In this document: one piece after another, positions 1-59,775 of the stretch | How positions within the stretch are numbered: the stretch's first letter is position 1 | Layout of the letters: every line of letters begins with the position of its first letter | Assembly: GCA_014378705.1 (NCBI GenBank) | Contig: JACMND010000028.1 | Coordinates: forward strand, 1-59,775 | Direction of reading: 5' to 3' | Length of the DNA stretch: 59,775 nt | Origin: Pedobacter sp. | Lineage (GTDB): Bacteria > Bacteroidota > Bacteroidia > Sphingobacteriales > Sphingobacteriaceae | Program-made: the position numbers and the translations under genes | The notes under the pieces: generated by a model | Databases searched by the model: none | What the model saw: only the letters and a program-made list of their open reading frames with translations | What the model was told of the DNA's origin: nothing

Positions 1-1029
1 TGTTCAGAATCTAAGGGAAATGTAAATATTAAACTCAATATTTTAAAAGAACAGGAAAATTTAAGTTTTACCATCGTCGATTCTACCGGCCAGGTGTTGG
101 AAAGCGGCGCTATCGTATACAATGCCAATTTTAATATTATTGATAAAAATTTTAGACTCCCATCTGGCTCGTTTCAGATGTTTGTTAAAGGAAGCTCAGG
201 TTGCGATATTTTGCTCACCTCATTTAAATTGAGTAAAAATGAACTTTCACTTGTAAGTGATTCAATAGGAGTTTTTAACGACCAATGCGATCAAAAAATT
301 GGCCGTATTCTGGGAATCAAAATAAAAGGATTGTCTAAACCTCCTAAAGGCCGCATTATTAAATGGACTGACAGCAAAGGGAACCCTATTGGAGCCAGCG
401 TCCCGTTTCTTTTAAATATTGGAGCCGGTATATACACCATGCATTTGACGGATCCGGGTGGTTGTGAATTAACCGCCACTTTTACCGTACTTAATGAAGC
501 TCCCGATTTACTCCCGCCAAAAACCCGGGATGTAAAAATTTGCCTTCCGGGAAAAATTCAAGTCATAACTGAAGCAGTTGCTTTGGCAGATTCCTACAAA
601 TTGTACAAGGCTTCAGAAGAAAATCCAATCATTATTGAGGAAAATAAGGACGGGAAATTTTCTGTAACGGTTAATGAAACAACCACTTTTTATGTATCCT
701 ACGTCCAAGGAATTTGCGAAAGTTCGAAAACCTTACTTTTAGTTAGTGTGGCTGCCGCCGGCGTAATTATTCCCAATACATTTACCCCAAACGCTGACGG
801 CATAAATGATACCTGGAGTATTAAAGCTATTGAGAACTTTCCAGGTTCGAGGATAGAAATTTATAACCGATACGGCAATAAGGTATTTAATTCGATTGAT
901 TATGATAAACCGTTTGACGGTCGAAAGAATGATGTAGATCTTCCCGACGGTGTTTATTATTATAAGATTGAAATTCCTGAATTATCTTGTGAGGGTAAGG
1001 TTATCGGAAGCTTAACTATACTCCGGTAA
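1..1029 (+). CDS. T9SS type B sorting-domain protein, C-terminal part (5' cut by window edge)
   Basis: The frame is open from base 1 to the stop at 1029, so the start lies outside the window. The last ~85 residues are a typical gliding-motility-associated C-terminal domain (CHU_C, type B sorting signal): the segment IPNTFTPNADGINDTW, then EIYNRYGNKVF, then a LPDGVYYYKIE strand. In this family the domain routes large surface or secreted proteins through the type IX system. The visible upstream part is beta-rich with an Ig-like or SprB-like repeat flavour (GIYTMHLTDPGGCELTATFTV). The passenger function cannot be told from this fragment. No hydrolase motif is visible. Confidence 0.85.
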   Translation, partial: CSESKGNVNIKLNILKEQENLSFTIVDSTGQVLESGAIVYNANFNIIDKNFRLPSGSFQMFVKGSSGCDILLTSFKLSKNELSLVSDSIGVFNDQCDQKIGRILGIKIKGLSKPPKGRIIKWTDSKGNPIGASVPFLLNIGAGIYTMHLTDPGGCELTATFTVLNEAPDLLPPKTRDVKICLPGKIQVITEAVALADSYKLYKASEENPIIIEENKDGKFSVTVNETTTFYVSYVQGICESSKTLLLVSVAAAGVIIPNTFTPNADGINDTWSIKAIENFPGSRIEIYNRYGNKVFNSIDYDKPFDGRKNDVDLPDGVYYYKIEIPELSCEGKVIGSLTILR

Positions 1030-1059
1030 ATATTAAAACGTCTGCGGTTAGTTATCATT

Positions 1060-2202
1060 TTAAAGTTCTTTCCCAACCGGATACTGATGATAAACCGTTT
1101 GCGACGGGAAAGCAAATTCGCCCCCATTACGCGTTACAATTTCCATAATGCCATAGTTAACCTCCTGCCTGATCCGCATATATTTATTATAATCCAAAAT
1201 CTCAATAAAATAGAGAACCTGGAGATTTAAGGCAGAATCGCCAAAAGAGTCAAAAGTGGCAAGTGCATCGTTACTTGTTGCTTCATGCTTGTTAACGTAT
1301 TCTTCAATTTCCTTGGATATTTTGAGCATGGTAGTTGTCTTTGTATTATACTTTAAGGCCACGTTAAATTTCATGCGCCGCAAGTTTTGTAAACTCAGAT
1401 TTTCAAGTGGAGTATCAACTAATTTTTTATTTGGAATTATAACCAGCGTTTTATCAAGGGTGCGCAACAAGGTGCTTCTAAATCCCACTTTCTCTATAGT
1501 TCCTTCGTATTTATCAAACCGAATTGTATCTCCAACTACAAAAGGTTTGTCGGCAAAGATTGTAAAAGAACCCAGTAAATTCTGCAATGTATCCTGGGCA
1601 GCCAGCGCAATAGCGATTCCCCCAATTCCCAAACCGGCTATGATGGTTGCTACATTCATATTAAAGACAGATCCCATTGTTACAAAAACCGCAAAGATGA
1701 TCGCGATTATTTTAGTGAGTTCTTTTATAAATGGAACCATCTGATCGTCTGATTTAGATACGGTTAAAGAGGCCCTGTAAATAAATACGATGGCTATAAA
1801 GTCTATAATGCGTAACAGAACCCAAAAACCTGAAATGATAAAAAGCAGGATAAAAACTTTATCTACAACCCGGATAACCGTAACCTGATAAAGAATTTTC
1901 GTATTATTTACCAGAGTTTCCCTGGTAAAAACAGATTCGTTTAACGGGAAGCTAAGCTGATTGATGGCCATATAAACGATCACGAGCATCAACAATATTT
2001 CTATGGGTCGGATAAGCAGAGTAATAAATAATTGAGGATTTTCACTATTTACAAATCGCCCAAAAACTTTAAACAGGAGCTTACTAAAAAGCTTAGAAAA
2101 TATACGTTTAAACAATAAACCAAAGATCAGTATCCCGGCAAATAGTAAATAACTTTTAACGCTGTTACCCAAAAATATCTGGTTTAAAATAGAGTAGTTC
2201 AT
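1060..2202 (-). CDS. MscS-family mechanosensitive ion channel
   Basis: This 380-residue inner-membrane protein has several hydrophobic segments in its first ~210 residues, ending in a glycine/alanine-rich pore helix (GLGIGGIAIALAAQDTLQN). After it come the conserved beta-domain opening (ADKPFVVGDTIRF), the GTIEKVGFRSTLLRT stretch and the cytoplasmic alpha/beta vestibule. This is the standard MscS order, with two or three extra N-terminal membrane helices compared with E. coli MscS (286 residues). The role inferred from the family is release of solutes on hypo-osmotic shock. It is convergent with the upstream T9SS gene and stands alone. The repeat-rich region 2216-2375 lies upstream of its start. 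Confidence 0.9.
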   Translation of the reverse strand: MNYSILNQIFLGNSVKSYLLFAGILIFGLLFKRIFSKLFSKLLFKVFGRFVNSENPQLFITLLIRPIEILLMLVIVYMAINQLSFPLNESVFTRETLVNNTKILYQVTVIRVVDKVFILLFIISGFWVLLRIIDFIAIVFIYRASLTVSKSDDQMVPFIKELTKIIAIIFAVFVTMGSVFNMNVATIIAGLGIGGIAIALAAQDTLQNLLGSFTIFADKPFVVGDTIRFDKYEGTIEKVGFRSTLLRTLDKTLVIIPNKKLVDTPLENLSLQNLRRMKFNVALKYNTKTTTMLKISKEIEEYVNKHEATSNDALATFDSFGDSALNLQVLYFIEILDYNKYMRIRQEVNYGIMEIVTRNGGEFAFPSQTVYHQYPVGKEL

Positions 2203-2220
2203 TTTGTGCCGGTTTGAGGA

Positions 2221-2359
2221 GCAGTATTTAATTAAGAGTAGCAGTTTTAACTGGCAGTATTGAATTAATAAATGCTGTACTGCTACTCCTGATTTTGGTT
2301 AAAAAATTTCAATTTCATTTTTACCGCCACTGTTTTTAAACTCTTTTACTAAATACTGC
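2221..2359. repeat. Cluster of GCAGTATT repeats, direct and inverted, between mscS-like and dehydrogenase genes
   Basis: GCAGTATTTAATTAA at 2221 is repeated almost exactly as GCAGTATTGAATTAA at 2254. GCAGTATTTA (2221-2230) also returns inverted as TAAATACTGC (2350-2359). A second inverted pair is GAGTAGCAG (2236-2244) and CTGCTACTC (2280-2288). The block fills most of the 193-bp gap. Function is unknown; it could be a hairpin, an operator cluster or a decayed small mobile repeat. Confidence 0.5.
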
Positions 2360-2395
2360 TGGTAAAATTCTTAAAAACTAACTTTCTATCGCTTC

Positions 2396-3622
2396 CTAAA
2401 CTAACTGCTGTAAGGCAATTTCAAAAGCGGTTTCAGATAGTTTAGTTTTTAATTGTGATTTATGATATATTTTCTCAATGGCTATACGAATAACCTCTGA
2501 AGCATCACCAAAAATAGCGGCGTCACTCATCTCCACATTCCGTTCCATCAAATAAGCAAAAACCCTGGCCATGCCACAATTAGAAATAAAATCAGGAATA
2601 ACAGCAATATTCTGATCGGCATGTTCCATAATAGGACCGAAAAATATTTCCTGATCAGCAAACGGAACGTTGGCACCTGCAGCAATAACTTCCAAACCGG
2701 CATGAATCAGGCTTTTAACCTGCTGCTCAGAAACGAGCCGCGAAGCAGCGGCCGGAACAAATATTTCGGCCTCCGTATTCCAGATTGTGTTGTTAATCTC
2801 AGCAAAAGAGATCAGGTTTTCAGCAATAAGCGTGTTATTATGGCGGTTTAAAAACAGGTTTTTTATTTCTGTGAAAGAAAAACCTTCTGGTTTTAACAAT
2901 CCTCCAACGCGGTCAATAATGCCCACGATCTTTACATTTTGCTGTGCCAGATAGTACGCCGCCGACGCACCAACATTGCCCCAACCTTGAATAATAGCTC
3001 TTTTACCGGCCACTTCACCACCAAAAATTTTGTAATAATGCCTGATAGATTCTGAAACCCCATACCCGGTAATCATATCAGCCACTACATACTTTCTTTT
3101 TACGTTCGGCGAGAAATTCAGGTCTTCTAAAACTTTAGATACGCCGTAGCGTAACTGACCGATCTGATGGATCCGTTCATTTTCGCGGGCCTGATAATGT
3201 CCGTTGATAACGCCTTCCTGCGGATGCCATAAACCGTAATTTTCGGTAATTGGAATCACTTCATGTATTTCATCTACGTTCAGATCGCCGCCGGTGCCGT
3301 AATAATTTTTAAGCAGCGGCATAACCACCCGGTACCATCTTTCCAAAACCCCTTTTTTTCTAGGGTCGGCAGGATCAAAGTTAATCCCTGATTTCGCTCC
3401 GCCTATAGGAGGTCCTGAAACCGTAAATTTCACTTCCATTGTTTTGGCAAGCGATTCTACTTCCCGCTTATCAAGGCCTTTACGCATGCGCGTGCCTCCA
3501 CCGGCAGCACCACCACGTAAAGAATTAATAACTACCCAGCCTTCAGCTTCCGTTTCTGCGTCTTTCCACTCAAAAACTATTTCAGGTCTTTTTTCTTCAA
3601 AACGTTTTAAAAGTTCTTTCAT
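2396..3622 (-). CDS. Glu/Leu/Phe/Val family amino-acid dehydrogenase
   Basis: This 408-residue cytosolic enzyme should catalyse NAD(P)-dependent oxidative deamination of an amino acid to its 2-oxo acid and ammonia, or the reverse. The N-terminal substrate domain shows the conserved lysines in TMEVKFTVSG (K65) and GGAKSGI (K77) and the aspartate in GTGGDLNVDE (D113). The dinucleotide fold begins at GWGNVG (213-218). These are family hallmarks. The sequence departs from classic hexameric GdhA and looks like a divergent Bacteroidetes branch, so I cannot choose between glutamate and branched-chain amino acids. It is a single gene on the minus strand, with no partner in its own orientation. Confidence 0.85.
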   Translation of the reverse strand: MKELLKRFEEKRPEIVFEWKDAETEAEGWVVINSLRGGAAGGGTRMRKGLDKREVESLAKTMEVKFTVSGPPIGGAKSGINFDPADPRKKGVLERWYRVVMPLLKNYYGTGGDLNVDEIHEVIPITENYGLWHPQEGVINGHYQARENERIHQIGQLRYGVSKVLEDLNFSPNVKRKYVVADMITGYGVSESIRHYYKIFGGEVAGKRAIIQGWGNVGASAAYYLAQQNVKIVGIIDRVGGLLKPEGFSFTEIKNLFLNRHNNTLIAENLISFAEINNTIWNTEAEIFVPAAASRLVSEQQVKSLIHAGLEVIAAGANVPFADQEIFFGPIMEHADQNIAVIPDFISNCGMARVFAYLMERNVEMSDAAIFGDASEVIRIAIEKIYHKSQLKTKLSETAFEIALQQLV

Positions 3623-3688
3623 AATGTAATTATCAACTAAAATAAATTCTGAGATACAATTAATGTTAGTGGTGCTTTGCTAATATTT

Positions 3689-3770
3689 GGGCGTGCCCCT
3701 GAGGGTCGGGTTTTATACTTCAATCTTTTGTTCGTGCCTCACAAAAGGATTTTTGCTTCAACCCCTCACG
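3689..3770. repeat. Dispersed intergenic repeat, TTT-nn-CTTCAA family, copy 1
   Basis: Two half-motifs, GGGTTTTATACTTCAATC (3708-3725) and GGATTTTTGCTTCAACC (3747-3763), flank an imperfect hairpin (ATCTTTTG near 3723, CAAAAGGAT at 3742-3750). The same two-motif-plus-hairpin plan occurs at 34148-34204 in the other orientation. Similar elements are, from memory, common between genes in Sphingobacteriaceae. No transposase is nearby, so it is a non-autonomous or REP-like element. Confidence 0.55.
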
Positions 3771-3782
3771 TAACCGATACAC

Positions 3783-3823
3783 TTATAAAAAACAAAACCT
3801 CCCGAAACTGATTCCGGGAGGTT
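3783..3823 (-). terminator. Rho-independent terminator of the rplS operon
   Basis: A nine-pair perfect stem (AACCTCCCG at 3796-3804 with CGGGAGGTT at 3815-3823) is followed, on the minus strand, by a T-rich run (TTTTGTTTTTTATA). It lies about 20 bp beyond the rplS stop. Confidence 0.85.
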
Positions 3824-3842
3824 AAATAAGTATGAAATAAAA

Positions 3843-4190
3843 TTATATTCTTCTGGTTTTGATACGGGCTGCTTTGCCGGTAAGTTCACGTAAGTAAAAC
3901 AATTTTGCCCGGCGTACTTTCCCATAACTATTAATGTCAACCTTGTCAATATTAGGGGAATTTACAGGAAAAATCCGTTCTACACCAATACCGTTAGACA
4001 TTTTACGTACCGTAAAGGTTTCATTCACACCAGTACTGTTACGCTGTATAACTACGCCCTGATAAATCTGGATACGTTCTTTGTTTCCTTCTCTGATTTT
4101 ATAGTGAACGCTAACCGTATCTCCGGCTTTGAAGGCGGGGACTTTTCTAATAACGACCGCCTGTTCTTCTACAAATTTTACTAAATCCAT
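3843..4190 (-). CDS. rplS: 50S ribosomal protein L19
   Basis: This 115-residue protein has the full L19 pattern: [26 protein letters not shown], then [35 protein letters not shown] and the basic C-terminus with [20 protein letters not shown]19 sits at the 30S/50S interface. Length matches the family. It is the last gene of the rpsP-rimM-trmD-rplS set, but here it is separated from trmD by an antiporter gene. A strong terminator follows it. Confidence 0.98.
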
Positions 4191-4363
4191 GATTTTAAGC
4201 TCTTAATGCGATTTTTAGACCCTAAAAATCGGATTGCAATATTAGGTATAATTTTTTAATTTAAAAAAGGATGATTAAGATTTAACACGATTAAATATCT
4301 GGGGTATCATGTTCAGCATAAAGCTTAATCCGAATTTTATAATCCGGTAAATTTAATTTGGAT

Positions 4364-6535
4364 TTAGTTAAACCTGTCTTTAGAAAACTTTCTGAGTAAA
4401 CTTGTGGCCCTGGCAATTGCACCCATTTTTTTAGTAATTACTCCAATTAACGATGAGTGCTTTGGTTTTTGACTGTTTTCCATATTTAAACCCTGTTCCA
4501 GTTGTTTGGGATAGATAATTAAAAAACTGTTTTTTAAAAAATATTTACTTAGGTAATCTGGTATTTTTTCAAGATGATCATTGTATGAAATATGGTTTTT
4601 TCTGGATGTAATAATCACAAACAAATCATTAAGCTTTACCTGCCGGTCTAAAAATGAAAAGTCTTCCCAGTTATTAAATTCGTTAAATAGAATTTCGGTG
4701 TTTCGCGTTTTTTGGTTCGCAGTTTTTAGTTCAGCTAGGGTTTCATGGCTGGCAAAAAACGAAAGGGGCATTCCCGCAGTTTTGGCAATGTTGGTTAATT
4801 TAATAAACCAATGCATAAACCCGGGTTCCATCTCTGCTTTTGGAGAAACAAGAACGAGCATTCTCTTAATTGTATTAAATGGTTGAAAGGGTTTATAAAT
4901 GTATATAGTCTCCAGTATCCGTTTAAACAACAACTCTGCGGTAAGACCAAAAAAGGTGTTTTGGCCAGAGCTATGGTGAAGGCCGATTAATATATCCGTA
5001 ATGTTGTGCTCCTTGATAGAGTATATTATTCCATGACTTATATTAACATCAAACCGTGTAACCGGAATAAGGATGTTTTCAGTCGCAGAAGCGTGTTTAA
5101 GAGCTTTTTCGATGATTTTAGCCCCCTGCATTCTAGAATTTTCTTCAGTGGTTCCGCCGTCATGTGTTACATTTAACGCATATACCGGGATGGTACTTTT
5201 AGAGGGTTTTAACCTAAAACCAAAATCTACCAGTTCAGTAACGGTCTCGCTATAGGCCAGTGAAATGAGGATTTTTTCCTGACTTTGTTCTTCTGTTGTG
5301 GTCTGATTTTCCTCATTCAGTGCCAGGCCAATAGATGCCTTTTCAACCACAAAAGAACTGATCGCACAACTTACCAGAATTAAAAGAATGGTACCGTTTA
5401 AAACGTCTTCATTCAACAATCGTATAGGTTCGCCGTTAGCTGTTTCACCAGTAATGATATTGTATCCTACTAATATAATGGCAAGAGTTGCCGCAGCATG
5501 GCTGGCGCTTAATCCAAAAATAATATTTCCTTCATCCTTTGTTAATTTAAAAGCCTTTTGAGTAATTAACGCAGCCAGGTATTTGGTGATAACGGCCACC
5601 ACTATAATTACCCCCGCGACTTTTAAAGCGCCCCAGCCATTAATCAACACACTTAAATCCACCAGCATTCCTACACTGATTAGAAAAAAAGGGATAAATA
5701 TCGCGTTGCCTACAAAATCAATACGGTTCATTAAAGCTGAGGAATGGGGAACAAATTTATTTAGGACCAGGCCTGAAAAAAACGCTCCGATAATGGCTTC
5801 TAAACCGGATACTTCAGCGAGGAAAGCGGCAAGAAAAACCATCGCTAACACAAAGATGTACTGAGAAACACTATCGTCGTATCGTTTAAAAAACCACCGG
5901 GTAACTATTGGAAATAAAAAGAAAACGATGAGAACGAAAACGATAGTAGACAATGTTAATTGAGTCCAAAAAGAGGAAGAAACATTTTCACGAGCCATTC
6001 CTGAAATTCCTGCCAATATTAAAAGGGCGATTATATCTGTAATCATTGTGCCACCTATTGACAATATAACCGCACGGTTTTGTGCTACCCCGTATTTGCT
6101 GGCAATGGGATAAGAAACAAGTGTATGTGTAGAAAACATACTGGCAAGTAATGCGGAAGACAGAAGACTAAAACCCAATACATAATAACTGGCTAATAAG
6201 CCGAAAATAAAAGGCAATAGAAAAGTAGTGATCCCGAAAAAAAATATTTTAAGCCGGTTCTTTTTAAATTCGGCAAGATCAAGCTCTAATCCGGCCAGAA
6301 ACATAATATAAAGAAGCCCAACGGTTCCAAACAACACCATACTGCTGTCTCTTCTTAACAGATCCAGGCCGTGAGGTCCAACAATTACACCTGCTAAAAT
6401 AAGACCGATGATGTGCGGAACTTTGATTTTACTGAATAAAATGGGTGCGAAAAGAATGATAAAAAGAACCAGCGAAAATATTATGACCGGGTTTTTTAAG
6501 GGTAAAGAAAAATCCAGAGCAGAAAATAAAAGCAT
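4364..6535 (-). CDS. CPA2-family cation:proton antiporter with C-terminal cytosolic domain
   Basis: This 723-residue protein has an Na+/H+-exchanger membrane domain of about 12 helices (residues ~10-395), beginning with FAPILFSKIKVPHIIGLILAGVIVGPHGL and containing FGTVGLLYIMFLAGLELDL, typical of KefB-type CPA2 transporters. The remaining ~320 residues are soluble and look like two UspA-like alpha/beta units (for example ILIGLHHSSGQNTFFG). Such tails usually regulate transport. There is no RCK/TrkA-N nucleotide site that I can recognise. It lies between trmD (37 bp upstream) and rplS (173 bp downstream), inside what is normally an uninterrupted ribosomal operon. Substrate (K+ or Na+) cannot be read from the sequence. 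Confidence 0.88.
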   Translation of the reverse strand: MLLFSALDFSLPLKNPVIIFSLVLFIILFAPILFSKIKVPHIIGLILAGVIVGPHGLDLLRRDSSMVLFGTVGLLYIMFLAGLELDLAEFKKNRLKIFFFGITTFLLPFIFGLLASYYVLGFSLLSSALLASMFSTHTLVSYPIASKYGVAQNRAVILSIGGTMITDIIALLILAGISGMARENVSSSFWTQLTLSTIVFVLIVFFLFPIVTRWFFKRYDDSVSQYIFVLAMVFLAAFLAEVSGLEAIIGAFFSGLVLNKFVPHSSALMNRIDFVGNAIFIPFFLISVGMLVDLSVLINGWGALKVAGVIIVVAVITKYLAALITQKAFKLTKDEGNIIFGLSASHAAATLAIILVGYNIITGETANGEPIRLLNEDVLNGTILLILVSCAISSFVVEKASIGLALNEENQTTTEEQSQEKILISLAYSETVTELVDFGFRLKPSKSTIPVYALNVTHDGGTTEENSRMQGAKIIEKALKHASATENILIPVTRFDVNISHGIIYSIKEHNITDILIGLHHSSGQNTFFGLTAELLFKRILETIYIYKPFQPFNTIKRMLVLVSPKAEMEPGFMHWFIKLTNIAKTAGMPLSFFASHETLAELKTANQKTRNTEILFNEFNNWEDFSFLDRQVKLNDLFVIITSRKNHISYNDHLEKIPDYLSKYFLKNSFLIIYPKQLEQGLNMENSQKPKHSSLIGVITKKMGAIARATSLLRKFSKDRFN

Positions 6536-6572
6536 AACAACCTCTCTAATTCATAAAATGCAAACTTAAAAA

Positions 6573-7247
6573 TTACTTAAGCAAATCCGGGCGACGAATA
6601 CGGGTTCTTTCCAAAGCCTGGTCATACCGCCATTCCGCAATCTTCGCTTCATGCCCGCTCAGTAAAATATCCGGAACTTTATGGCCGTTCCAGTCGGCAG
6701 GGCGAGTGTAAACCGGTGCATCCAACAATTCGCCTTGGAAAGAATCAGAAAGCGCCGAAGTTTCGTCGTTTAATACCCCGGGTAAAAGTCTGACTATGGC
6801 ATCAACCAAAACCGCAGCGGGAAGCTCACCACCGGAAAGCACGTAATCACCAATGGAGATCTCACGGGTTACAAACAGGTCGCGGATACGCTGATCAATT
6901 CCTTTGTAATGGCCGCAAAGCAGGATGATATTTTTTTTGGAAGAAAGTTCGTTCGCGATAGTTTGTTTTAATGTTTCGCCATCAGGTGTCAAAAAAATTA
7001 ACTCATCGTATTCCCGCTCCTTTCTCAACTTTTCAATGCAACTGGCGAATGGTTCGATGCCCATTACCATGCCGCTGCCCCCCCCATAAGGATAATCGTC
7101 TACACTTTTTTGTTTGTGAGTGCTGTAATCACGCAGGTTATGAACCACAATTTCTGCCAATCCTTTTTTTTGGGCACGCTGCAAAATGGAATGGGCAAAG
7201 GGGCTTTCGAGCAAGCCGGGAAGAACGGTGATAATATCAAAACGCAT
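6573..7247 (-). CDS. trmD: tRNA (guanine37-N1)-methyltransferase TrmD
   Basis: This 224-residue SPOUT enzyme uses SAM to make m1G37 next to the anticodon and so prevents frameshifting. Hallmarks are [21 protein letters not shown] at the start, YGGGSGM (54-60), [13 protein letters not shown], and the knot segment [29 protein letters not shown]. Length is slightly under E. coli TrmD (255). It follows rimM by 69 bp. A -7-like box (TATCTTTG) ends only 4 nt before the ATG, suggesting an additional, possibly leaderless, internal transcript. Confidence 0.97.
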
Positions 7248-7251
7248 AGGG

Positions 7252-7282
7252 CAAAGATAGGAGAGATGTAATGGTATTACAT
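7252..7282 (-). promoter_or_regulatory. Candidate internal trmD promoter with adjacent 17-bp inverted repeat
   Basis: On the minus strand TATCTTTG (7252-7259) matches the Bacteroidetes -7 consensus TAnnTTTG and ends 4 nt before the trmD start. Just upstream is a perfect inverted repeat, ATGTAAT-GGT-ATTACAT (7266-7282), overlapping the -7 to -33 spacer. I see no clear -33 TTTG, so this is a candidate only. Confidence 0.4.
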
Positions 7283-7316
7283 TGCTAAATAGAACACTAA
7301 AATAAACTGATGTTAC

Positions 7317-7844
7317 CTATTCCCCCACATACAGCTCCACCAACCCTTCCGGCAGATCAACTTTTAATATCTTTTTCTCCTCATCAATTTCTACAATCAG
7401 ATCATCGTTTAGCGGAAACATGATTTCCCGGAATTTGTAAGAAACCACCGCGATGTATTGCTGTGGATATTCAAATATTTCCATGATATCACCAAGCTCG
7501 CCGAACTTTTTATCATGTACCGTAAATCCTTTCAAATCTGTGAGTGTAAATTCACTTTCATCAGGTTCTGGTTTTTCTGAAAGAGGCAGATAGATCTTTT
7601 TCCGCACCAGCTTTTCGGCCTTTTCAATATGGTCAACATCGTCGAAATAAAAATTACCGGTTTGGTTGTTTTGAAGTTTGTATGAAGAAACGAAATAAGG
7701 GATAAGCTTACCGTTTATATCCGCAAACACAGTTTTTAAGGTCAGCTCTTCCGGCTCATCGTATTCAAAATACAATTGTAATTCGCCTTTAAGGCCTTTG
7801 GTTTTGGTAATGTAACCGATGTAAAAGCAATCCTCAATCTTCAT
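7317..7844 (-). CDS. rimM: 16S rRNA processing protein RimM
   Basis: This 175-residue protein has the usual RimM order: an N-terminal barrel starting CFYIGYITKTKGLKGELQLYFEYDEPEEL, and a C-terminal PRC-barrel (LTDLKGFTVHDKKFGELGDIMEIFEYPQQYIAVV ... EIMFPLNDDLIVEID). It binds S19 and assists 30S head maturation. It lies between rpsP (91 bp) and trmD (69 bp) in the canonical order. Overall acidity is typical of RimM. Confidence 0.95.
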   Translation of the reverse strand: MKIEDCFYIGYITKTKGLKGELQLYFEYDEPEELTLKTVFADINGKLIPYFVSSYKLQNNQTGNFYFDDVDHIEKAEKLVRKKIYLPLSEKPEPDESEFTLTDLKGFTVHDKKFGELGDIMEIFEYPQQYIAVVSYKFREIMFPLNDDLIVEIDEEKKILKVDLPEGLVELYVGE

Positions 7845-7935
7845 ACAAATGATGTTAAATAAAAATAGCGAAGAACTTCTGTTACCAGGTTTTCTTCGCT
7901 ATTGGTATCGCCAAAGCGATGAAATAATACTATTA

Positions 7936-8481
7936 TTATGCTTTCTCTTCTGTGCTTTCTTCAGTGGCAGGAGCTTCAGCAGTTTCAATAGCTGCTTCTT
8001 CTTCTACAACTTCTTCGGCAGGAGGAGTGTTTTTAGCAACAATCGCGGCAGCCATTTCTTCTTTTTTCTTTGCCTCAGCGGCTAAAGCAAGTTTTTTAAC
8101 TTCCTCTTTAGATTGGGTTAAAACATCTTTTTTACCTTCAATCTTGCCTTCTTTGCCTTGGGTCCATTCGCTAAATTTGGTTTCAGCCTGCTCAGCAGTC
8201 AGGGCACCTTTTTTAACACCACCTTCCAGGTGTTTTTTGTACATTACACCTTTGTACGATAATATCGCACGACAGGTATCTGTTGGCTGTGCGCCTTTGT
8301 TAACCCAGTCTAACGTTTTTTCAAAATTAATTTCTATCGTTGCGGGGTTGGTGTTCGGATCGTAAGAACCTAAACGTTCGATGAATTTACCATCTCTTGG
8401 TGAGCGTGAGTCTGCTACTACCACATGATAAAAAGGTTTCCCCTTTTTACCGAATCTTTGCAATCTGATTTTGGTTGCCAT
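7936..8481 (-). CDS. rpsP: 30S ribosomal protein S16 with long C-terminal extension
   Basis: Residues 1-~85 are clear S16: [42 protein letters not shown] and the helix [26 protein letters not shown]. The family norm is 80-90 residues; here another ~95 follow, first a lysine/glutamate helix, then an alanine/glutamate/threonine low-complexity tail. Bacteroidetes S16 proteins are often extended, but the tail's role is unknown. It is the first gene of the minus-strand operon. Confidence 0.97.
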
Positions 8482-8910
8482 TTTTTAAGTTTATGTATAC
8501 AACATATTTCCCGGAGTTTCTCTGCGGGGCTGCAAAGATATAAATATTTTCTACTTTTAAAATGATGTGTTTTGTTTCAGTTATATGCTTGTTGATGGCG
8601 AATACTGAAATAAATTAACTTGGTAGGAACGATGGTTTTTGCTTCTTTGCGAAACTTAAGTGTATAACGGGATTAAACATTCATCAGGGTACAACCCCTA
8701 CTTTTCCAATAATTATTTTGTTTTGAAAAGCAGGTTTTGGTTCTCTCTGGAAATTTTATTCCCATTATCCCTTGCAAGCACCGATAAAAATCGGGGGCTT
8801 TACGCTCCTGCCGGGTTTAGGTATTTCTGCCATTTGCTTTTCGGATGGTTTAAATACACAAACATTAAACTACCACGGCTAACTATAAACTGAATTCTTA
8901 CTTTTGGAAT
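8482..8910. other. Divergent intergenic region rpsP / deoxyribonucleotidase
   Basis: This 429-bp gap separates divergent genes. On the minus strand TATCTTTG (complement of 8533-8540) is a plausible -7 box for rpsP. Near 8781-8815 is a small hairpin (CCGAT / ATCGG) followed by GGGCTTTACGCTCCTGCC, which resembles one half of the repeat family at 3689 and 34148 and may be a decayed copy. TACTTTTG at 8899-8906, four nt before the next ATG, is a candidate -7 box for a leaderless transcript. I see no coding sequence here. Confidence 0.4.
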
Positions 8911-9444
8911 ATGAGCCCTAAAAAACCAAAGATTGCTGTTGACATGGACGAGGTAATCGCTGACGCCCTTTATAAATTTGTAAGTCTTTACAACCGCGAT
9001 TATAATGTGCCACTGGATCTGGAAATCTTACCTGGAAACGAAATTCATCATCATGTTCCGGAGCATGCCAACATGAAATGGTTTGAATACATTAATGAAA
9101 AGGGTTTTTTTCGCGACTTGCCCGTCATCGGTGGAAGCCAGGAAGTGTTAAAAGCCTTGCAGGAAAAATACGAGGTTTACATCGTTTCTGCTGCCCTCGA
9201 ATTCAGAAACTCGCTGGAAGATAAATACGATTGGCTTGCTGAGAATTTTCCGTTTATACCATGGACTCACATTATGTTTTGCGGTGAAAAGATAGTTAAT
9301 ACCGATATTATAATTGATGACCGGATTAAAAATTTTATAGATTTTAACGGAAGGAAATTGCTTTTTACGTCTCCACATAACCAACTTATAACCCAGTATG
9401 AAAGAGTAAATACCTGGCATGAAGTGGGAATTAAACTGCTATAA
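8911..9444 (+). CDS. 5'(3')-deoxyribonucleotidase, HAD superfamily
   Basis: This 177-residue protein has HAD motif I as VDMDEVIADAL (D11, D13), the cap-region RDLPVIGGSQEVLKALQ, motif II at YIVSAA, and a C-terminal D-D pair in DIIIDDRIKNF (motif IV). This matches the NT5C family, which removes phosphate from deoxynucleoside monophosphates and may guard dNTP pools. It is a single gene. The start is supported by the immediate HAD motif. The -7-like box TACTTTTG ends at 8906, leaving essentially no 5' leader. Confidence 0.88.
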   Translation: MSPKKPKIAVDMDEVIADALYKFVSLYNRDYNVPLDLEILPGNEIHHHVPEHANMKWFEYINEKGFFRDLPVIGGSQEVLKALQEKYEVYIVSAALEFRNSLEDKYDWLAENFPFIPWTHIMFCGEKIVNTDIIIDDRIKNFIDFNGRKLLFTSPHNQLITQYERVNTWHEVGIKLL

Positions 9445-9606
9445 GTTTTTAAATAACACCAAAAAAATGTGGGATTTTTCAGTACTTAAATTAAGAATTT
9501 AATAGTTCAACGGAATGGTAAGTAACGTAAAAAACTGCTTTTAAACTTGATTTAACAAAGCTCAAATAGGGCATAAATATGTAATTTTACTTACTTAAAC
9601 AAAATT

Positions 9607-10470
9607 ATGGTATACGACATCTCTAAGTTATTACAAAAAAAGAAGAAGAGTATTATTGAGTTGTGGATTAAAAACCAGCTTTCTGAAGCCGGTTTAAGAG
9701 AAGACCTTATTTCGAACGAAGAAATTAGGCAGCAGTCTGAAGAACTGGTTGATTCACTGGTTAATAATCTCACTCAAGAGAACATAACCGAAGTCAATTC
9801 CCCAGATTTTGATGATGTTAAGGATATTTTATCCGGAATTTCCATTACACGGGCGCGGCAGGGCTTTAGCCCCCGGGAAACAGGAGCTTTTATTTTCGGC
9901 TTAAAAAACGCTCTTCTTGAATTGTTGCAGCAGGAAATTAAGGATGATAAGGAATCACTTTATGAAGCTACAATAAAAATTAACCGCTTACTTGATAGCT
10001 TTAGCATAGTAACATTCGAAACATTTATTAAAGGCCGGGAAGAAGTAATTATAAGGCAAACCGATGAAATTACAGAAATCTCGACACCGGTAATTCGCGT
10101 TTGGGACGGTATCCTGGCATTGCCTATAATTGGAACTTTAGACAGTGCGAGAACACAAGTGGTAATGGAAAACCTGTTGCAGGAAATTGTTGAAACCGGT
10201 AGCAGTATTGCCATTCTTGACATTTCCGGAGTGCCTGCCGTTGATTCACTGATTGCCCAACATCTTATAAAGACAGTTAGCGCAACACGTCTTATGGGGG
10301 CCGAATGTATCATTAGCGGCATACGTCCTGAAATTGCTCAAACTATCGTTCACTTGGGTATAGACCTATCCAATATCATCACAAAATCCACTCTTGCAAG
10401 CGCTTTAAAGTTCTCGTTCCAGTCGCTTAAGCTTGAGGTTAAAAGAATACCTGTAAAAACAGCTCAATAA
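9607..10470 (+). CDS. RsbR-like stressosome scaffold/sensor with STAS domain
   Basis: This 287-residue protein has a helical N-terminal domain (~10-150) like the RsbRD/RsbR N-terminal family, containing the segment RARQGFSPRETGAFIFGLK. A C-terminal STAS domain (~160-270) follows the Bacillus RsbR pattern closely: GILALPIIGTLDSARTQVVM, then LDISGVPAVDSLIAQHLI and SGIRPEIAQTIVHLGIDL. The two positions that are phospho-threonines in B. subtilis RsbRA correspond to Ser180 and Ser214 here, with the same 34-residue spacing. In the family this is the stress-sensing shell of a large RsbR/RsbS complex. It heads a tight five-gene operon. The input signal is unknown. Confidence 0.9.
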   Translation: MVYDISKLLQKKKKSIIELWIKNQLSEAGLREDLISNEEIRQQSEELVDSLVNNLTQENITEVNSPDFDDVKDILSGISITRARQGFSPRETGAFIFGLKNALLELLQQEIKDDKESLYEATIKINRLLDSFSIVTFETFIKGREEVIIRQTDEITEISTPVIRVWDGILALPIIGTLDSARTQVVMENLLQEIVETGSSIAILDISGVPAVDSLIAQHLIKTVSATRLMGAECIISGIRPEIAQTIVHLGIDLSNIITKSTLASALKFSFQSLKLEVKRIPVKTAQ

Positions 10471-10472
10471 CG

Positions 10473-10880
10473 ATGGAAAGAATTCCTATTCTCAAGATGG
10501 GTCAGGTTTTACTGGTAACTATTCAAATTGACTTATATGACAGGCTCGCATTATCACTGGAGTCAGACTTGGTTCAAATGGTTAAGAAAACAAGCGCTAA
10601 AGGAGTGTTAATAGATATTTCTGCAGTTTCTATTGTTGATTCATTTTTGGGAAGGATCTTCGGAAACATAGCCAGCATGTGCAAAATTTTGGATGCGGAA
10701 ACCGTAGTAGTTGGCATGCAGCCTGCTGTTGCCATTACTTTAATAGAGCTTGGACTTCCATTAACCGGCGTACATACAGCTTTGGATGTAGAAAAAGGAA
10801 TGATACTCTTAAATTCCAATATTGAGACTGACGTAGATACAACCGATGATTTAAACGAAGATGATAATTACGCTTTTTAA
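10473..10880 (+). CDS. RsbS-like STAS protein, stressosome core
   Basis: This 135-residue single STAS domain starts two nt after the RsbR-like stop. It aligns with RsbS: MERIPILKMGQVLLVTIQIDLYD, then LIDISAVSIVDSFLGRIFGNIA, where Ser57 in VDS matches phosphorylated Ser59 of B. subtilis RsbS, and VVVGMQPAVAITLIELGLPL. In the known system RsbS with RsbR sequesters RsbT until serine phosphorylation releases it. A short acidic tail (DVDTTDDLNEDD) follows the domain and is unusual for RsbS. The last 20 bp overlap the annotated start of the next gene. Confidence 0.92.
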   Translation: MERIPILKMGQVLLVTIQIDLYDRLALSLESDLVQMVKKTSAKGVLIDISAVSIVDSFLGRIFGNIASMCKILDAETVVVGMQPAVAITLIELGLPLTGVHTALDVEKGMILLNSNIETDVDTTDDLNEDDNYAF

Positions 10881-11274
10881 AGTAAGCATGAGAATTGAAA
10901 GGGATCAGGATGTTGTGCCGTTCAGAAACCGTGTTAAAGAGTATGCTGTTAAAATTAAGATGGGTATTGTTAATCAAACTAAATTAATAACCGCAGCGAG
11001 CGAGTTGGTGCGTAATATGTTAAAATATGCAAAAGGAGGAGAAGCTTTAATTGAAATAGTTACCCAGGGACGTTATAATGGTGTCCGCCTTTCGTTTAAA
11101 GACCAGGGTTCGGGAATAAGTGATATAGATCTGGCCATGAAAGACGGATATTCAACGGAGAAAAGCCTAGGGCTGGGTTTGCCAGGAGCGAAACGATTAG
11201 TAGATGATTTTAACATTATAAGTAATGTTGGCCATGGAACCACAGTGGTTGTAATAAAATGGGCGAATGGTTAA
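10861..11274 (+). CDS. RsbT-like serine kinase (anti-sigma regulatory factor family)
   Basis: This 137-residue GHKL ATPase has all the needed motifs: N-box SELVRNMLKYAKGG (E48, N52), G1 DQGSGI (81-86), G2 GLGLPGAKRL (104-113) and a C-terminal GHGTTVVV strand. In stressosomes RsbT phosphorylates RsbR and RsbS and then leaves the complex to activate an output protein. The ATG at 10861 overlaps RsbS by 20 bp; an in-frame ATG at 10888 would remove the overlap and aligns equally well with Bacillus RsbT, so the start is uncertain. No RsbU-type phosphatase gene is in the operon. Confidence 0.92.
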   Translation: MIITLFKVSMRIERDQDVVPFRNRVKEYAVKIKMGIVNQTKLITAASELVRNMLKYAKGGEALIEIVTQGRYNGVRLSFKDQGSGISDIDLAMKDGYSTEKSLGLGLPGAKRLVDDFNIISNVGHGTTVVVIKWANG

Positions 11275-12277
11275 TGCAACGCATACAAGTTATTGTGCAG
11301 AAAACAGGAGTTACTTTTTCTTATTAAAAAAGGATATCCATAAAAATGCCGCTGAAGCTGGATTTAATTCTCAGCAACTTGGTAACATAGATATCATTGT
11401 TGCTGAAATGACATCAAACCTTCTCAAATTTGCAGAAAAAGGCGAGATCCTGATGTGTATATCAGGGGAAAAGGATCAGGAATACCTGGAGTTAATTTGC
11501 ATAGATAGTGGCCCGGGTATGTCTGACACCGACCGCATGATACAAGACGGTATATCTACTTCCGGAACTTTGGGAAACGGACTCGGCAGCATGAAACGGC
11601 TTTCTCAATATTTTGATGTTTACAGTATTATAGGCTGGGGCACAATCATTGTTTGCAGGGTGTATAAAAATCCGCAAAAAACTAGCAAACTAAAACATAT
11701 TTTGTTGCGATCAATAGTAGTAGCAATGCCCGGCGAAATAGTAAGTGGCGACGGTCTGTTTTATGCCCAATCGGCTGATTATTTTAAATTATTGGTTGCT
11801 GATGGGCTCGGGCATGGAACGGAAGCAAATAAAGCAATTATAGAGGCTGGGAAAGCGTTTAAACAATGCAGAGAAAAAGACCCGTCCGAAATAATAAGAT
11901 ACGTTCATGAATCGATAAAAAAAACCAGGGGAGCAGTAGGAACAATTGTAATTTGTGATTTTAAGAGCAAAATTTGGAAAATTGCCGGAGTTGGAAATAT
12001 ATCAACCTGTGTGACCAATTACCAAAGTGTGAGGCAATTAATGCCTTATAACGGGATAATTGGACATAACATTCCAAATACAATAGGGATAAACGAGATT
12101 GCGATAGCCGACTTTCAACAGATCATACTCTGTTCTGACGGATTAAAACCTCGTTTGAACCTCAACAAGTATTCAGGTATTCATAGATACGACCTAACTT
12201 TTCTTGCGGCAGCACTATATAAAGATCATGCAAGAAAAACTGATGATATGTCTGTTGTGATTTGCAAAGTCAATTAA
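11267..12277 (+). CDS. Fusion of RsbT-like GHKL kinase domain with RsbX-like PP2C phosphatase
   Basis: This 336-residue protein overlaps the preceding gene by 8 bp. Residues ~1-135 are a second RsbT-like ATPase with intact motifs: AEMTSNLLKFAEKG (E47, N51), DSGPGM (80-85), GNGLGSMKRL (103-112). Residues ~145-336 are a PP2C/SpoIIE-type domain resembling RsbX: metal-site aspartates in SGDGLF (D162), DGLGHG (179-184), CSDG (D291) and the TDD near the end (D326, D327). RsbX in the family dephosphorylates RsbR and RsbS to reset the stressosome. Here kinase-fold and phosphatase lie on one chain; both look catalytically competent by motif. Confidence 0.88.
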   Translation: MVNATHTSYCAENRSYFFLLKKDIHKNAAEAGFNSQQLGNIDIIVAEMTSNLLKFAEKGEILMCISGEKDQEYLELICIDSGPGMSDTDRMIQDGISTSGTLGNGLGSMKRLSQYFDVYSIIGWGTIIVCRVYKNPQKTSKLKHILLRSIVVAMPGEIVSGDGLFYAQSADYFKLLVADGLGHGTEANKAIIEAGKAFKQCREKDPSEIIRYVHESIKKTRGAVGTIVICDFKSKIWKIAGVGNISTCVTNYQSVRQLMPYNGIIGHNIPNTIGINEIAIADFQQIILCSDGLKPRLNLNKYSGIHRYDLTFLAAALYKDHARKTDDMSVVICKVN

Positions 12278-12278
12278 C

Positions 12279-13496
12279 ATGCAAGAACTCATTAGCCTTA
12301 CTTTAGAAAACGAAATGGACCTGGTACTGGCCCAAAAGAAAGCAATTAAGCTTGCCGAAAAACTGAAACTAAGGCTTTCCACACAGGCAATATTTTCTAC
12401 TGCCATAGCCGAATTATGCAGGGTGGTTATAGATTATACCGATACAGGCGTATTATCTCTGGGGCTTAAAGAAACTTCTAGTACGTACTCACTTTTAGGA
12501 GTTATACAATACCAAGGACAAAAGGAAAACCTGATCCCGGAAGAAAAATTCTTTTACGCTAAAAAGCTTGTGCCCTTTTTTGAAACCTTTGTACTGGACA
12601 ATGTATTTACAATAGAAATTGGAATTAAACTGCCTCTTTCTTTAAGTCTCGACTTAGTAAAAGTGAAGGAGCTTAAAAGTTATTTCAACCTTCAACCTCC
12701 CCTTTCAACATATGAAGTTGTTAAAAGAAAGAATAGTGAATTATCTATAATTTCGAAAGATAAAGATGCCCAGTTAAAGCAATCAAAATATATCGATGAC
12801 AAGCGTAATGAATTTATATCTATCGCAAGCCATGAGTTAAAAACGCCTATCACTATTATTAAGGCTTATACCCAACTGGCTTTGGCACGAAAAGACCAAT
12901 GCAGTGATCAGGTCGTTGACTTTTTAATGAAAATTGATTCGCAATCTACCAAACTTAAAAACCTGGTTGAACAGTTGCTTGATACATCTAAAATTGAAAA
13001 TGGTAAGTTAGAATACCATTTTGAAGAGGTAGATTTAAATGCTTTTATTGAAGAAATGCAATTTCTACTCAATAATTTAATACCTGATCATTCCTTAAAA
13101 ATAGACTTGGGTCCAACAGTAATGGTTAAAATAGACCGGGAAAGAATGAGCCAGGTATTTACCAACCTGATCAGTAACTCCGGAAAATATTCAAAGACCG
13201 GAAGCCTTGTTTCTTTAAAAACATCCGTAAATAAAAAGGGGGTTTTAACCGTTGCTGTAACAGACAACGGTATCGGCATGGCTAAATTAGGTATTAATAA
13301 AATTTTTGATAAATATCATCGTGATAAACAAGCAATTAATGGTTACTCGGGCCTGGGTATGGGGCTCTACATTTGTTCAGTTATTATAAAAGATCATGGC
13401 GGTAAAATATGGGTTAAAAGCACTGAGAATAAAGGATCTACCTTTTATTTCTCCCTGATGGAAGTATCACCATCAACGAACCTGTATGCACAATAA
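12279..13496 (+). CDS. Histidine kinase with degenerate RsbT-like N-terminal domain
   Basis: This 405-residue soluble protein starts one nt after the previous stop. Residues ~1-125 resemble the two preceding RsbT-like domains (STAIAELCRVVIDYTDTG, then AKKLVPFFETFVLDNVFTIEIGIKL) but the N-box asparagine is Val49 and the G1 and G2 glycine motifs are gone, so it should not bind ATP. A linker follows. Then come HisKA with SIASHELKTPI (His185) and a complete HATPase (NLISNSGKYSKTG, TDNGIGM, GLGMGLYI). I infer that the N-terminal domain docks on the stressosome or an RsbT, making this kinase the output. There is no receiver domain and no response-regulator gene beside it. Confidence 0.87.
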   Translation: MQELISLTLENEMDLVLAQKKAIKLAEKLKLRLSTQAIFSTAIAELCRVVIDYTDTGVLSLGLKETSSTYSLLGVIQYQGQKENLIPEEKFFYAKKLVPFFETFVLDNVFTIEIGIKLPLSLSLDLVKVKELKSYFNLQPPLSTYEVVKRKNSELSIISKDKDAQLKQSKYIDDKRNEFISIASHELKTPITIIKAYTQLALARKDQCSDQVVDFLMKIDSQSTKLKNLVEQLLDTSKIENGKLEYHFEEVDLNAFIEEMQFLLNNLIPDHSLKIDLGPTVMVKIDRERMSQVFTNLISNSGKYSKTGSLVSLKTSVNKKGVLTVAVTDNGIGMAKLGINKIFDKYHRDKQAINGYSGLGMGLYICSVIIKDHGGKIWVKSTENKGSTFYFSLMEVSPSTNLYAQ

Positions 13497-13539
13497 CTAA
13501 AAAGAACCAAGCCTAAAAATAAATTCTGAACTAAAATGT

Positions 13540-14982
13540 TTAAGCAAGAGGTATGCTGAACCAAAAAGTGCTGCCTTTTCCTATTTCACTTTCCGCACCC
13601 ATTTCTCCTCCGTGCCTCTTAATAATCTCAGAGGATATGTACAACCCTAAACCAAACCCTGAATGCTGGCTGCCGTTACTTTCTACGCGATAAAAACGAT
13701 CAAATAAAAGAGGTAACTCGTCTTTTTCAATTCCTGTGCCCGTATCTGATACACTAACTTTTGCCTGGTTATTTACCTCTTCAATATTTACCTTAATAAC
13801 CTTAGATTCAGGAGCGTATTTTATCGCATTATTGATCAGACTACACAAAACTTGTTCAATACGTTCTGCAACGGCATAAACTTTAAGATGGATATCGCCG
13901 GAGGTTTCAATAGAATAGGTACCCGATTCTGTAATGTTATTACAACAAGTATTTACCAATTCTGAAAGAATTACTACTGATTTATTGAGCTGCATAAAAT
14001 GGTTATCCATGTTGTTAGCACTAAGCAGATCATCAATAAGTGAGTTTACCTTAACCATGCTTTTATTAGCTTTTTTAATTACTTCACGCAACTTACTATC
14101 CGGATTGTAAACCATTTTGTTTATTAATTGCAGAGAAGCGTTAAGGCTGGTGATAGGCGTATTTAATTCATGGCTGGCGATACTAATAAAATCTTCTCTC
14201 TGTTGTTCCAGTAGTTTTTCTTGTGTAATGTCCTTAATTGTTCCTATTATCCGGATTGGATTTCCTTTTTCATCAACTTCTGCTTCTCCCTGCAAATGGA
14301 TCCATTTAACAGATTGACAATGCGTTAGTATTCTGCCTTTAAAATTAAAATTTCTGTATTCCGCCAGCACTTCAAATGCTTCGTTAAACAGGTCTCCGTC
14401 AGAAGGTAAAATGTAAAGTAAATATGTTTCCCGGTTCCACAATTTTAAAGAGTTATCATTTTCAAAAATAGAATCATGAGATTTTGAAGGTATAACTGAG
14501 AAATCTTTAAGATCCATTTCCCAGGCAGCCATTTTAGAATACTTTAAAGCCAGGTTTAGGCGTTTGTCACTTTCTTCAAAATGCTTAAACCCGGTAATAT
14601 TATCCAAGACTGTAAAGCCATAAGTAATCCCTTTTTCTTTAAACAAAATAGTGGTAACATTAACCCAGACAATGGTATTATCCTTTTTCAACAAACAAAC
14701 TTCTAGTTTAAAGAAGGGCCTGTTTTTATTCCATAGCTCGTTATTTAGATGTATCCAGTGGTCTTTATATTCCTCGCAGACGTAATCCAATATTTTGGTT
14801 CCGGTTATTTCATCCTCAGAAAAACCAAGTAGTTCTGTTAATGCTTTGTTAACCTTTACTATCTTTAAATTAGAATCAATAATATTACTGGCGACAGAAG
14901 TTAACCTGAAAATATTCTGAAACTTGTCTACACTTTCTTTGAATCTGTGTTGATACGTAGTTTCTTCATGATGGTTTAACAT
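13540..14982 (-). CDS. PAS-domain sensor histidine kinase
   Basis: This 480-residue protein has no membrane segment. PAS domain 1 spans ~20-130 (NKALTELLGFSEDEITGTKILDYV), and a second PAS/PAC unit ~140-255 ends GTIKDITQEKLLEQQ. HisKA follows with SIASHELNTPI (His271), then HATPase_c with NNAIKYAPESK, SDTGTGI and GLGLYISSEIIKRHGG. It is a cytosolic hybrid-free kinase with unknown signal. It is convergent with the stressosome operon (43-bp gap), so its place here may be coincidental or a second input to the same response regulator. No regulator gene is adjacent. Confidence 0.92.
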   Translation of the reverse strand: MLNHHEETTYQHRFKESVDKFQNIFRLTSVASNIIDSNLKIVKVNKALTELLGFSEDEITGTKILDYVCEEYKDHWIHLNNELWNKNRPFFKLEVCLLKKDNTIVWVNVTTILFKEKGITYGFTVLDNITGFKHFEESDKRLNLALKYSKMAAWEMDLKDFSVIPSKSHDSIFENDNSLKLWNRETYLLYILPSDGDLFNEAFEVLAEYRNFNFKGRILTHCQSVKWIHLQGEAEVDEKGNPIRIIGTIKDITQEKLLEQQREDFISIASHELNTPITSLNASLQLINKMVYNPDSKLREVIKKANKSMVKVNSLIDDLLSANNMDNHFMQLNKSVVILSELVNTCCNNITESGTYSIETSGDIHLKVYAVAERIEQVLCSLINNAIKYAPESKVIKVNIEEVNNQAKVSVSDTGTGIEKDELPLLFDRFYRVESNGSQHSGFGLGLYISSEIIKRHGGEMGAESEIGKGSTFWFSIPLA

Positions 14983-15136
14983 TTATATTTTTTCTGTACA
15001 ACCTTAAATATTGGAAAGTGGTTTTTTTAGAATCAGTTTAAATAAGAAAATTATCTTATTACCTGTTATTCTGTAAAAAGAACGTCAACTATTTTACTCA
15101 GTGATCATTTTGCAACTTTAATCAATTTGAAAAAAA

Positions 15137-16315
15137 TCAATTAGTAGTTTGCAACAAGGTTGTGTTTTTTGAAGTCCGTTCTCTTACTAACAGAATGATG
15201 CAAAAACCAATGCCTGCACATGCAAGTGCAACGCCTACATATTGTGTTGAAATATAGCCGTAACCTGCCGCGATTGGTAATCCTCCCAGGAAAGCGCCAA
15301 TGGCATTTCCAAAATTCGCAGTAGCTTGAAGGACTGCTGAGGCGATCATTTCTGAACCTTTTGCGTTATTGATCATAAGCATTTGCATCGGTGCGATTAC
15401 CGCGAACGCGATCGCCCCGGTGATAAACGTCATTATAACCGCTGGTACTTTATATTGAGATACGCCGGCAACTACAAACAACGCAATAACCATAGCAACC
15501 AATAGCAGCGTTGTGGTAACAAGCGGAGAATATGTATCAGCAAGCCTTCCACCTATGTAATTTCCAAGCGCCATTCCCAAACCGGCAATGATCATAATAT
15601 ACGTGATCGTATCTTTACTGTAGCCTGTTACTTCAGTCATTAACGGTGCAATGTAACTGATCCATGCGAACATGCCACCAGTTCCGATTGCCGAAATACC
15701 AATAATCAACCAGGGATTGATGGTAGTAAACACCTTAATGCTGCTTTTAAAACTTTGCGTTTTAGCATGCTCTACAACCGGGAGCCACCATTTTGTACTC
15801 AAGGCAGTAATTAATCCAAAACTGGCAACCATAAAAAATGAAATCCTCCAGCTAAAGTTATGCCCTATGTAAGTACCCAGGGGAACACCGAAAATATTGG
15901 CTATTGTTAATCCCGCAAACATCATGGAAATGGCCCTTGCTTCTTTACCTGGCGCTGCAAGTTTGCTTGCCACAACAGCGCCGATTCCAAAAAACGCTCC
16001 GTGTGGTAATCCCGAAAATACGCGTGATATTAAGAGTAAATTGTAATCAGGGGACAAAGCAAACAGTACGTTGAAAAATGCAAACGCAAGCATTAAGCCA
16101 ATAAGCACTTTCTTTGGATTTAACTTAGAAAAAAGACCCACCATCAATGGAGCTCCAATCACAACACCTAAAGCATAGGCTGAAATTAAATGCCCGGCCG
16201 TTGGGATTGAAATCCCCAGGGAATCAGATACATCCGGCAATACGCCCATCATCATAAATTCTGCCATTCCTAAACTAAAACCGCCAATGGTAAGTGGAAT
16301 CAAAGCCTTTTTCAT
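15137..16315 (-). CDS. MFS transporter, AraJ/drug-efflux type
   Basis: This 392-residue protein has twelve predicted membrane helices. The start MKKALIPLTIGGFSLGMAEFMMMGVLPDVSDSLGIS and the loop 2-3 region LFSKLNPKKVLIGLML fit the DHA1 sugar-efflux/AraJ branch. Motif GLPHGAFFGIGAVVASKLA and GVPLGTYIGHNFSWR (motif C area) are also typical. These proteins export small molecules such as arabinose analogues or drugs using the proton gradient; the substrate is not predictable. It is a single gene, with a candidate promoter and an inverted repeat upstream. Confidence 0.9.
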   Translation of the reverse strand: MKKALIPLTIGGFSLGMAEFMMMGVLPDVSDSLGISIPTAGHLISAYALGVVIGAPLMVGLFSKLNPKKVLIGLMLAFAFFNVLFALSPDYNLLLISRVFSGLPHGAFFGIGAVVASKLAAPGKEARAISMMFAGLTIANIFGVPLGTYIGHNFSWRISFFMVASFGLITALSTKWWLPVVEHAKTQSFKSSIKVFTTINPWLIIGISAIGTGGMFAWISYIAPLMTEVTGYSKDTITYIMIIAGLGMALGNYIGGRLADTYSPLVTTTLLLVAMVIALFVVAGVSQYKVPAVIMTFITGAIAFAVIAPMQMLMINNAKGSEMIASAVLQATANFGNAIGAFLGGLPIAAGYGYISTQYVGVALACAGIGFCIILLVRERTSKNTTLLQTTN

Positions 16316-16349
16316 TTAATACTTTTTGTTAGTGTACTTTTAACACTAC

Positions 16350-16423
16350 CAAAGATAAGATCATATTTTAAAAACTGGATTTTAATTATGCGGATCGTAT
16401 TATTTACAAAAAATGGATACGAT
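16350..16423 (-). promoter_or_regulatory. Candidate promoter and upstream inverted repeat for the MFS gene
   Basis: On the minus strand TATCTTTG (16350-16357) fits the TAnnTTTG -7 box, 34 nt before the MFS start. Further upstream an inverted repeat, ATCGTAT (16394-16400) and ATACGAT (16417-16423), sits at roughly -50 to -80, the position expected for an activator site. The -33 element is not clear. Confidence 0.4.
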
Positions 16424-16502
16424 TATGTATAACATCCAATACCCTAACGTTTAGTAAAGGCTCTGGCATACTTTTAATGAAGATACGGGATGTTAGTTAC
16501 CC

Positions 16503-17246
16503 TTATTTGTTACGGTCAGCGTATCCAAAAACTTTTTGTAAAAGGCTTGATCCTCTCGCATTCACGTTTTCACGAATCTTTAACTCTTCTTTTGCAATCT
16601 CAACAAAAAGGCCTTCCATTGCTTTTTGGGTTACATATTCTTGCAGATCGGGATTTACCTTTGATACAAAAGGGACTTGGTTGTAACGTGTTATCACATC
16701 ACCCCAATATTTAGTAGCCCCAACTTTTGATAAACTGGAAACGATGATAGGCTTAAACTTATCATGTAATTGATTGCTGGTTACTCTTTTAAAATATTGT
16801 GTGGCGGCTTCTTTATCTTTTCCCAGTAAAATTTTAGAAGCGTCCGCGATGCTCATGTCTTTAATTGCGGAAATGAATATAGGTTTAGCTTCCATCGCGG
16901 CATTTTCTGCGGCCCTGTTAATGCTTAGGATAACGTTATCTGCCAATGAGTTCAGACCAAGATTCCTCATTGTTCTCTCAACCTTTTGCGCTTCTGCCGG
17001 AAAAAGTATTTTAATAGCCAGATTACCAAAATAACCGTCCTGCATTGAAAGCCTTTCAGAGCTGGAACTTGTACCAACTTCAAGGGCTTGCTTTAGTCCC
17101 AAATTAATTTCCTGATTGGTGGGATTTCCTGTTTGCCCTAAAATATCGGTTGCCTGACTTAAAACATCGCAACTGTTTAAAAATAATACGATGGTTGTTA
17201 AAAATCCAATCCTTATAAGTGTACTAGGCACTAGTTCTTTGATCAT
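16503..17246 (-). CDS. DUF4197 lipoprotein
   Basis: This 247-residue protein has a lipoprotein-type signal (IRIGFLTTIVLFLNSCDVL, lipobox Cys ~26). The body matches DUF4197: EINLGLKQALEVGTSSSSERLSMQDGYFGN, AAENAAMEAKPIFISAIKDMSIADASKILLG, and YWGDVITRYNQVPFVSKVNPDLQEYVTQKAMEGLF. The family is all-helical and of unknown function, exported across the inner membrane. It is convergent with nothing nearby and looks monocistronic. Confidence 0.85.
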   Translation of the reverse strand: MIKELVPSTLIRIGFLTTIVLFLNSCDVLSQATDILGQTGNPTNQEINLGLKQALEVGTSSSSERLSMQDGYFGNLAIKILFPAEAQKVERTMRNLGLNSLADNVILSINRAAENAAMEAKPIFISAIKDMSIADASKILLGKDKEAATQYFKRVTSNQLHDKFKPIIVSSLSKVGATKYWGDVITRYNQVPFVSKVNPDLQEYVTQKAMEGLFVEIAKEELKIRENVNARGSSLLQKVFGYADRNK

Positions 17247-17385
17247 GTGTATCTGTAATTATTTAAATTCTATAAGTAAACACCAAGCATTTCCCGAGCC
17301 AGTAATTAGCGACTGTATTTAAGACATAGTTTGTACTTTTTAAAGAATGGTCATCTTAAAACTTAGTTCGTTCAACCCTCAAGAT

Positions 17386-18219
17386 CTACAACTGTCCATT
17401 ATTTAGCCATTCTAAAAGATCTGGGTATTTAAATTTGTAGCCAAGTTCTTTTTGTATACGTAAGCTTGCTACTTCTTTCCACATTTTTTTTTCTAAGATG
17501 AAATCAGGAATTTTATTACCGGCCAATTTGCTTGCGATACTGTAAAATTCATCCTTTGTAGGATGAGACGTACTGCAGCAATTGTAAATACCACTTGCGT
17601 TCTCATCTGATATAATGTTTAAAATAACTCCAATAACATCGTCAAGATGAACCAGGTTTATGGGTGCCAGCCCATTGGGGATAAAATTCTTGTTCTTAAA
17701 AAATCTGGCGGGATCCCTTCCCGGGCCGGTTAAACCACAAAGCCTTAAAATAATTACCTTTTTATTCTTAATGGATAAAAATTGATTTTCAACTTCGAGC
17801 AGGAGTTTACCGGCATCAGATTCCGGCAAGTGCTTATCTGCTTCAAAAACAGTGGAATTGATATCGTTGTAAACCGAAGTTGAGCTTACAAGTATAATTT
17901 TTTGTACGCTGCTATCTGGAATTACTTTATAAAAGTAATCGGCCATGATACGATAATTTGTAGCTCCTTCTTCAGATCTTCTGCCCGGCGGAATGTTTAT
18001 AATTAAAATGCCGCTGTTTAATATTTCGCTATCTGGTTCTTCTGAATTTTTGCTAAAATGTATCAAATAAGGATCGATAGCATTGTTTTTAAGCGTTTCT
18101 ATTTTACTTTGGGATGTTGTTGATCCTTTAACTTGATATCCCTTTTTTACCAAATCTATCGCAAGGGGAAGTCCCAGCCATCCGCATCCGATTACACTTA
18201 TATTCTCCTGATTATTCAT
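17386..18219 (-). CDS. SDR-like NAD(P)-binding protein (YeeZ-type epimerase family)
   Basis: This 277-residue protein opens with a Rossmann fingerprint, ISVIGCGWLGLPLAIDLVKKGYQVKGSTTS. It continues with a nucleotide-sugar-epimerase-like body: IILVSSTSVYNDINSTV (a YNDI region instead of a clear YxxxK), VIILRLCGLTGPGRDPARFF and LAPINLVHLDDVIGVIL. The classic extended-SDR catalytic Tyr-x-x-x-Lys is not obvious, as in YeeZ-type proteins. Reaction and substrate are unknown. It is divergent from the OmpA gene. Confidence 0.82.
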   Translation of the reverse strand: MNNQENISVIGCGWLGLPLAIDLVKKGYQVKGSTTSQSKIETLKNNAIDPYLIHFSKNSEEPDSEILNSGILIINIPPGRRSEEGATNYRIMADYFYKVIPDSSVQKIILVSSTSVYNDINSTVFEADKHLPESDAGKLLLEVENQFLSIKNKKVIILRLCGLTGPGRDPARFFKNKNFIPNGLAPINLVHLDDVIGVILNIISDENASGIYNCCSTSHPTKDEFYSIASKLAGNKIPDFILEKKMWKEVASLRIQKELGYKFKYPDLLEWLNNGQL

Positions 18220-18257
18220 TTTTAAATTATATAAAATACAAGGTTTCTAATTGTTTT

Positions 18258-18265
18258 TATATTTG
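18258..18265 (+). promoter_or_regulatory. Candidate -7 box of the OmpA lipoprotein gene
   Basis: TATATTTG is an exact TAnnTTTG match 41 nt before the ATG at 18307, giving a leader of roughly 35 nt. No strong -33 motif is visible. Confidence 0.4.
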
Positions 18266-18306
18266 GCATTAACATTGAATATTGTATTAAAGAAAAATTT
18301 AAAATT

Positions 18307-18984
18307 ATGAAAACAATTAAAAACAAAATAGCGACATTATCATTAGCGGTTGCAACTTCAGCAGTTCTGTTTACAAGTTGTAATTCCCTTACAAAAACAC
18401 AAAAAGGTGCGGGTATAGGTGCCGCTACGGGTGGAACTATTGGAGCCATTATAGGAAAAAAAGCTGGTAATACAGCAGTGGGTGCAATTATAGGAGGTGC
18501 TATTGGTGGAACCGCCGGTGCATATATTGGTCGCCGGATGGACAAACAAGCCGAAGAAATAAAGCAAACTATTCCAAATGCGGAAGTAATTCGTGAAGGT
18601 GAAGGCATCATTGTAAAATTCGATTCGGGTATTTTATTTGATTTTGACAAATCATCTTTAAAAGCCAACGCCAAGTCAAATATTGATAATCTGGCAACTA
18701 GTTTACAAAATAATCCAGAAACCAATATCCTTATTATTGGCCATACGGATGCAACGGGAGCTGATAATTACAATTTGCGATTATCTGATCGTCGTGCTGG
18801 TGCAGTTAAAGCCTATGCAATGGCTAATGGAATAAGTGCTTCGCGTTTAACAACAGAAGGTAGGGGCGAAACAGAACCAATAGCTGAAAATTCAACTGAA
18901 ACTGGAAAGTCACAAAATCGTAGGGTAGAAGTAGTAATTATCGCGAATGATAAATTAAAAGCTGAGGCCAAAGAAGCGAATTAA
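18307..18984 (+). CDS. OmpA-family lipoprotein with glycine-zipper segment
   Basis: This 225-residue protein has a lipoprotein signal (ATSAVLFTSCNSLTKTQ, Cys ~25). A glycine-zipper follows (GAGIGAATGGTIGAIIGKK and AIIGGAIGGTAGAYIGRRMD, ~35-78). The OmpA C-terminal peptidoglycan-binding domain (~100-215) shows FDFDKSSLKANAKSNIDNLA, IIGHTDATGADNYNLRLSDRRA and TEGRGETEPIAENSTETGKSQNRRVEVVI. It should anchor the outer membrane to the wall. It is monocistronic, with its own candidate promoter and terminator. Confidence 0.93.
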   Translation: MKTIKNKIATLSLAVATSAVLFTSCNSLTKTQKGAGIGAATGGTIGAIIGKKAGNTAVGAIIGGAIGGTAGAYIGRRMDKQAEEIKQTIPNAEVIREGEGIIVKFDSGILFDFDKSSLKANAKSNIDNLATSLQNNPETNILIIGHTDATGADNYNLRLSDRRAGAVKAYAMANGISASRLTTEGRGETEPIAENSTETGKSQNRRVEVVIIANDKLKAEAKEAN

Positions 18985-19000
18985 AACTCCTGAGTTGTAA

Positions 19001-19031
19001 AAAAAACCACCCATCAAGCGGTGGTTTTTTT
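19001..19031 (+). terminator. Rho-independent terminator after the OmpA gene
   Basis: A stem AAAAAACCACC (19001-19011) pairs with GGTGGTTTTTT (19020-19030), ending in a T run, 16 bp past the stop. Confidence 0.85.
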
Positions 19032-19372
19032 ATGCCTTGTTTTTAAAATTCCGATTTTTGCTTATTTGGAGCATACCTGTCAAAACTGGGATAATCTGAC
19101 AGTAGTTACGGTATACTCATTATTGAAAATATTATAATAGAATAGTAAACTTTAACAGGGTTAAATACTTTATAATGAAGTAATGGGTTTAATAAAATAT
19201 TTATAAAATCGCAGCAAAACGGTATAAAGCGCATTATTTCAATTAAGAAATTGCTCTTGCGATCAATTTTTCCTATTGAATCATGAATTTGTTACAAGGT
19301 TGTTGAAATGAATCAAAACCTAATTTGTTTAATTTTAAAGTTCTGGTACCAAATTAGATACTGTTATTGACA
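19032..19372. other. Gene-free upstream region of the Prc-type protease
   Basis: This ~340-bp AT-rich stretch holds no credible ORF in either strand and no RNA I recognise. It presumably contains the promoter for the following protease gene, but I cannot place a convincing -33/-7 pair. Confidence 0.4.
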
Positions 19373-21520
19373 ATGAAGCTAAAATCAGCAAAAGAAATGT
19401 TTAAAAAAATATATCTGGTATTAATCTTATTTGCGGCTTTCGCGTGTCAGGCCAGCCCTCGTATTAAAACTAATGTTGACGGATCTACAAATCTCCAACC
19501 TGATGCGCAGCAATCTGTTGTGGCAAAAGAATTAGTCAATCTTATAGAAAACTTTCATTACAAAAAGGTTAAAGTCGATGATGCTTTCTCTTCTGGTATC
19601 TTAAACCGATACATAAAAGCTTTAGACCCGGGTAAAAGTTATTTTCTAAAGAGCGATGTAGAAGATTTTGAAAAATTCCGCAACACATTAGATGATGATC
19701 TCCGTAAAGGTGATTTGAGCGCCCCTTTTTATATTTTTAATGTATACCAAAAAAGATATACCGACAGAGTAAATTTTGCATTGTCTAAAATTGACGGAAA
19801 ATATGATTTTGCTTCTAACGATAAGTACACTTATGAAAGGGAGAAATTACCCTGGTTAACAAGTATTAATCAAGCCAATGATCTTTGGACAAAAAGAATT
19901 AAGTATGAGCTCTTAAATTTAAAGTTAAGCTCGGCTGATGTTGAAAAAAACAAAATAACTTTAAAAGAGAGATATAAAAGTTTGATGTCGCAATCATCCA
20001 AATTTAATAATCAGGATGTTTTTCAAACCATTATGAATGCCTTTACCGAGACTGTAGACCCACATACAAATTACTTCGTTCCCAACAAAGCACAGGAATT
20101 TAATGAAGAATTAGCCCGTACTTTCGAGGGTATTGGGGCTCGGTTGCAATTGGAAAATGAAGTCGTGAAAGTGGCAGAAATCATTCCGGGTGGCCCGGCT
20201 TTTAAAGCTAAAACCCTTCAAGTAAACGATAAAATCATAGCAGTTGCACAAGGCAAGGAAGGTGAATTTGTTGACGTAGTAGGTTGGCGGATTGATGTTA
20301 CTGTAACAAAAATTAAGGGTCCCAAAGGCACCATAGTACGATTAAAAGTAATACCGGGTGGCCAGGAATTAACTGCTAAGCCCAGAATTGTAGAGTTGGT
20401 TCGTGATAAAGTTATTCTAGAAGAACAATCCGCAAAAAAAATTATTAAAACCGTAATTTCCAACGGAACAACCTATAAAGTAGGTATTATTAATATTCCG
20501 GCTTTTTACGCAGATTTTAAGGCTATGCAAGCCGGTGATAAAAATTACAAAAGCACAACCCGTGACGTTCGCTTATTGCTTGACACTTTAAAACAGCAAA
20601 AAGTAGATGCTGTATTAATTGACCTTAGAAGCAACGGTGGTGGTTCTTTACCGGAAGCAATTACCTTGACAGGATTATTTATTAAATCAGGACCTGTAGT
20701 ACAGGTTCGGGATGCACGAAATAATATTGAAGTTGATGAGGATGAAGATACTTCAATTTCATGGAACGGACCATTGGGAGTTATTGTTGATCGTTTCAGT
20801 GCCTCAGCGTCGGAAATTTTCGCGGGTGCAATACAGGATTATGGACGTGGAATTATCATGGGGACTCAAACTTACGGCAAAGGGACTGTACAACAGGGCA
20901 TTGATATGTCCAGAGTGATCGGGCCGGTTGATCGGGCAATGTTAACCGCCGGAAGTATTACAGATGGAAACGGTAAAAAAAGAGTTTCTACAACCGGTGC
21001 AGATGCGCCGCAATTTGGTCAGATTAATCTAACCATGGCTAAGTTTTACCGGGTTAACGGAAGCAGCACTCAACATAAAGGTGTAATGCCTGATGTCCAA
21101 TTTCCAATGGTCTTCCCTTCTGATAAATTTGGTGAAAGTTCCGAGCCTACAGCTTTGCCCTGGGATACAATTAAACCAAGTAATTACACCCGCGTAACCA
21201 ATCTTGATCCGATAAAATCACAATTAATTACGTTACATGATAACAGGATGAAAACCTCTCTGGAATTTAAAAACCTACAGGAGGATATCAAAGAATTTAA
21301 AAAGCGTGGTGAAGAAACCTCGGTTACGCTAAATGAAACACAGCTTAAAAAAGAGCGTGATGAAAAGGAAGCAATTAACCTTGAACGGGATAATTCAAGC
21401 AGGGCAGCCAAAAATTTGCCCCCCTTAAAAAAAGGTGAAGTGAAGCCAAAAGACGATGTAGATTTTATCCGGGATGAAAGCCTTCTGATAATGGGCGATT
21501 TTATCCAGATTAAAAAGTAG
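19373..21520 (+). CDS. Carboxy-terminal (tail-specific) processing protease, S41A, Prc type
   Basis: The protein is 715 residues from the ATG at 19373; a TTG two codons earlier is less likely. A lipoprotein-like signal (IYLVLILFAAFACQAS) is followed by the Prc N-terminal helical domain (~40-200), a PDZ domain (EGIGARLQLENEVVKVAEIIPGGPAFKA) and the S41 catalytic core. The Ser/Lys pair lies in FSASASEIFAGAIQDYGRG (Ser478) and TYGKGTVQQ (Lys503), the same 25-residue spacing as E. coli Prc (430/455). A C-terminal DUF3340-like helix region ends the protein. Prc degrades periplasmic proteins from their C-termini and trims cell-wall hydrolases. It is monocistronic with a terminator. Confidence 0.93.
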   Translation: MKLKSAKEMFKKIYLVLILFAAFACQASPRIKTNVDGSTNLQPDAQQSVVAKELVNLIENFHYKKVKVDDAFSSGILNRYIKALDPGKSYFLKSDVEDFEKFRNTLDDDLRKGDLSAPFYIFNVYQKRYTDRVNFALSKIDGKYDFASNDKYTYEREKLPWLTSINQANDLWTKRIKYELLNLKLSSADVEKNKITLKERYKSLMSQSSKFNNQDVFQTIMNAFTETVDPHTNYFVPNKAQEFNEELARTFEGIGARLQLENEVVKVAEIIPGGPAFKAKTLQVNDKIIAVAQGKEGEFVDVVGWRIDVTVTKIKGPKGTIVRLKVIPGGQELTAKPRIVELVRDKVILEEQSAKKIIKTVISNGTTYKVGIINIPAFYADFKAMQAGDKNYKSTTRDVRLLLDTLKQQKVDAVLIDLRSNGGGSLPEAITLTGLFIKSGPVVQVRDARNNIEVDEDEDTSISWNGPLGVIVDRFSASASEIFAGAIQDYGRGIIMGTQTYGKGTVQQGIDMSRVIGPVDRAMLTAGSITDGNGKKRVSTTGADAPQFGQINLTMAKFYRVNGSSTQHKGVMPDVQFPMVFPSDKFGESSEPTALPWDTIKPSNYTRVTNLDPIKSQLITLHDNRMKTSLEFKNLQEDIKEFKKRGEETSVTLNETQLKKERDEKEAINLERDNSSRAAKNLPPLKKGEVKPKDDVDFIRDESLLIMGDFIQIKK

Positions 21521-21525
21521 ATCAG

Positions 21526-21549
21526 CCCCGGTAAAACCGGGGTTTTTTT
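21526..21549 (+). terminator. Rho-independent terminator after the protease gene
   Basis: CCCCGGT (21526-21532) pairs with ACCGGGG (21536-21542) and is followed by seven T residues, directly after the stop codon. Confidence 0.9.
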
Positions 21550-21581
21550 AAACCAATTTTTAAAAATCTGGTTATGTCATT

Positions 21582-22763
21582 ATGTCAAGGCCACTTTTGG
21601 AATTTAATGAGAAAGGGATTTTTTGCTCCGCAGGAAACTTTTATATTGATCCGTGGCGACCGGTAAAATATGCGGTCATAACCCATGCCCATTCAGATCA
21701 TGCCAAATGGGGGCATCAAAAGTATCTCGCACATAAACTTTCACATGAAGTTTTAAAATACCGCTTAGGAAATATTGATCTGGAGATAATTGATTATAAC
21801 GAGCCGATTCATATCAACGGGGTAACCATTTCACTACATCCTGCTGGCCATATAATTGGTTCCGCACAAATTCGGGTAGAGTATAAAGGTGAGGTTTGGG
21901 TAGTATCGGGCGACTATAAAGTAGAGGACGACGGAATTTCAACACCTTTTGAACCCGTAAAATGCCATTCATTTATTTCAGAATGTACTTTTGGAATGCC
22001 AGTCTATAAGTGGCGCCCTCAACAGGAAATTTTTGATGGGATTAACAACTGGTGGAGGTTAAATGTAGAGGAGGGGAAAACAACTGTTATCGTAGGGTAT
22101 TCTTTAGGAAAAGCGCAACGGATACTTCAGGGGCTGGATCTATCTATCGGTAACGTGTACACACATGGTGTAATAGAAAATACCAATGAAGCGTTGAGAA
22201 GAGACGGCGTAAAGTTAAATCCTACCCAAAGAGCAACATTTGAATCCAATAAGGATGAAATGCGAAAAGGATTGATAATTTGTCCTCCTTCTTCGGTGGG
22301 AACACCATGGATGCGAAAATTTTATCCCTACAGTTTTGGCTATTGCTCTGGATGGATGGCTTTAAGAGGTGCTAAAAGACGAAGGGCCGCAGACAGGGGT
22401 TTTGTATTATCAGACCATGCGGATTGGGGAGGATTGGTGCAATCTATTAAGGCCACAGGTTGCGAGACGGTATATTTAACCCATGGCTATACGGCTTCAT
22501 TTTCCAGATATCTATGTGATATTGGTTACGATGCACATGAAGCGCATACATTGTACGGAGGAGATGAGATTAGTGAACTGGATGAAAATCCGGTTAAACT
22601 GGTAAATGAATATGGAGAAATAATTGAACCGGTGGATGATGCGGAAAAAAACAGCGCAGATAAAGAAATTATTATTTTAGAAAAACCTTCGAAAATTGGT
22701 TTAACAGATTCAGAAAAAGCAATTGCCTTGAAAAAGGCTAAGAGAATGGGGGGCGCTTTATGA
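21582..22763 (+). CDS. Ligase-associated DNA exonuclease, metallo-beta-lactamase/beta-CASP fold
   Basis: This 393-residue protein has the metal-binding HAHSDHAKWG and the later LHPAGHIIGSAQIRVEY, VSGDYKVEDDG and LSDHADWGG motifs of the MBL/beta-CASP family. It matches the exonuclease that sits with ATP-dependent ligase and Lhr-type helicase in a bacterial repair cluster; characterised members are manganese-dependent DNA nucleases. The stop overlaps the ligase start by four bases (ATGA), so the two are translationally coupled. It is the first gene of the cluster. The product is cytosolic. Confidence 0.93.
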   Translation: MSRPLLEFNEKGIFCSAGNFYIDPWRPVKYAVITHAHSDHAKWGHQKYLAHKLSHEVLKYRLGNIDLEIIDYNEPIHINGVTISLHPAGHIIGSAQIRVEYKGEVWVVSGDYKVEDDGISTPFEPVKCHSFISECTFGMPVYKWRPQQEIFDGINNWWRLNVEEGKTTVIVGYSLGKAQRILQGLDLSIGNVYTHGVIENTNEALRRDGVKLNPTQRATFESNKDEMRKGLIICPPSSVGTPWMRKFYPYSFGYCSGWMALRGAKRRRAADRGFVLSDHADWGGLVQSIKATGCETVYLTHGYTASFSRYLCDIGYDAHEAHTLYGGDEISELDENPVKLVNEYGEIIEPVDDAEKNSADKEIIILEKPSKIGLTDSEKAIALKKAKRMGGAL

Positions 22764-24373
22764 AAGCATTTGCCAACCTTTTTAGCGCTTTAGATGAAAC
22801 CAATAAAACCAACGAAAAAGTCCGTGTGCTTAAAGAGTACTTTGTAACCGTGCCGGATGAAGACAAAATTCAAACCCTTGCGTTATTTACAGGAAGAAAA
22901 CCTAAAAGACAGATCAACTCTACGCTCGTAAAAAGTTGGGCTATGGAATTGTCCAACATTCCTGCATGGCTCTTTGAAGAAAGTTACCATGTGGTTGGAG
23001 ACTTGGGTGAAACCATTGCCTTGTTGTTGCCTCAATCAGAAGAAACCCAGAATAAATCTTTAAGTGAATGGATCGCAGAAATTAATTCGTTAATTTTTTT
23101 AAATGAACAGGAGAAGAAAGCCTGGCTTATTTCCTCCTGGCTATCCATGGAACAGCAAGAGCGTTTTGTTTTCAATAAGATCCTTACCGGTAGTTTTAGA
23201 GTTGGTGTTTCGCAAAGTCTTGTAATTAAAGCTCTCGCTGATCTCTCGGGTTTGGAAACTTCAGTACTAACACACCGGATTATGGGAAACTGGGATCCGA
23301 AGAGTTTTAATTATCAAAGTTTAGTTCAAAAGGAAGACGGATCTGAAGATATTTCAAGGCCATATCCTTTTTATTTAGCCTACCCGATACAGGATACTTC
23401 TGATCAGCAAAAATCTTCCGAACAAATAAAAGAATCTTTAGGCGATCCTCTAAACTGGCAGGCTGAATGGAAATGGGATGGAATTCGTGCCCAGGCTATT
23501 CAAAGAAACGGGCAGATATTTATATGGAGCCGTGGCGAAGACCTGGCAACTGATAAATTTCCAGAACTGCATCCTTTTCTGCTGGAGCTTCCTGCTGGAA
23601 CTGTTTTAGATGGCGAGGCCATTTGTTTTGCAGATAACTGCCCGCTGCCATTTAATATTTTGCAAACACGGATCGGGCGTAAAAATCTGACAAAAAAAAT
23701 TTTAACTGATAGCCCGATGGCTTTCATTGCCTACGATTGCATTGAACATGAAGGTAACGATATTCGCGATTTACCTTTATCAAGGCGGCGGGCGATCCTT
23801 GAAAAATTACATCAAAGTAGTTCTTTTAAAGATGTTTTCCGCTTGTCACCTGTCGTTAGCTTCTCTTCATGGGATGATCTTTATAAGTTAAGATTACGAT
23901 CAAGGGATGAATTTGCGGAAGGCTTCATGCTAAAAAAACTTGATTCGCCCTACCTGGTTGGCCGTAAACGCGGCGCCTGGTGGAAGTGGAAAGTAGATCC
24001 TTTATCCATTGATGCGGTGATGATTTATGCACAAAAAGGCCATGGCCGCAGGGCTGACCTGTATACCGATTACACATTCGCTATCTGGGATCAGGATAAA
24101 CTGGTTCCTTTCGCAAAGGCTTATTCTGGTTTAACCGACAAAGAAATAAACCAGGTAAATTTTTTTGTGAAGCGAAATACACTCGAAAAATTTGGACCCG
24201 TTAGAACGGTAAAGCCTCAATTGGTTTTTGAGATCGGTTTTGAAGGAATCAATAAATCAACCAGGCATAAATCAGGCGTGGCATTACGCTTTCCGCGGAT
24301 ATTACGCTGGCGGCAGGATAAAAAAATTGAGGAAGCGGATACAATAGAAACCTTGAAGGAATTTTTGAAGTAA
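22760..24373 (+). CDS. ATP-dependent DNA ligase of the Lhr-associated cluster
   Basis: This 537-residue ligase has an N-terminal DNA-binding region (~1-200, including FNKILTGSFRVGVSQSLVIKAL) and the adenylation domain with motif I EWKWDGIRAQ (nucleophile Lys238), motif III FIAYDCIEHEG, motif IV EGFMLKKLDSPYLVGRKRG and motif V WWKWK. The OB domain follows. It seals nicks using ATP and is separate from the NAD-dependent replicative LigA. Coupled to the exonuclease upstream; a REP-like repeat lies between it and the helicase. Confidence 0.95.
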   Translation: MKAFANLFSALDETNKTNEKVRVLKEYFVTVPDEDKIQTLALFTGRKPKRQINSTLVKSWAMELSNIPAWLFEESYHVVGDLGETIALLLPQSEETQNKSLSEWIAEINSLIFLNEQEKKAWLISSWLSMEQQERFVFNKILTGSFRVGVSQSLVIKALADLSGLETSVLTHRIMGNWDPKSFNYQSLVQKEDGSEDISRPYPFYLAYPIQDTSDQQKSSEQIKESLGDPLNWQAEWKWDGIRAQAIQRNGQIFIWSRGEDLATDKFPELHPFLLELPAGTVLDGEAICFADNCPLPFNILQTRIGRKNLTKKILTDSPMAFIAYDCIEHEGNDIRDLPLSRRRAILEKLHQSSSFKDVFRLSPVVSFSSWDDLYKLRLRSRDEFAEGFMLKKLDSPYLVGRKRGAWWKWKVDPLSIDAVMIYAQKGHGRRADLYTDYTFAIWDQDKLVPFAKAYSGLTDKEINQVNFFVKRNTLEKFGPVRTVKPQLVFEIGFEGINKSTRHKSGVALRFPRILRWRQDKKIEEADTIETLKEFLK

Positions 24374-24414
24374 ATGGCTGAATAATGATGCGAATAACCT
24401 GCGTGACTAAACCT

Positions 24415-24475
24415 GATGGAAGCGGTAGCTCCCGCCCTTACGGGACTATAGCGGACAGCGGGTCTACCATTTATA
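24415..24475. repeat. REP-like nested palindrome between ligase and helicase genes
   Basis: GGTAG (24424-24428) pairs with CTACC (24464-24468) around an inner CCCG/CGGG hairpin and a GCGGACAGCGGG segment. The GC content is far above its surroundings. Similar GC-rich palindromes occur, from memory, as dispersed repeats in Pedobacter-like genomes. It interrupts an otherwise compact repair operon. Confidence 0.5.
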
Positions 24476-24580
24476 GGAGCAACGACACTGCTTTTCATTA
24501 AAAAAAATAAAATCTTTAAACTGTATATGCTGTAGATTAAACCATTATAAATAAAGCCAAAAATATTTTTTTCAGATAAA

Positions 24581-27106
24581 ATGCAAAAAGGGCAAAAAAT
24601 TATTTCTGATTGGTTTGAAACAAAACAATGGGAGCAATTTGCTTTTCAAAAAGAAATGCAGCAAGCCTTTATTGCTGGTTACTCCGGGCTATTGAACGCC
24701 CCAACAGGCAGTGGAAAAACGTTCGCTATGTTTTTACCTTTCATTGCAGATTACATTAACAAGCACCCGGATAATTATCAAACCCGAACGAGTAATGGGT
24801 TGCAATTACTTTGGATTACTCCATTAAGAGCATTAACCAATGATATCCGTAAAGCCATGCAAACGGTGGTTGATGATTTGGGCTTGCCATGGAAAGTCGC
24901 TTCCCGCACCGGGGATACATCCTCTAAAGAAAAAGCAGCACTAAAAAAGCGGCAGCCAGAAGTTTTGTTAACTACGCCAGAAAGCCTTCATATCATGTTG
25001 GCTACACCTGATTATTACAAACTATTTGAAAATTTACAGGCTGTGGTTATAGATGAATGGCATGAATTGCTCGGAACCAAACGTGGCGTTCAGTTGGAAT
25101 TGGGTTTGTCGCGATTGAAAGCAGTGTTAAGTAAGCAGTTTGCAGTTAGCATTTCAGAATCGGATAATAACGCAGTCAGCTCAAACTCCCAACTCAAAAT
25201 TTGGGGTATTTCGGCGACTATAGGAAACCTGGAGCAGGCATCAGAGGTTTTATTGGGTAATAATTTTCCGAAAGATCTGATCAAGCTTGTCCGTGCGGAT
25301 ATCGGCAAAAAGATCGTTATTGAATCTGTGATTCCTAAGAATATAGAAAAATTTTCATGGGCCGGCCACCTTGGAATAAAATTACTTCCGCAGGTAATTG
25401 AGATTGTTGAGAAAAGTAAAACCACCCTGATATTTACCAATACAAGGTCGCAAACGGAGATCTGGTACATGGCCATTTTAGATAAATATCCGGAGTATGC
25501 GGGTATCATGGCCATGCACCATGGTTCTTTAGATAACGAATTGAGGAATTGGGTTGAGGAAGCTTTGCACAATGAACTTTTAAAGATTGTGGTTTGTACT
25601 TCTAGCCTGGATCTTGGAGTTGATTTCAGGCCTGTAGATACGGTTATCCAAATTGGTAGTCCCAAGGGAGTTGCCCGGTTTATGCAGCGGGCCGGTCGTA
25701 GCGGACATCACCCCGGCGCAACTTCTAAAGCCTGGTTTGTACCCACACATTCGTTGGAGCTGTTAGAAGGTGCTGCTTTGAAACAGGCTATTACTGATGG
25801 GATTTTTGAGAGCCGTGATCCCATCATACTGGCAATGGATGTGCTGATGCAGTATTTGGTTACTTTGGCAGTTTCTGATGGCTTTAAACCGGATGAAATT
25901 TTTAAGGAACTGAAAACTACTTATGCTTTCGCGGATCTGGAGCCGCGAGATTTTGATCAAATTCTTGATTTCATTACAAAAGGTGGCAAAACACTTTCTG
26001 CATATGATGAATTTTTAAAAGTTGAAGTTGAAAATGGCGTTTACAAAGTAAATAACCGGCGAGTAGCTATGCGGCACAGGATGAGCATGGGAACCATCGT
26101 TAGCGATGTAAGCATGAGGGTAAAGTTTTTGAGTGGCGGAAATCTTGGATCGATAGAAGAATCATTCCTGACAAAAATAAAGATAGGAGGTAACTTTTTT
26201 TTTGCTGGCCGAAGTCTTGAACTGGTTAAGATTAAGGATATGACTGCTTTCGTCAAAAAATCACCAAAAAAAACGGGAATCATACCAAGTTGGATAGGCG
26301 GACGAATGCCGCTTTCTTCTCAACTTTCGGCCATGTTTAGGACAAAGCTAGACGAAGTTGCGCAGGGAAAGGAAACGGATGTAGAAATTGTGGCGCTTCA
26401 ACCTTTATTTAAGGTACAATCGGAACTATCGCACATACCCCGAAAAACTGAATTTTTAATAGAAAAATTTACTTCCACTAATGGTTACCATTTGTTTTTT
26501 TATCCCTTTGAAGGACGTTTGGTGCATGAAGGAATGGCTTCTATATTTGCTTACCGGATATCGAAGATTAAAAAAGCAAATTTTTCTATAGCGATGAATG
26601 ATTACGGTTTTGAACTGCTAACGGAGGATGAAGTGATGCTGGATAAAGCACTTGAAAATGATCTTTTCTCTACAGAGAACCTGCTGGAAGATATACAGCA
26701 AAGTTTAAACGCTACTGAAATGGCCCGCCGCCGTTTTAGAGATATTGCTCATATTGCCGGACTGGTTTTTACAGGTTTCCCGGGAAAAGCAATGAAGAAT
26801 AAACATCTTCAAGCCTCAACATCGTTATTGTTTGAAGTATTTAGCGAGTATGAAAGTGAAAATGTGTTGGTAAAACAGGCCTTCCATGAAGCGCTTCAAT
26901 TTCAGTTAGAAGAATTCAGGTTACGGGAAGCTTTGCAGCGGATTCAAAAATTAAAAGTGGTGATCACAGAAAGCGAACATCCTACACCTTTTGCCTTCCC
27001 CATTTTGGTAGATGGTTTAAGCCGGGAAAAGCTGATTACTGAAACGTTAGAGGAACGGGTGGCAAAAATGAGTATGCGCTATGAAAAGTCCTCATTACTC
27101 AAATAA
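24581..27106 (+). CDS. Ligase-associated DEXH-box DNA helicase (Lhr-core type)
   Basis: This 841-residue SF2 helicase has Walker A APTGSGKT (Lys46), motif Ia TPLRALTND, motif II VIDEWHELLG, motif III GISATIGN, motif IV LIFTNTRSQTE, motif V SSLDLGVDFRPVD and motif VI QRAGRSGH. The Lhr-specific winged-helix and core domain follow (~420-840). Characterised relatives are 3'-5' DNA-dependent ATPases that unwind RNA:DNA and DNA duplexes. It lies 207 bp after the ligase; the gap holds a REP-like element. The fourth member usually found with this set, a metallophosphoesterase, is not present next to it. Confidence 0.94.
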   Translation: MQKGQKIISDWFETKQWEQFAFQKEMQQAFIAGYSGLLNAPTGSGKTFAMFLPFIADYINKHPDNYQTRTSNGLQLLWITPLRALTNDIRKAMQTVVDDLGLPWKVASRTGDTSSKEKAALKKRQPEVLLTTPESLHIMLATPDYYKLFENLQAVVIDEWHELLGTKRGVQLELGLSRLKAVLSKQFAVSISESDNNAVSSNSQLKIWGISATIGNLEQASEVLLGNNFPKDLIKLVRADIGKKIVIESVIPKNIEKFSWAGHLGIKLLPQVIEIVEKSKTTLIFTNTRSQTEIWYMAILDKYPEYAGIMAMHHGSLDNELRNWVEEALHNELLKIVVCTSSLDLGVDFRPVDTVIQIGSPKGVARFMQRAGRSGHHPGATSKAWFVPTHSLELLEGAALKQAITDGIFESRDPIILAMDVLMQYLVTLAVSDGFKPDEIFKELKTTYAFADLEPRDFDQILDFITKGGKTLSAYDEFLKVEVENGVYKVNNRRVAMRHRMSMGTIVSDVSMRVKFLSGGNLGSIEESFLTKIKIGGNFFFAGRSLELVKIKDMTAFVKKSPKKTGIIPSWIGGRMPLSSQLSAMFRTKLDEVAQGKETDVEIVALQPLFKVQSELSHIPRKTEFLIEKFTSTNGYHLFFYPFEGRLVHEGMASIFAYRISKIKKANFSIAMNDYGFELLTEDEVMLDKALENDLFSTENLLEDIQQSLNATEMARRRFRDIAHIAGLVFTGFPGKAMKNKHLQASTSLLFEVFSEYESENVLVKQAFHEALQFQLEEFRLREALQRIQKLKVVITESEHPTPFAFPILVDGLSREKLITETLEERVAKMSMRYEKSSLLK

Positions 27107-27112
27107 GCCGTA

Positions 27113-27544
27113 TTAGGTTCCAGAAATATAATGTTGAAGGTTATCAATAATAAATTGTTGCTCTTCCATAATGGATTTTACCAGATCACCTATAGAGATA
27201 ACCCCAATCAGTTTTCCGTTTTCAATAACAGGCAAATGCCGTATAAACCTATCGGTCATTAAGCGCATGCAATCTTCTATACTAAAATCAGGGTTAATGG
27301 TAACGGGATCAGGCGTCATAATTTCATGAACACGGGTTTCCTTAGATGCTTTACCTCTTAATATTACTTTCCTTGCATAATCCCGTTCCGTAAATATTCC
27401 TACAAATATTTCTGAATTCATAACCAGTATGGCCCCAACATTTTCATCAACCATCAATTTTAAGGCATCATATACCGTGTTTTCTGGATTTATTGAAATT
27501 ATGGATTTGCTTTTTTGGTTAAGGATAGCCCTGATGTTATTCAT
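27113..27544 (-). CDS. CBS-domain pair protein
   Basis: From the ATG at 27544 the protein has 143 residues, with two CBS domains and nothing else: IISINPENTVYDALKLMVDENVGAILVMN and MTPDPVTINPDFSIEDCMRLMTDRFIRHLPVIENGKLIGVISIGDLV. An upstream in-frame start at 27580 is possible, but AAAGGAG (complement of 27552-27558) is a real Shine-Dalgarno sequence correctly spaced for 27544, and such a sequence is rare in this window. CBS pairs bind adenosyl nucleotides and sense energy state. The partner is unknown. Convergent with the helicase gene (7-bp gap). Confidence 0.9.
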   Translation of the reverse strand: MNNIRAILNQKSKSIISINPENTVYDALKLMVDENVGAILVMNSEIFVGIFTERDYARKVILRGKASKETRVHEIMTPDPVTINPDFSIEDCMRLMTDRFIRHLPVIENGKLIGVISIGDLVKSIMEEQQFIIDNLQHYISGT

Positions 27545-27580
27545 AATTAATTCTCCTTTCTGTGTATAATCAATGAACAT

Positions 27581-27937
27581 CCCATATCGGTAAAGGTTAT
27601 TTTTAAAAGTTATTTTGAAGCTGTTTATAAATATTTTCAGCGGTATCTTTAAATTTTCCTGAGTAAAAGCAGCATTTTAATTCCCTTTGTTAATCAGTGT
27701 TCTTTCCCCAACTCAGGCAGACGTTAACATTCAACTTACAACAGCAAATGGCAGGTGCACAAATTCATGTGCCCTTTTCTTAGATCAATTGGCTCTCATT
27801 AAATTATACAGCATACTGTGAATCTAGTAGAGATTTTAGGTGCTTTAATGCTTTCGCTGATCTTTACAACACTCCTCGAAGACTGAACATAACCATGGCA
27901 AGTTATTTGTTATTTGCAGTTTCAAAACCCTTTAATT
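27581..27937. other. Gene-free region between CBS and small membrane protein genes
   Basis: This ~360-bp divergent gap has no ORF of note, no clear repeat and no RNA I recognise. It must hold the two divergent promoters. Confidence 0.4.
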
Positions 27938-28126
27938 ATGAACCTAAAACGTACTTTCGGACTGATTTTGACTATTATGGGAATTATCGGTTTAATCTAT
28001 GCAGCTTATGGATTTGTTCAGGGTGCTGAAGGCGCTAAAGAGCTAATTGTTTTTGCGGTATTGGGAGTAATATTTTTCTTTACAGGCATTAGCCTTGTTA
28101 AAAATACAACCGATCAGGCAAAGTAA
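27938..28126 (+). CDS. Small two-helix membrane protein
   Basis: This 62-residue protein starts at the ATG at 27938 (a TTG further upstream is less likely). Two hydrophobic helices are visible, FGLILTIMGIIGLIYAAYGF and ELIVFAVLGVIFFFTGISLV, joined by a short QGAEGAK loop. Similar short proteins are common in Bacteroidetes without known function. A strong terminator follows at once. Confidence 0.75.
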   Translation: MNLKRTFGLILTIMGIIGLIYAAYGFVQGAEGAKELIVFAVLGVIFFFTGISLVKNTTDQAK

Positions 28127-28132
28127 TTAAAT

Positions 28133-28164
28133 AAAAAAAGGAAGCTTTTGGGCTTCCTTTTTTT
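28133..28164. terminator. Bidirectional terminator between small membrane protein and NlpC/P60 gene
   Basis: AAAAAAAGGAAGC (28133-28145) pairs with GCTTCCTTTTTTT (28152-28164). It has a U-tract in both directions and sits between convergent genes. Confidence 0.9.
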
Positions 28165-28181
28165 ATTTAATTACTAATTTA

Positions 28182-28736
28182 CTAATTCATACTTTCTCTG
28201 ATGGAGGCTAAAAGTCGACCGCCTTTGTAATAATACTTACGCCAATAAGCCTCATCAAGATCACTAATCATCACACCTTTACTCGTTGAGGCATGAGCGA
28301 ATTTGTTGTTTCCCATGTAAACACCCATGTGGGTTATAGAGCGGCTGCCAATTTTAAAAAATACAAGATCACCTTCTTTCAACTCTTCTTTAGAAACCGG
28401 GTTTACCATACTGAATATGTTGCGGGAATTATTTCCGATCACGGTGTTAAATACCTTATTGTATAATTGAAAGGCGAATCCTGAACAATCGATCCCTTTT
28501 TTGTTACCCCCGCCTAAGCGATAAGGGGTTCCAATCCAATCATAAACAAATTGATAAAGTTTCAAATTTGAAGTTGCAGAGAGAGCAACACCCATGATCT
28601 GAGTAAAATATTCGGTAGCTAAATTGTCCGGATCATCTGTTTTACTGGTAGTAATACTTGTATTATTGGTTGTTTGCGCTTCAGTTGACACAAAAGAAAT
28701 GATAAGTAGCAACGCTACAATTATTTTTTTCCTCAT
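28182..28736 (-). CDS. NlpC/P60 (C40) cell-wall hydrolase
   Basis: This 184-residue protein has a Sec signal peptide (KIIVALLLIISFVSTEAQ) and an NlpC/P60 domain (~60-180) with the catalytic Cys in KKGIDCSGFAFQLY (Cys84), His in ITHMGVYMG (His136) and the third polar residue near KFAHAST (His148). It should cut the gamma-D-Glu-diaminopimelate bond of peptidoglycan stems. No SH3 or LysM domain is present. It has its own candidate promoter. Confidence 0.93.
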   Translation of the reverse strand: MRKKIIVALLLIISFVSTEAQTTNNTSITTSKTDDPDNLATEYFTQIMGVALSATSNLKLYQFVYDWIGTPYRLGGGNKKGIDCSGFAFQLYNKVFNTVIGNNSRNIFSMVNPVSKEELKEGDLVFFKIGSRSITHMGVYMGNNKFAHASTSKGVMISDLDEAYWRKYYYKGGRLLASIRESMN

Positions 28737-28808
28737 TCTTTACTGGATTTAATAGTTTAAACGACAAGACTATTAACGCCTTATACTGTGAATTATTTTA
28801 GAATGTTT

Positions 28809-28839
28809 CAAAACTATAATAATTATCATTTGTATGCAA
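28809..28839 (-). promoter_or_regulatory. Bacteroidetes-type promoter of the NlpC/P60 gene
   Basis: On the minus strand TTG (28837-28839) and TAGTTTTG (28809-28816) are separated by 20 nt, a good fit to the Bacteroidetes -33/-7 pattern. It lies 72 nt upstream of the start codon. Confidence 0.55.
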
Positions 28840-28899
28840 GATTTAATTGCCTTTTAACATTTCTTAACATTTTTGATAATTACCCAGCTCAAAGGTCTT

Positions 28900-31716
28900 T
28901 TACTTGCTGAGGTACATTGATTTTTCTTTGTAAAGATGCCGAAAATACGGATCCTCCAGGTCTTTTATAAACCGTATTGCTTCACCGGTTGATTTCATTT
29001 CCGGACCCAATTGTTTTTCTACCTCAGGAAATTTATCAAAAGAGAATACAGGTTCCTTTATGGCATATCCTTCCAGTTTGCGAACTATATTAAAATCTTT
29101 AAGCATTTTATCTCCCAGCATAATTTTAGTGGCAATATTAATGTAAGGAACATCATATGCTTTGGCAATAAAAGGAACTGTTCTTGAAGCCCTCGGATTC
29201 GCTTCAATAACATACACCTTCCCTTCTTTTATTGCAAATTGAATATTTAAAAGTCCACGAACATCCAGTGCTTTCGCGATTCGAATACTGTATTCTTCCA
29301 TATCAGCAAGTACATTTTCAGGAAGGTTAAACGGTGGTAGAACCGCATAAGAATCCCCGGAGTGAATTCCGGCTGGTTCAATATGTTCCATTAACCCAAT
29401 TATGTGTACATCAACACCATCACTTATCGAATCAGATTCTGCCTCTTCGGCACGGTCCAGAAAATGATCTATCAGAACCCGATTGCCGGGCATCGCCCTA
29501 AGTAATTTAACAACCGCTTTTTCAAGATCCTCGTCATTAATTACAATACTCATTCCCTGCCCACCCAAAACATAACTTGGCCGTACTAAAACCGGATATC
29601 CTACCTGATGAGCCACTTCCAAAGCTTCTTCGGCACTTTCGGCCACGCCGTATTTGGGATAAGGAATCCCTATTTCTTTTAAAAGATCAGAAAAGCGGCC
29701 ACGATCTTCAGCAATATCCATATTGTCATAAGAAGTACCGATAATCCGGATACCCAAATGATGGAGCTTCTCAGCCATTTTTAAGGCCGTTTGACCGCCA
29801 AGCTGTACAATCACACCATCAGGTTTTTCAAGTTCAATTATTTCACGAACGTGTTCCCAAAAAACCGGTTCAAAATATAGCTTATCGGCCATATTAAAAT
29901 CCGTAGAAACCGTTTCCGGGTTACAATTGATCATAATGGATTCGTATCCAGCTTCCTTTGCGGCCATCAATCCATGAACGCAGGAGTAATCAAATTCAAT
30001 TCCCTGACCTATCCGGTTTGGCCCTGATCCCAACACAATGATCTTTTTCTGACTGCTTGCTACAGATTCATTCTCATCTTCAAAAGTGGAGTAGTAATAA
30101 GGGGTTTTGGCCTGGAACTCTGCTGCGCATGTATCAACCATCTTATAAGCCCGGTTAATGCCCAGTGCTTTGCGCCGGTCATAAACTTCATCTTCTGTTA
30201 CGTTGGTTAAAAGCCAGGCAATTTGCGCATCGGCGTAGCCTTTTTGTTTGAGTGTTAGGAAAAAATCTTTTGGGATATTGGTTAACGAATAACGTTTTAA
30301 TTCAGTTTCAAGCTGAACCAGTTCTTGTATCTGCACTAAAAACCATTTGTCAATATGGGTTACTTTCCGGATAGATTCCAGAGGAACACCCAGGCTCATG
30401 GCATCCTTTATATGAAATAAACGATCCCAGCTTGGATGCTCCAGGCTGTGCATGATCTCTTCCAGGTTCCGGCTTTGCCTTCCATCTGCACCCAAACCTA
30501 AACGGTTGGTTTCTAAACTCTGACAGGCTTTTTGCAACGCTTCTATAAACGTGCGACCAATAGCCATTACTTCCCCCACGGATTTCATTTGCAGGCCAAG
30601 CTCTGTGTTTGCTCCTTTAAATTTATCAAAGTTCCAACGCGGAATTTTAACGATCACATAATCCAGCGAAGGCTCAAAATAAGCTGAAGTAGTTTTAGTG
30701 ATCTGGTTTTGTAATTCATCTAAATTATATCCGATAGCTAATTTAGCCGCTATTTTGGCTATGGGATAACCGGTAGCTTTTGAAGCGAGGGCGGATGAAC
30801 GTGAAACCCTTGGATTAACTTCAATAGCGATAATGTTCTCCGTTGCGGGATCAACAGAAAACTGTACGTTACAGCCACCTGCGAAATTGCCAATGGAACG
30901 CATCATTTTAATGGCCTGGTTCCGCATATCCTGGTAACAGCGATCGCTTAAAGTCATGGCCGGGGCAACCGTAATTGAGTCGCCGGTGTGGATTCCCATC
31001 GGATCAAAATTCTCAATAGAACAGATAATAATCACATTGTCTTTGCTATCGCGAAGCAATTCAAGCTCAAATTCTTTCCAACCGATAACCGCTTTCTCTA
31101 CCAGAACTTCATGAGTTGGCGAAGCTTGTAAGCCACGGCTTAACGCATGGTCAAAATCTTCTTTTTTATGAACGATACTCCCACCAGAACCCCCCAGCGT
31201 ATAGGAAGGGCGTATAACCAATGGGAAACCAATTTCCTGAGCAGCTTCTTTTCCTTCTAAAAATGAATTTGCTATTTTAGATTTAGCCACACCCACACCA
31301 ATATCAACCATTAGCTGGCGAAATTCTTCCCGGTTCTCCGTTTTCTCAATGGCGGCTATATCTACCCCAACAATACGAACACCGTATTTACTCCAGATGC
31401 CTCGTTCTTCTGCTTCTTTACAGAGGTTTAAAGCTGTTTGTCCGCCCATAGTTGGCAGCACCGCATCAATCGCCTGTTCAGAAAGGATTATTTCCAAACT
31501 CTCACAGGTTAAAGGCAAAAGGTAAACTTGGTCTCCGATAACCTTATCCGTCATGATGGTTGCCGGATTAGAATTGACAATGGTTACACGAATACCTTCA
31601 TCCTTTAATGAAAGTGCCGCTTGTGAACCTGCATAATCAAATTCGCAAGCCTGGCCAATAATGATGGGGCCTGAACCGATAATTAGCACGGAACGGATAG
31701 AAGTGTCTCTGGGCAT
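28900..31716 (-). CDS. carB: Carbamoyl-phosphate synthase large subunit without allosteric domain
   Basis: This 938-residue protein has both ATP-grasp halves: the carboxyphosphate half (~1-400, GSGPIIIGQACEFDYAGSQA and EVNPRVSRSSALASKATG), the oligomerisation region (~400-550), and the carbamoyl-phosphate half (~555-930, GSGPNRIGQGIEFDYSCVHG and VIEANPRASRTVPFIAKA). It makes carbamoyl phosphate for pyrimidine and arginine synthesis together with CarA, which is not in this window. E. coli CarB has ~1073 residues; the C-terminal MGS-like domain that binds UMP and ornithine is absent, the protein ending soon after the MKSTGEA motif. Short CarB forms are known, as I recall, in Sphingobacteriaceae. 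Confidence 0.96.
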   Translation of the reverse strand: MPRDTSIRSVLIIGSGPIIIGQACEFDYAGSQAALSLKDEGIRVTIVNSNPATIMTDKVIGDQVYLLPLTCESLEIILSEQAIDAVLPTMGGQTALNLCKEAEERGIWSKYGVRIVGVDIAAIEKTENREEFRQLMVDIGVGVAKSKIANSFLEGKEAAQEIGFPLVIRPSYTLGGSGGSIVHKKEDFDHALSRGLQASPTHEVLVEKAVIGWKEFELELLRDSKDNVIIICSIENFDPMGIHTGDSITVAPAMTLSDRCYQDMRNQAIKMMRSIGNFAGGCNVQFSVDPATENIIAIEVNPRVSRSSALASKATGYPIAKIAAKLAIGYNLDELQNQITKTTSAYFEPSLDYVIVKIPRWNFDKFKGANTELGLQMKSVGEVMAIGRTFIEALQKACQSLETNRLGLGADGRQSRNLEEIMHSLEHPSWDRLFHIKDAMSLGVPLESIRKVTHIDKWFLVQIQELVQLETELKRYSLTNIPKDFFLTLKQKGYADAQIAWLLTNVTEDEVYDRRKALGINRAYKMVDTCAAEFQAKTPYYYSTFEDENESVASSQKKIIVLGSGPNRIGQGIEFDYSCVHGLMAAKEAGYESIMINCNPETVSTDFNMADKLYFEPVFWEHVREIIELEKPDGVIVQLGGQTALKMAEKLHHLGIRIIGTSYDNMDIAEDRGRFSDLLKEIGIPYPKYGVAESAEEALEVAHQVGYPVLVRPSYVLGGQGMSIVINDEDLEKAVVKLLRAMPGNRVLIDHFLDRAEEAESDSISDGVDVHIIGLMEHIEPAGIHSGDSYAVLPPFNLPENVLADMEEYSIRIAKALDVRGLLNIQFAIKEGKVYVIEANPRASRTVPFIAKAYDVPYINIATKIMLGDKMLKDFNIVRKLEGYAIKEPVFSFDKFPEVEKQLGPEMKSTGEAIRFIKDLEDPYFRHLYKEKSMYLSK

Positions 31717-31738
31717 GGGAAGTTAGATTGAAAAGTAA

Positions 31739-31756
31739 AAGTCAAATTTTTGACTT
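31739..31756. promoter_or_regulatory. Palindrome upstream of carB
   Basis: AAGTCAAA (31739-31746) and TTTGACTT (31749-31756) form an 18-bp perfect palindrome 22 nt before the carB ATG. It could be an operator or a leader hairpin. Confidence 0.35.
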
Positions 31757-31783
31757 GCCACGAGATGTAATTGCTCTTGAAAC

Positions 31784-31818
31784 AAAAATCCCGACGGGTC
31801 TGTCGGGGTTCAAAGATA
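31784..31818 (-). terminator. Terminator-like hairpin next to a -7 box upstream of carB
   Basis: On the minus strand the hairpin CCCGAC/GTCGGG (arms 31790-31795 and 31802-31807) is followed by ATTTTTGTTT, an intrinsic-terminator pattern. Directly upstream lies TATCTTTG (31811-31818), a good -7 box. It may end the tonB-like remnant transcript, or act as a leader attenuator for carB. Confidence 0.55.
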
Positions 31819-31921
31819 GATAAATAATCAACTTCTAAATGGGAAAGCGTTACAATTTACAGCCTGTATTTACGCGTTATCAATTAGGCCTTCGTGTTCC
31901 CGATGGAACTTGTCTGATTTC

Positions 31922-32197
31922 TTACCGGATCATTGTTGAAGGACCGATGTTTAAACTTAATGGCATTACGGTTTCGGCATCCGCTGGTTTTCCTCGTAAT
32001 TTTTCAGGATACCATTTTCCAGACATATTAACCACACGCTTTACTTCTTTGTCAACTGAAAAGTGTAATGACGGAATTGTTTTGATATTAGTAATTCTAC
32101 CATCTGTTTTAACGGTAAATTGAATAATCATTTTTCCTCTAATTCCCCGGTCTCTGACTTCCATTGGAGACGCTGAAAATTTTTGAACAGCATTTAA
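31922..32197 (-). pseudogene. Remnant of a TonB C-terminal domain protein
   Basis: The minus-strand frame is open from just after a stop at 32198 to the stop at 31922. It encodes FSASPMEVRDRGIRGKMIIQ followed by FTVKTDGRITNIKTIPSL, VDKEVKRVVNMSGKWYPEKL and RGKPADAETVMPLSL. This is the typical TonB C-terminal domain pattern (GxVxVxFTVxxDGxI, then MPxWxPG, then GKP). There is no membrane anchor, signal or proline-rich linker, and an in-frame stop lies directly upstream. I call it a truncated remnant; a short expressed form from the ATG at 32164 cannot be excluded. Confidence 0.55.
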
Positions 32198-32277
32198 TTA
32201 ACCTTCGCTTAGAACAATTATTCCATTCATAACCATGGAACGGGTTTTGTATAACGGTTTTAATTAAATCCCATTTT

Positions 32278-32805
32278 ATGAAAAAGACAATTATTGGCTT
32301 TATTGCCTTATCAAGTTTAATTTACGGTTGTGCAACTGTACAATCCATCGTGAGATCTACATTTCCCTATACCTCAACCTTAATAATTCCGGCTTCATCT
32401 AAAACCGGAACAGTATTAACGGCTACAAGCCCGGCAAGCAGTTTTGATCAGATTTTTACCGGCCAGGGTACAAATACCAATTCTGTTAAAGAAGTTAGGA
32501 TTGCCTCGGCTAAAATTATGGCAAGCAATCCAACCAATCAAAATCTGGGTGCTTTTAAATCTATTAAAGTATTTATTTCAAGAGGCGACGGTTCTTCAGA
32601 AGCAATGGTAGCACAGCGTACGGATATATCTGCTTCTGTTGGAGGCAACCTGGTGCTGGATATAGACAATTCCAAATTTTTGGACGAATACATTAAAGGA
32701 AGCACAGTTCGTGTGCGGATGGAATATGTTTTACGGGATGCTTTAACAACGGATGTAAGTGTAAAAGCAAGTTTGGGCTTAAGCACTTCGCCGGCTACCA
32801 AGTAG
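32278..32805 (+). CDS. Hypothetical lipoprotein
   Basis: This 175-residue protein has a lipobox signal (IIGFIALSSLIYGCATVQ, Cys ~18). The rest is beta-rich and serine/threonine-rich (KSIKVFISRGDGSSEAMVA and STVRVRMEYVLRDALTTDVSV), suggesting a small beta-sandwich, but I do not recognise the family. It has its own terminator and appears monocistronic. Confidence 0.75.
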   Translation: MKKTIIGFIALSSLIYGCATVQSIVRSTFPYTSTLIIPASSKTGTVLTATSPASSFDQIFTGQGTNTNSVKEVRIASAKIMASNPTNQNLGAFKSIKVFISRGDGSSEAMVAQRTDISASVGGNLVLDIDNSKFLDEYIKGSTVRVRMEYVLRDALTTDVSVKASLGLSTSPATK

Positions 32806-32826
32806 AACTTATATAGAAATTTAGAT

Positions 32827-32859
32827 AATCCTCCGGCTTGGCAGCGGGAGGATTTTTTT
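32827..32859 (+). terminator. Rho-independent terminator after the lipoprotein gene
   Basis: AATCCTCC (32827-32834) pairs with GGAGGATT (32847-32854), followed by a T run. Confidence 0.85.
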
Positions 32860-32906
32860 ATGAACTGATAATTTTTAAAATATTTGCCCGAAAATCTTAT
32901 CCTTGC

Positions 32907-33539
32907 ATGCAAATGCTCCTTCAAATTTCTTTTTGGGAATTACTTTCTAAACAGTTAGCCAATACAACCTGGCTTGAATGGCTTGGTACCATTAGTGGTT
33001 TTGCCTGCGTTTACCTGGCCGCAAAACAAAACATCTGGAACTGGCCGATTGCTATAATCAGTGTTTTAGCGTACTCTTTTTTATTTTATGATTACAAGTT
33101 GTATGGCGATGCTTTTTTGCAGGTATATTTTCTGGTCACTTCAATATATGGCTGGTACTTCTGGAGCAGGAAAAACGAAGTTAGAATGAACACTATCAAC
33201 AATTTGAACAAATCAGGGATGGCCATAACTGGCATGACAACAATGTTATTAACCCTGTTACTAGGCTATTTCCTTGATGAATTTACAGATTCCAATGTGC
33301 CATATGTAGACGGATTTTGTACGGCATTAAGTTTCATCGGACAATTTTTAATGAGCCGTAAAGTGTTACAAAACTGGATTTTATGGATCATCGCTGACAT
33401 CTGTTATGTTCCGCTTTACCTTTATAAAGAACTAACTCTTACTGCTATATTATATTTCGTTTTTTTAATCATTGCGGTTATGGGATACCTTGAATGGAGA
33501 AAATCATACCTCACAAGTTTAAAAAACACCTTACAATAA
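32907..33539 (+). CDS. pnuC: PnuC-family nicotinamide riboside transporter
   Basis: The protein has about 210 residues from the ATG at 32907; 32913 is an alternative. Seven hydrophobic segments are visible. The PnuC signature is WLGTISGFACVYLAAKQNIWNWPIAIISV, followed by FLVTSIYGWYFW and NWILWIIADICYVPLYLYK. PnuC proteins move vitamin nucleosides by facilitated diffusion and rely on a cytosolic kinase to trap them. The gene three bp downstream is a NadR-type ribosylnicotinamide kinase, so the substrate is very likely nicotinamide riboside rather than thiamine. No TPP riboswitch is visible upstream, which agrees. Confidence 0.92.
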   Translation: MQMLLQISFWELLSKQLANTTWLEWLGTISGFACVYLAAKQNIWNWPIAIISVLAYSFLFYDYKLYGDAFLQVYFLVTSIYGWYFWSRKNEVRMNTINNLNKSGMAITGMTTMLLTLLLGYFLDEFTDSNVPYVDGFCTALSFIGQFLMSRKVLQNWILWIIADICYVPLYLYKELTLTAILYFVFLIIAVMGYLEWRKSYLTSLKNTLQ

Positions 33540-33542
33540 CCA

Positions 33543-34064
33543 ATGAGCATCAAAAAAATAGCAGTTGTAGGGCCTGAATCCACTGGTAAATCAACCATTT
33601 GCCAGCAGTTGGCTGAGCACTATAATACGGTTTGGGTGCCGGAATATGCCCGGGAATATTGTTTTAATTTAACGGCTCCGTGTACCTGGGAAGATGAAAT
33701 AAATATGTTTAACGGACAATTGGCAGTTGAAAAGTTACTCTTACCTGATGCGAATAAGATTTTAATTTGTGATACAACATTTATCACGGTTAAAATTTGG
33801 TGTGATTACATATTCGGCCGTTCACCGCAGGAAGTTTTGGAAATGTTGCCTCAGCATCCGTATGATTACTATTTGCTGATGGACATTGATTTGCCCTGGC
33901 AGGAAGATCCGTTAAGGGATTTTCCTGATTTGCGTGAGCACTTTATGGCTGTCTGGCACCGGGAATTGAAGGCGCTTAATACACATTATACCGTTATTTG
34001 CGGGAGCAATATACAAAGGCTGGAAAATGCGGTATTGGCGGTAGACGGATTTTTAAAACTTTAA
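33543..34064 (+). CDS. NadR-like ribosylnicotinamide kinase (AAA ATPase)
   Basis: This 173-residue protein has a P-loop GPESTGKST (10-18, Lys16) and the NadR C-terminal domain pattern: WVPEYAREYCFNL, a Walker-B-like ILICDTTFITVKIW and DYYLLMDIDLPWQEDPLRDFPDLRE. It phosphorylates nicotinamide riboside to NMN, trapping what PnuC imports. It lacks the N-terminal HTH and the NMN adenylyltransferase domain of enterobacterial NadR. It follows pnuC by three bp, so the two form an NAD salvage unit. Confidence 0.93.
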   Translation: MSIKKIAVVGPESTGKSTICQQLAEHYNTVWVPEYAREYCFNLTAPCTWEDEINMFNGQLAVEKLLLPDANKILICDTTFITVKIWCDYIFGRSPQEVLEMLPQHPYDYYLLMDIDLPWQEDPLRDFPDLREHFMAVWHRELKALNTHYTVICGSNIQRLENAVLAVDGFLKL

Positions 34065-34441
34065 AACTAGCATTTTAACCCAATAGCATTTCCAATTAAA
34101 TGCGCATCAACTTTCAAAAAATAAACAGAAATTTGTGCAATAAACCCGGTTGAAGTGTAAAGCCTCCCCGATCCTACATCTAGGAGCTTGAAGCGAAAAA
34201 CGGGACTGAAATAAGCAATTAACTACTGCACTTGCTTTTCTAAATATTTCCAATTTCTTTAAATGGCAAGCAAGAACAGACACTTGTTCGGTTTTAATCA
34301 GACAAAAATGTAAATCATCAATCGGTTTTGATAAAAAAACTCAACATCTTATTGTGATCGTAAAACATTGCTTTGTTTACATTTTAGCTCCAAGAAAGAA
34401 TCAGGCAAGAATTCTTAAATTTATTTGCAACGTTTTAGAAA
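34065..34441. other. Gene-free region upstream of the ECF sigma gene
   Basis: This 377-bp gap contains the second copy of the dispersed repeat (34148-34204) and an AT-rich stretch presumably carrying the promoter of the sigma-factor operon. I see no ORF longer than ~25 codons and no RNA gene. Confidence 0.4.
34148..34204 (-). repeat. Dispersed intergenic repeat, TTT-nn-CTTCAA family, copy 2
   Basis: Read on the minus strand, CGTTTTTCGCTTCAAGC and GGCTTTACACTTCAACC (34148-34164) flank a small hairpin TCCTA/TAGGA (34172-34176 and 34181-34185). The plan matches copy 1 at 3689-3770 in the opposite orientation. Confidence 0.55.
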
Positions 34442-35035
34442 GTGACACGTCTTTTATCCAGAAACGAAAATTTGAAAGCTGTTTATACAGATCAGCATTT
34501 TGACCTGGTGGTTGAATGCAAAAAAGGTAGCCGCAAAGCGCAATATAACTTATACCAGCTTTATTCTAAAGCCATGTTTAACGTTACGTTGCGAATTTTG
34601 AATAACCCGGACGAAGCGGCAGACGTGCTTCAGGAAGCATTTATTGATGCTTTTGGACGCATGGCAGATTTTAGGCAGGAAACCACTTTCGGTTTGTGGA
34701 TGAAACAGATTGTAATCAATAAATCTATCAGCCAGCTTCGAAAACGGAAAATGAACATAGTTTCAATTGATGAAATGGTTCTTGAAATACCGGATGATGA
34801 TGAATGTGCCGATATGGAGGAAATTGAATTGCAGGTGAAACATGTAAAATCAGCGATTTTAAAGTTGCCGGATGGGTACCGGGCCGTACTTTCTCTTTAC
34901 TTGTTAGAAGGCTACGATCATGAAGAGATTTCGCACATTCTAAATATCAGCGAAAATACCTCCCGCACACAATATATGCGAGCCAGAAGAAAGTTGTTAG
35001 AAATATTAAAACTCAGAGGTGTACATTATAATTAG
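34442..35035 (+). CDS. ECF-family RNA polymerase sigma factor
   Basis: This 197-residue protein has sigma-70 region 2 (DLVVECKKGSRKAQYNLYQLYSKAMFNVTLRI and LNNPDEAADVLQEAFIDAF) and region 4 (LPDGYRAVLSLYLLEGYDHEEISHILNISENTSRTQYMRARRKL). The start is GTG; an ATG alternative would delete region 2. It is followed by a membrane protein and an adhesin-like protein in the same orientation, the usual layout of a Bacteroidetes ECF module. The signal is unknown. Confidence 0.95.
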   Translation: MTRLLSRNENLKAVYTDQHFDLVVECKKGSRKAQYNLYQLYSKAMFNVTLRILNNPDEAADVLQEAFIDAFGRMADFRQETTFGLWMKQIVINKSISQLRKRKMNIVSIDEMVLEIPDDDECADMEEIELQVKHVKSAILKLPDGYRAVLSLYLLEGYDHEEISHILNISENTSRTQYMRARRKLLEILKLRGVHYN

Positions 35036-35078
35036 GAAGATTTAATTTTTAAATATCAGATTGTAAAGAGAGAGAGAA

Positions 35079-35633
35079 ATGGAAAAAAGATTGGAGGATT
35101 TTATCAGGGACAATAAAAAAGATTTTAACGATGCGGTGCCGCCTGATGGATTGTGGGAAAAAATAGGAAAAAAACTGGAAGAACAGAACAGTAGCAGATT
35201 AAAAAATGCAAAGGTTGTAAAATTGAGCCTTATTTTACAAATCGCTGCTTCCGTATCCATCGTTATCGCGGCAAGCATGTTTTTATGGCAATACCAGTAT
35301 AAACAGGCTACAGATCTGGCGAATATTGATCCGGCTTTGGCCAGGCAACAATTGCACTATGCCTCTGTAATTGAAATTAAGAGAAGCGAACTGAGAAGCT
35401 TAGAAAAAGAGGAGCCACAGTTGTATAACGAGTTCTCTTCAGAGATAAGAAAGATGGACGAAAGTTATCAAAGATTAGTTAAAGATCTTCCGGAAAGTCC
35501 GAACCAGGAGGAAACAGTTAAAGCAATGATTCAGAATTTACAGACGCAAACTGAAGTTTTAAACCAGCAGCTAATCGTAATTAAACAGATTAACGATTCA
35601 AAAAAACAAGACAATGAAACTCAAAGTATATAA
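35079..35633 (+). CDS. Single-pass membrane protein, candidate anti-sigma factor
   Basis: This 184-residue protein has an N-terminal cytosolic segment (~1-47, DFNDAVPPDGLWEKIGKKLEE), one membrane helix (~48-70, LSLILQIAASVSIVIAASMFLW) and a helical periplasmic part (~75-184) with heptad-like content. The layout, short cytosolic N-terminus then one helix, downstream of an ECF sigma gene, suggests an anti-sigma factor. I see no zinc-binding His-x3-Cys-x2-Cys motif, so this is inference from context. It overlaps the next gene by 20 bp. Confidence 0.7.
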   Translation: MEKRLEDFIRDNKKDFNDAVPPDGLWEKIGKKLEEQNSSRLKNAKVVKLSLILQIAASVSIVIAASMFLWQYQYKQATDLANIDPALARQQLHYASVIEIKRSELRSLEKEEPQLYNEFSSEIRKMDESYQRLVKDLPESPNQEETVKAMIQNLQTQTEVLNQQLIVIKQINDSKKQDNETQSI

Positions 35634-36879
35634 GACGATTATTTTTATTGCTGCTTTATTATTTAATCAACATCTGCTTGCTCAAGATTTAAGGCCTCCT
35701 TTACAGGAGCAATCCAATAAAATCAAGTCTGAAAAGAGATTAAATGTTCTACCGGAATTTAATAATGAATTGAAAGGTATTTATATAAAATTGCCCAATA
35801 TTGATTTGTTACTTAAGAATTTAGAATTTAATATTGAACCTGTAATTGCTGGTCTGGAACAAAATTTGGAGAACGTTCTAAGCCAAATAGATTTTGATAT
35901 CGTTGTTACGGATGATCAAAATTTACCAGACTTGAATACCGATGGTAAAAATTATGTCCAGGCATCAGAAAAAGTAAAGAACCTGAGCAAATCATATTCT
36001 GTTGATTCAAAAGACAAACTGGCTATTAACAATCAGTATGGCAAAGTTGTAATTAACACCTGGAAAAAAAATGAAATTAAAGTTGAAGTAGAAATTAAGG
36101 CCTACGAATCTTCTGATAGTAAAGCTCAGGATTTGCTCAACGCTGTTTCTATTGCTGAATCCAGGCAAGGCGACGTTATCAGTTACAAAACAAATATTAA
36201 CAAAAGCAGTATGAACTGGTGGTCGAGAACAAAAAACGGAAATGAAGAGAAGCGAGGTGTTCAAGTTAATTACACGGTTTATATGCCGTCAGTAAATCCG
36301 CTTGACTTAACCAACAAATATGGGAGTACCACGCTTTCAGATTTTGAAGGCCCGGTTAATATCAATAGTTCTTATGGATCATTAGCGGCGCAGAATCTGT
36401 CTAACCCTGCAAACAGGATAAAAATAAGTTATGGATCTGCTGCTTTGAAAAGTTTTTCCTCAGGCGTTCTGGATGTGTCTTATGGTAGTTTAAAACTTGA
36501 TAACGCGGATAAAATGAGTGCTGATATTCGGTATAGTAGCGCCAAAATAGGCCGGCTCACCAGCAGCGGAAAAATTGATGTGGCCTACGGTTCATGCCGG
36601 ATTGAAGAGATGGATAAAAATGTTAAAAACCTGGTAATTAATTCCTCTTATTCCGGTTTAACTATTGGAATTGATGAATCAGCTAATTTTAATTTTGATG
36701 TTACTGTAAGCTATGCCGGCTTTAATTTTAATGATGATAAAGTAAATATTACAAATCAAACACCGGACGAAAATGTAAAAGGCTTTAATCCTACCAAAAA
36801 TTATGTCGGAACTTATGGTAAAGGTTCAGATGCACGGATCATAATAAAATCCAATTACGGAGGCGTAAAATTTTTATAA
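35614..36879 (+). CDS. DUF4097-type adhesin-like secreted protein
   Basis: This 421-residue protein has a signal peptide (IIFIAALLFNQHLLAQ). From ~130 onward it carries repeated beta-strand turns with YGxV/YGS motifs (NNQYGKVVINTW, LTNKYGSTTLSDF, INSSYGSLAAQ, ISYGSAALKSF, LDVSYGSLKLD), typical of the DUF4097 beta-solenoid family. Such proteins often sit beside ECF sigma factors; the function is unknown. The 20-bp overlap with the preceding gene shows co-transcription. Confidence 0.85.
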   Translation: MKLKVYKTIIFIAALLFNQHLLAQDLRPPLQEQSNKIKSEKRLNVLPEFNNELKGIYIKLPNIDLLLKNLEFNIEPVIAGLEQNLENVLSQIDFDIVVTDDQNLPDLNTDGKNYVQASEKVKNLSKSYSVDSKDKLAINNQYGKVVINTWKKNEIKVEVEIKAYESSDSKAQDLLNAVSIAESRQGDVISYKTNINKSSMNWWSRTKNGNEEKRGVQVNYTVYMPSVNPLDLTNKYGSTTLSDFEGPVNINSSYGSLAAQNLSNPANRIKISYGSAALKSFSSGVLDVSYGSLKLDNADKMSADIRYSSAKIGRLTSSGKIDVAYGSCRIEEMDKNVKNLVINSSYSGLTIGIDESANFNFDVTVSYAGFNFNDDKVNITNQTPDENVKGFNPTKNYVGTYGKGSDARIIIKSNYGGVKFL

Positions 36880-36906
36880 AGTTTTTCGTTCAAAAAGAAC
36901 CGGCAA

Positions 36907-38106
36907 TTATATAAAACTAAAAACCCTGCATAACAAGCCTTTTAAATACTCACCTTCCGGGAATGAAGACCTGATGGGGTGGTCTTCCGGTTGCGAAAAC
37001 TGGTTGATAAATTGAACTTGTTTACCCGCATCTAAAGCGGCCCAAGCCAGAATTTGCTTAAAAGTTGTCATATCAACCGCCCCGGAACAAGAGAAAGTTG
37101 CCAGCAAACCACCTTCATTAAGCAGAAGCAATGCCTGCCTGTTAAGATCTTTATAAGCTCTTGATGCTTTGTTAACCGCTGATCTTGAAGGGGCGTATTT
37201 AGGAGGATCCAGAATGATGAGGTCAAATTTTTCACCGTTTTCACGAAAAGCCCTTAACTGCTTGTTCACATCAGATTGAATTATTTTGTGATTTAATTCT
37301 TTAAAGTTATTGATATCTAAATTCCTTTTTAAAGTATCAAGTGCAGATGCTGAACTGTCTATACTTGTAACTTCCGAAGCATGGTTTTTTAACGCATTCA
37401 GGCTAAACCCACCGGAATAACTAAAGCAGTCCAGCACTTTTTTATCTTTGCAATATTCAGCAACAATCCGGCGGTTGTCACGCTGATCACAATAAAAACC
37501 AGACTTTTGACCAGATGTTATATCAACGTCGTATAAAACACCGTTCTCTTTAACTGTGACATATTCTGGCGGTTGCAAACCCCTTAATAATTTGCCGTTG
37601 GAAGCAGTCATTCCATCATGCTCTCTTGCAGAGCTATCGCTTCTGTCAAATATCCCCGAAGGCTTTAGTAACAATTCAAGCTCATCCAGGATTATTTCCT
37701 TGTGATGCTCTATTCCGGAGGTTAAGATTTGTACAGACAAAAAGTCTGAAAACCGGTCTACTATTAATCCCGGAAGAAAATCTGCTTCACTAAAAATAAG
37801 CCTGTAGGTATTTGTATTGGTGTCAAGCAGTAATTTACTTCGTGCTTTTATTGCTTTTTGAATTCGCTTACGCCACCAATTTTCGTTAACAATTATCTTT
37901 TCATCCCATTCTAATAGTCTCACTGCAACTCTTGATTGGTTGTTGTAAAATCCGTAAGCCAAAAATATATCCTTGTTATCATTAACAATTATAATTTCCC
38001 CGTTTACCGGATGTCCGTTTACTGTTTCTATCGCACCTGAAAAAACCCATGGATGGAGCTGTTTAACTGCTTTTTCTTTTCCTTTTTTTAATTTTACCAC
38101 GTGCAT
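36907..38106 (-). CDS. rlmI: RlmI-type class I SAM rRNA methyltransferase
   Basis: This 399-residue protein starts with a PUA domain (KLKKGKEKAVKQLHPWVFSGAIETVNG) and ends in a Rossmann methyltransferase. Motif I is KKVLDCFSYSGGFSLNALKN; motif IV is FDLIILDPPKYAPSRS; LLATFSCSGAVDM carries the conserved SCS. This is the RlmI/RlmK family that makes m5C in 23S rRNA (m5C1962 in E. coli). The exact target here is inferred. It is divergent from csaA. Confidence 0.9.
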   Translation of the reverse strand: MHVVKLKKGKEKAVKQLHPWVFSGAIETVNGHPVNGEIIIVNDNKDIFLAYGFYNNQSRVAVRLLEWDEKIIVNENWWRKRIQKAIKARSKLLLDTNTNTYRLIFSEADFLPGLIVDRFSDFLSVQILTSGIEHHKEIILDELELLLKPSGIFDRSDSSAREHDGMTASNGKLLRGLQPPEYVTVKENGVLYDVDITSGQKSGFYCDQRDNRRIVAEYCKDKKVLDCFSYSGGFSLNALKNHASEVTSIDSSASALDTLKRNLDINNFKELNHKIIQSDVNKQLRAFRENGEKFDLIILDPPKYAPSRSAVNKASRAYKDLNRQALLLLNEGGLLATFSCSGAVDMTTFKQILAWAALDAGKQVQFINQFSQPEDHPIRSSFPEGEYLKGLLCRVFSFI

Positions 38107-38172
38107 TCTGCAAAACTAAATAACATTTTTAATTATTTAGCTTGGGAAAATCTTGTTAACAAACGGATCTAT

Positions 38173-38508
38173 ATGGTAGAAATTAATTGGGATGATTTTT
38201 TAAAAGTTGAATTACGTGCCGGAACTATTGTGGAAGCGGTTGAATTTGCCGAAGCCAGAAAGCCGGCATATAAAATAAAAGTTGATTTTGGTCTTTACGG
38301 AATTAAATGGAGCAGTGCACAAATCACACAAAACTACCATATAAGTGATTTGCCCGGCAGACAGATAATAGCCGTGCTAAACTTTCCGCCAAAACAAATT
38401 GCTAATTTTGTATCTGAGTTTTTAATTACAGGTTTCACAGATGACTTTGGGAATATTGTTTTAGCATCTGTTGATAGCAAAGTGCCTAATGGCGCTCTTT
38501 TAATTTAA
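38173..38508 (+). CDS. csaA: CsaA-type tRNA-binding protein
   Basis: From the ATG at 38173 the protein has 111 residues, the normal CsaA length; an ORF from 38101 adds residues that overlap the divergent rlmI start and do not fit the family. The tRNA-binding (EMAP/ARF-like) OB fold shows FLKVELRAGTIVEAVEFAEARKPAYKIKVDFG, KWSSAQITQNY and FPPKQIANFVSEFLITGF. CsaA has chaperone-like and tRNA-binding activity. It lies 18 bp upstream of the deaminase gene. Confidence 0.92.
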   Translation: MVEINWDDFLKVELRAGTIVEAVEFAEARKPAYKIKVDFGLYGIKWSSAQITQNYHISDLPGRQIIAVLNFPPKQIANFVSEFLITGFTDDFGNIVLASVDSKVPNGALLI

Positions 38509-38526
38509 CCATACTTAAATTAGTTT

Positions 38527-39003
38527 ATGAGATATGTAAACTTTGAAACGGAAAATTTAATAGTTCCTGATGAATTTTTCATGGCGGAAGCTTTAAAAGA
38601 AGCTTCCCAGGCTTTAAAATCAGACGAAGTTCCGATTGGTGCTGTGGTAGTTTTTAATGGACGGATTATTGGTCGTGGACACAACTTAACTGAAACCCTT
38701 AATGATGTTACAGCACATGCGGAAATGCAGGCACTTACCGCCGCAGCCAATTATACAGGGGGCAAATATTTAAAAAACTGCACGTTATATGTTACTTTAG
38801 AACCTTGCGTTATGTGTGCCGGAGCGTCTTACTGGACCCAAATCAGCAGAATTGTTTATGGCGCAAGCGATATGCAAAAGGGCTTTTCTAATATTAAGCA
38901 GCGGATAGTTCACCCAAGAACAGAAATAGTTCATGGCGTTAAAGCTTTAGAATGCGGCAAGCTGGTTAAAGACTTTTTTTATACTAAGAGAAATAAATCT
39001 TAA
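38527..39003 (+). CDS. tadA: tRNA adenosine-34 deaminase-like nucleoside deaminase
   Basis: This 158-residue zinc deaminase has HAE (64-66) with Glu66 as proton shuttle and PCVMC (93-97) as zinc ligands. FMAEALKEASQALKSDEVPIGAVVVFNGRIIGRGHN and the ending are TadA-like; TadA converts A34 to inosine in tRNA-Arg(ACG). Related guanine deaminases share much of this, so the substrate assignment is strong but not certain. It probably shares a transcript with csaA. Confidence 0.88.
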   Translation: MRYVNFETENLIVPDEFFMAEALKEASQALKSDEVPIGAVVVFNGRIIGRGHNLTETLNDVTAHAEMQALTAAANYTGGKYLKNCTLYVTLEPCVMCAGASYWTQISRIVYGASDMQKGFSNIKQRIVHPRTEIVHGVKALECGKLVKDFFYTKRNKS

Positions 39004-39076
39004 TTATCTTGCCAACACTTTTCCATATACAGGGTTGTATTTACTATACACAATTTCATAAATTAAAAATAAGATC

Positions 39077-39688
39077 ATGGCATTTGAATTACCTGCGTTA
39101 CCATACGCTACCGACGCTTTAGAACCGCATATTGATAAAATGACTATGGAAATCCACCATGGCAAACATCACCAGGCGTATGTTGATAATTTAAACAAAG
39201 CCCTGGCAGGCTCTGAAGGAGAAAATAAAAAAATAGAGGATCTACTTGCTTCCATTTCCAAATACCCGCCTGCGGTAAGAAATAATGGTGGTGGTTACTA
39301 CAACCATACTTTGTACTGGTCTGTTATGTCACCGAATGGGGGAAGTAAGCCTTCTGGTGAATTGTCGTCCGCAATTGATCAGGCTTTTGGATCTTTTGAG
39401 GAGTTTAAAAGGAAATTTGCAGAAGCCGGTACAACACGCTTCGGCTCCGGATGGGCTTGGTTAACAGTGGATTCAACAGGAAACTTGCAAATTTCTTCAA
39501 CACCGAACCAGGATAATCCTTTAATGGACATAGCAGAAGTTAAAGGAACCCCTTTATTAGGAATGGATGTTTGGGAACATGCTTATTATCTTAAATATCA
39601 GAATAAGCGGCCAGATTACATTACCGCCTTTTGGAATGTAGTAAATTGGGATGCTGTCGCTGATCGGCATATGAAAGGAAAAAAATAA
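39077..39688 (+). CDS. Superoxide dismutase, Fe/Mn family
   Basis: This 203-residue protein matches Fe/Mn SOD: the start [20 protein letters not shown] and the metal ligands His27 (MEIHHGKHH), the His in YYNHTLYW, and Asp/His in [26 protein letters not shown] is also family-typical. Fe versus Mn cannot be decided from the sequence. It is the first gene of an oxidative-stress block with OxyR and catalase. Confidence 0.97.
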
Positions 39689-39708
39689 AGTCCAAGGCAA
39701 ACATTCCA

Positions 39709-39744
39709 TAAATGATTATGTATTTTAAAATACATAATCATTTA
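39709..39744. repeat. 36-bp perfect AT-rich palindrome after the SOD gene
   Basis: The stretch is a perfect inverted repeat with no spacer. Each 18-bp arm runs TAAATGATTATGTATTTT (left arm 39709-39726; right arm, its complement, 39727-39744). It lies between the SOD stop and a small lipoprotein ORF. It has no GC-rich stem or T run, so it is not a typical intrinsic terminator. Confidence 0.8.
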
Positions 39745-39754
39745 AATTAAGGTC

Positions 39755-39922
39755 ATGAAAAAACTAAGTTTAATTACTTTCCTTTTTGCCATCACTTTTT
39801 TAAGCAGCTGCGAATTGGTTGGAGACATTTTTCAGGCGGGTGCTTACACCGCAGTTATTGTCATTGTTATTGTTGTGGCCCTCGTAATTTGGCTGATAAG
39901 TAAATTTAGAGGAAGAAGTTGA
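39755..39922 (+). CDS. Small membrane lipoprotein (55 residues)
   Basis: This short ORF starts at ATG 39755 and ends at TGA 39920-39922. The N-terminus is a clean lipoprotein signal (KKLSLITFLFAITFLSSCEL, lipobox Cys ~19). A second hydrophobic helix follows (YTAVIVIVIVVALVIWLIS) and the protein ends with a basic tail (KFRGRS). Its stop almost touches the 3' end of the convergent oxyR. Similar small proteins exist in Bacteroidetes without known function. Coding status rests on the signal-peptide-like composition and length. Confidence 0.65.
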   Translation: MKKLSLITFLFAITFLSSCELVGDIFQAGAYTAVIVIVIVVALVIWLISKFRGRS

Positions 39923-40861
39923 TCAATTATATATTTTAATGACCTCCTTGTCATTATTGCTTTTCATTTCGTCAGGTATCATTTTAAGAATTTCTTTCTC
40001 CAGCGTTGCTATTAAACTTCGTTTCAGAAAATTACGGTGAGTTACCATGCTAATTTCCCGTGTAGGCTTTGGCGATTTAAACGGTCTGATTTGTTGTAAT
40101 TGTAAAGGTGAAAAGTCGCTTACAGCCAATTCTGGTAAAACCGTAACCCCTTTATTCATATCTACCATCCTTCTCAAGCTTTCAACGCTACCAGTATTGT
40201 ATTTAAATTGTTTGTAAGGGCTTTCTTTTTTAAGCCCGCAAATATTTAAAACCTGGTTGCGCATACAATTTTCGTCATTTAGCAGCCACAAGTCCTCGGG
40301 GTTGATATCCTCGGCTTCCAATGCTTTTTTATTTAACAAAATGCTTGATTTGTAAATGTAAAGCACGAATGTTTCGTAAAAAAGAGGTGTTTCTATTATA
40401 GAGCGATCATTTACTGGAGTTGATAAGATTCCACAATCCAATAAACCCAACTTTAATTGTTGTAAGATTTCTTCCGTTGTATATTCCCAAATGTGTAGTT
40501 GTACGTTTGGGTAGGATTCAGTAAATCCAGAAATAACAGACGGCAATAAGTACGGGGCTAGTGTTGGGATAATCCCAATCTTAAGTTCGCCATTAATTTC
40601 TCCCTGCTTTGTGGTAATTATCTCTTTGAGCTTTTGACTTTCTTTTAAAATAGTGCGGGATTGCTCTATAATCTCTATCCCAATCTCTGTTGGAACAACA
40701 GGCTTTCTGGTGCGGTCAAACAATTTTACACCAAGGGATTCTTCCAGTTTTAAAATTTGCATGCTTAAGGTAGGCTGGGTAACAAAGCATTTTTCAGCAG
40801 CCAAAAGAAAATTTCTGTAAGTGTCTAAAGCAATAACGTATTCTAGTTGAACTAAGGTCAT
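39923..40861 (-). CDS. oxyR: OxyR hydrogen-peroxide sensor, LysR family
   Basis: This 312-residue LTTR has an N-terminal winged HTH (LAAEKCFVTQPTLSMQILKLEESLGVKLFDRTRK) and a substrate domain. Two cysteines, Cys199 and Cys208 in NDENCMRNQVLNICGL, fall exactly at the E. coli OxyR redox-switch positions with the same spacing. On oxidation they form a disulfide that activates catalase and related genes. It is divergent from the catalase gene with an 86-bp shared control region carrying an OxyR-type site. Confidence 0.95.
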   Translation of the reverse strand: MTLVQLEYVIALDTYRNFLLAAEKCFVTQPTLSMQILKLEESLGVKLFDRTRKPVVPTEIGIEIIEQSRTILKESQKLKEIITTKQGEINGELKIGIIPTLAPYLLPSVISGFTESYPNVQLHIWEYTTEEILQQLKLGLLDCGILSTPVNDRSIIETPLFYETFVLYIYKSSILLNKKALEAEDINPEDLWLLNDENCMRNQVLNICGLKKESPYKQFKYNTGSVESLRRMVDMNKGVTVLPELAVSDFSPLQLQQIRPFKSPKPTREISMVTHRNFLKRSLIATLEKEILKMIPDEMKSNNDKEVIKIYN

Positions 40862-40863
40862 GT

Positions 40864-40908
40864 ATAGTTATTATCTATTGAGTTATAAATATTATTGATT
40901 ATACCTAT
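40864..40908. promoter_or_regulatory. OxyR-type operator between oxyR and catalase
   Basis: ATAGTTATTATCTAT (40864-40878) matches the E. coli OxyR half-site consensus ATAGnTnnnAnCTAT at every fixed position. A second copy, ATTGATTATACCTAT (40894-40908), matches with one change. The start-to-start distance is 30 bp rather than the 22 bp of the oxidised-form site, close to the extended spacing reported for reduced OxyR. Confidence 0.65.
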
Positions 40909-40947
40909 CGTAAAACTATTATTAATTTTAATTTTTACAAATTAATT

Positions 40948-42447
40948 ATGAAAGAAAATAGCAACAAGCTAACCAGTGCATCAGGCATTCCTTATACAAA
41001 TAACGAAGATTCACTCACTGCAGGGCCACGCGGACCAATACTTTTACAGGATGTTATCCTTCATGAAAAAATGGCGCATTTTAACCGTGAACGTATACCC
41101 GAACGGGTGGTTCATGCCAAAGGTTCAGGTGCTTACGGAACCTTTACCGTTACGCATGATATAAGTAAATATACCCGGGCAAAGATTTTTAGCACGATGG
41201 GCAAACAAACAAAAATGTTCCTCAGGTTTTCAACTGTGGGCGGCGAAAAAGGCTCGGCAGATACAGAACGTGACCCACGTGGTTTCGCTTTAAAATTTTA
41301 TACCGAAGATGGAAACTGGGACCTGGTAGGTAATAACACACCGGTTTTCTTTGTAAAAGATCCAAAGAAGTTTGGCGATTTCATCCACACCCAAAAAAGA
41401 GACCCGCATACAAATTGTAAAAGCCCGACAATGATGTGGGATTTTTGGTCATTAAACCCCGAAAGCTTGCATCAGGTCCTTATTTTAATGTCTGATCGGG
41501 GAACACCATACAGCTATCGTCATATGCACGGCTTCGGAAGTCATACATTTTCTTTTATCAATGCAGATAATGAAAGATTTTGGGTTAAATTTCATTTCAA
41601 AACCAAGCAGGGGATTAAAAATTTTACAGATACTGAATCAGGTTTAATGAAAGGGAAAGACGGCGACTGGGCGCAGCGTGATCTTGTTGAATCAATACAA
41701 AATGGAGACTTTCCTAAATGGTCAATGAAAGTTCAGATAATGACCCAGCAAGAAGCTAAATCTTATCATTTAAACCCTTTTGATTTGACCAAAGTATGGC
41801 CTCATGCTGATTTTCCTTTAATCGATGTGGGCGAAATAGAATTAAACGAAAACCCAAATAATTATTTTGCGCATGTTGAGCAAGCTGCTTTTGCACCCTC
41901 ACATGTTGTAGATGGTATTGGATTTTCTCATGATAAAATGTTGCAGGGGCGTTTACTGTCCTATCCAGATGCACAACGTTACCGCTTGGGTAGTAATTAC
42001 GAGCAGATTCCTGTAAATCGTTGTCCGTATTTGGTGAATAATTATCAGCGGGATGGTCAAATGAGGACCGACGGCAATGGTGGCGACTCACCCAATTATT
42101 CCCCAAACAGTTTTGACAATATTGCTGTAGATCAGGCTTACGAGCAACCTGCTCTTGAGCTAGAAAGTACTTTAGCTGATTTTTATGATCGAAACGCGGA
42201 AAGCGAAAACGATCATTACACACAACCGGGTAATTTATTTAGGTTGATGACACCTGAAGCACAAAAAAATACGGTTTCTAATATTGTGGGTGCAATGAGT
42301 GGAATTAGTGGGGCTAAAAGAGACATCATAATTAACAGGCAAATGTGCCATTGGTTTAGGGCGGATATGACCCTGGGAATGTCAATAGCAAATGAATTAG
42401 GTTTAAATATGGCCACATTGGCCGGTTCGATGCCACAGCATCAATAA
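40948..42447 (+). CDS. Monofunctional heme catalase, small-subunit clade
   Basis: This 499-residue protein has the catalytic His in ERVVHAKGSGAYG (His56) and Asn in VGNNTPVFF (~129), and the proximal heme Tyr in LSYPDAQRYRLGSN. It splits hydrogen peroxide to water and oxygen. The length (~500) indicates a clade 1/3 catalase without the flavodoxin-like domain. Divergent from oxyR; expression is very likely OxyR-controlled. Confidence 0.97.
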   Translation: MKENSNKLTSASGIPYTNNEDSLTAGPRGPILLQDVILHEKMAHFNRERIPERVVHAKGSGAYGTFTVTHDISKYTRAKIFSTMGKQTKMFLRFSTVGGEKGSADTERDPRGFALKFYTEDGNWDLVGNNTPVFFVKDPKKFGDFIHTQKRDPHTNCKSPTMMWDFWSLNPESLHQVLILMSDRGTPYSYRHMHGFGSHTFSFINADNERFWVKFHFKTKQGIKNFTDTESGLMKGKDGDWAQRDLVESIQNGDFPKWSMKVQIMTQQEAKSYHLNPFDLTKVWPHADFPLIDVGEIELNENPNNYFAHVEQAAFAPSHVVDGIGFSHDKMLQGRLLSYPDAQRYRLGSNYEQIPVNRCPYLVNNYQRDGQMRTDGNGGDSPNYSPNSFDNIAVDQAYEQPALELESTLADFYDRNAESENDHYTQPGNLFRLMTPEAQKNTVSNIVGAMSGISGAKRDIIINRQMCHWFRADMTLGMSIANELGLNMATLAGSMPQHQ

Positions 42448-42466
42448 CGTCAATATCTTAAAAAAT

Positions 42467-42502
42467 AAAAGGGTAGACATGTAAAAACAGAGCTACCCTT
42501 TT
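42467..42502. terminator. Bidirectional terminator between catalase and glmS
   Basis: AAAAGGGTAG (42467-42476) pairs with CTACCCTTTT (42493-42502). A/T tracts on both sides serve the two convergent genes. Confidence 0.8.
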
Positions 42503-42514
42503 ATATATTTTTTT

Positions 42515-44350
42515 TTATTCTACAGTGACAGATTTAGCCAAATTTCTGGGCTGATCCACGTTGCAGCCCCGCATCACAGCAATGTGATAAGAAAGCAGTT
42601 GCAAGGGAACGGTTGCAAGCAAAGGCAAGAAAATTTCTTCCGCATCCGGAATCTCTATGGTGTAATCTGCCATCTTTTTAACCGCCGTATCTCCTTCGGT
42701 AACAATAGCAATCACAATTCCTTTGCGTGCTTTTACTTCCTGAATGTTGCTGATCACTTTTTCATAGGATGAGTTTTTGGTTGCAATTACCACTACCGGC
42801 ATTTCTTCATCTATCAAAGCGATCGGACCATGCTTCATTTCAGCGGCCGGATAACCTTCTGCATGGATATAAGAAATTTCTTTCAACTTTAATGCCCCTT
42901 CTAAAGCAACCGGAAATCCGCTTCCCCTACCAAGAAAGAGAAAGTTTCTGGAATTAATAAACTTGGAGGCTATCGATTTAACATGATCATTTGTTAAGAG
43001 ACATTTTTCTATTAAAACCGGAATGTTATCAAGTTCTGATAATAAAGAAATTAGTTTTGATTGAGTGATTGTGCCACGTTGCTGAGCCATGTAAATGGCC
43101 ATAAGTGTTAGAACGGTAACCTGGGCAGTAAACGCTTTTGTAGAGGCAACTCCTATTTCGGGCCCTGCATGGGTGTAAACACCGGCATGGCTTATCCTTG
43201 GAATAGAAGCTCCAACCACATTGCAGACCCCAAATATAGTAGCTCCTTTTTCTTTTGCCAGTTCAATAGCTGCCATGGTATCGGCAGTTTCACCTGATTG
43301 TGATATCGCTATCACGATATCTTTTTCTGAGATAATTGGGTTTCGGTACCTAAACTCTGAGGCATATTCGACCTCCACAGGTATACGGGCGCACTCTTCT
43401 ATCAAGTACTCCGCTACAAGACCGGCATGCCAGGAAGTTCCGCAGGCAATAATAACGATGCGGTCAATATTTTTTAATTTTTCTGCGTATTCTTTTATTC
43501 CTCCGAGCTGAACTAATCCTTGTTCCGGGTAGATCCGTCCACGCATGCAATCCCTGATTGATCGGGGCTGCTCATAGATTTCTTTAAGCATAAAATGCTC
43601 ATATCCGCCTTTTTCAAGCATTTCCAACTCCAGCTCCAGCTCATGGATATATGGAGTTTGAACCACATTATCAATACTTTTTATTAAAAGTTGATCACGT
43701 TTTATGTAAGCTATTTCGTTATCATTTAAGTAAATAACGTTTTTAGTATATTCAATGATCGGTGATGCATCAGAAGCAATAAAATATTCATTATTCCCAA
43801 CACCAATAACCATGGGTGATCCTTTTCTTGCGGCAATTAATTCATCTGGCTCATCCTTACTCATAATTACGATCGCATAAGCACCTATTACTTCATTAAG
43901 AGCTAAACGTACTGCTTCCCTTAAATCAAGTTTTGTTTCTTCCTGAATATCTTCTATCAGGTGAATGAGTACTTCAGTATCCGTGTCGCTCTTAAAAATA
44001 TGTCCTCTTGATGTTAAGGCCTCTTTTAAAGAACCGTAATTTTCTATAATACCGTTGTGAATGATGGCCAGGCGATTATCACCCGAAGTATGTGGGTGAG
44101 AGTTGCGATCTGAAGGAGCACCGTGTGTCGCCCATCGGGTATGGCCCATGCCTGTAAACCCCGATTTATTTTTATTTTCGGTAAACAGCTCTAATTCGCT
44201 AACCTTACCGGCCTTTTTATAAATATTCATGGTTCCGTCCATCAGGGCGACACCAGCACTATCATAACCGCGATATTCTAAACGATGAAGTCCTTTAATA
44301 ATGATAGGCCAGGCATCCCGGTAACCAATGTATCCTACTATTCCGCACAT
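42515..44350 (-). CDS. glmS: Glutamine:fructose-6-phosphate aminotransferase
   Basis: This 611-residue enzyme has an N-terminal class II glutaminase (Cys2 in MCGIVGYIGYRDAW, with GHTRWATHG and NSHPH motifs) and two SIS sugar-isomerase domains (IACGTSWHAGLVAEYLIEE and LFLGRGSGFPVALEGALKLKEISYIHAEGYPAAEMKHG). It makes glucosamine-6-phosphate for wall and LPS. It lies 62 bp after the DUF4270 gene in the same orientation, likely one operon. Confidence 0.98.
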   Translation of the reverse strand: MCGIVGYIGYRDAWPIIIKGLHRLEYRGYDSAGVALMDGTMNIYKKAGKVSELELFTENKNKSGFTGMGHTRWATHGAPSDRNSHPHTSGDNRLAIIHNGIIENYGSLKEALTSRGHIFKSDTDTEVLIHLIEDIQEETKLDLREAVRLALNEVIGAYAIVIMSKDEPDELIAARKGSPMVIGVGNNEYFIASDASPIIEYTKNVIYLNDNEIAYIKRDQLLIKSIDNVVQTPYIHELELELEMLEKGGYEHFMLKEIYEQPRSIRDCMRGRIYPEQGLVQLGGIKEYAEKLKNIDRIVIIACGTSWHAGLVAEYLIEECARIPVEVEYASEFRYRNPIISEKDIVIAISQSGETADTMAAIELAKEKGATIFGVCNVVGASIPRISHAGVYTHAGPEIGVASTKAFTAQVTVLTLMAIYMAQQRGTITQSKLISLLSELDNIPVLIEKCLLTNDHVKSIASKFINSRNFLFLGRGSGFPVALEGALKLKEISYIHAEGYPAAEMKHGPIALIDEEMPVVVIATKNSSYEKVISNIQEVKARKGIVIAIVTEGDTAVKKMADYTIEIPDAEEIFLPLLATVPLQLLSYHIAVMRGCNVDQPRNLAKSVTVE

Positions 44351-44412
44351 AAACTTTTAGCTAATTAAAGTAATGATTATCCTAAAGTCCTCTTTAACGA
44401 AACTGGGGGCTA

Positions 44413-45780
44413 TTAGTTTACTTTAGTGTAAATAATATTTAATTTCATTTTTATTGGTAAAGTGGTATTGCCACTGCCTAATATGGTTCTGGAAACGGTG
44501 CTTGCTGAAGGAGGTAGCACCGATGCGTTATTCGCTTTAGAATCTACAGCAGTTATAAAAGTATTGTATTGAGTTAACTTTCCACTTAAAAGGTCCTGAA
44601 TATAAGCCGTAAGAGTAAATCTGTATTGCTTCTTAGTGCTATCATAAAAACCGCCAAGGGAATTATCCGCCAGGCCAAGTAATACATCAGGCAAGGGCTG
44701 ACGCTGATCAGCAATATCTGTGCGGTATATAATAAGTTTAGGGGAAGGAGAAAAGACATTGGATCCGGTTTCAATCTGTGCAATTAATTCTGCCTTGTTT
44801 ATGATAATGTTACCTAACGCTTTTAAGTTTTGAATGTAAGGAAACTGGACGCTGGTTTTAACCCCACTTAGCGGTTGAACAAAATTGACGTCATATTTTA
44901 ATAACGGATTTGCCAATTGGGTTTCTACAGCAGTGCCTGCATAGTTGTGGATAATAGTAGCTGCAGAACCGCCTGTGTTAATGTTAAACGAAGTAAGCGT
45001 AGTATCCACTACTGCTCCAACCGTATTTTTATAATAAATTTCAAGCCTACTATTTGTAGCTGCCAGGTCCAGTAAAGTTAATCCGCCAGGTCCTGTTGAG
45101 AACAACTTATTGGTTTTAATTTGCAATCCCTTAAAAAATTCATTAAAAGAAATATCTGTGACAAGACTTGTAGCCGGTGCCTTTAAAAAATTTTCAACTA
45201 TAAAGGCCGGATTAATTGGTATACGAATATGAGGCGCAATCTTTTTGCTTATATCTACTTTGCCTTTTACCAGCTCTGTTACCAAAACACTATCCTTAAT
45301 GTTAACTTTTACAAGCTTAGACCCTACAAGTTCAGGACCTATCAGATGTTCGGTATTGCTAAAAAAATTACTGTTCTCGGTTAAGCGATCTCTTAGTTGA
45401 TATACCTCAACCATTAATTGGGAACTTGGATCTCCGGTATATTCATCCGCATATTTTAAAACCAATACAGCCGAATCTAAAACCGGTGAGGTTCCAAAAG
45501 TCAAACCATTTGAAGGAAGCGTTAAAGACATTGAAACCTTTGCATCTGTAATCCCGAAAACCGGATCATTTAAATAGCCGAATGGATATTTGGCTAAACT
45601 ATTGGTTTTTACAGAATCTTCTTTAACTGTATGGCTTATTACGGTAATTGTATCTATTAAATTTCCTTTTATAGCGTAATCTGGGTCAACATCAAGGCCG
45701 ATACCGTCAGGGTTTTGGCACCCTGTTAAAATAAAAAGACTTATTAACAACGTTAATAAGCCTGGGTTAAATAATCTCAT
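44413..45780 (-). CDS. DUF4270 lipoprotein
   Basis: This 455-residue protein has a lipobox signal (LTLLISLFILTGCQNPDG, Cys ~21). The rest fits DUF4270: beta-rich, with SVKTNSLAKYPFGYLNDPVFGITDAKVSMSLTL near the start. DUF4270 proteins occur widely in Bacteroidetes; function is unknown. It lies 13 bp after the GT5-like gene and before glmS, a neighbourhood I recall as conserved in the phylum. Confidence 0.85.
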   Translation of the reverse strand: MRLFNPGLLTLLISLFILTGCQNPDGIGLDVDPDYAIKGNLIDTITVISHTVKEDSVKTNSLAKYPFGYLNDPVFGITDAKVSMSLTLPSNGLTFGTSPVLDSAVLVLKYADEYTGDPSSQLMVEVYQLRDRLTENSNFFSNTEHLIGPELVGSKLVKVNIKDSVLVTELVKGKVDISKKIAPHIRIPINPAFIVENFLKAPATSLVTDISFNEFFKGLQIKTNKLFSTGPGGLTLLDLAATNSRLEIYYKNTVGAVVDTTLTSFNINTGGSAATIIHNYAGTAVETQLANPLLKYDVNFVQPLSGVKTSVQFPYIQNLKALGNIIINKAELIAQIETGSNVFSPSPKLIIYRTDIADQRQPLPDVLLGLADNSLGGFYDSTKKQYRFTLTAYIQDLLSGKLTQYNTFITAVDSKANNASVLPPSASTVSRTILGSGNTTLPIKMKLNIIYTKVN

Positions 45781-45793
45781 ATATACTTTACAT

Positions 45794-46618
45794 TTAAGCT
45801 AGAGAAACAAGTTCTTCGTTTACAATTTCTTCGTAAAGGTTATAATAATTTTCATAATTGGAAGTCGAAACAAAATCCAATGTAGGCTTAGCAGCTTTTT
45901 TAACAAACTTTAACACTTCCGGGTTGATTTTTTCACTTCCCAAAACTACCGCGTCTGAGTAAGTGATCGCACCTATATTAAGTGCGGTAATGTCTGCCGC
46001 CTGATAAACAGTAGTGTGTTCAGGTTTCATTCCGTTCATAACCGCTTTGGCAGCAAACTTTTCATTAAGCTTACCACTAAACTCATCTTCGTATACAGAA
46101 TACACTACTTTAGAATTTTTAAATGTAGGATCGTCTTTATAAAGCGTTTTTAAATAAGCCGGAACAAGCGCACTCATCCATCCATGACAATGTACTACAT
46201 CCGGCGACCAGCCAAGCTTTTTAACCGTTTCTAAGGCTCCTTTGCAAAAGAAAATTGTCCTTTCATCGTTGTCATCGTAAAATTTGTTTTCTTTATCCGT
46301 GAAAACATATTTACGTTGAAAATATTCTTCATTGTCCAGGAAATAGACCTGCATTCTCGCAGCCGGGATAGAGGCTACTTTAATAATCAAAGGATTGTCG
46401 TTATCCTCAATTATAATGTTCATGCCCGAAAGACGTATCACCTCATGTAAGCGGTTACGGCGTTCGTTGATGTTTCCGAAACGCGGCATCAGGATGCGGA
46501 TTTCAAATCCTTTTTCCTGCATAGCTTGTGGAAGTTGACGGGTAATTTCGGAAATTTTACTGAGTTCCAGGAAAGGCGACATCTCATGGGTAATAAACAG
46601 AAGCTTTGTTTTTGCCAT
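45794..46618 (-). CDS. Half-length glycogen/starch synthase-like (GT5) protein
   Basis: This 274-residue protein resembles the N-terminal Rossmann half of glycogen synthase (LLFITHEMSPFLELSKISEITRQLPQAMQ, then IRILMPRFGNINERRN and VVHCHGWMSALVPAYLKTLY). The C-terminal half, which supplies most of the ADP-glucose site, is absent. The KTGGL motif of true GlgA is replaced at ~18-22 by ELSKI, so synthase activity is doubtful. It is conserved next to DUF4270, glmS and panC in this phylum as far as I recall. Function unknown; it may be a sugar-binding or regulatory protein. Confidence 0.8.
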   Translation of the reverse strand: MAKTKLLFITHEMSPFLELSKISEITRQLPQAMQEKGFEIRILMPRFGNINERRNRLHEVIRLSGMNIIIEDNDNPLIIKVASIPAARMQVYFLDNEEYFQRKYVFTDKENKFYDDNDERTIFFCKGALETVKKLGWSPDVVHCHGWMSALVPAYLKTLYKDDPTFKNSKVVYSVYEDEFSGKLNEKFAAKAVMNGMKPEHTTVYQAADITALNIGAITYSDAVVLGSEKINPEVLKFVKKAAKPTLDFVSTSNYENYYNLYEEIVNEELVSLA

Positions 46619-46662
46619 CTAGAATTTTAATTTAGATTTTTTTAGGAAAGTATTTGGAACTG

Positions 46663-46693
46663 CAAATATAAGCATATATAATGATTTTGCCAA
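46663..46693 (-). promoter_or_regulatory. Bacteroidetes-type promoter of the GT5-DUF4270(-glmS) operon
   Basis: On the minus strand TTG (46691-46693) and TATATTTG (46663-46670) are separated by 20 nt, 44 nt upstream of the GT5 start. This fits the TTG/TAnnTTTG pattern. Confidence 0.6.
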
Positions 46694-46767
46694 TGTTTTC
46701 TCTAAACTTGTTTGGTGGTTTTTAAGTAATTAACCACATTTGACGGTTATATCTAACCCGTAATAAA

Positions 46768-47607
46768 TTGAAAATTTATACATCCAGAGCAGTTCTTTCT
46801 AAATTTTTGTTAACACAGCAAAGCAGTAAAAAATCTGTGGGTCTGGTGCCCACTATGGGTGCTTTGCACAAAGGGCACCTATCTTTAATTAAAGCTGCAA
46901 AATTAAAAAATGAACTGGTTGTTTGCAGCATTTTTGTAAATCCCACCCAATTTAGCGATCCTGTAGATTTAGCGAAATACCCGCGACAGGTTGAATCTGA
47001 TATTGAAAAACTTAAAGTTGCAGGTTGCGATATTTTGTTTCTGCCTGAAGTTTCTGAAATGTACTCCAAAGATGAAAAATGGCACATCGATTTAAACGGA
47101 CTTGATCAGATTTTAGAGGGCCTTGTTCGTCCGGGGCATTACCAGGGTGTAACGCAGATTGTAAAAAAGCTTTTTGATACGGTTAAACCGGATACTGCAT
47201 TTTTTGGCCAGAAGGATTACCAGCAGTACATGGTGATTTCAGAAATGGTGAGGCAATATTCTCTGCCCTTACAACTGATTATGTGCCCGATAATACGGGA
47301 AGAAGACGGACTGGCAATGAGCTCCAGAAATATTTATTTAAGTGAAGATCAACATAGGGAGGCACTAGCTCTGAACAAAGGCCTACAGTTGGCTGCCAGT
47401 TTATTTTCTTCTTCCTCCATTTTGGAAATCAAAAAAAAAGTTCTTCAATTTTTAAAAAACGAACCAGGTATCACTTTGGAGTATTTTGAAATCTGCGATA
47501 GCAAAACCCTCAAAACAGTCGAAGAAAAGAAACCCGGAAACCTTGTCGCGTTAATTGCCGCACGCATTGGCAGCATCCGCCTGATTGATAATATTTTATT
47601 GGGTTAA
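46768..47607 (+). CDS. panC: Pantoate-beta-alanine ligase (pantothenate synthetase)
   Basis: This 279-residue enzyme joins pantoate and beta-alanine using ATP. The nucleotide-binding HxGH is in GALHKGHLSLI (His34, His37), followed by CSIFVNPTQF, FFGQKDYQQ, and the KMSKS-like MSSRN loop. The likely start is TTG at 46768, because no ATG lies near the conserved MKIYTS beginning; internal ATGs would delete the first strand. It is followed by panD, so both arms of pantothenate assembly are adjacent. Confidence 0.95.
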   Translation: MKIYTSRAVLSKFLLTQQSSKKSVGLVPTMGALHKGHLSLIKAAKLKNELVVCSIFVNPTQFSDPVDLAKYPRQVESDIEKLKVAGCDILFLPEVSEMYSKDEKWHIDLNGLDQILEGLVRPGHYQGVTQIVKKLFDTVKPDTAFFGQKDYQQYMVISEMVRQYSLPLQLIMCPIIREEDGLAMSSRNIYLSEDQHREALALNKGLQLAASLFSSSSILEIKKKVLQFLKNEPGITLEYFEICDSKTLKTVEEKKPGNLVALIAARIGSIRLIDNILLG

Positions 47608-47732
47608 GACATCGGCAGGCAGGTTACAGCTCTGCTAGCGTTTGCCATTTGGTACAAGTATACGGCCTTCGCCTTGTGCGTTTGTGTACTTTACCATTTT
47701 ATTGGGTCAAGTTATCGGCACACCCGTTACAC
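47593..47732. repeat. Imperfect direct repeat flanking a hairpin, at the 3' end of panC
   Basis: A 36-bp segment starting ATTTTATTGGGT at 47593 (covering the panC stop) recurs at 47696 with 29 of 36 positions the same, including ATCGGCA and GTTACA. Between the copies is an imperfect inverted repeat, TGGTAcAAGTAtAC and GTACTTtACCA (~47649-47696). The layout looks like a small insertion with a duplicated flank, or a local tandem duplication. Confidence 0.6.
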
Positions 47733-47774
47733 CCCGATATTTGAGCTGACTAAAAGTTTTATTAAATTTGCGTC

Positions 47775-48131
47775 ATGGTTATTGAGGTCTTAAAATCTAA
47801 AATTCATCGCGCTAAAGTTACCCAGGCCGAATTAAATTATGTAGGAAGCATCACCATAGATGAAGACTTGCTGATTGCGGCTAACATGATACCGAATGAA
47901 AAAGTTCAAATTGTAAACAACAATAACGGGGCACGTTTTGAAACCTATGTTATTAAAGGTGAGAAAGGCTCCGGGATAATCTGCTTAAATGGTGCTACCG
48001 CTCGCCTGGCACAAGTTGGTGATATCGTTATTATTATGTCATTTGCCCACATGGATTTTGAGGAAGCTAAAAATTATCACCCGATTCTGATTTTTCCTGA
48101 CGAGCATAACAAACTGGTCCATTTTTCCTGA
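47775..48131 (+). CDS. panD: Aspartate 1-decarboxylase proenzyme
   Basis: This 118-residue protein has the self-processing Gly24-Ser25 site in [10 protein letters not shown]; cleavage makes the pyruvoyl group used to convert aspartate to beta-alanine. [18 protein letters not shown] and [32 protein letters not shown] are family-typical. It supplies panC's substrate. It is followed three bp later by the RfaE2-like gene. Confidence 0.97.
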
Positions 48132-48134
48132 TTA

Positions 48135-48638
48135 ATGAAAAAACTAAGCAAAAACGAGATTGTTCATAAGAAGATTTATAACTCTTTAGATGAATTTAAA
48201 CATCAGTTAAACATTTGGCGATTTGAGGGGAACAGAATAGTTTTTACAAACGGTTGTTTTGACCTGATTCATTTAGGGCATATAGATTATCTCGCTAAAT
48301 CAGCTGATTTGGGCACCAAACTCGTTGTTGGATTGAATTCAGACTTGTCAACTTCTAATCTTAAAGGCCCTAATCGTCCTGTTACCCACCAGAAATCGCG
48401 ATCAGCTATTCTGGCTTCTTTATTTTTCGTTGATGCCGTTATTCTATTTGATAACGCAACCCCTATAAATCTAATAACCGGTATTAAGCCCGATGTTTTA
48501 GTAAAAGGTGCGGATTATAACCTGCATGAAATTGTCGGGGGTCAGGTTGTTTCAGAAAATGGGGGAGAAGTTAAAACGATAGAATTTTTGGCTGGATATT
48601 CAACTACGTCCATCATCAATAAAATTAAGGCATCGTAA
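48135..48638 (+). CDS. rfaE2: RfaE2-type heptose-1-phosphate nucleotidyltransferase
   Basis: This 167-residue protein has the cytidylyltransferase HxGH in FTNGCFDLIHLGHIDYLAKS (His46, His49) and VLVKGADYNLHEIVGG, matching RfaE domain II, which adenylylates D-glycero-beta-D-manno-heptose 1-phosphate for LPS core. No domain I kinase is fused. A related glycerol-3-phosphate cytidylyltransferase role cannot be excluded from sequence alone. Confidence 0.88.
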   Translation: MKKLSKNEIVHKKIYNSLDEFKHQLNIWRFEGNRIVFTNGCFDLIHLGHIDYLAKSADLGTKLVVGLNSDLSTSNLKGPNRPVTHQKSRSAILASLFFVDAVILFDNATPINLITGIKPDVLVKGADYNLHEIVGGQVVSENGGEVKTIEFLAGYSTTSIINKIKAS

Positions 48639-48730
48639 CCCCAGCGAATTAATTTAACGGCATAAAATCCAGCACTTTGCGAACTAAGTGTAAAAATTAA
48701 CACACAAATCAAATCCTGAACTATAAATAT

Positions 48731-48738
48731 TAATTTTG
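48731..48738 (+). promoter_or_regulatory. Candidate -7 box of the acyl-CoA dehydrogenase gene
   Basis: TAATTTTG fits TAnnTTTG and ends 20 nt before the ATG at 48759. No clear -33 motif is visible. Confidence 0.35.
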
Positions 48739-48758
48739 ATCCTGTTAACTTATTTAAT

Positions 48759-49898
48759 ATGTATTTCCAACTTTCCGAAGAACAAGAAATGATCAGGAAA
48801 GCTGCAAGAGATTTTGCTCAAACTGAGCTTAAACCTGGAGTAATAGATCGTGACGAACACCAGCGATTTCCTGTTGAGCAGATAAAAATGCTTTCTGAAC
48901 TCGGTTTTTTGGGTATGATGGTGGATACCAAGTACAATGGTTCAGGCCTTGATGCGGTCTCTTATGTTTTGGCCATGGAGGAATTGTCGAAAGTAGACGC
49001 ATCAACCTCTGTTGTAGTATCTGTTAATAACTCTCTGGTTTGTTTTGGGATAGAAAAGTATGGCAACGATTATCAGAAAGAAAAATTTCTAAAACCACTT
49101 GCTTCCGGAGAAAAAATTGGTGCCTTTTGCTTATCTGAGCCAGAAGCGGGTTCTGATGCTACATCTCAAAAGACTACCGCGATAGATATGGGTGATCATT
49201 ACCTCATTAACGGCGTAAAAAATTGGATTACAAATGGAATCAGCGCTTCGATTTTTATTGTGATCGCACAAACAGATACCTCAAAAGGCCATCGCGGCAT
49301 TAACGCTATTATTATTGAAAAAGGGATGGATGGTTTCACCGCCGGACCTAAAGAGAATAAGCTGGGTATCCGCGGTTCTGATACCTGTTCCCTGATGTTT
49401 AATGATGTAAAAGTGCCTAAGGAAAACCGGATAGGTGAAGATGGTTTTGGATTCAAATTCGCGATGAAAACGCTTGAAGGCGGCCGGATCGGAATTGCGG
49501 CGCAAGCTGTAGGAATTGCTTCCGGTGCTTACGAACTGGCTTTAAATTACTCTAAAGAAAGAAAAGCTTTCGGCAAGCACATTGCGGACCATCAGGCTAT
49601 ACAGTTTAAATTGGCCGATATGGCTACAGAAATTGAGGCCGCCAGATTGTTATGTTTAAAAGCAGCCTGGCTTAAAGATAACGGTCTGCCATATGCCCAG
49701 GCCAGTTCAATGGCCAAGCTTTACGCTTCTCAAATTGCTATGAAAACTACTGTAGAAGCCGTTCAGATTCATGGCGGATATGGATTTGTAAAAGAGTATC
49801 ACGTTGAACGCTTAATGCGTGATGCAAAAATCACACAGATTTACGAAGGGACTTCAGAAATTCAAAAAATAGTCATATCAAGAGAGGTTTTAAAGTAA
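48759..49898 (+). CDS. Acyl-CoA dehydrogenase
   Basis: This 379-residue flavoenzyme follows the standard ACAD layout: an N-terminal helical domain (FQLSEEQEMIRKAARDFAQTEL), a beta domain with GAFCLSEPEAGSDA and NWITNG, and a C-terminal helical domain ending AKITQIYEGTSEIQ with the catalytic Glu363. VQIHGGYGFVKEYHVERLMRDAK is also typical. It is closest to the short/branched-chain type, oxidising acyl-CoA to enoyl-CoA. No ETF genes are adjacent. Confidence 0.95.
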   Translation: MYFQLSEEQEMIRKAARDFAQTELKPGVIDRDEHQRFPVEQIKMLSELGFLGMMVDTKYNGSGLDAVSYVLAMEELSKVDASTSVVVSVNNSLVCFGIEKYGNDYQKEKFLKPLASGEKIGAFCLSEPEAGSDATSQKTTAIDMGDHYLINGVKNWITNGISASIFIVIAQTDTSKGHRGINAIIIEKGMDGFTAGPKENKLGIRGSDTCSLMFNDVKVPKENRIGEDGFGFKFAMKTLEGGRIGIAAQAVGIASGAYELALNYSKERKAFGKHIADHQAIQFKLADMATEIEAARLLCLKAAWLKDNGLPYAQASSMAKLYASQIAMKTTVEAVQIHGGYGFVKEYHVERLMRDAKITQIYEGTSEIQKIVISREVLK

Positions 49899-49904
49899 TT
49901 GATT

Positions 49905-51161
49905 ATGTCGGCACAAAGATTTTTTTTAATTGTATTTGTACCATTTATTTTAGTTTTAACGATACTATCATGCAGCCAAGTTGAAAAGCAAACATTACAG
50001 GCAGGAATTTGGCGGGCAACATTAAAAACCAAACTTGGAGCCGAGATTCCTTTTAATTTTGAAGTGCTGGATTCAGCAGACAAAAAACTGATTCACATTA
50101 TTAATGGCGAAGAACGTTTTCGCGTGGATGAAATTACGCTTAAAGACGATTCGGTTACTATTCAAATGCCTTTGTTTGAATCAGAAATCAGGGCGTTATT
50201 GGTTAATAACAATCTTTCCGGAAAATGGGTTAAGCATCTTAGAGACACCAATCCGGAAATGGAATTTACCGCTGTTCCAAATGCTACCTGGAGATTTTTC
50301 AACACCGACGTTACAGCAAACTATGATCTAAGTGGACGCTGGTCTGCTACTTTTCTAAGTAGTGATAAAAAAGATACAACGGTCGCTATTGGTGAGTTTA
50401 AACAAAATAACACCAGATTAACCGGAACTTTTTTAACATCAACCGGCGATTATCGCTTCCTTGAAGGAACGGTTTCTGACAATAAATTATATCTTTCTTG
50501 CTTTGATGGATCTCATGCTTATCTATTTACAGGAAAACTTATAAACGACAGCACCATCGCAAGTGGTACTTTTCATTCGGGTTTAACATCCATGGAAACA
50601 TGGACAGCAAAAAAAGATGAACATGCTATTTTGCCTGATGCCTACTCTCTTACAGGTTTAAAGTCCGGTTTTGATAAATTAGAATTTAGTTTCTTAAACC
50701 TGAATAATGAGAAGATTTCTTTGGCAGATAATAAATTTAAAAACAAAGTTGTAGTTGTACAGTTTTTTGGTTCATGGTGCCCTAACTGCATGGATGAAAC
50801 AGCTTATCTTTCTTCATTTTACGATACGTACAAAAATAAAGGGGTAGAAATTATTGGTTTGGCTTATGAGCGATCAACTGATTTAGAACGGTCAAAAAAG
50901 AGCGTTAGACGGATGAAAGATAGGTTTAACGTAAAATACGATATGCTCATTACCGGTTACACAGATAATAAATTGGAAGTAGTAAAAAGTTTACCGATGC
51001 TTGATCAGTTTGTTGCTTTCCCAACAATTATACTTGTGGATAAATCCGGAAAAGTTAGAAAAATTCATACTGGATTTAGTGGGCCTGGAACGGGAAGTCA
51101 TTATACTGATTTTGTAAAAGAATTTGAAAATAATATCAATAACCTACTTGCAGAAAAATAA
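49905..51161 (+). CDS. TlpA-type thiol:disulfide lipoprotein
   Basis: From the ATG at 49905 the protein has 418 residues with a lipobox signal (VLTILSCSQVEKQ, Cys ~23). Residues ~30-255 are a beta-rich domain with two lipocalin-like units (WRATLKTKLGAEIPFNFEV and GRWSATFLSSDKKDTTVAIGEF). A thioredoxin fold follows with the redox pair WCPNC (Trp291-Cys295) and cis-proline near AFPTIILVDKSGKV. Typical of Bacteroidetes periplasmic TlpA/ResA-like reductants. It is close to the M1 peptidase downstream (6-bp gap). Confidence 0.92.
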   Translation: MSAQRFFLIVFVPFILVLTILSCSQVEKQTLQAGIWRATLKTKLGAEIPFNFEVLDSADKKLIHIINGEERFRVDEITLKDDSVTIQMPLFESEIRALLVNNNLSGKWVKHLRDTNPEMEFTAVPNATWRFFNTDVTANYDLSGRWSATFLSSDKKDTTVAIGEFKQNNTRLTGTFLTSTGDYRFLEGTVSDNKLYLSCFDGSHAYLFTGKLINDSTIASGTFHSGLTSMETWTAKKDEHAILPDAYSLTGLKSGFDKLEFSFLNLNNEKISLADNKFKNKVVVVQFFGSWCPNCMDETAYLSSFYDTYKNKGVEIIGLAYERSTDLERSKKSVRRMKDRFNVKYDMLITGYTDNKLEVVKSLPMLDQFVAFPTIILVDKSGKVRKIHTGFSGPGTGSHYTDFVKEFENNINNLLAEK

Positions 51162-51167
51162 TTATCA

Positions 51168-53282
51168 ATGAAAATTAAATATTTTATGTGCTGTCAATTA
51201 GTGGCAGCATTTTTTTTAATTTCTTGCTCGGCATCTCGTAAGGAGATCTTAGATCCGGTAAACATTACCGAAAATGTAACTGGCTTAAATTATCGTGGTA
51301 GTTACCCCAAACTAACAGATATCATTCATACACGATTAGATATAAGTTTTAATTGGGACAGTGCGTATGTGCTTGGAATAGCCACAATTGAGGCCAAACC
51401 ATATTTTTATCCTTCAGATAACCTGGTTTTAGATGCCAACGGTTTTAAAATTAATTCTGTTTCACTTAAAGTTAAAGAAGAAAAAACACCCCTACGTTAC
51501 ACTTACGATGGAAAAAAACTTACCATTAAGCTAAACAAAATCTATACCCGCGATCAAAAATACTTGGTCTACATAGATTATGTGGCGATGCCATACAAGC
51601 TAAAAGCAGGAACCGACATTTATTCTGAGGGTAATCGTGGAATTTATTTTATAAACAAGGATGGGAAAGATAAGACCAAGCCACGGCAAATTTGGACACA
51701 AGGAGAAACGGAGTGTAATTCCAGTTGGTTTCCAACTATAAATGACCCTCAGGAGAAAATGACGCAAGAAATTAATCTTACTGTAGCAGATGAGTTTGTT
51801 ACTCTATCAAACGGATCTTTAGAATACACCAGTATGAACGGCGACGGAACACGTACAGACAGCTGGCGTCAGGAATTACCACATTCAACTTATCTTACCA
51901 TGCTCGCGGTGGGAAATTTTAAAATTACCCGGGATAAGTGGCGGGAAAAGGAGGTAAATTATTATACTGAACCGGCTTTCGCATCAACTGCAAAGTTGGT
52001 ATTTGGTAAAACACCTGAAATGATTGAGTTTTTTTCTAAAAAACTAGGAGTTGATTACCCCTGGGAAAAATATTCGCAGATTGTGGTAAGGGATTTTGTA
52101 AGTGGTGCGATGGAAAACACTTCTGCAACGGTTTTATTTGATAAGTTAAATCTTACAGAAGGAGAGTATCTGGATGAAAATTATGAAGATATTATTTCTC
52201 ATGAACTGTTTCATCACTGGTTTGGGGATTTGGTTACCGCCGAATCTTGGGCCAATCTGCCTTTGAATGAATCTTTCGCTACTTATGGAGAATATTTATG
52301 GGAAGAATATAAATACGGTCGTGAAACTGCCGACGTAAAAGGTTTGGAAGATATGCTTGCTTATTTAAGCGGATCAAGGCAGAAGCAAGTTGATGTAATC
52401 AGATATAATTACGCTGATAAAGAACAGATGTTTGATGAAGTTACCTATCAAAAAGGTGGCCGTATACTCCATATGCTAAGGAAAACAGTTGGTGATGAGG
52501 CTTTTTTCAAAGGCCTTACTATTTATCTGACCCGAAACGCTTATAAAACCGCGGAGATAGCAGATTTAAGAATGGCAATGGAGGAAGTTTCAGGCCTGGA
52601 TCTTAACTGGTTTTTTAATCAATGGTTTTTAGCGTCGGGACACCCTCTTTTAACTATAAAAACGGGATATGATTTTGAAAAGAAATTAGCAACTATAAAC
52701 ATTCAGCAAACTCAGAACCTTTCAACAATACCTTTGTACCGCATACCCATGTTTGTGGATATTTATGTAAACGGAAAAGTAGATAGAAAAGAAATCGTTT
52801 TGGACAAGCAAAATCAAAACTTTAGTTTTTCATATTTAAGTCAGCCTGATTTAATTAATGTGGATGCCGAAAAGTCTGTACTATCAGTTAAAACTGAAAC
52901 CAAATTATTATCGCAAAACGTTTTTCATTATAAAAACGGACCCTTATTTATGGACCGATTTGAGGCATTGCTTGCTTTGCAGCCTCAAAAATCTGAGCTC
53001 TTTGCCCGGCAAATTTTTATGTCTGCATTGGCAGATAGTAATTCAACTATAAGGCAATTAGCCCTTGGTTTCATTAATAATTTGCAGCCCGACGAAAAAC
53101 TATCTGTATATAATCAGATCCGTGAAATGGCTTTGAAAGATCCGGTTTCTTTAGTCAGGGCTGCGGCTGTAACAGTTTTATCAAAGTTATACGCAGATAA
53201 ACAAAACGACGATGTTTTTGAAAAAACCTCCAAAGACAAGGCACCAAGTGTAATTAAAGCTACACTCGGGGCCAGAAGGTAA
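51168..53282 (+). CDS. M1-family metallopeptidase (aminopeptidase N-like)
   Basis: This 704-residue protein has a lipobox-like signal (CQLVAAFFLISCSASRK) and the M1 order: beta saddle domain, catalytic domain with GAMEN (313-317), zinc site HELFHHW (345-351) with third ligand Glu368 in LNESFATYGEYLWEE, and a C-terminal helical-repeat region. It cleaves N-terminal residues from peptides, here probably at the periplasmic face. It probably shares a transcript with the TlpA-type gene. Confidence 0.95.
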   Translation: MKIKYFMCCQLVAAFFLISCSASRKEILDPVNITENVTGLNYRGSYPKLTDIIHTRLDISFNWDSAYVLGIATIEAKPYFYPSDNLVLDANGFKINSVSLKVKEEKTPLRYTYDGKKLTIKLNKIYTRDQKYLVYIDYVAMPYKLKAGTDIYSEGNRGIYFINKDGKDKTKPRQIWTQGETECNSSWFPTINDPQEKMTQEINLTVADEFVTLSNGSLEYTSMNGDGTRTDSWRQELPHSTYLTMLAVGNFKITRDKWREKEVNYYTEPAFASTAKLVFGKTPEMIEFFSKKLGVDYPWEKYSQIVVRDFVSGAMENTSATVLFDKLNLTEGEYLDENYEDIISHELFHHWFGDLVTAESWANLPLNESFATYGEYLWEEYKYGRETADVKGLEDMLAYLSGSRQKQVDVIRYNYADKEQMFDEVTYQKGGRILHMLRKTVGDEAFFKGLTIYLTRNAYKTAEIADLRMAMEEVSGLDLNWFFNQWFLASGHPLLTIKTGYDFEKKLATINIQQTQNLSTIPLYRIPMFVDIYVNGKVDRKEIVLDKQNQNFSFSYLSQPDLINVDAEKSVLSVKTETKLLSQNVFHYKNGPLFMDRFEALLALQPQKSELFARQIFMSALADSNSTIRQLALGFINNLQPDEKLSVYNQIREMALKDPVSLVRAAAVTVLSKLYADKQNDDVFEKTSKDKAPSVIKATLGARR

Positions 53283-53342
53283 ATCTGCAGATGAAAGATT
53301 GTAGTAAGCTATTTCCTAAACTGCTAACTCTTAAAATCTTAA

Positions 53343-53687
53343 CTAAACACGGTCTTTACTGAATGCGCCAAACAGCATTTTGATCAAAGCAAGTATAATG
53401 GCGAAAATCATAGCGGAGAAGAATCCGTTCGTATTAAAGCTATCCATCAAGCTGTCAACTAATAAAACCATTAGAACCGTAATAATAAATGACATTAACC
53501 CCAACGTTAAAAAATTGATCGGGAATGTTAGCAGTCGCAGTATTGTTCCGATAGTTGCGTTGGCCAGGGCGATAAGGATACCGGCAATGATGGCATTTCC
53601 AAATCCGTTTACCGTTACGCCCGGAAGTAGGTAAGCCGCAATCGCTACGGCGGCTCCCATTAGTAAAATTTCAATAATTAATCTCAT
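53343..53687 (-). CDS. Phage-holin-family-4-like small membrane protein
   Basis: This 114-residue protein is almost entirely hydrophobic with four helices: LIIEILLMGAAVAIAAYLLPGVTVNGFGNAIIAGILIALANATIGTILRLLTFPINFLTLGLMSF is the recognisable core. The family (phage_holin_4_2) is common in bacterial chromosomes and does not imply a prophage here. Function unknown. Confidence 0.85.
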   Translation of the reverse strand: MRLIIEILLMGAAVAIAAYLLPGVTVNGFGNAIIAGILIALANATIGTILRLLTFPINFLTLGLMSFIITVLMVLLVDSLMDSFNTNGFFSAMIFAIILALIKMLFGAFSKDRV

Positions 53688-53718
53688 ATTGGGTTAGTTT
53701 AAGTAAGGTTAATTAACT

Positions 53719-54168
53719 GTGAAGGTGAAAAATCTGTTTCATTTTATTCTAATTTTTTTTTTGGTTTCTGTATCATGCAATTCAAAATCATCTCAAAAAA
53801 ATTTGAACAGCAAATTATATTTAGCACTCTCCCTTGATAGTACCACTATTGAACTGCACGGAATGCCGGAAGATGTTCTGAATTATTTTAAAACCAAAAA
53901 GATTGATGAGAAAGTATGGGAAAGTTTTTTTGCCGTTTATCCGGAGACAAAAAATAAGGAATTAAAAGATTTTCAACTAGCTATAAAAGGGAAATATAGG
54001 GTAAGAGATAGTTTGATCGTATTCTTACCTCACATTAATTTTGTAATTGACAGCAGTTATTTTGCCCGTTGCTACAGCCAGAATCTTTTGTCAAAACCTT
54101 CGGATATTTTACTTGGTAAAAAGATATCAGGAAAAAAACCAATAGCAGAATTAGAATTTACACGGTAA
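53719..54168 (+). CDS. Small lipoprotein, function unknown
   Basis: This 149-residue protein starts at GTG 53719 with a lipobox signal (FILIFFLVSVSCNSKSSQ, Cys ~20). The remainder (IELHGMPEDVLNYFKTKKIDE and WESFFAVYPETKNKELKDFQLAIKGKYRVRDSLIVFLP) I do not recognise. It precedes the rimP leader by ~40 bp. Confidence 0.65.
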   Translation: MKVKNLFHFILIFFLVSVSCNSKSSQKNLNSKLYLALSLDSTTIELHGMPEDVLNYFKTKKIDEKVWESFFAVYPETKNKELKDFQLAIKGKYRVRDSLIVFLPHINFVIDSSYFARCYSQNLLSKPSDILLGKKISGKKPIAELEFTR

Positions 54169-54208
54169 GCCGAATTCAATTACAACTTTTACTATTTTAG
54201 ATTTGCCC

Positions 54209-54239
54209 TTTTGCAGCTTCAAAAAAATATTTATATTTG
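54209..54239 (+). promoter_or_regulatory. Bacteroidetes-type promoter of rimP-nusA-infB
   Basis: TTTTG (54209-54213) and TATATTTG (54232-54239) are 18 nt apart, a good -33/-7 pair. The start site should be near 54245, about 75 nt upstream of rimP. Confidence 0.65.
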
Positions 54240-54252
54240 CTTAAATCTGAAT

Positions 54253-54284
54253 AGAGTCCCGATCATTCCGGGACTCTTTTTTTT
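54253..54284 (+). terminator. Attenuator-like hairpin in the rimP leader
   Basis: AGAGTCCCG (54253-54261) pairs perfectly with CGGGACTCT (54269-54277) and is followed by eight T residues. It begins within ~10 nt of the predicted start site, so most transcripts should pass through it before rimP. It could also terminate the upstream lipoprotein gene. Confidence 0.75.
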
Positions 54285-54318
54285 ACCAAATAATTTTGGA
54301 TGGCATTATTAATTAAGT

Positions 54319-54801
54319 ATGAACATTGAAAATCGGGTAATTCAGTTAATTGAAGACAAAATCTTCGATCGTCCTGATCTTTTTATTGTTGACGTTAAAA
54401 TGCACTCCAGTGGTCTGCTCACTATATTAATGGATGGCGATAATGGAATTGGGATTAAAGATTGTGCTGCTATCAGTCGTCATGTAGGATTTTATTTAGA
54501 GGAAGAAAATGTTATTGAACAAGCTTACAACCTGGAAGTCTCCTCCCCCGGTATTGATACACCTTTAAAATCTTTACGGCAATACCGTAAAAATATTAAT
54601 CGCTATTTAACTATCACCATGAATAATGGTATACAGCACGAAGGAAAGCTTATCAGTTTAAACGATTTAGAGCTAACTATTGAAGAAAATATAAATTCTA
54701 CAGGTGCCACCAAACAAAAAAATAAAAAAGTAGAAATGATTGAAAGTTTAATACAAATTGATCAGATAGCTGAAAGTAAAGTGTTAATTTCATTTAAGTA
54801 A
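54319..54801 (+). CDS. rimP: Ribosome maturation factor RimP
   Basis: This 160-residue protein has the RimP layout: N-terminal alpha/beta domain (DLFIVDVKMHSSGLLTILMDGDNGIGIKDCAAISRHVGFYLEEENVI), then YNLEVSSPGIDTPLKSLRQYRKNINRYL and a C-terminal SH3-like barrel. It binds the 30S head during assembly. First gene of the conserved rimP-nusA-infB operon; nusA starts four bp after its stop. Confidence 0.96.
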   Translation: MNIENRVIQLIEDKIFDRPDLFIVDVKMHSSGLLTILMDGDNGIGIKDCAAISRHVGFYLEEENVIEQAYNLEVSSPGIDTPLKSLRQYRKNINRYLTITMNNGIQHEGKLISLNDLELTIEENINSTGATKQKNKKVEMIESLIQIDQIAESKVLISFK

Positions 54802-54805
54802 TAAA

Positions 54806-56041
54806 ATGAGCAGTATAAATTTAATTGATTCATTCCAGGAGTTTAAGGACTTTAAGAACATTGACCGCCCTACAGTAATTAGTGTATTGGAAGAAGTTTT
54901 TCGAAGCATGTTGCGCAAGCGCTTCGGTACGGATGAAAATTGCGACGTAATTGTAAATCCCGATAATGGGGATTTGGAAATATGGCGCACGCGTACGGTT
55001 ATGGAAGACGGATTTTCTGAAGATGATGATCTGGAAATTGAGATAGCGGAAGTAAAGAAAATAGACCAGGATATGGAAGTTGGTGACGACTTTATTGAAC
55101 AGATCACACTTGAAAGTTTTGGCCGCAGAGCCATATTAGCCGCAAGACAAACTTTGGTATCTAAAATTCTTGAACTTGAAAAAGACGAAATTTTTAAAAA
55201 ATACAAAGATCGTGTGGGCGAAATAGTTACCGGTGAGGTTTACCAGGTTTGGAAAAAGGAAACTTTGGTTCTAGACGATGAAGGGAATGAGCTTTTGTTG
55301 CCAAAAACAGAACAGATCCCTGCGGATTATTTTAAAAAGGGTGATACCGTAAGAGCGATTATCGACAAGGTAGACATGGTAAATAGTAATCCCAAAATCA
55401 TTATATCGCGAACAGCGCCTGAATTTTTACAGCGCCTTTTTGAAATGGAAGTCCCAGAAATATTTGACGGGCTGATAACGATAAAAAAAATTGTACGGGA
55501 ACCCGGTGAAAGAGCAAAGGTTGCAGTTGAATCTTATGATGACCGTATTGATCCGGTTGGTGCATGTGTGGGGATGAAAGGCTCCAGAATACATGGAATT
55601 GTAAGAGAACTTAAGAATGAAAATATTGATGTTATAAACTATACTAATAACATTTCATTATACATCCAAAGAGCGTTGAGCCCGGCGAAAATTACCAGCA
55701 TCAAATTGGATGATGAGGAAAAAAGGGCCGCTGTGTATCTTAAACCAGATCAGGTCTCTTTAGCCATAGGTCGTGGTGGCCATAACATCAAGTTAGCCGG
55801 TAAATTAACCGGCTACGAGATTGATGTATACAGAGAGGCTCATGAGGATGAAGAAGATGTGGATATTGAAGAATTTTCTGACGAAATTGAAGGATGGGTT
55901 ATCGATGAATTTAAAAAGATTGGACTGGATACTGCAAAATCAATATTAGAATTATCGTCAGAAGAATTAGTTAAACGTACTGATCTTGAAGAAAATACGG
56001 TTAAAGAGGTGTTGGAAATTTTAAGGACAGAATTTGAATAA
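54806..56041 (+). CDS. nusA: Transcription termination/antitermination factor NusA
   Basis: This 411-residue protein has the N-terminal RNA-polymerase domain (~1-125), an S1 domain (~135-205, GEIVTGEVYQVWKKETLVLDDEGNELLLPKTEQIP) and KH domains (~205-345, with VGACVGMKGSRIHGIVRELKNENIDVINY and LAIGRGGHNIKLAGKLTG). A short helical tail follows. It modulates pausing, termination and antitermination, and in other bacteria regulates its own operon, which fits the leader hairpin upstream. Confidence 0.97.
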   Translation: MSSINLIDSFQEFKDFKNIDRPTVISVLEEVFRSMLRKRFGTDENCDVIVNPDNGDLEIWRTRTVMEDGFSEDDDLEIEIAEVKKIDQDMEVGDDFIEQITLESFGRRAILAARQTLVSKILELEKDEIFKKYKDRVGEIVTGEVYQVWKKETLVLDDEGNELLLPKTEQIPADYFKKGDTVRAIIDKVDMVNSNPKIIISRTAPEFLQRLFEMEVPEIFDGLITIKKIVREPGERAKVAVESYDDRIDPVGACVGMKGSRIHGIVRELKNENIDVINYTNNISLYIQRALSPAKITSIKLDDEEKRAAVYLKPDQVSLAIGRGGHNIKLAGKLTGYEIDVYREAHEDEEDVDIEEFSDEIEGWVIDEFKKIGLDTAKSILELSSEELVKRTDLEENTVKEVLEILRTEFE

Positions 56042-56146
56042 ATCGCATTTTGTAGTTTTACCTAAGACATAACTTGTAACGCTTAAATATGCGAGACAAA
56101 ATTAAAAAATGTACTTTTGTAAAAAAATAGCAAGGTTAAATAATAA

Positions 56147-59100
56147 ATGTCAGAAGGCAAAAGCACAAATTTACTAAAAGCCGCAAAAGAGTTAAATATC
56201 GGTTTATCAACAGCGGCTGATTTTTTGGGGAAAAAAGGGCATCTGGTAGATGCTCGTCCGAACACAAAGCTTTCGGATGAAATGTATGAAGTTCTTCTGA
56301 AAGAATTTCAGGGTGATAAAAATGTGAAGGATGAAGCCAAGCAAATTGTAATTGGCAGAATGCGAAGAGATGAAACACCAATTCCAACATCACCCGAAAA
56401 AGTCGAATATTCTCGTAACAAAGATTTTGATCAGGAAGAAATCCTGATTAAAAATGTAAATGCATACCCGGCACCGGTAGAAAAACCACATGTTGTTTCT
56501 CCGGAATTGAAAATGGAGCTGAAGGGCGATGAACCTAAAGTAGGATCCGAAAGTACGTTGCCGGGCGTAAAAGTAGTTGGCAAAATTAATTTGGAAAACT
56601 TAAACGCCAGACCACGTCCGGAAAAGAAAGAACCAAAACCAGAAAAAATTGAGTTAAAACCTGAGATCCCTAAGGTTGAAGGAAATGTTGTTGAAAAACC
56701 AATTTCAATTAAAGCGGAAATAATTCAACCTCCTGCCACAGAAATTAAACACGTTGAAAAAGAACCGGAAATTATAGAACACAGGCTTGCTTCTGAACCT
56801 GAAAGAAAACCTGAAGTTGTTGCTGAGCCTGTTCAGCCAGAAATTTTAAATGTTCAGGCACAACCTGCTTCGCAAACTGAGGTTAATAAGCAGGTGGAGC
56901 CGGTAAATGGAGAAACTACCATTGTTGCCGATGAAAATCAGCCTCCTGAACTTTATAGAGCAAAGACAGATAGTCTAGTTGGGCCTAAAATCATTGGTAA
57001 AATAGAGCTTCCGGTTCAATCTTCTCGCCGTGGTCAGCCTGTAGCTTCTTCTAGCGCAGCAGCTAACGATCATAAGCGAAAGCGTAAACGTAAAGATCAT
57101 CAGCCTGGAGTTCAGGGCCAGAATCAGGGATCACCTCAAGGTGCAAACCGACCTGCAAACAACAATCCACCAACAAATAGTGTAACTGGCGCAAGGCCAC
57201 CGTTTAGAGCCAACACTTCTGGGCCAAATAATCGCGGGCCCCAAACGGGAGGAAATTCTCCGAGACCTGATTTCAGGAACAAACCACGGATACCAGATGG
57301 ACCGAAAGCAGAACCAACAGATAAAGAGATACAAGATCAGATAAAAGCTACACTTGCTCGTTTAAGCGGGGCCGGTAAATCTGGTAAGTTTGCGCAACGT
57401 GCTAAATTACGCCGCCAAAAGCGTGATGATGTGGCCCAAACCGCAGAAGATGCGGCAATGGAACGTGAACTGCAATCGAAGATTTTACGTGTTACCGAAT
57501 TTGTAACAGCGAACGAATTGGCGAATATGCTTGATGTTCAGGTTACGCAGATCATATCAACCTGTATGAGTTTAGGTATGTTTGTTTCCATCAATCAGCG
57601 TTTAGATGCTGAAACGTTAACTATCGTTGCGGATGAATTTGGATATGAAATAGAATTTGTAAAGCCTGAAGACGAAGAAACCAATACTCTCGAAGAGCCG
57701 GATTCTGATGCGGATCTTTTAACACGTGCGCCAATTGTAACCGTAATGGGTCACGTGGATCACGGTAAAACATCGTTATTAGACTTTGTACGTAAAGCAA
57801 ATGTAATTGCGGGTGAGGCCGGTGGCATAACACAGCATATTGGTGCTTACGAAGTTAAATTGGATAACGACCGTAGTGTAACTTTTTTAGATACTCCAGG
57901 CCACGAAGCTTTTACAGCGATGCGAGCCCGTGGTGCTAAGGTTACTGATATTGCCATTATTGTAATTGCTGCGGATGACAGTGTGATGCCTCAAACAAAA
58001 GAAGCGATCAATCATGCGCAAGCCGCGGGTGTCCCTATTGTTTTTGCTTTTAGTAAGGTAGATAAACCGGGAGCGAATACAGATAAGATCCGCGAGCAGT
58101 TATCAGCAATGAATATTTTGGTTGAAGAATGGGGTGGCAAATATCAAAGCCAGGAGATATCTGGTAAAACAGGTTTAGGTGTTGATCTTTTACTTGAGAA
58201 GGTTTTGCTTGAAGCAGATCTTCTTGATTTAAAAGCAAATCCAGAGAAACGTGCCATAGGTACTGTAATTGAAGCTGCTTTGGATAAAGGCCGGGGAATT
58301 GTTACAACAGTTTTAATACAGGCTGGAACTTTAAGAGTTGGTGATCCGATCCTTGCCGGCTGTTTTTCTGGCAGGGTAAAAGCCTTGCACAATGAACGCG
58401 GTCAGAAAGTTGAGCAGGCCGGCCCTTCCACACCTGTTCAGGTGTTAGGTATGCAGGGTGCTCCAACTGCCGGCGATCGCTTTAATTCACTTGAAAGTGA
58501 AGTTGAAGCAAGAGAAATTGCCAATAAACGTTTGCAATTGCAACGTGAGCAAGGCTTACGTACTCAAAAACACATTACCCTTGACGAAATTGGAAGACGT
58601 TTGGCCATTGGAAACTTTAAAGAATTAAACATCATTGTTAAAGGTGACGTGGATGGTTCGATTGAGGCTTTATCAGACTCATTGTTAAAACTTTCTACTG
58701 AAGAAATACAGGTTAATATTATCCACAAATCAGTTGGTCAAATTTCAGAATCTGATGTGTTGTTAGCATCTGCTTCAGATGCCATTATCATTGGTTTCCA
58801 GGTGCGACCATCAGCAAGTGCACGTAAACTCGCCGAGCAGGAACAAATTGATGTTCGTCTGTATTCTATTATTTACGATGCGATTAACGAAGTGAAAGCG
58901 GCGATGGAAGGTATGTTAGCACCTTCCTTTGTTGAAAAAATTACTTCCAACGTGGAGATTCGTGAAGTGTTTAAAATTACCAAAGTGGGTACCATCGCAG
59001 GTTGTATGGTGCTGGACGGAAAGATTACCCGAAACAGCAAGATCCGTATCATTCGGGATGGCGTAGTTATTTACTCAGGTGAACTGGCCTCGTTAAAACG

Positions 59101-59230
59101 TTTCAAGGATGATGTTAAAGAGGTAGTGAAGGGTTATGAGTGTGGTTTGAATATTCAGAATTTTAATAATATTGAAGTTGGGGATATCGTTGAATCTTAC
59201 GAACAGGTTGAAGTAAAAAGGAAGCTCTAA
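56147..59230 (+). CDS. infB: Translation initiation factor IF-2
   Basis: This 1027-residue protein has a long charged, proline-rich N-terminal region (~90-430), a small IF2-N motif, and the GTPase core with G1 GHVDHGKT (535-542), DTPGHE and NKxD-like SKVD. Domains II-IV follow, including the C-terminal fMet-tRNA-binding barrel. It brings initiator tRNA to the 30S. Length is typical for Bacteroidetes, whose N-termini are long. A terminator follows the stop. Confidence 0.97.
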
Positions 59231-59250
59231 TAATTTATCAGAAATACTTG

Positions 59251-59277
59251 AAAGCGACTGAAAGGTCGCTTTTTTTG
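59251..59277 (+). terminator. Rho-independent terminator after infB
   Basis: AAAGCGAC (59251-59258) pairs with GTCGCTTT (59265-59272) and ends in a T run, 20 bp past the infB stop. Confidence 0.88.
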
Positions 59278-59310
59278 TTTTGGAACCAAACCCCTTATCA
59301 TTAAATATTT

Positions 59311-59775
59311 ATGACTCAACCAAGAACATGTAAAATATGCCATTTTTCATTTTCAGCTCAGTATACTTTCCGTGAAATGATGTTTGGTACCCGTGATGAG
59401 TTTCTTTATTATGAATGTTCTAACTGCGGCTGTTTACAAATTGCCGAAGTTCCAAAGATTATCGAGCGTTATTATCCCGCACATTATTACTCGTTCAATT
59501 TAAAAATTCCAGAATTAATAAAAAGAAAATCCGGGCTCATGGCGGTTATTCAAAAGCTCTCGTTAAATAAAAAAGAGCGTAAATTAAGAAAAGGAGCCTA
59601 TAGCTACCTTCTTCCAATTCATATTGAAAAGCATCATAAAATATTAGATGTTGGGTGCGGAAAAGGGGAGCTTATTTGCCGCCTTTATAACATGGGGTTT
59701 GAGAATGTGAGTGGCACTGACGAATATTTGCCGGAGGAGATCGATTATGGCCGTGACGTAAAAGTCATGAAACAA
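59311..59775 (+). CDS. SAM-dependent methyltransferase with N-terminal zinc ribbon (3' cut by window edge)
   Basis: The frame from ATG 59311 stays open to the last base (155 codons seen). The N-terminus has a zinc-ribbon-like pattern (C7-x2-C10 and C36-x2-C39), followed by a Rossmann motif I, ILDVGCGKGEL (111-121). The combination is seen in C-methyltransferase or cell-surface-sugar methyltransferases, but the substrate cannot be told from this part. It begins a new transcription unit after the infB terminator. Confidence 0.85.
   Translation, partial: MTQPRTCKICHFSFSAQYTFREMMFGTRDEFLYYECSNCGCLQIAEVPKIIERYYPAHYYSFNLKIPELIKRKSGLMAVIQKLSLNKKERKLRKGAYSYLLPIHIEKHHKILDVGCGKGELICRLYNMGFENVSGTDEYLPEEIDYGRDVKVMKQ

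Follow-up and report, generated by a model that had tools for sequence, protein, structure and literature searches.

The window, a stretch of 59,775 nucleotides from a Pedobacter sp., carries a five-gene stressosome module that probably has a histidine kinase (HK) as its output; the input domain of this kinase would be a built-in RsbT domain that has lost its catalytic function. How the stressosomes of Gram-negative bacteria signal to two-component kinases lacking RsbU_N was left open by Heinz 2022 (PMC9237108), which could offer only phosphorylation by RsbT as a suggestion. An RsbT-derived input domain would be a specific explanation, open to testing, for one group of environmental Bacteroidia.

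The operon and its stressosome core

All five open reading frames lie on the forward strand, and they overlap or abut exactly where a first-pass annotation, made from the letters alone, had placed them; the reading frames, Pfam and PDB sequence matches confirm this layout. The genes and their features are as follows.

9607-10470, + strand: rsbR-like gene (Pfam, PDB sequence matches)
9619-9930, + strand: RsbRD_N sensor domain of the rsbR-like gene (Pfam)
10087-10404, + strand: STAS domain of the rsbR-like gene (Pfam)
10135-10137, + strand: RsbR T177, putative phospho-acceptor (79/79 rows)
10246-10248, + strand: RsbR S214, putative phospho-acceptor (79/79 rows)
10473-10880, + strand: rsbS-like gene (Pfam, PDB sequence matches)
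10641-10643, + strand: RsbS S57, putative phospho-acceptor (79/79 rows)
10861-11274, + strand: rsbT-like gene (Pfam, kinase motifs)
11267-12277, + strand: TX, RsbT-like/RsbX-like fusion (Pfam, PDB sequence matches)
about 11339-11653, + strand: RsbT-like kinase domain of TX (E47, N51, D80, G82, G84, G103 and G105 kept in 81/81 rows)
about 11717-12274, + strand: RsbX-like PP2C domain of TX (D162, D179, D291 and D326 kept in 81/81 rows)
12279-13496, + strand: histidine kinase, HK (Pfam, profile comparison, structure model)
12279-12638, + strand: RsbT-derived domain of HK, residues about 1-120 (hhalign, structure model, fold matches)
12654-12779, + strand: HK helices 126-138 and 144-167, running from the RsbT-derived domain towards HisKA (DSSP of the model)
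12804-13457, + strand: HisKA (176-242) and HATPase_c (286-393) of HK (Pfam)
12831-12833, + strand: HK phospho-acceptor H185 (81/81 rows)

The junctions measure +2 nt (rsbR/rsbS), -20 nt (rsbS/rsbT), -8 nt (rsbT/TX) and +1 nt (TX/HK), and rsbT and TX overlap by 8 nt in each of 29 loci, with start codons picked by script. A search of other genomes for the same five-gene order, as the first-pass annotation had suggested, found it in all 29 other fetched loci of the window's taxonomic family and in 78 of the 80 named loci (the best 80 of 166 matches), the remaining two being short contigs. Because the order recurs in both sets, the operon is not a chance arrangement; the named set overlaps the unnamed family set and, being limited to the best 80 of 166, leans towards Sphingobacteriaceae. 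The HK is linked to the module in all 30 loci with a full-length HK and in 80 of 80 TX loci (best 80 of 166 named). The genes flanking the module mostly differ between loci, with flanks in common only in the two closest pairs (L042/L043 and L050/L051); elsewhere, the gene groups seen most often beside the module are HKs (9 of 30 loci) and receivers (7 of 30), and no conserved neighbour gene that might point to the function was found across the 30 loci. A weaker HK match, starting from residue 31 (E 1e-43), is present in genome G048.

Judged by domain content and conservation, the first product is of RsbR type, with an N-terminal sensor and a C-terminal STAS domain holding conserved candidate phospho-acceptors, and the second of RsbS type, a single STAS domain (Pfam) in which D56 and S57 are kept in 79/79 rows; in L121 and L125 the contig ends leave R and S absent or incomplete. 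Their best PDB sequence matches, 7b0u for RsbR (E 8e-35) and 6qcm for RsbS (E 8e-31), are solved RsbR/RsbS assemblies from Listeria. RsbT is a stand-alone GHKL switch kinase (Pfam HATPase_c/HATPase_c_2; among PDB sequences it matches SpoIIAB only, E 5e-4), and its N-box (E48, N52), G1 (D81, G83, G85) and G2 (G104, G106, G109) residues are all intact, with the N-box and G-box residues kept in 85/85 rows of Bacteroidia type. One rsbT gene, which occurs as L062 and recurs in the named set as L076, is split over two frames and was therefore excluded from the T alignment (L062) and from the T residue counts (L076).

The fourth gene, described in the first-pass annotation as a kinase-phosphatase fusion, encodes a second RsbT-like kinase with intact motifs joined to an RsbX-like domain. 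Pfam gives SpoIIE at 28.7 bits (cut-off 25) and HATPase_c_2 and HATPase_c at 25.1 and 24.3 bits, each slightly below its own cut-off, and the PDB sequence matches are the SpoIIE-type phosphatase 3zt9 (E 1e-14) and RsbX 3w40 (E 2e-6). The protein is predicted to be an RsbX-type PP2C feedback phosphatase, here fused to a kinase domain, and D162, D179, D291 and D326 presumably bind metal. An RsbR/S/T/X core intact by motif, as first proposed, is thus borne out by Pfam, the PDB matches and the conserved residues across relatives.

Like the sigma-B stressosome of B. subtilis and Listeria, the module has RsbR, RsbS and RsbT with conserved candidate phospho-sites; unlike it, there is no RsbU_N, no sigma-B-type factor over the cut-off, and a HK as the probable output. 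The absence of an RsbU-RsbV-RsbW-sigma-B chain, also claimed at first, holds for the operon. Genome-wide, the best sigma-B/F/G subfamily match scores 113.2 bits against a curated cut-off of 234.35, and none of 151 genomes of the window's family gave a match to the RsbU_N domain of RsbU (B. subtilis control positive), but the window's genome encodes elsewhere a separate PP2C (C204), an RsbW-like protein with HATPase_c_2 (C125) and a third protein with a STAS domain (C149). It is extremely unlikely that the module acts through these three as in Bacillus, with the HK as a side branch: the genes do exist, yet they lie on different contigs of a genome with neither RsbU_N nor a sigma-B/F/G match that reaches the cut-off.

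The N-terminal domain of the histidine kinase

The kinase is a two-component HK by its phospho-acceptor histidine and its catalytic N-box (N300 in 81/81 rows), and its N-terminus is, on profile and fold comparison, RsbT-derived, with the fold and the RsbT signature kept and the ATP-binding residues lost. In hhalign the domain matches RsbT at 93.9% (E 1.5e-7, for one comparison); the kinase domain of TX reaches 10.5%, the ATPase of the HK itself 1.1% and RsbS 0.06%. Pairwise, the window's own HK domain and RsbT are weakly similar, with 28% over 53 residues. The domain is present on the HKs of the window and of 80/80 named loci (best 80 of 166). Its structure model (pLDDT 94.0, pTM 0.86) finds RsbW (Z 12.8), UsfX (12.3) and SpoIIAB (11.3) as its best fold matches in VIA-align, where HK ATPase domains are listed at Z 6.6 or less. 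Homology and fold together place it in the RsbT family, while the fold alone does not split RsbT from RsbW; since VIA-align lists no RsbT structure and the PDB sequence search gave SpoIIAB only, it is the sequence that assigns the domain to RsbT and not to RsbW.

The domain shares its fold with the GHKL switch kinases RsbW, UsfX, SpoIIAB and SiaB, and differs from them in being fused to a histidine kinase and in having no ATP-binding residues. The N-box Asn is found in 1 of 81 rows; the E and the R that flank it are kept in 80 and 81 rows, and both G-boxes are absent in the alignment. Given this missing nucleotide site, we predict that the domain is a catalytically dead RsbT copy. Its best-kept part is the N-terminal strand with the first two helices.

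A profile search with the HK domain in 296 genomes gave 10 matches, six of which are HKs of complete modules; the other four, all weaker and all in R-S-T loci, are RsbT sequences, three of them stand-alone genes and one fused to a HK. The reverse search, with an RsbT profile that included the fused domain of L168 as a row, reached one such HK domain (G072, 44.6 bits), which is not counted as support because further long frames, of 311 to 1309 aa, give similar scores (43-56 bits). Six RsbT-length frames were also seen at 43-68 bits (G477, G491, G317, G325, G163 and a second one in G184). In a tree of 37 RsbT, TX and HK domains the HK domains stand apart from T and TX; its branches are long and its inner support weak, and it does not tell which paralogue was the source. 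Among the matches listed, the open-licence PMC literature gave no description of a histidine kinase with a fused RsbT domain and no stressosome of Pedobacter, Mucilaginibacter or relatives.

Proposed coupling of the core to the kinase

Other wirings occur in deeper lineages. An RsbT match scoring at least 142 bits occurs in 15 of 395 genomes: seven with a window-type HK, seven with a downstream HK bearing RsbU_N, and one, the distant relative L168, with an RsbT-domain HK. RsbU_N exceeds the cut-off on the downstream HK in six (L167, L169, L170 and L202-L204) and scores 25.0 bits against 25.5 in L201; Pfam found none on the window's HK. RsbT-domain HKs and RsbU_N HKs are complementary in their distribution. 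In L168, and there only, the RsbT domain of the HK keeps its ATP-binding residues. PMC12143880 implicates R19, R23 and N24 of B. subtilis RsbT in RsbU binding. At the positions mapped to them, RsbT of window-type modules mostly has R or K at the first, K at the second and E at the third, but where the kinases of a lineage carry RsbU_N the first two are R and the third varies.

The first-pass annotation was correct that RsbRST modules with two-component outputs were already known, an example being RSTX-D1-D2 of Vibrio vulnificus, whose output is predicted to act on c-di-GMP (PMC9237108 and PMC10014275). In both systems an RsbR-RsbS-RsbT-RsbX core is followed directly by a sensor kinase, with no RsbU/V/W/sigma-B in the operon. 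However, the RsbX domain here is fused to a second RsbT-like kinase, the RsbR sensor is RsbRD_N rather than globin-coupled, and the RsbT-derived N-domain sets the HK apart from VvD1 as described in print. The kinase would resemble RsbU_N outputs (B. subtilis RsbU, Moorella MtG and proteobacterial kinases; PMC12143880) in the succession of an N-terminal stressosome-facing domain, helices and a catalytic domain, but it bears an RsbT-like domain in place of an RsbT-binding one.

What, then, would the domain do? RsbR and RsbS would form the core and hold RsbT, and there is close to an even chance that the HK docks through its RsbT-like domain on the same STAS surface as RsbT. A signal at RsbR would lead RsbT, and perhaps TX, to phosphorylate RsbS S57 and RsbR T177/S214; this would free the HK domain, the helical linker would then alter HK activity, and the phosphatase domain of TX would reset the core. 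It is quite possible, though somewhat less likely than not, that in Bacteroidia the stressosome holds its output kinase directly: the dead copy would occupy RsbT sites on the RsbR-RsbS core, and phosphorylation of the core by live RsbT and TX would set the HK free or switch it without any diffusible step from RsbT to RsbU. The intact-domain kinase of L168 would then represent the ancestral state. The evolutionary route so suggested is a fusion of RsbT to a HK with later loss of catalysis.

Pairing of dead with active kinases is a common theme, and the HK domain might instead pair, as a pseudo-kinase, with RsbT or with the kinase domain of TX, tuning RsbT or gated by free RsbT, and not dock on the STAS core. 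The good conservation of its N-terminal strand and first two helices would fit such a partner, which we nevertheless consider doubtful. Alternatively, RsbT released from the stressosome could regulate the HK, either enzymatically by phosphorylating it or as a ligand that binds another part, with the N-domain serving only as a dimerisation or substrate module. Phosphorylation by RsbT was suggested, for Vibrio, as a route to stressosome-linked kinases without RsbU_N (Heinz 2022, PMC9237108), and RsbT and the TX kinase domain retain their kinase motifs. This alternative seems unlikely, as it leaves unexplained both the RsbT origin of the N-domain and the intact RsbT domain on the L168 kinase, and the residues at the R19/R23/N24 positions differ from those of lineages with RsbU_N kinases. 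Docking on the core is the reading we prefer, although for the published analogue no positive VvRsbT-VvD1 interaction was obtained (PMC9237108). The first interpretation, a stressosome wired to a histidine kinase, thus stands in gene content, order and lack of a linked RsbU-V-W-sigmaB chain; the wiring itself we still infer, on the better ground of the RsbT-derived domain that the first-pass annotation had missed.

Candidate receivers on the output side

A receiver gene lies within 300 nt downstream of the HK on the same strand in 18 of the 80 named loci (best 80 of 166), whereas each of three control positions has one in 2 of 77; the window and the other 62 of these 80 have none there. The counts come from a model of four receiver rows, applied alike to the control positions, which may miss other receiver types because it was built from receivers near modules. 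Linkage in only 18 of 80 would suit a HK of the ordinary sensor type, bearing a ligand domain of its own, merely co-transcribed with the stressosome and functionally separate from it. That reading is highly unlikely, however, in view of the RsbT origin of the N-domain and the constant linkage of the HK to modules whose flanks mostly differ.

The window's genome holds three unlinked members of one receiver family (A4), at C196:35236-35589, C19:630-983 and C113:4179-4526, which score 171-179 bits, with the next match at 71. This family is present in 96 of 151 family genomes; by hand tally these are 26 of 28 with the module (G099 and G100 are without it) and 70 of 123 without the module (Fisher p 2e-4, a value that ignores relatedness and is for that reason not used as proof). 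Its occurrence in those 70 genomes leaves A4 unsupported as a dedicated unlinked receiver. Output probably passes to a single-domain receiver protein, which the HK would phosphorylate and which would be encoded adjacent to the module in some relatives and elsewhere in the window's genome.

The five-gene operon and its conservation

Five open reading frames occupy 9607-13496 (+), as the first-pass annotation stated, and are joined by junctions of +2, -20, -8 and +1 nt. In gene order, they carry the Pfam domains RsbRD_N and STAS (RsbR); STAS (RsbS); a GHKL kinase (RsbT); GHKL and a SpoIIE-type PP2C (TX); and HisKA and HATPase_c (the histidine kinase HK, 12279-13496). The PP2C part of TX is above the Pfam cut-off and its kinase half slightly below (25.1 versus 27.4 bits), with hhalign giving 99.4% for the latter against RsbT. 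Sequence matches in the PDB include RsbR and RsbS chains from solved stressosomes, the phosphatase 3zt9, which we take to be from Moorella, and RsbX 3w40. Motif evidence agrees with the proposal of an intact R/S/T/X core, the catalytic parts being all there. A PAS-HisKA kinase gene lies at 13540-14982 (-), convergent with the operon; HK genes occur near the modules in 9 of 30 loci, at no conserved position.

The HK search of 151 Sphingobacteriaceae genomes gave full-length matches in 28 genomes at 30 loci, including the window; the weakest has an E of 6e-79, and generic HK matches appear only from 7e-50. A search for the same gene order, proposed as a check in the first-pass annotation, found R-S-T-TX-HK in all 29 fully fetched loci and in the window, and T and TX overlap by 8 nt in 29/29 loci, with start codons picked by script. 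At one locus (L062, the same as L076), rsbT is split across two overlapping frames of 70 and 88 aa; the same genome also has a second module with unsplit rsbT (L057/L102). Flanks are common to two close locus pairs; elsewhere even the commonest neighbour group is present at just 9 of 30 loci. The unit is therefore the five-gene set.

A TX scan of named genomes was analysed for the best 80 of 166 loci, which come from Mucilaginibacter, Pedobacter, Desertivirga, Olivibacter, Parapedobacter, Chitinophagaceae, Spirosoma and others. Every one of the 80 carries an HK with the distinctive N-terminus, and the five-gene set is complete in 78; the remaining two are short contigs. Five genomes in this set have two modules each.

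Genomes with two modules among the best 80 of 166 TX loci
Desertivirga arenae: L080 and L114
Mucilaginibacter sp. SMC90: L097 and L100
M. corticis: L094 and L101
M. gossypiicola: L095 and L103
Sphingobacteriaceae MAG: L076 (split rsbT) and L102

The same five genes also occur in other families of the class, at five loci (L163-L166, L205) where HK is longer (539-556 aa). The extra stretch is PAS-like, scoring above the cut-off in L164 and the Chitinophagaceae locus L150 and below it in L163 and L205.

The N-terminal domain of HK

Pfam finds no domain before residue 175 of the window HK. In an alignment of 30 HK N-termini, the pattern LENEMDLVLA...TQTTFATAVSE..R parallels RsbT QDVV...NQTKLITAASELVRN, and profile comparison of this region with RsbT gives 93.9%, three controls being far lower. 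When 296 genomes were searched with the alignment profile, ten matches were obtained: six are HKs of complete modules and four are RsbT domains in R-S-T loci, one of these HK-fused. The domain model (pLDDT 94.0) resembles the RsbW, UsfX, SpoIIAB and SiaB folds with Z of 10.8-12.8; the HK ATPase domains listed match at Z of at most 6.6, and LvrC falls between (8.7).

The N-box Asn is present in 1/81 sequences, the adjoining Glu in 80/81 and Arg in 81/81; DxGxG and the second glycine box were not found in the 30 aligned N-termini. Since these motifs are lost with RsbT homology and fold kept, the domain (residues ~1-120) is, as judged from sequence, an RsbT-type pseudo-kinase. H185 and N300 of HK are found in 81/81, and in the model and Pfam assignment helix 144-167 extends up to HisKA. 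Among the open-licence PMC papers listed by the literature searches, none was seen to describe a stressosome-linked kinase bearing an RsbT-type domain.

Two wirings of RsbT within the phylum

Searching 395 genomes with the RsbT profile gave matches of at least 142 bits in 15, and the surroundings of all 15 were inspected. Seven have the pseudo-RsbT HK (G021, G072, G170, G315, G351, G393, G460). In another seven (L167, L169, L170, L201-L204), the kinase encoded downstream combines RsbU_N, PAS and HisKA_3; RsbU_N is above cut-off in six of these kinases and reaches 25.0 versus 25.5 in L201. A two-domain-sized receiver protein (212-222 aa) directly follows this kinase in 7/7, in L167 by reading. 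RsbU_N was found in 0/151 genomes of the window's family, the B. subtilis positive control being detected. In the stretch read at L203 and L204, models recognised no rsbR, rsbS or rsbX; these loci contain rsbT, the RsbU_N kinase and a NarL-like regulator (named by reading). Stand-alone RsbT signalling is possible there.

The fifteenth genome (G333, locus L168) has R-S-T-TX, a receiver-HK, an HK with an N-terminal RsbT domain, and then receivers. In that domain the N-box is intact, as are the glycine boxes (T model 80 bits; 51.8 bits for HATPase_c_2), and it is the only >142-bit RsbT match in an HK-length frame across the 395 genomes. L168 is an obvious intermediate, represented by this single case.

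PMC9237108 already describes RSTX modules followed by two-component proteins, as the first-pass annotation had said of RsbRST modules; it also reports the RSTX module itself in Bacteroidetes, most downstream proteins considered in it are without RsbU_N, and no positive interaction was obtained between the Vibrio vulnificus stressosome kinase VvRsbT and the downstream sensor kinase VvD1.

In an eLife 2025 article (PMC12143880), R19, R23 and N24 of B. subtilis RsbT are implicated in RsbU binding. They were placed on window RsbT residues 22, 26 and 27 by the spacing R-x3-R-N alone; this spacing occurs in L204 RsbT. The first two positions are both R in the RsbU_N lineages (7/7), and 85 Bacteroidia rows, one gapped, have R/K/T 55/28/1, K/R 78/6 and E/M 83/1. 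The Bacteroidia residues fit loss of an RsbU partner, although Arg to Lys is a mild change. The L168 residues (R, H, S in stand-alone RsbT; R, R, K in the fused domain) are unexplained by such a loss.

Proposed signalling and other regulatory genes

In relatives it is established that RsbS and RsbR are phosphorylated by RsbT and dephosphorylated by RsbX, and that RsbT passes the signal on once it is released. What is new here is HK's dead RsbT domain, which we read as the HK input domain and which would dock on the STAS core. The main alternative is that it pairs with RsbT or TX instead; we favour the STAS core as docking site, since it is the known resting partner of RsbT and since the L168 HK bears an RsbT domain with intact motifs.

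A same-strand receiver gene starts within 300 nt after HK in 18/80 named loci (best 80 of 166), versus 2/77 at each control position (upstream on the same strand, upstream and divergent, or downstream and convergent), and in the three linked receivers scanned Response_reg alone is above cut-off. This points to a CheY-like receiver as the probable output. The window has no receiver gene within 300 nt downstream of HK. Its genome (G000) has, elsewhere, three close relatives of the Mucilaginibacter-type receiver that are candidates for the cognate one, but this family is common in genomes without the module.

Three further genes of this genome may form a second partner-switching set:

G000:C204:45541-46089, separate PP2C phosphatase (L071)
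G000:C125:8681-9046, RsbW-like protein (L072), adjoining a ybeY-like gene
G000:C149:24672-24929, third STAS protein

Elsewhere in the window, 34442-36879 presumably encodes a sigma factor of the ECF type and, after it, a putative anti-sigma protein and a DUF4097-like protein, and 39923-42447 holds a divergent pair that we take to be genes for an OxyR-like regulator and a catalase-like protein.
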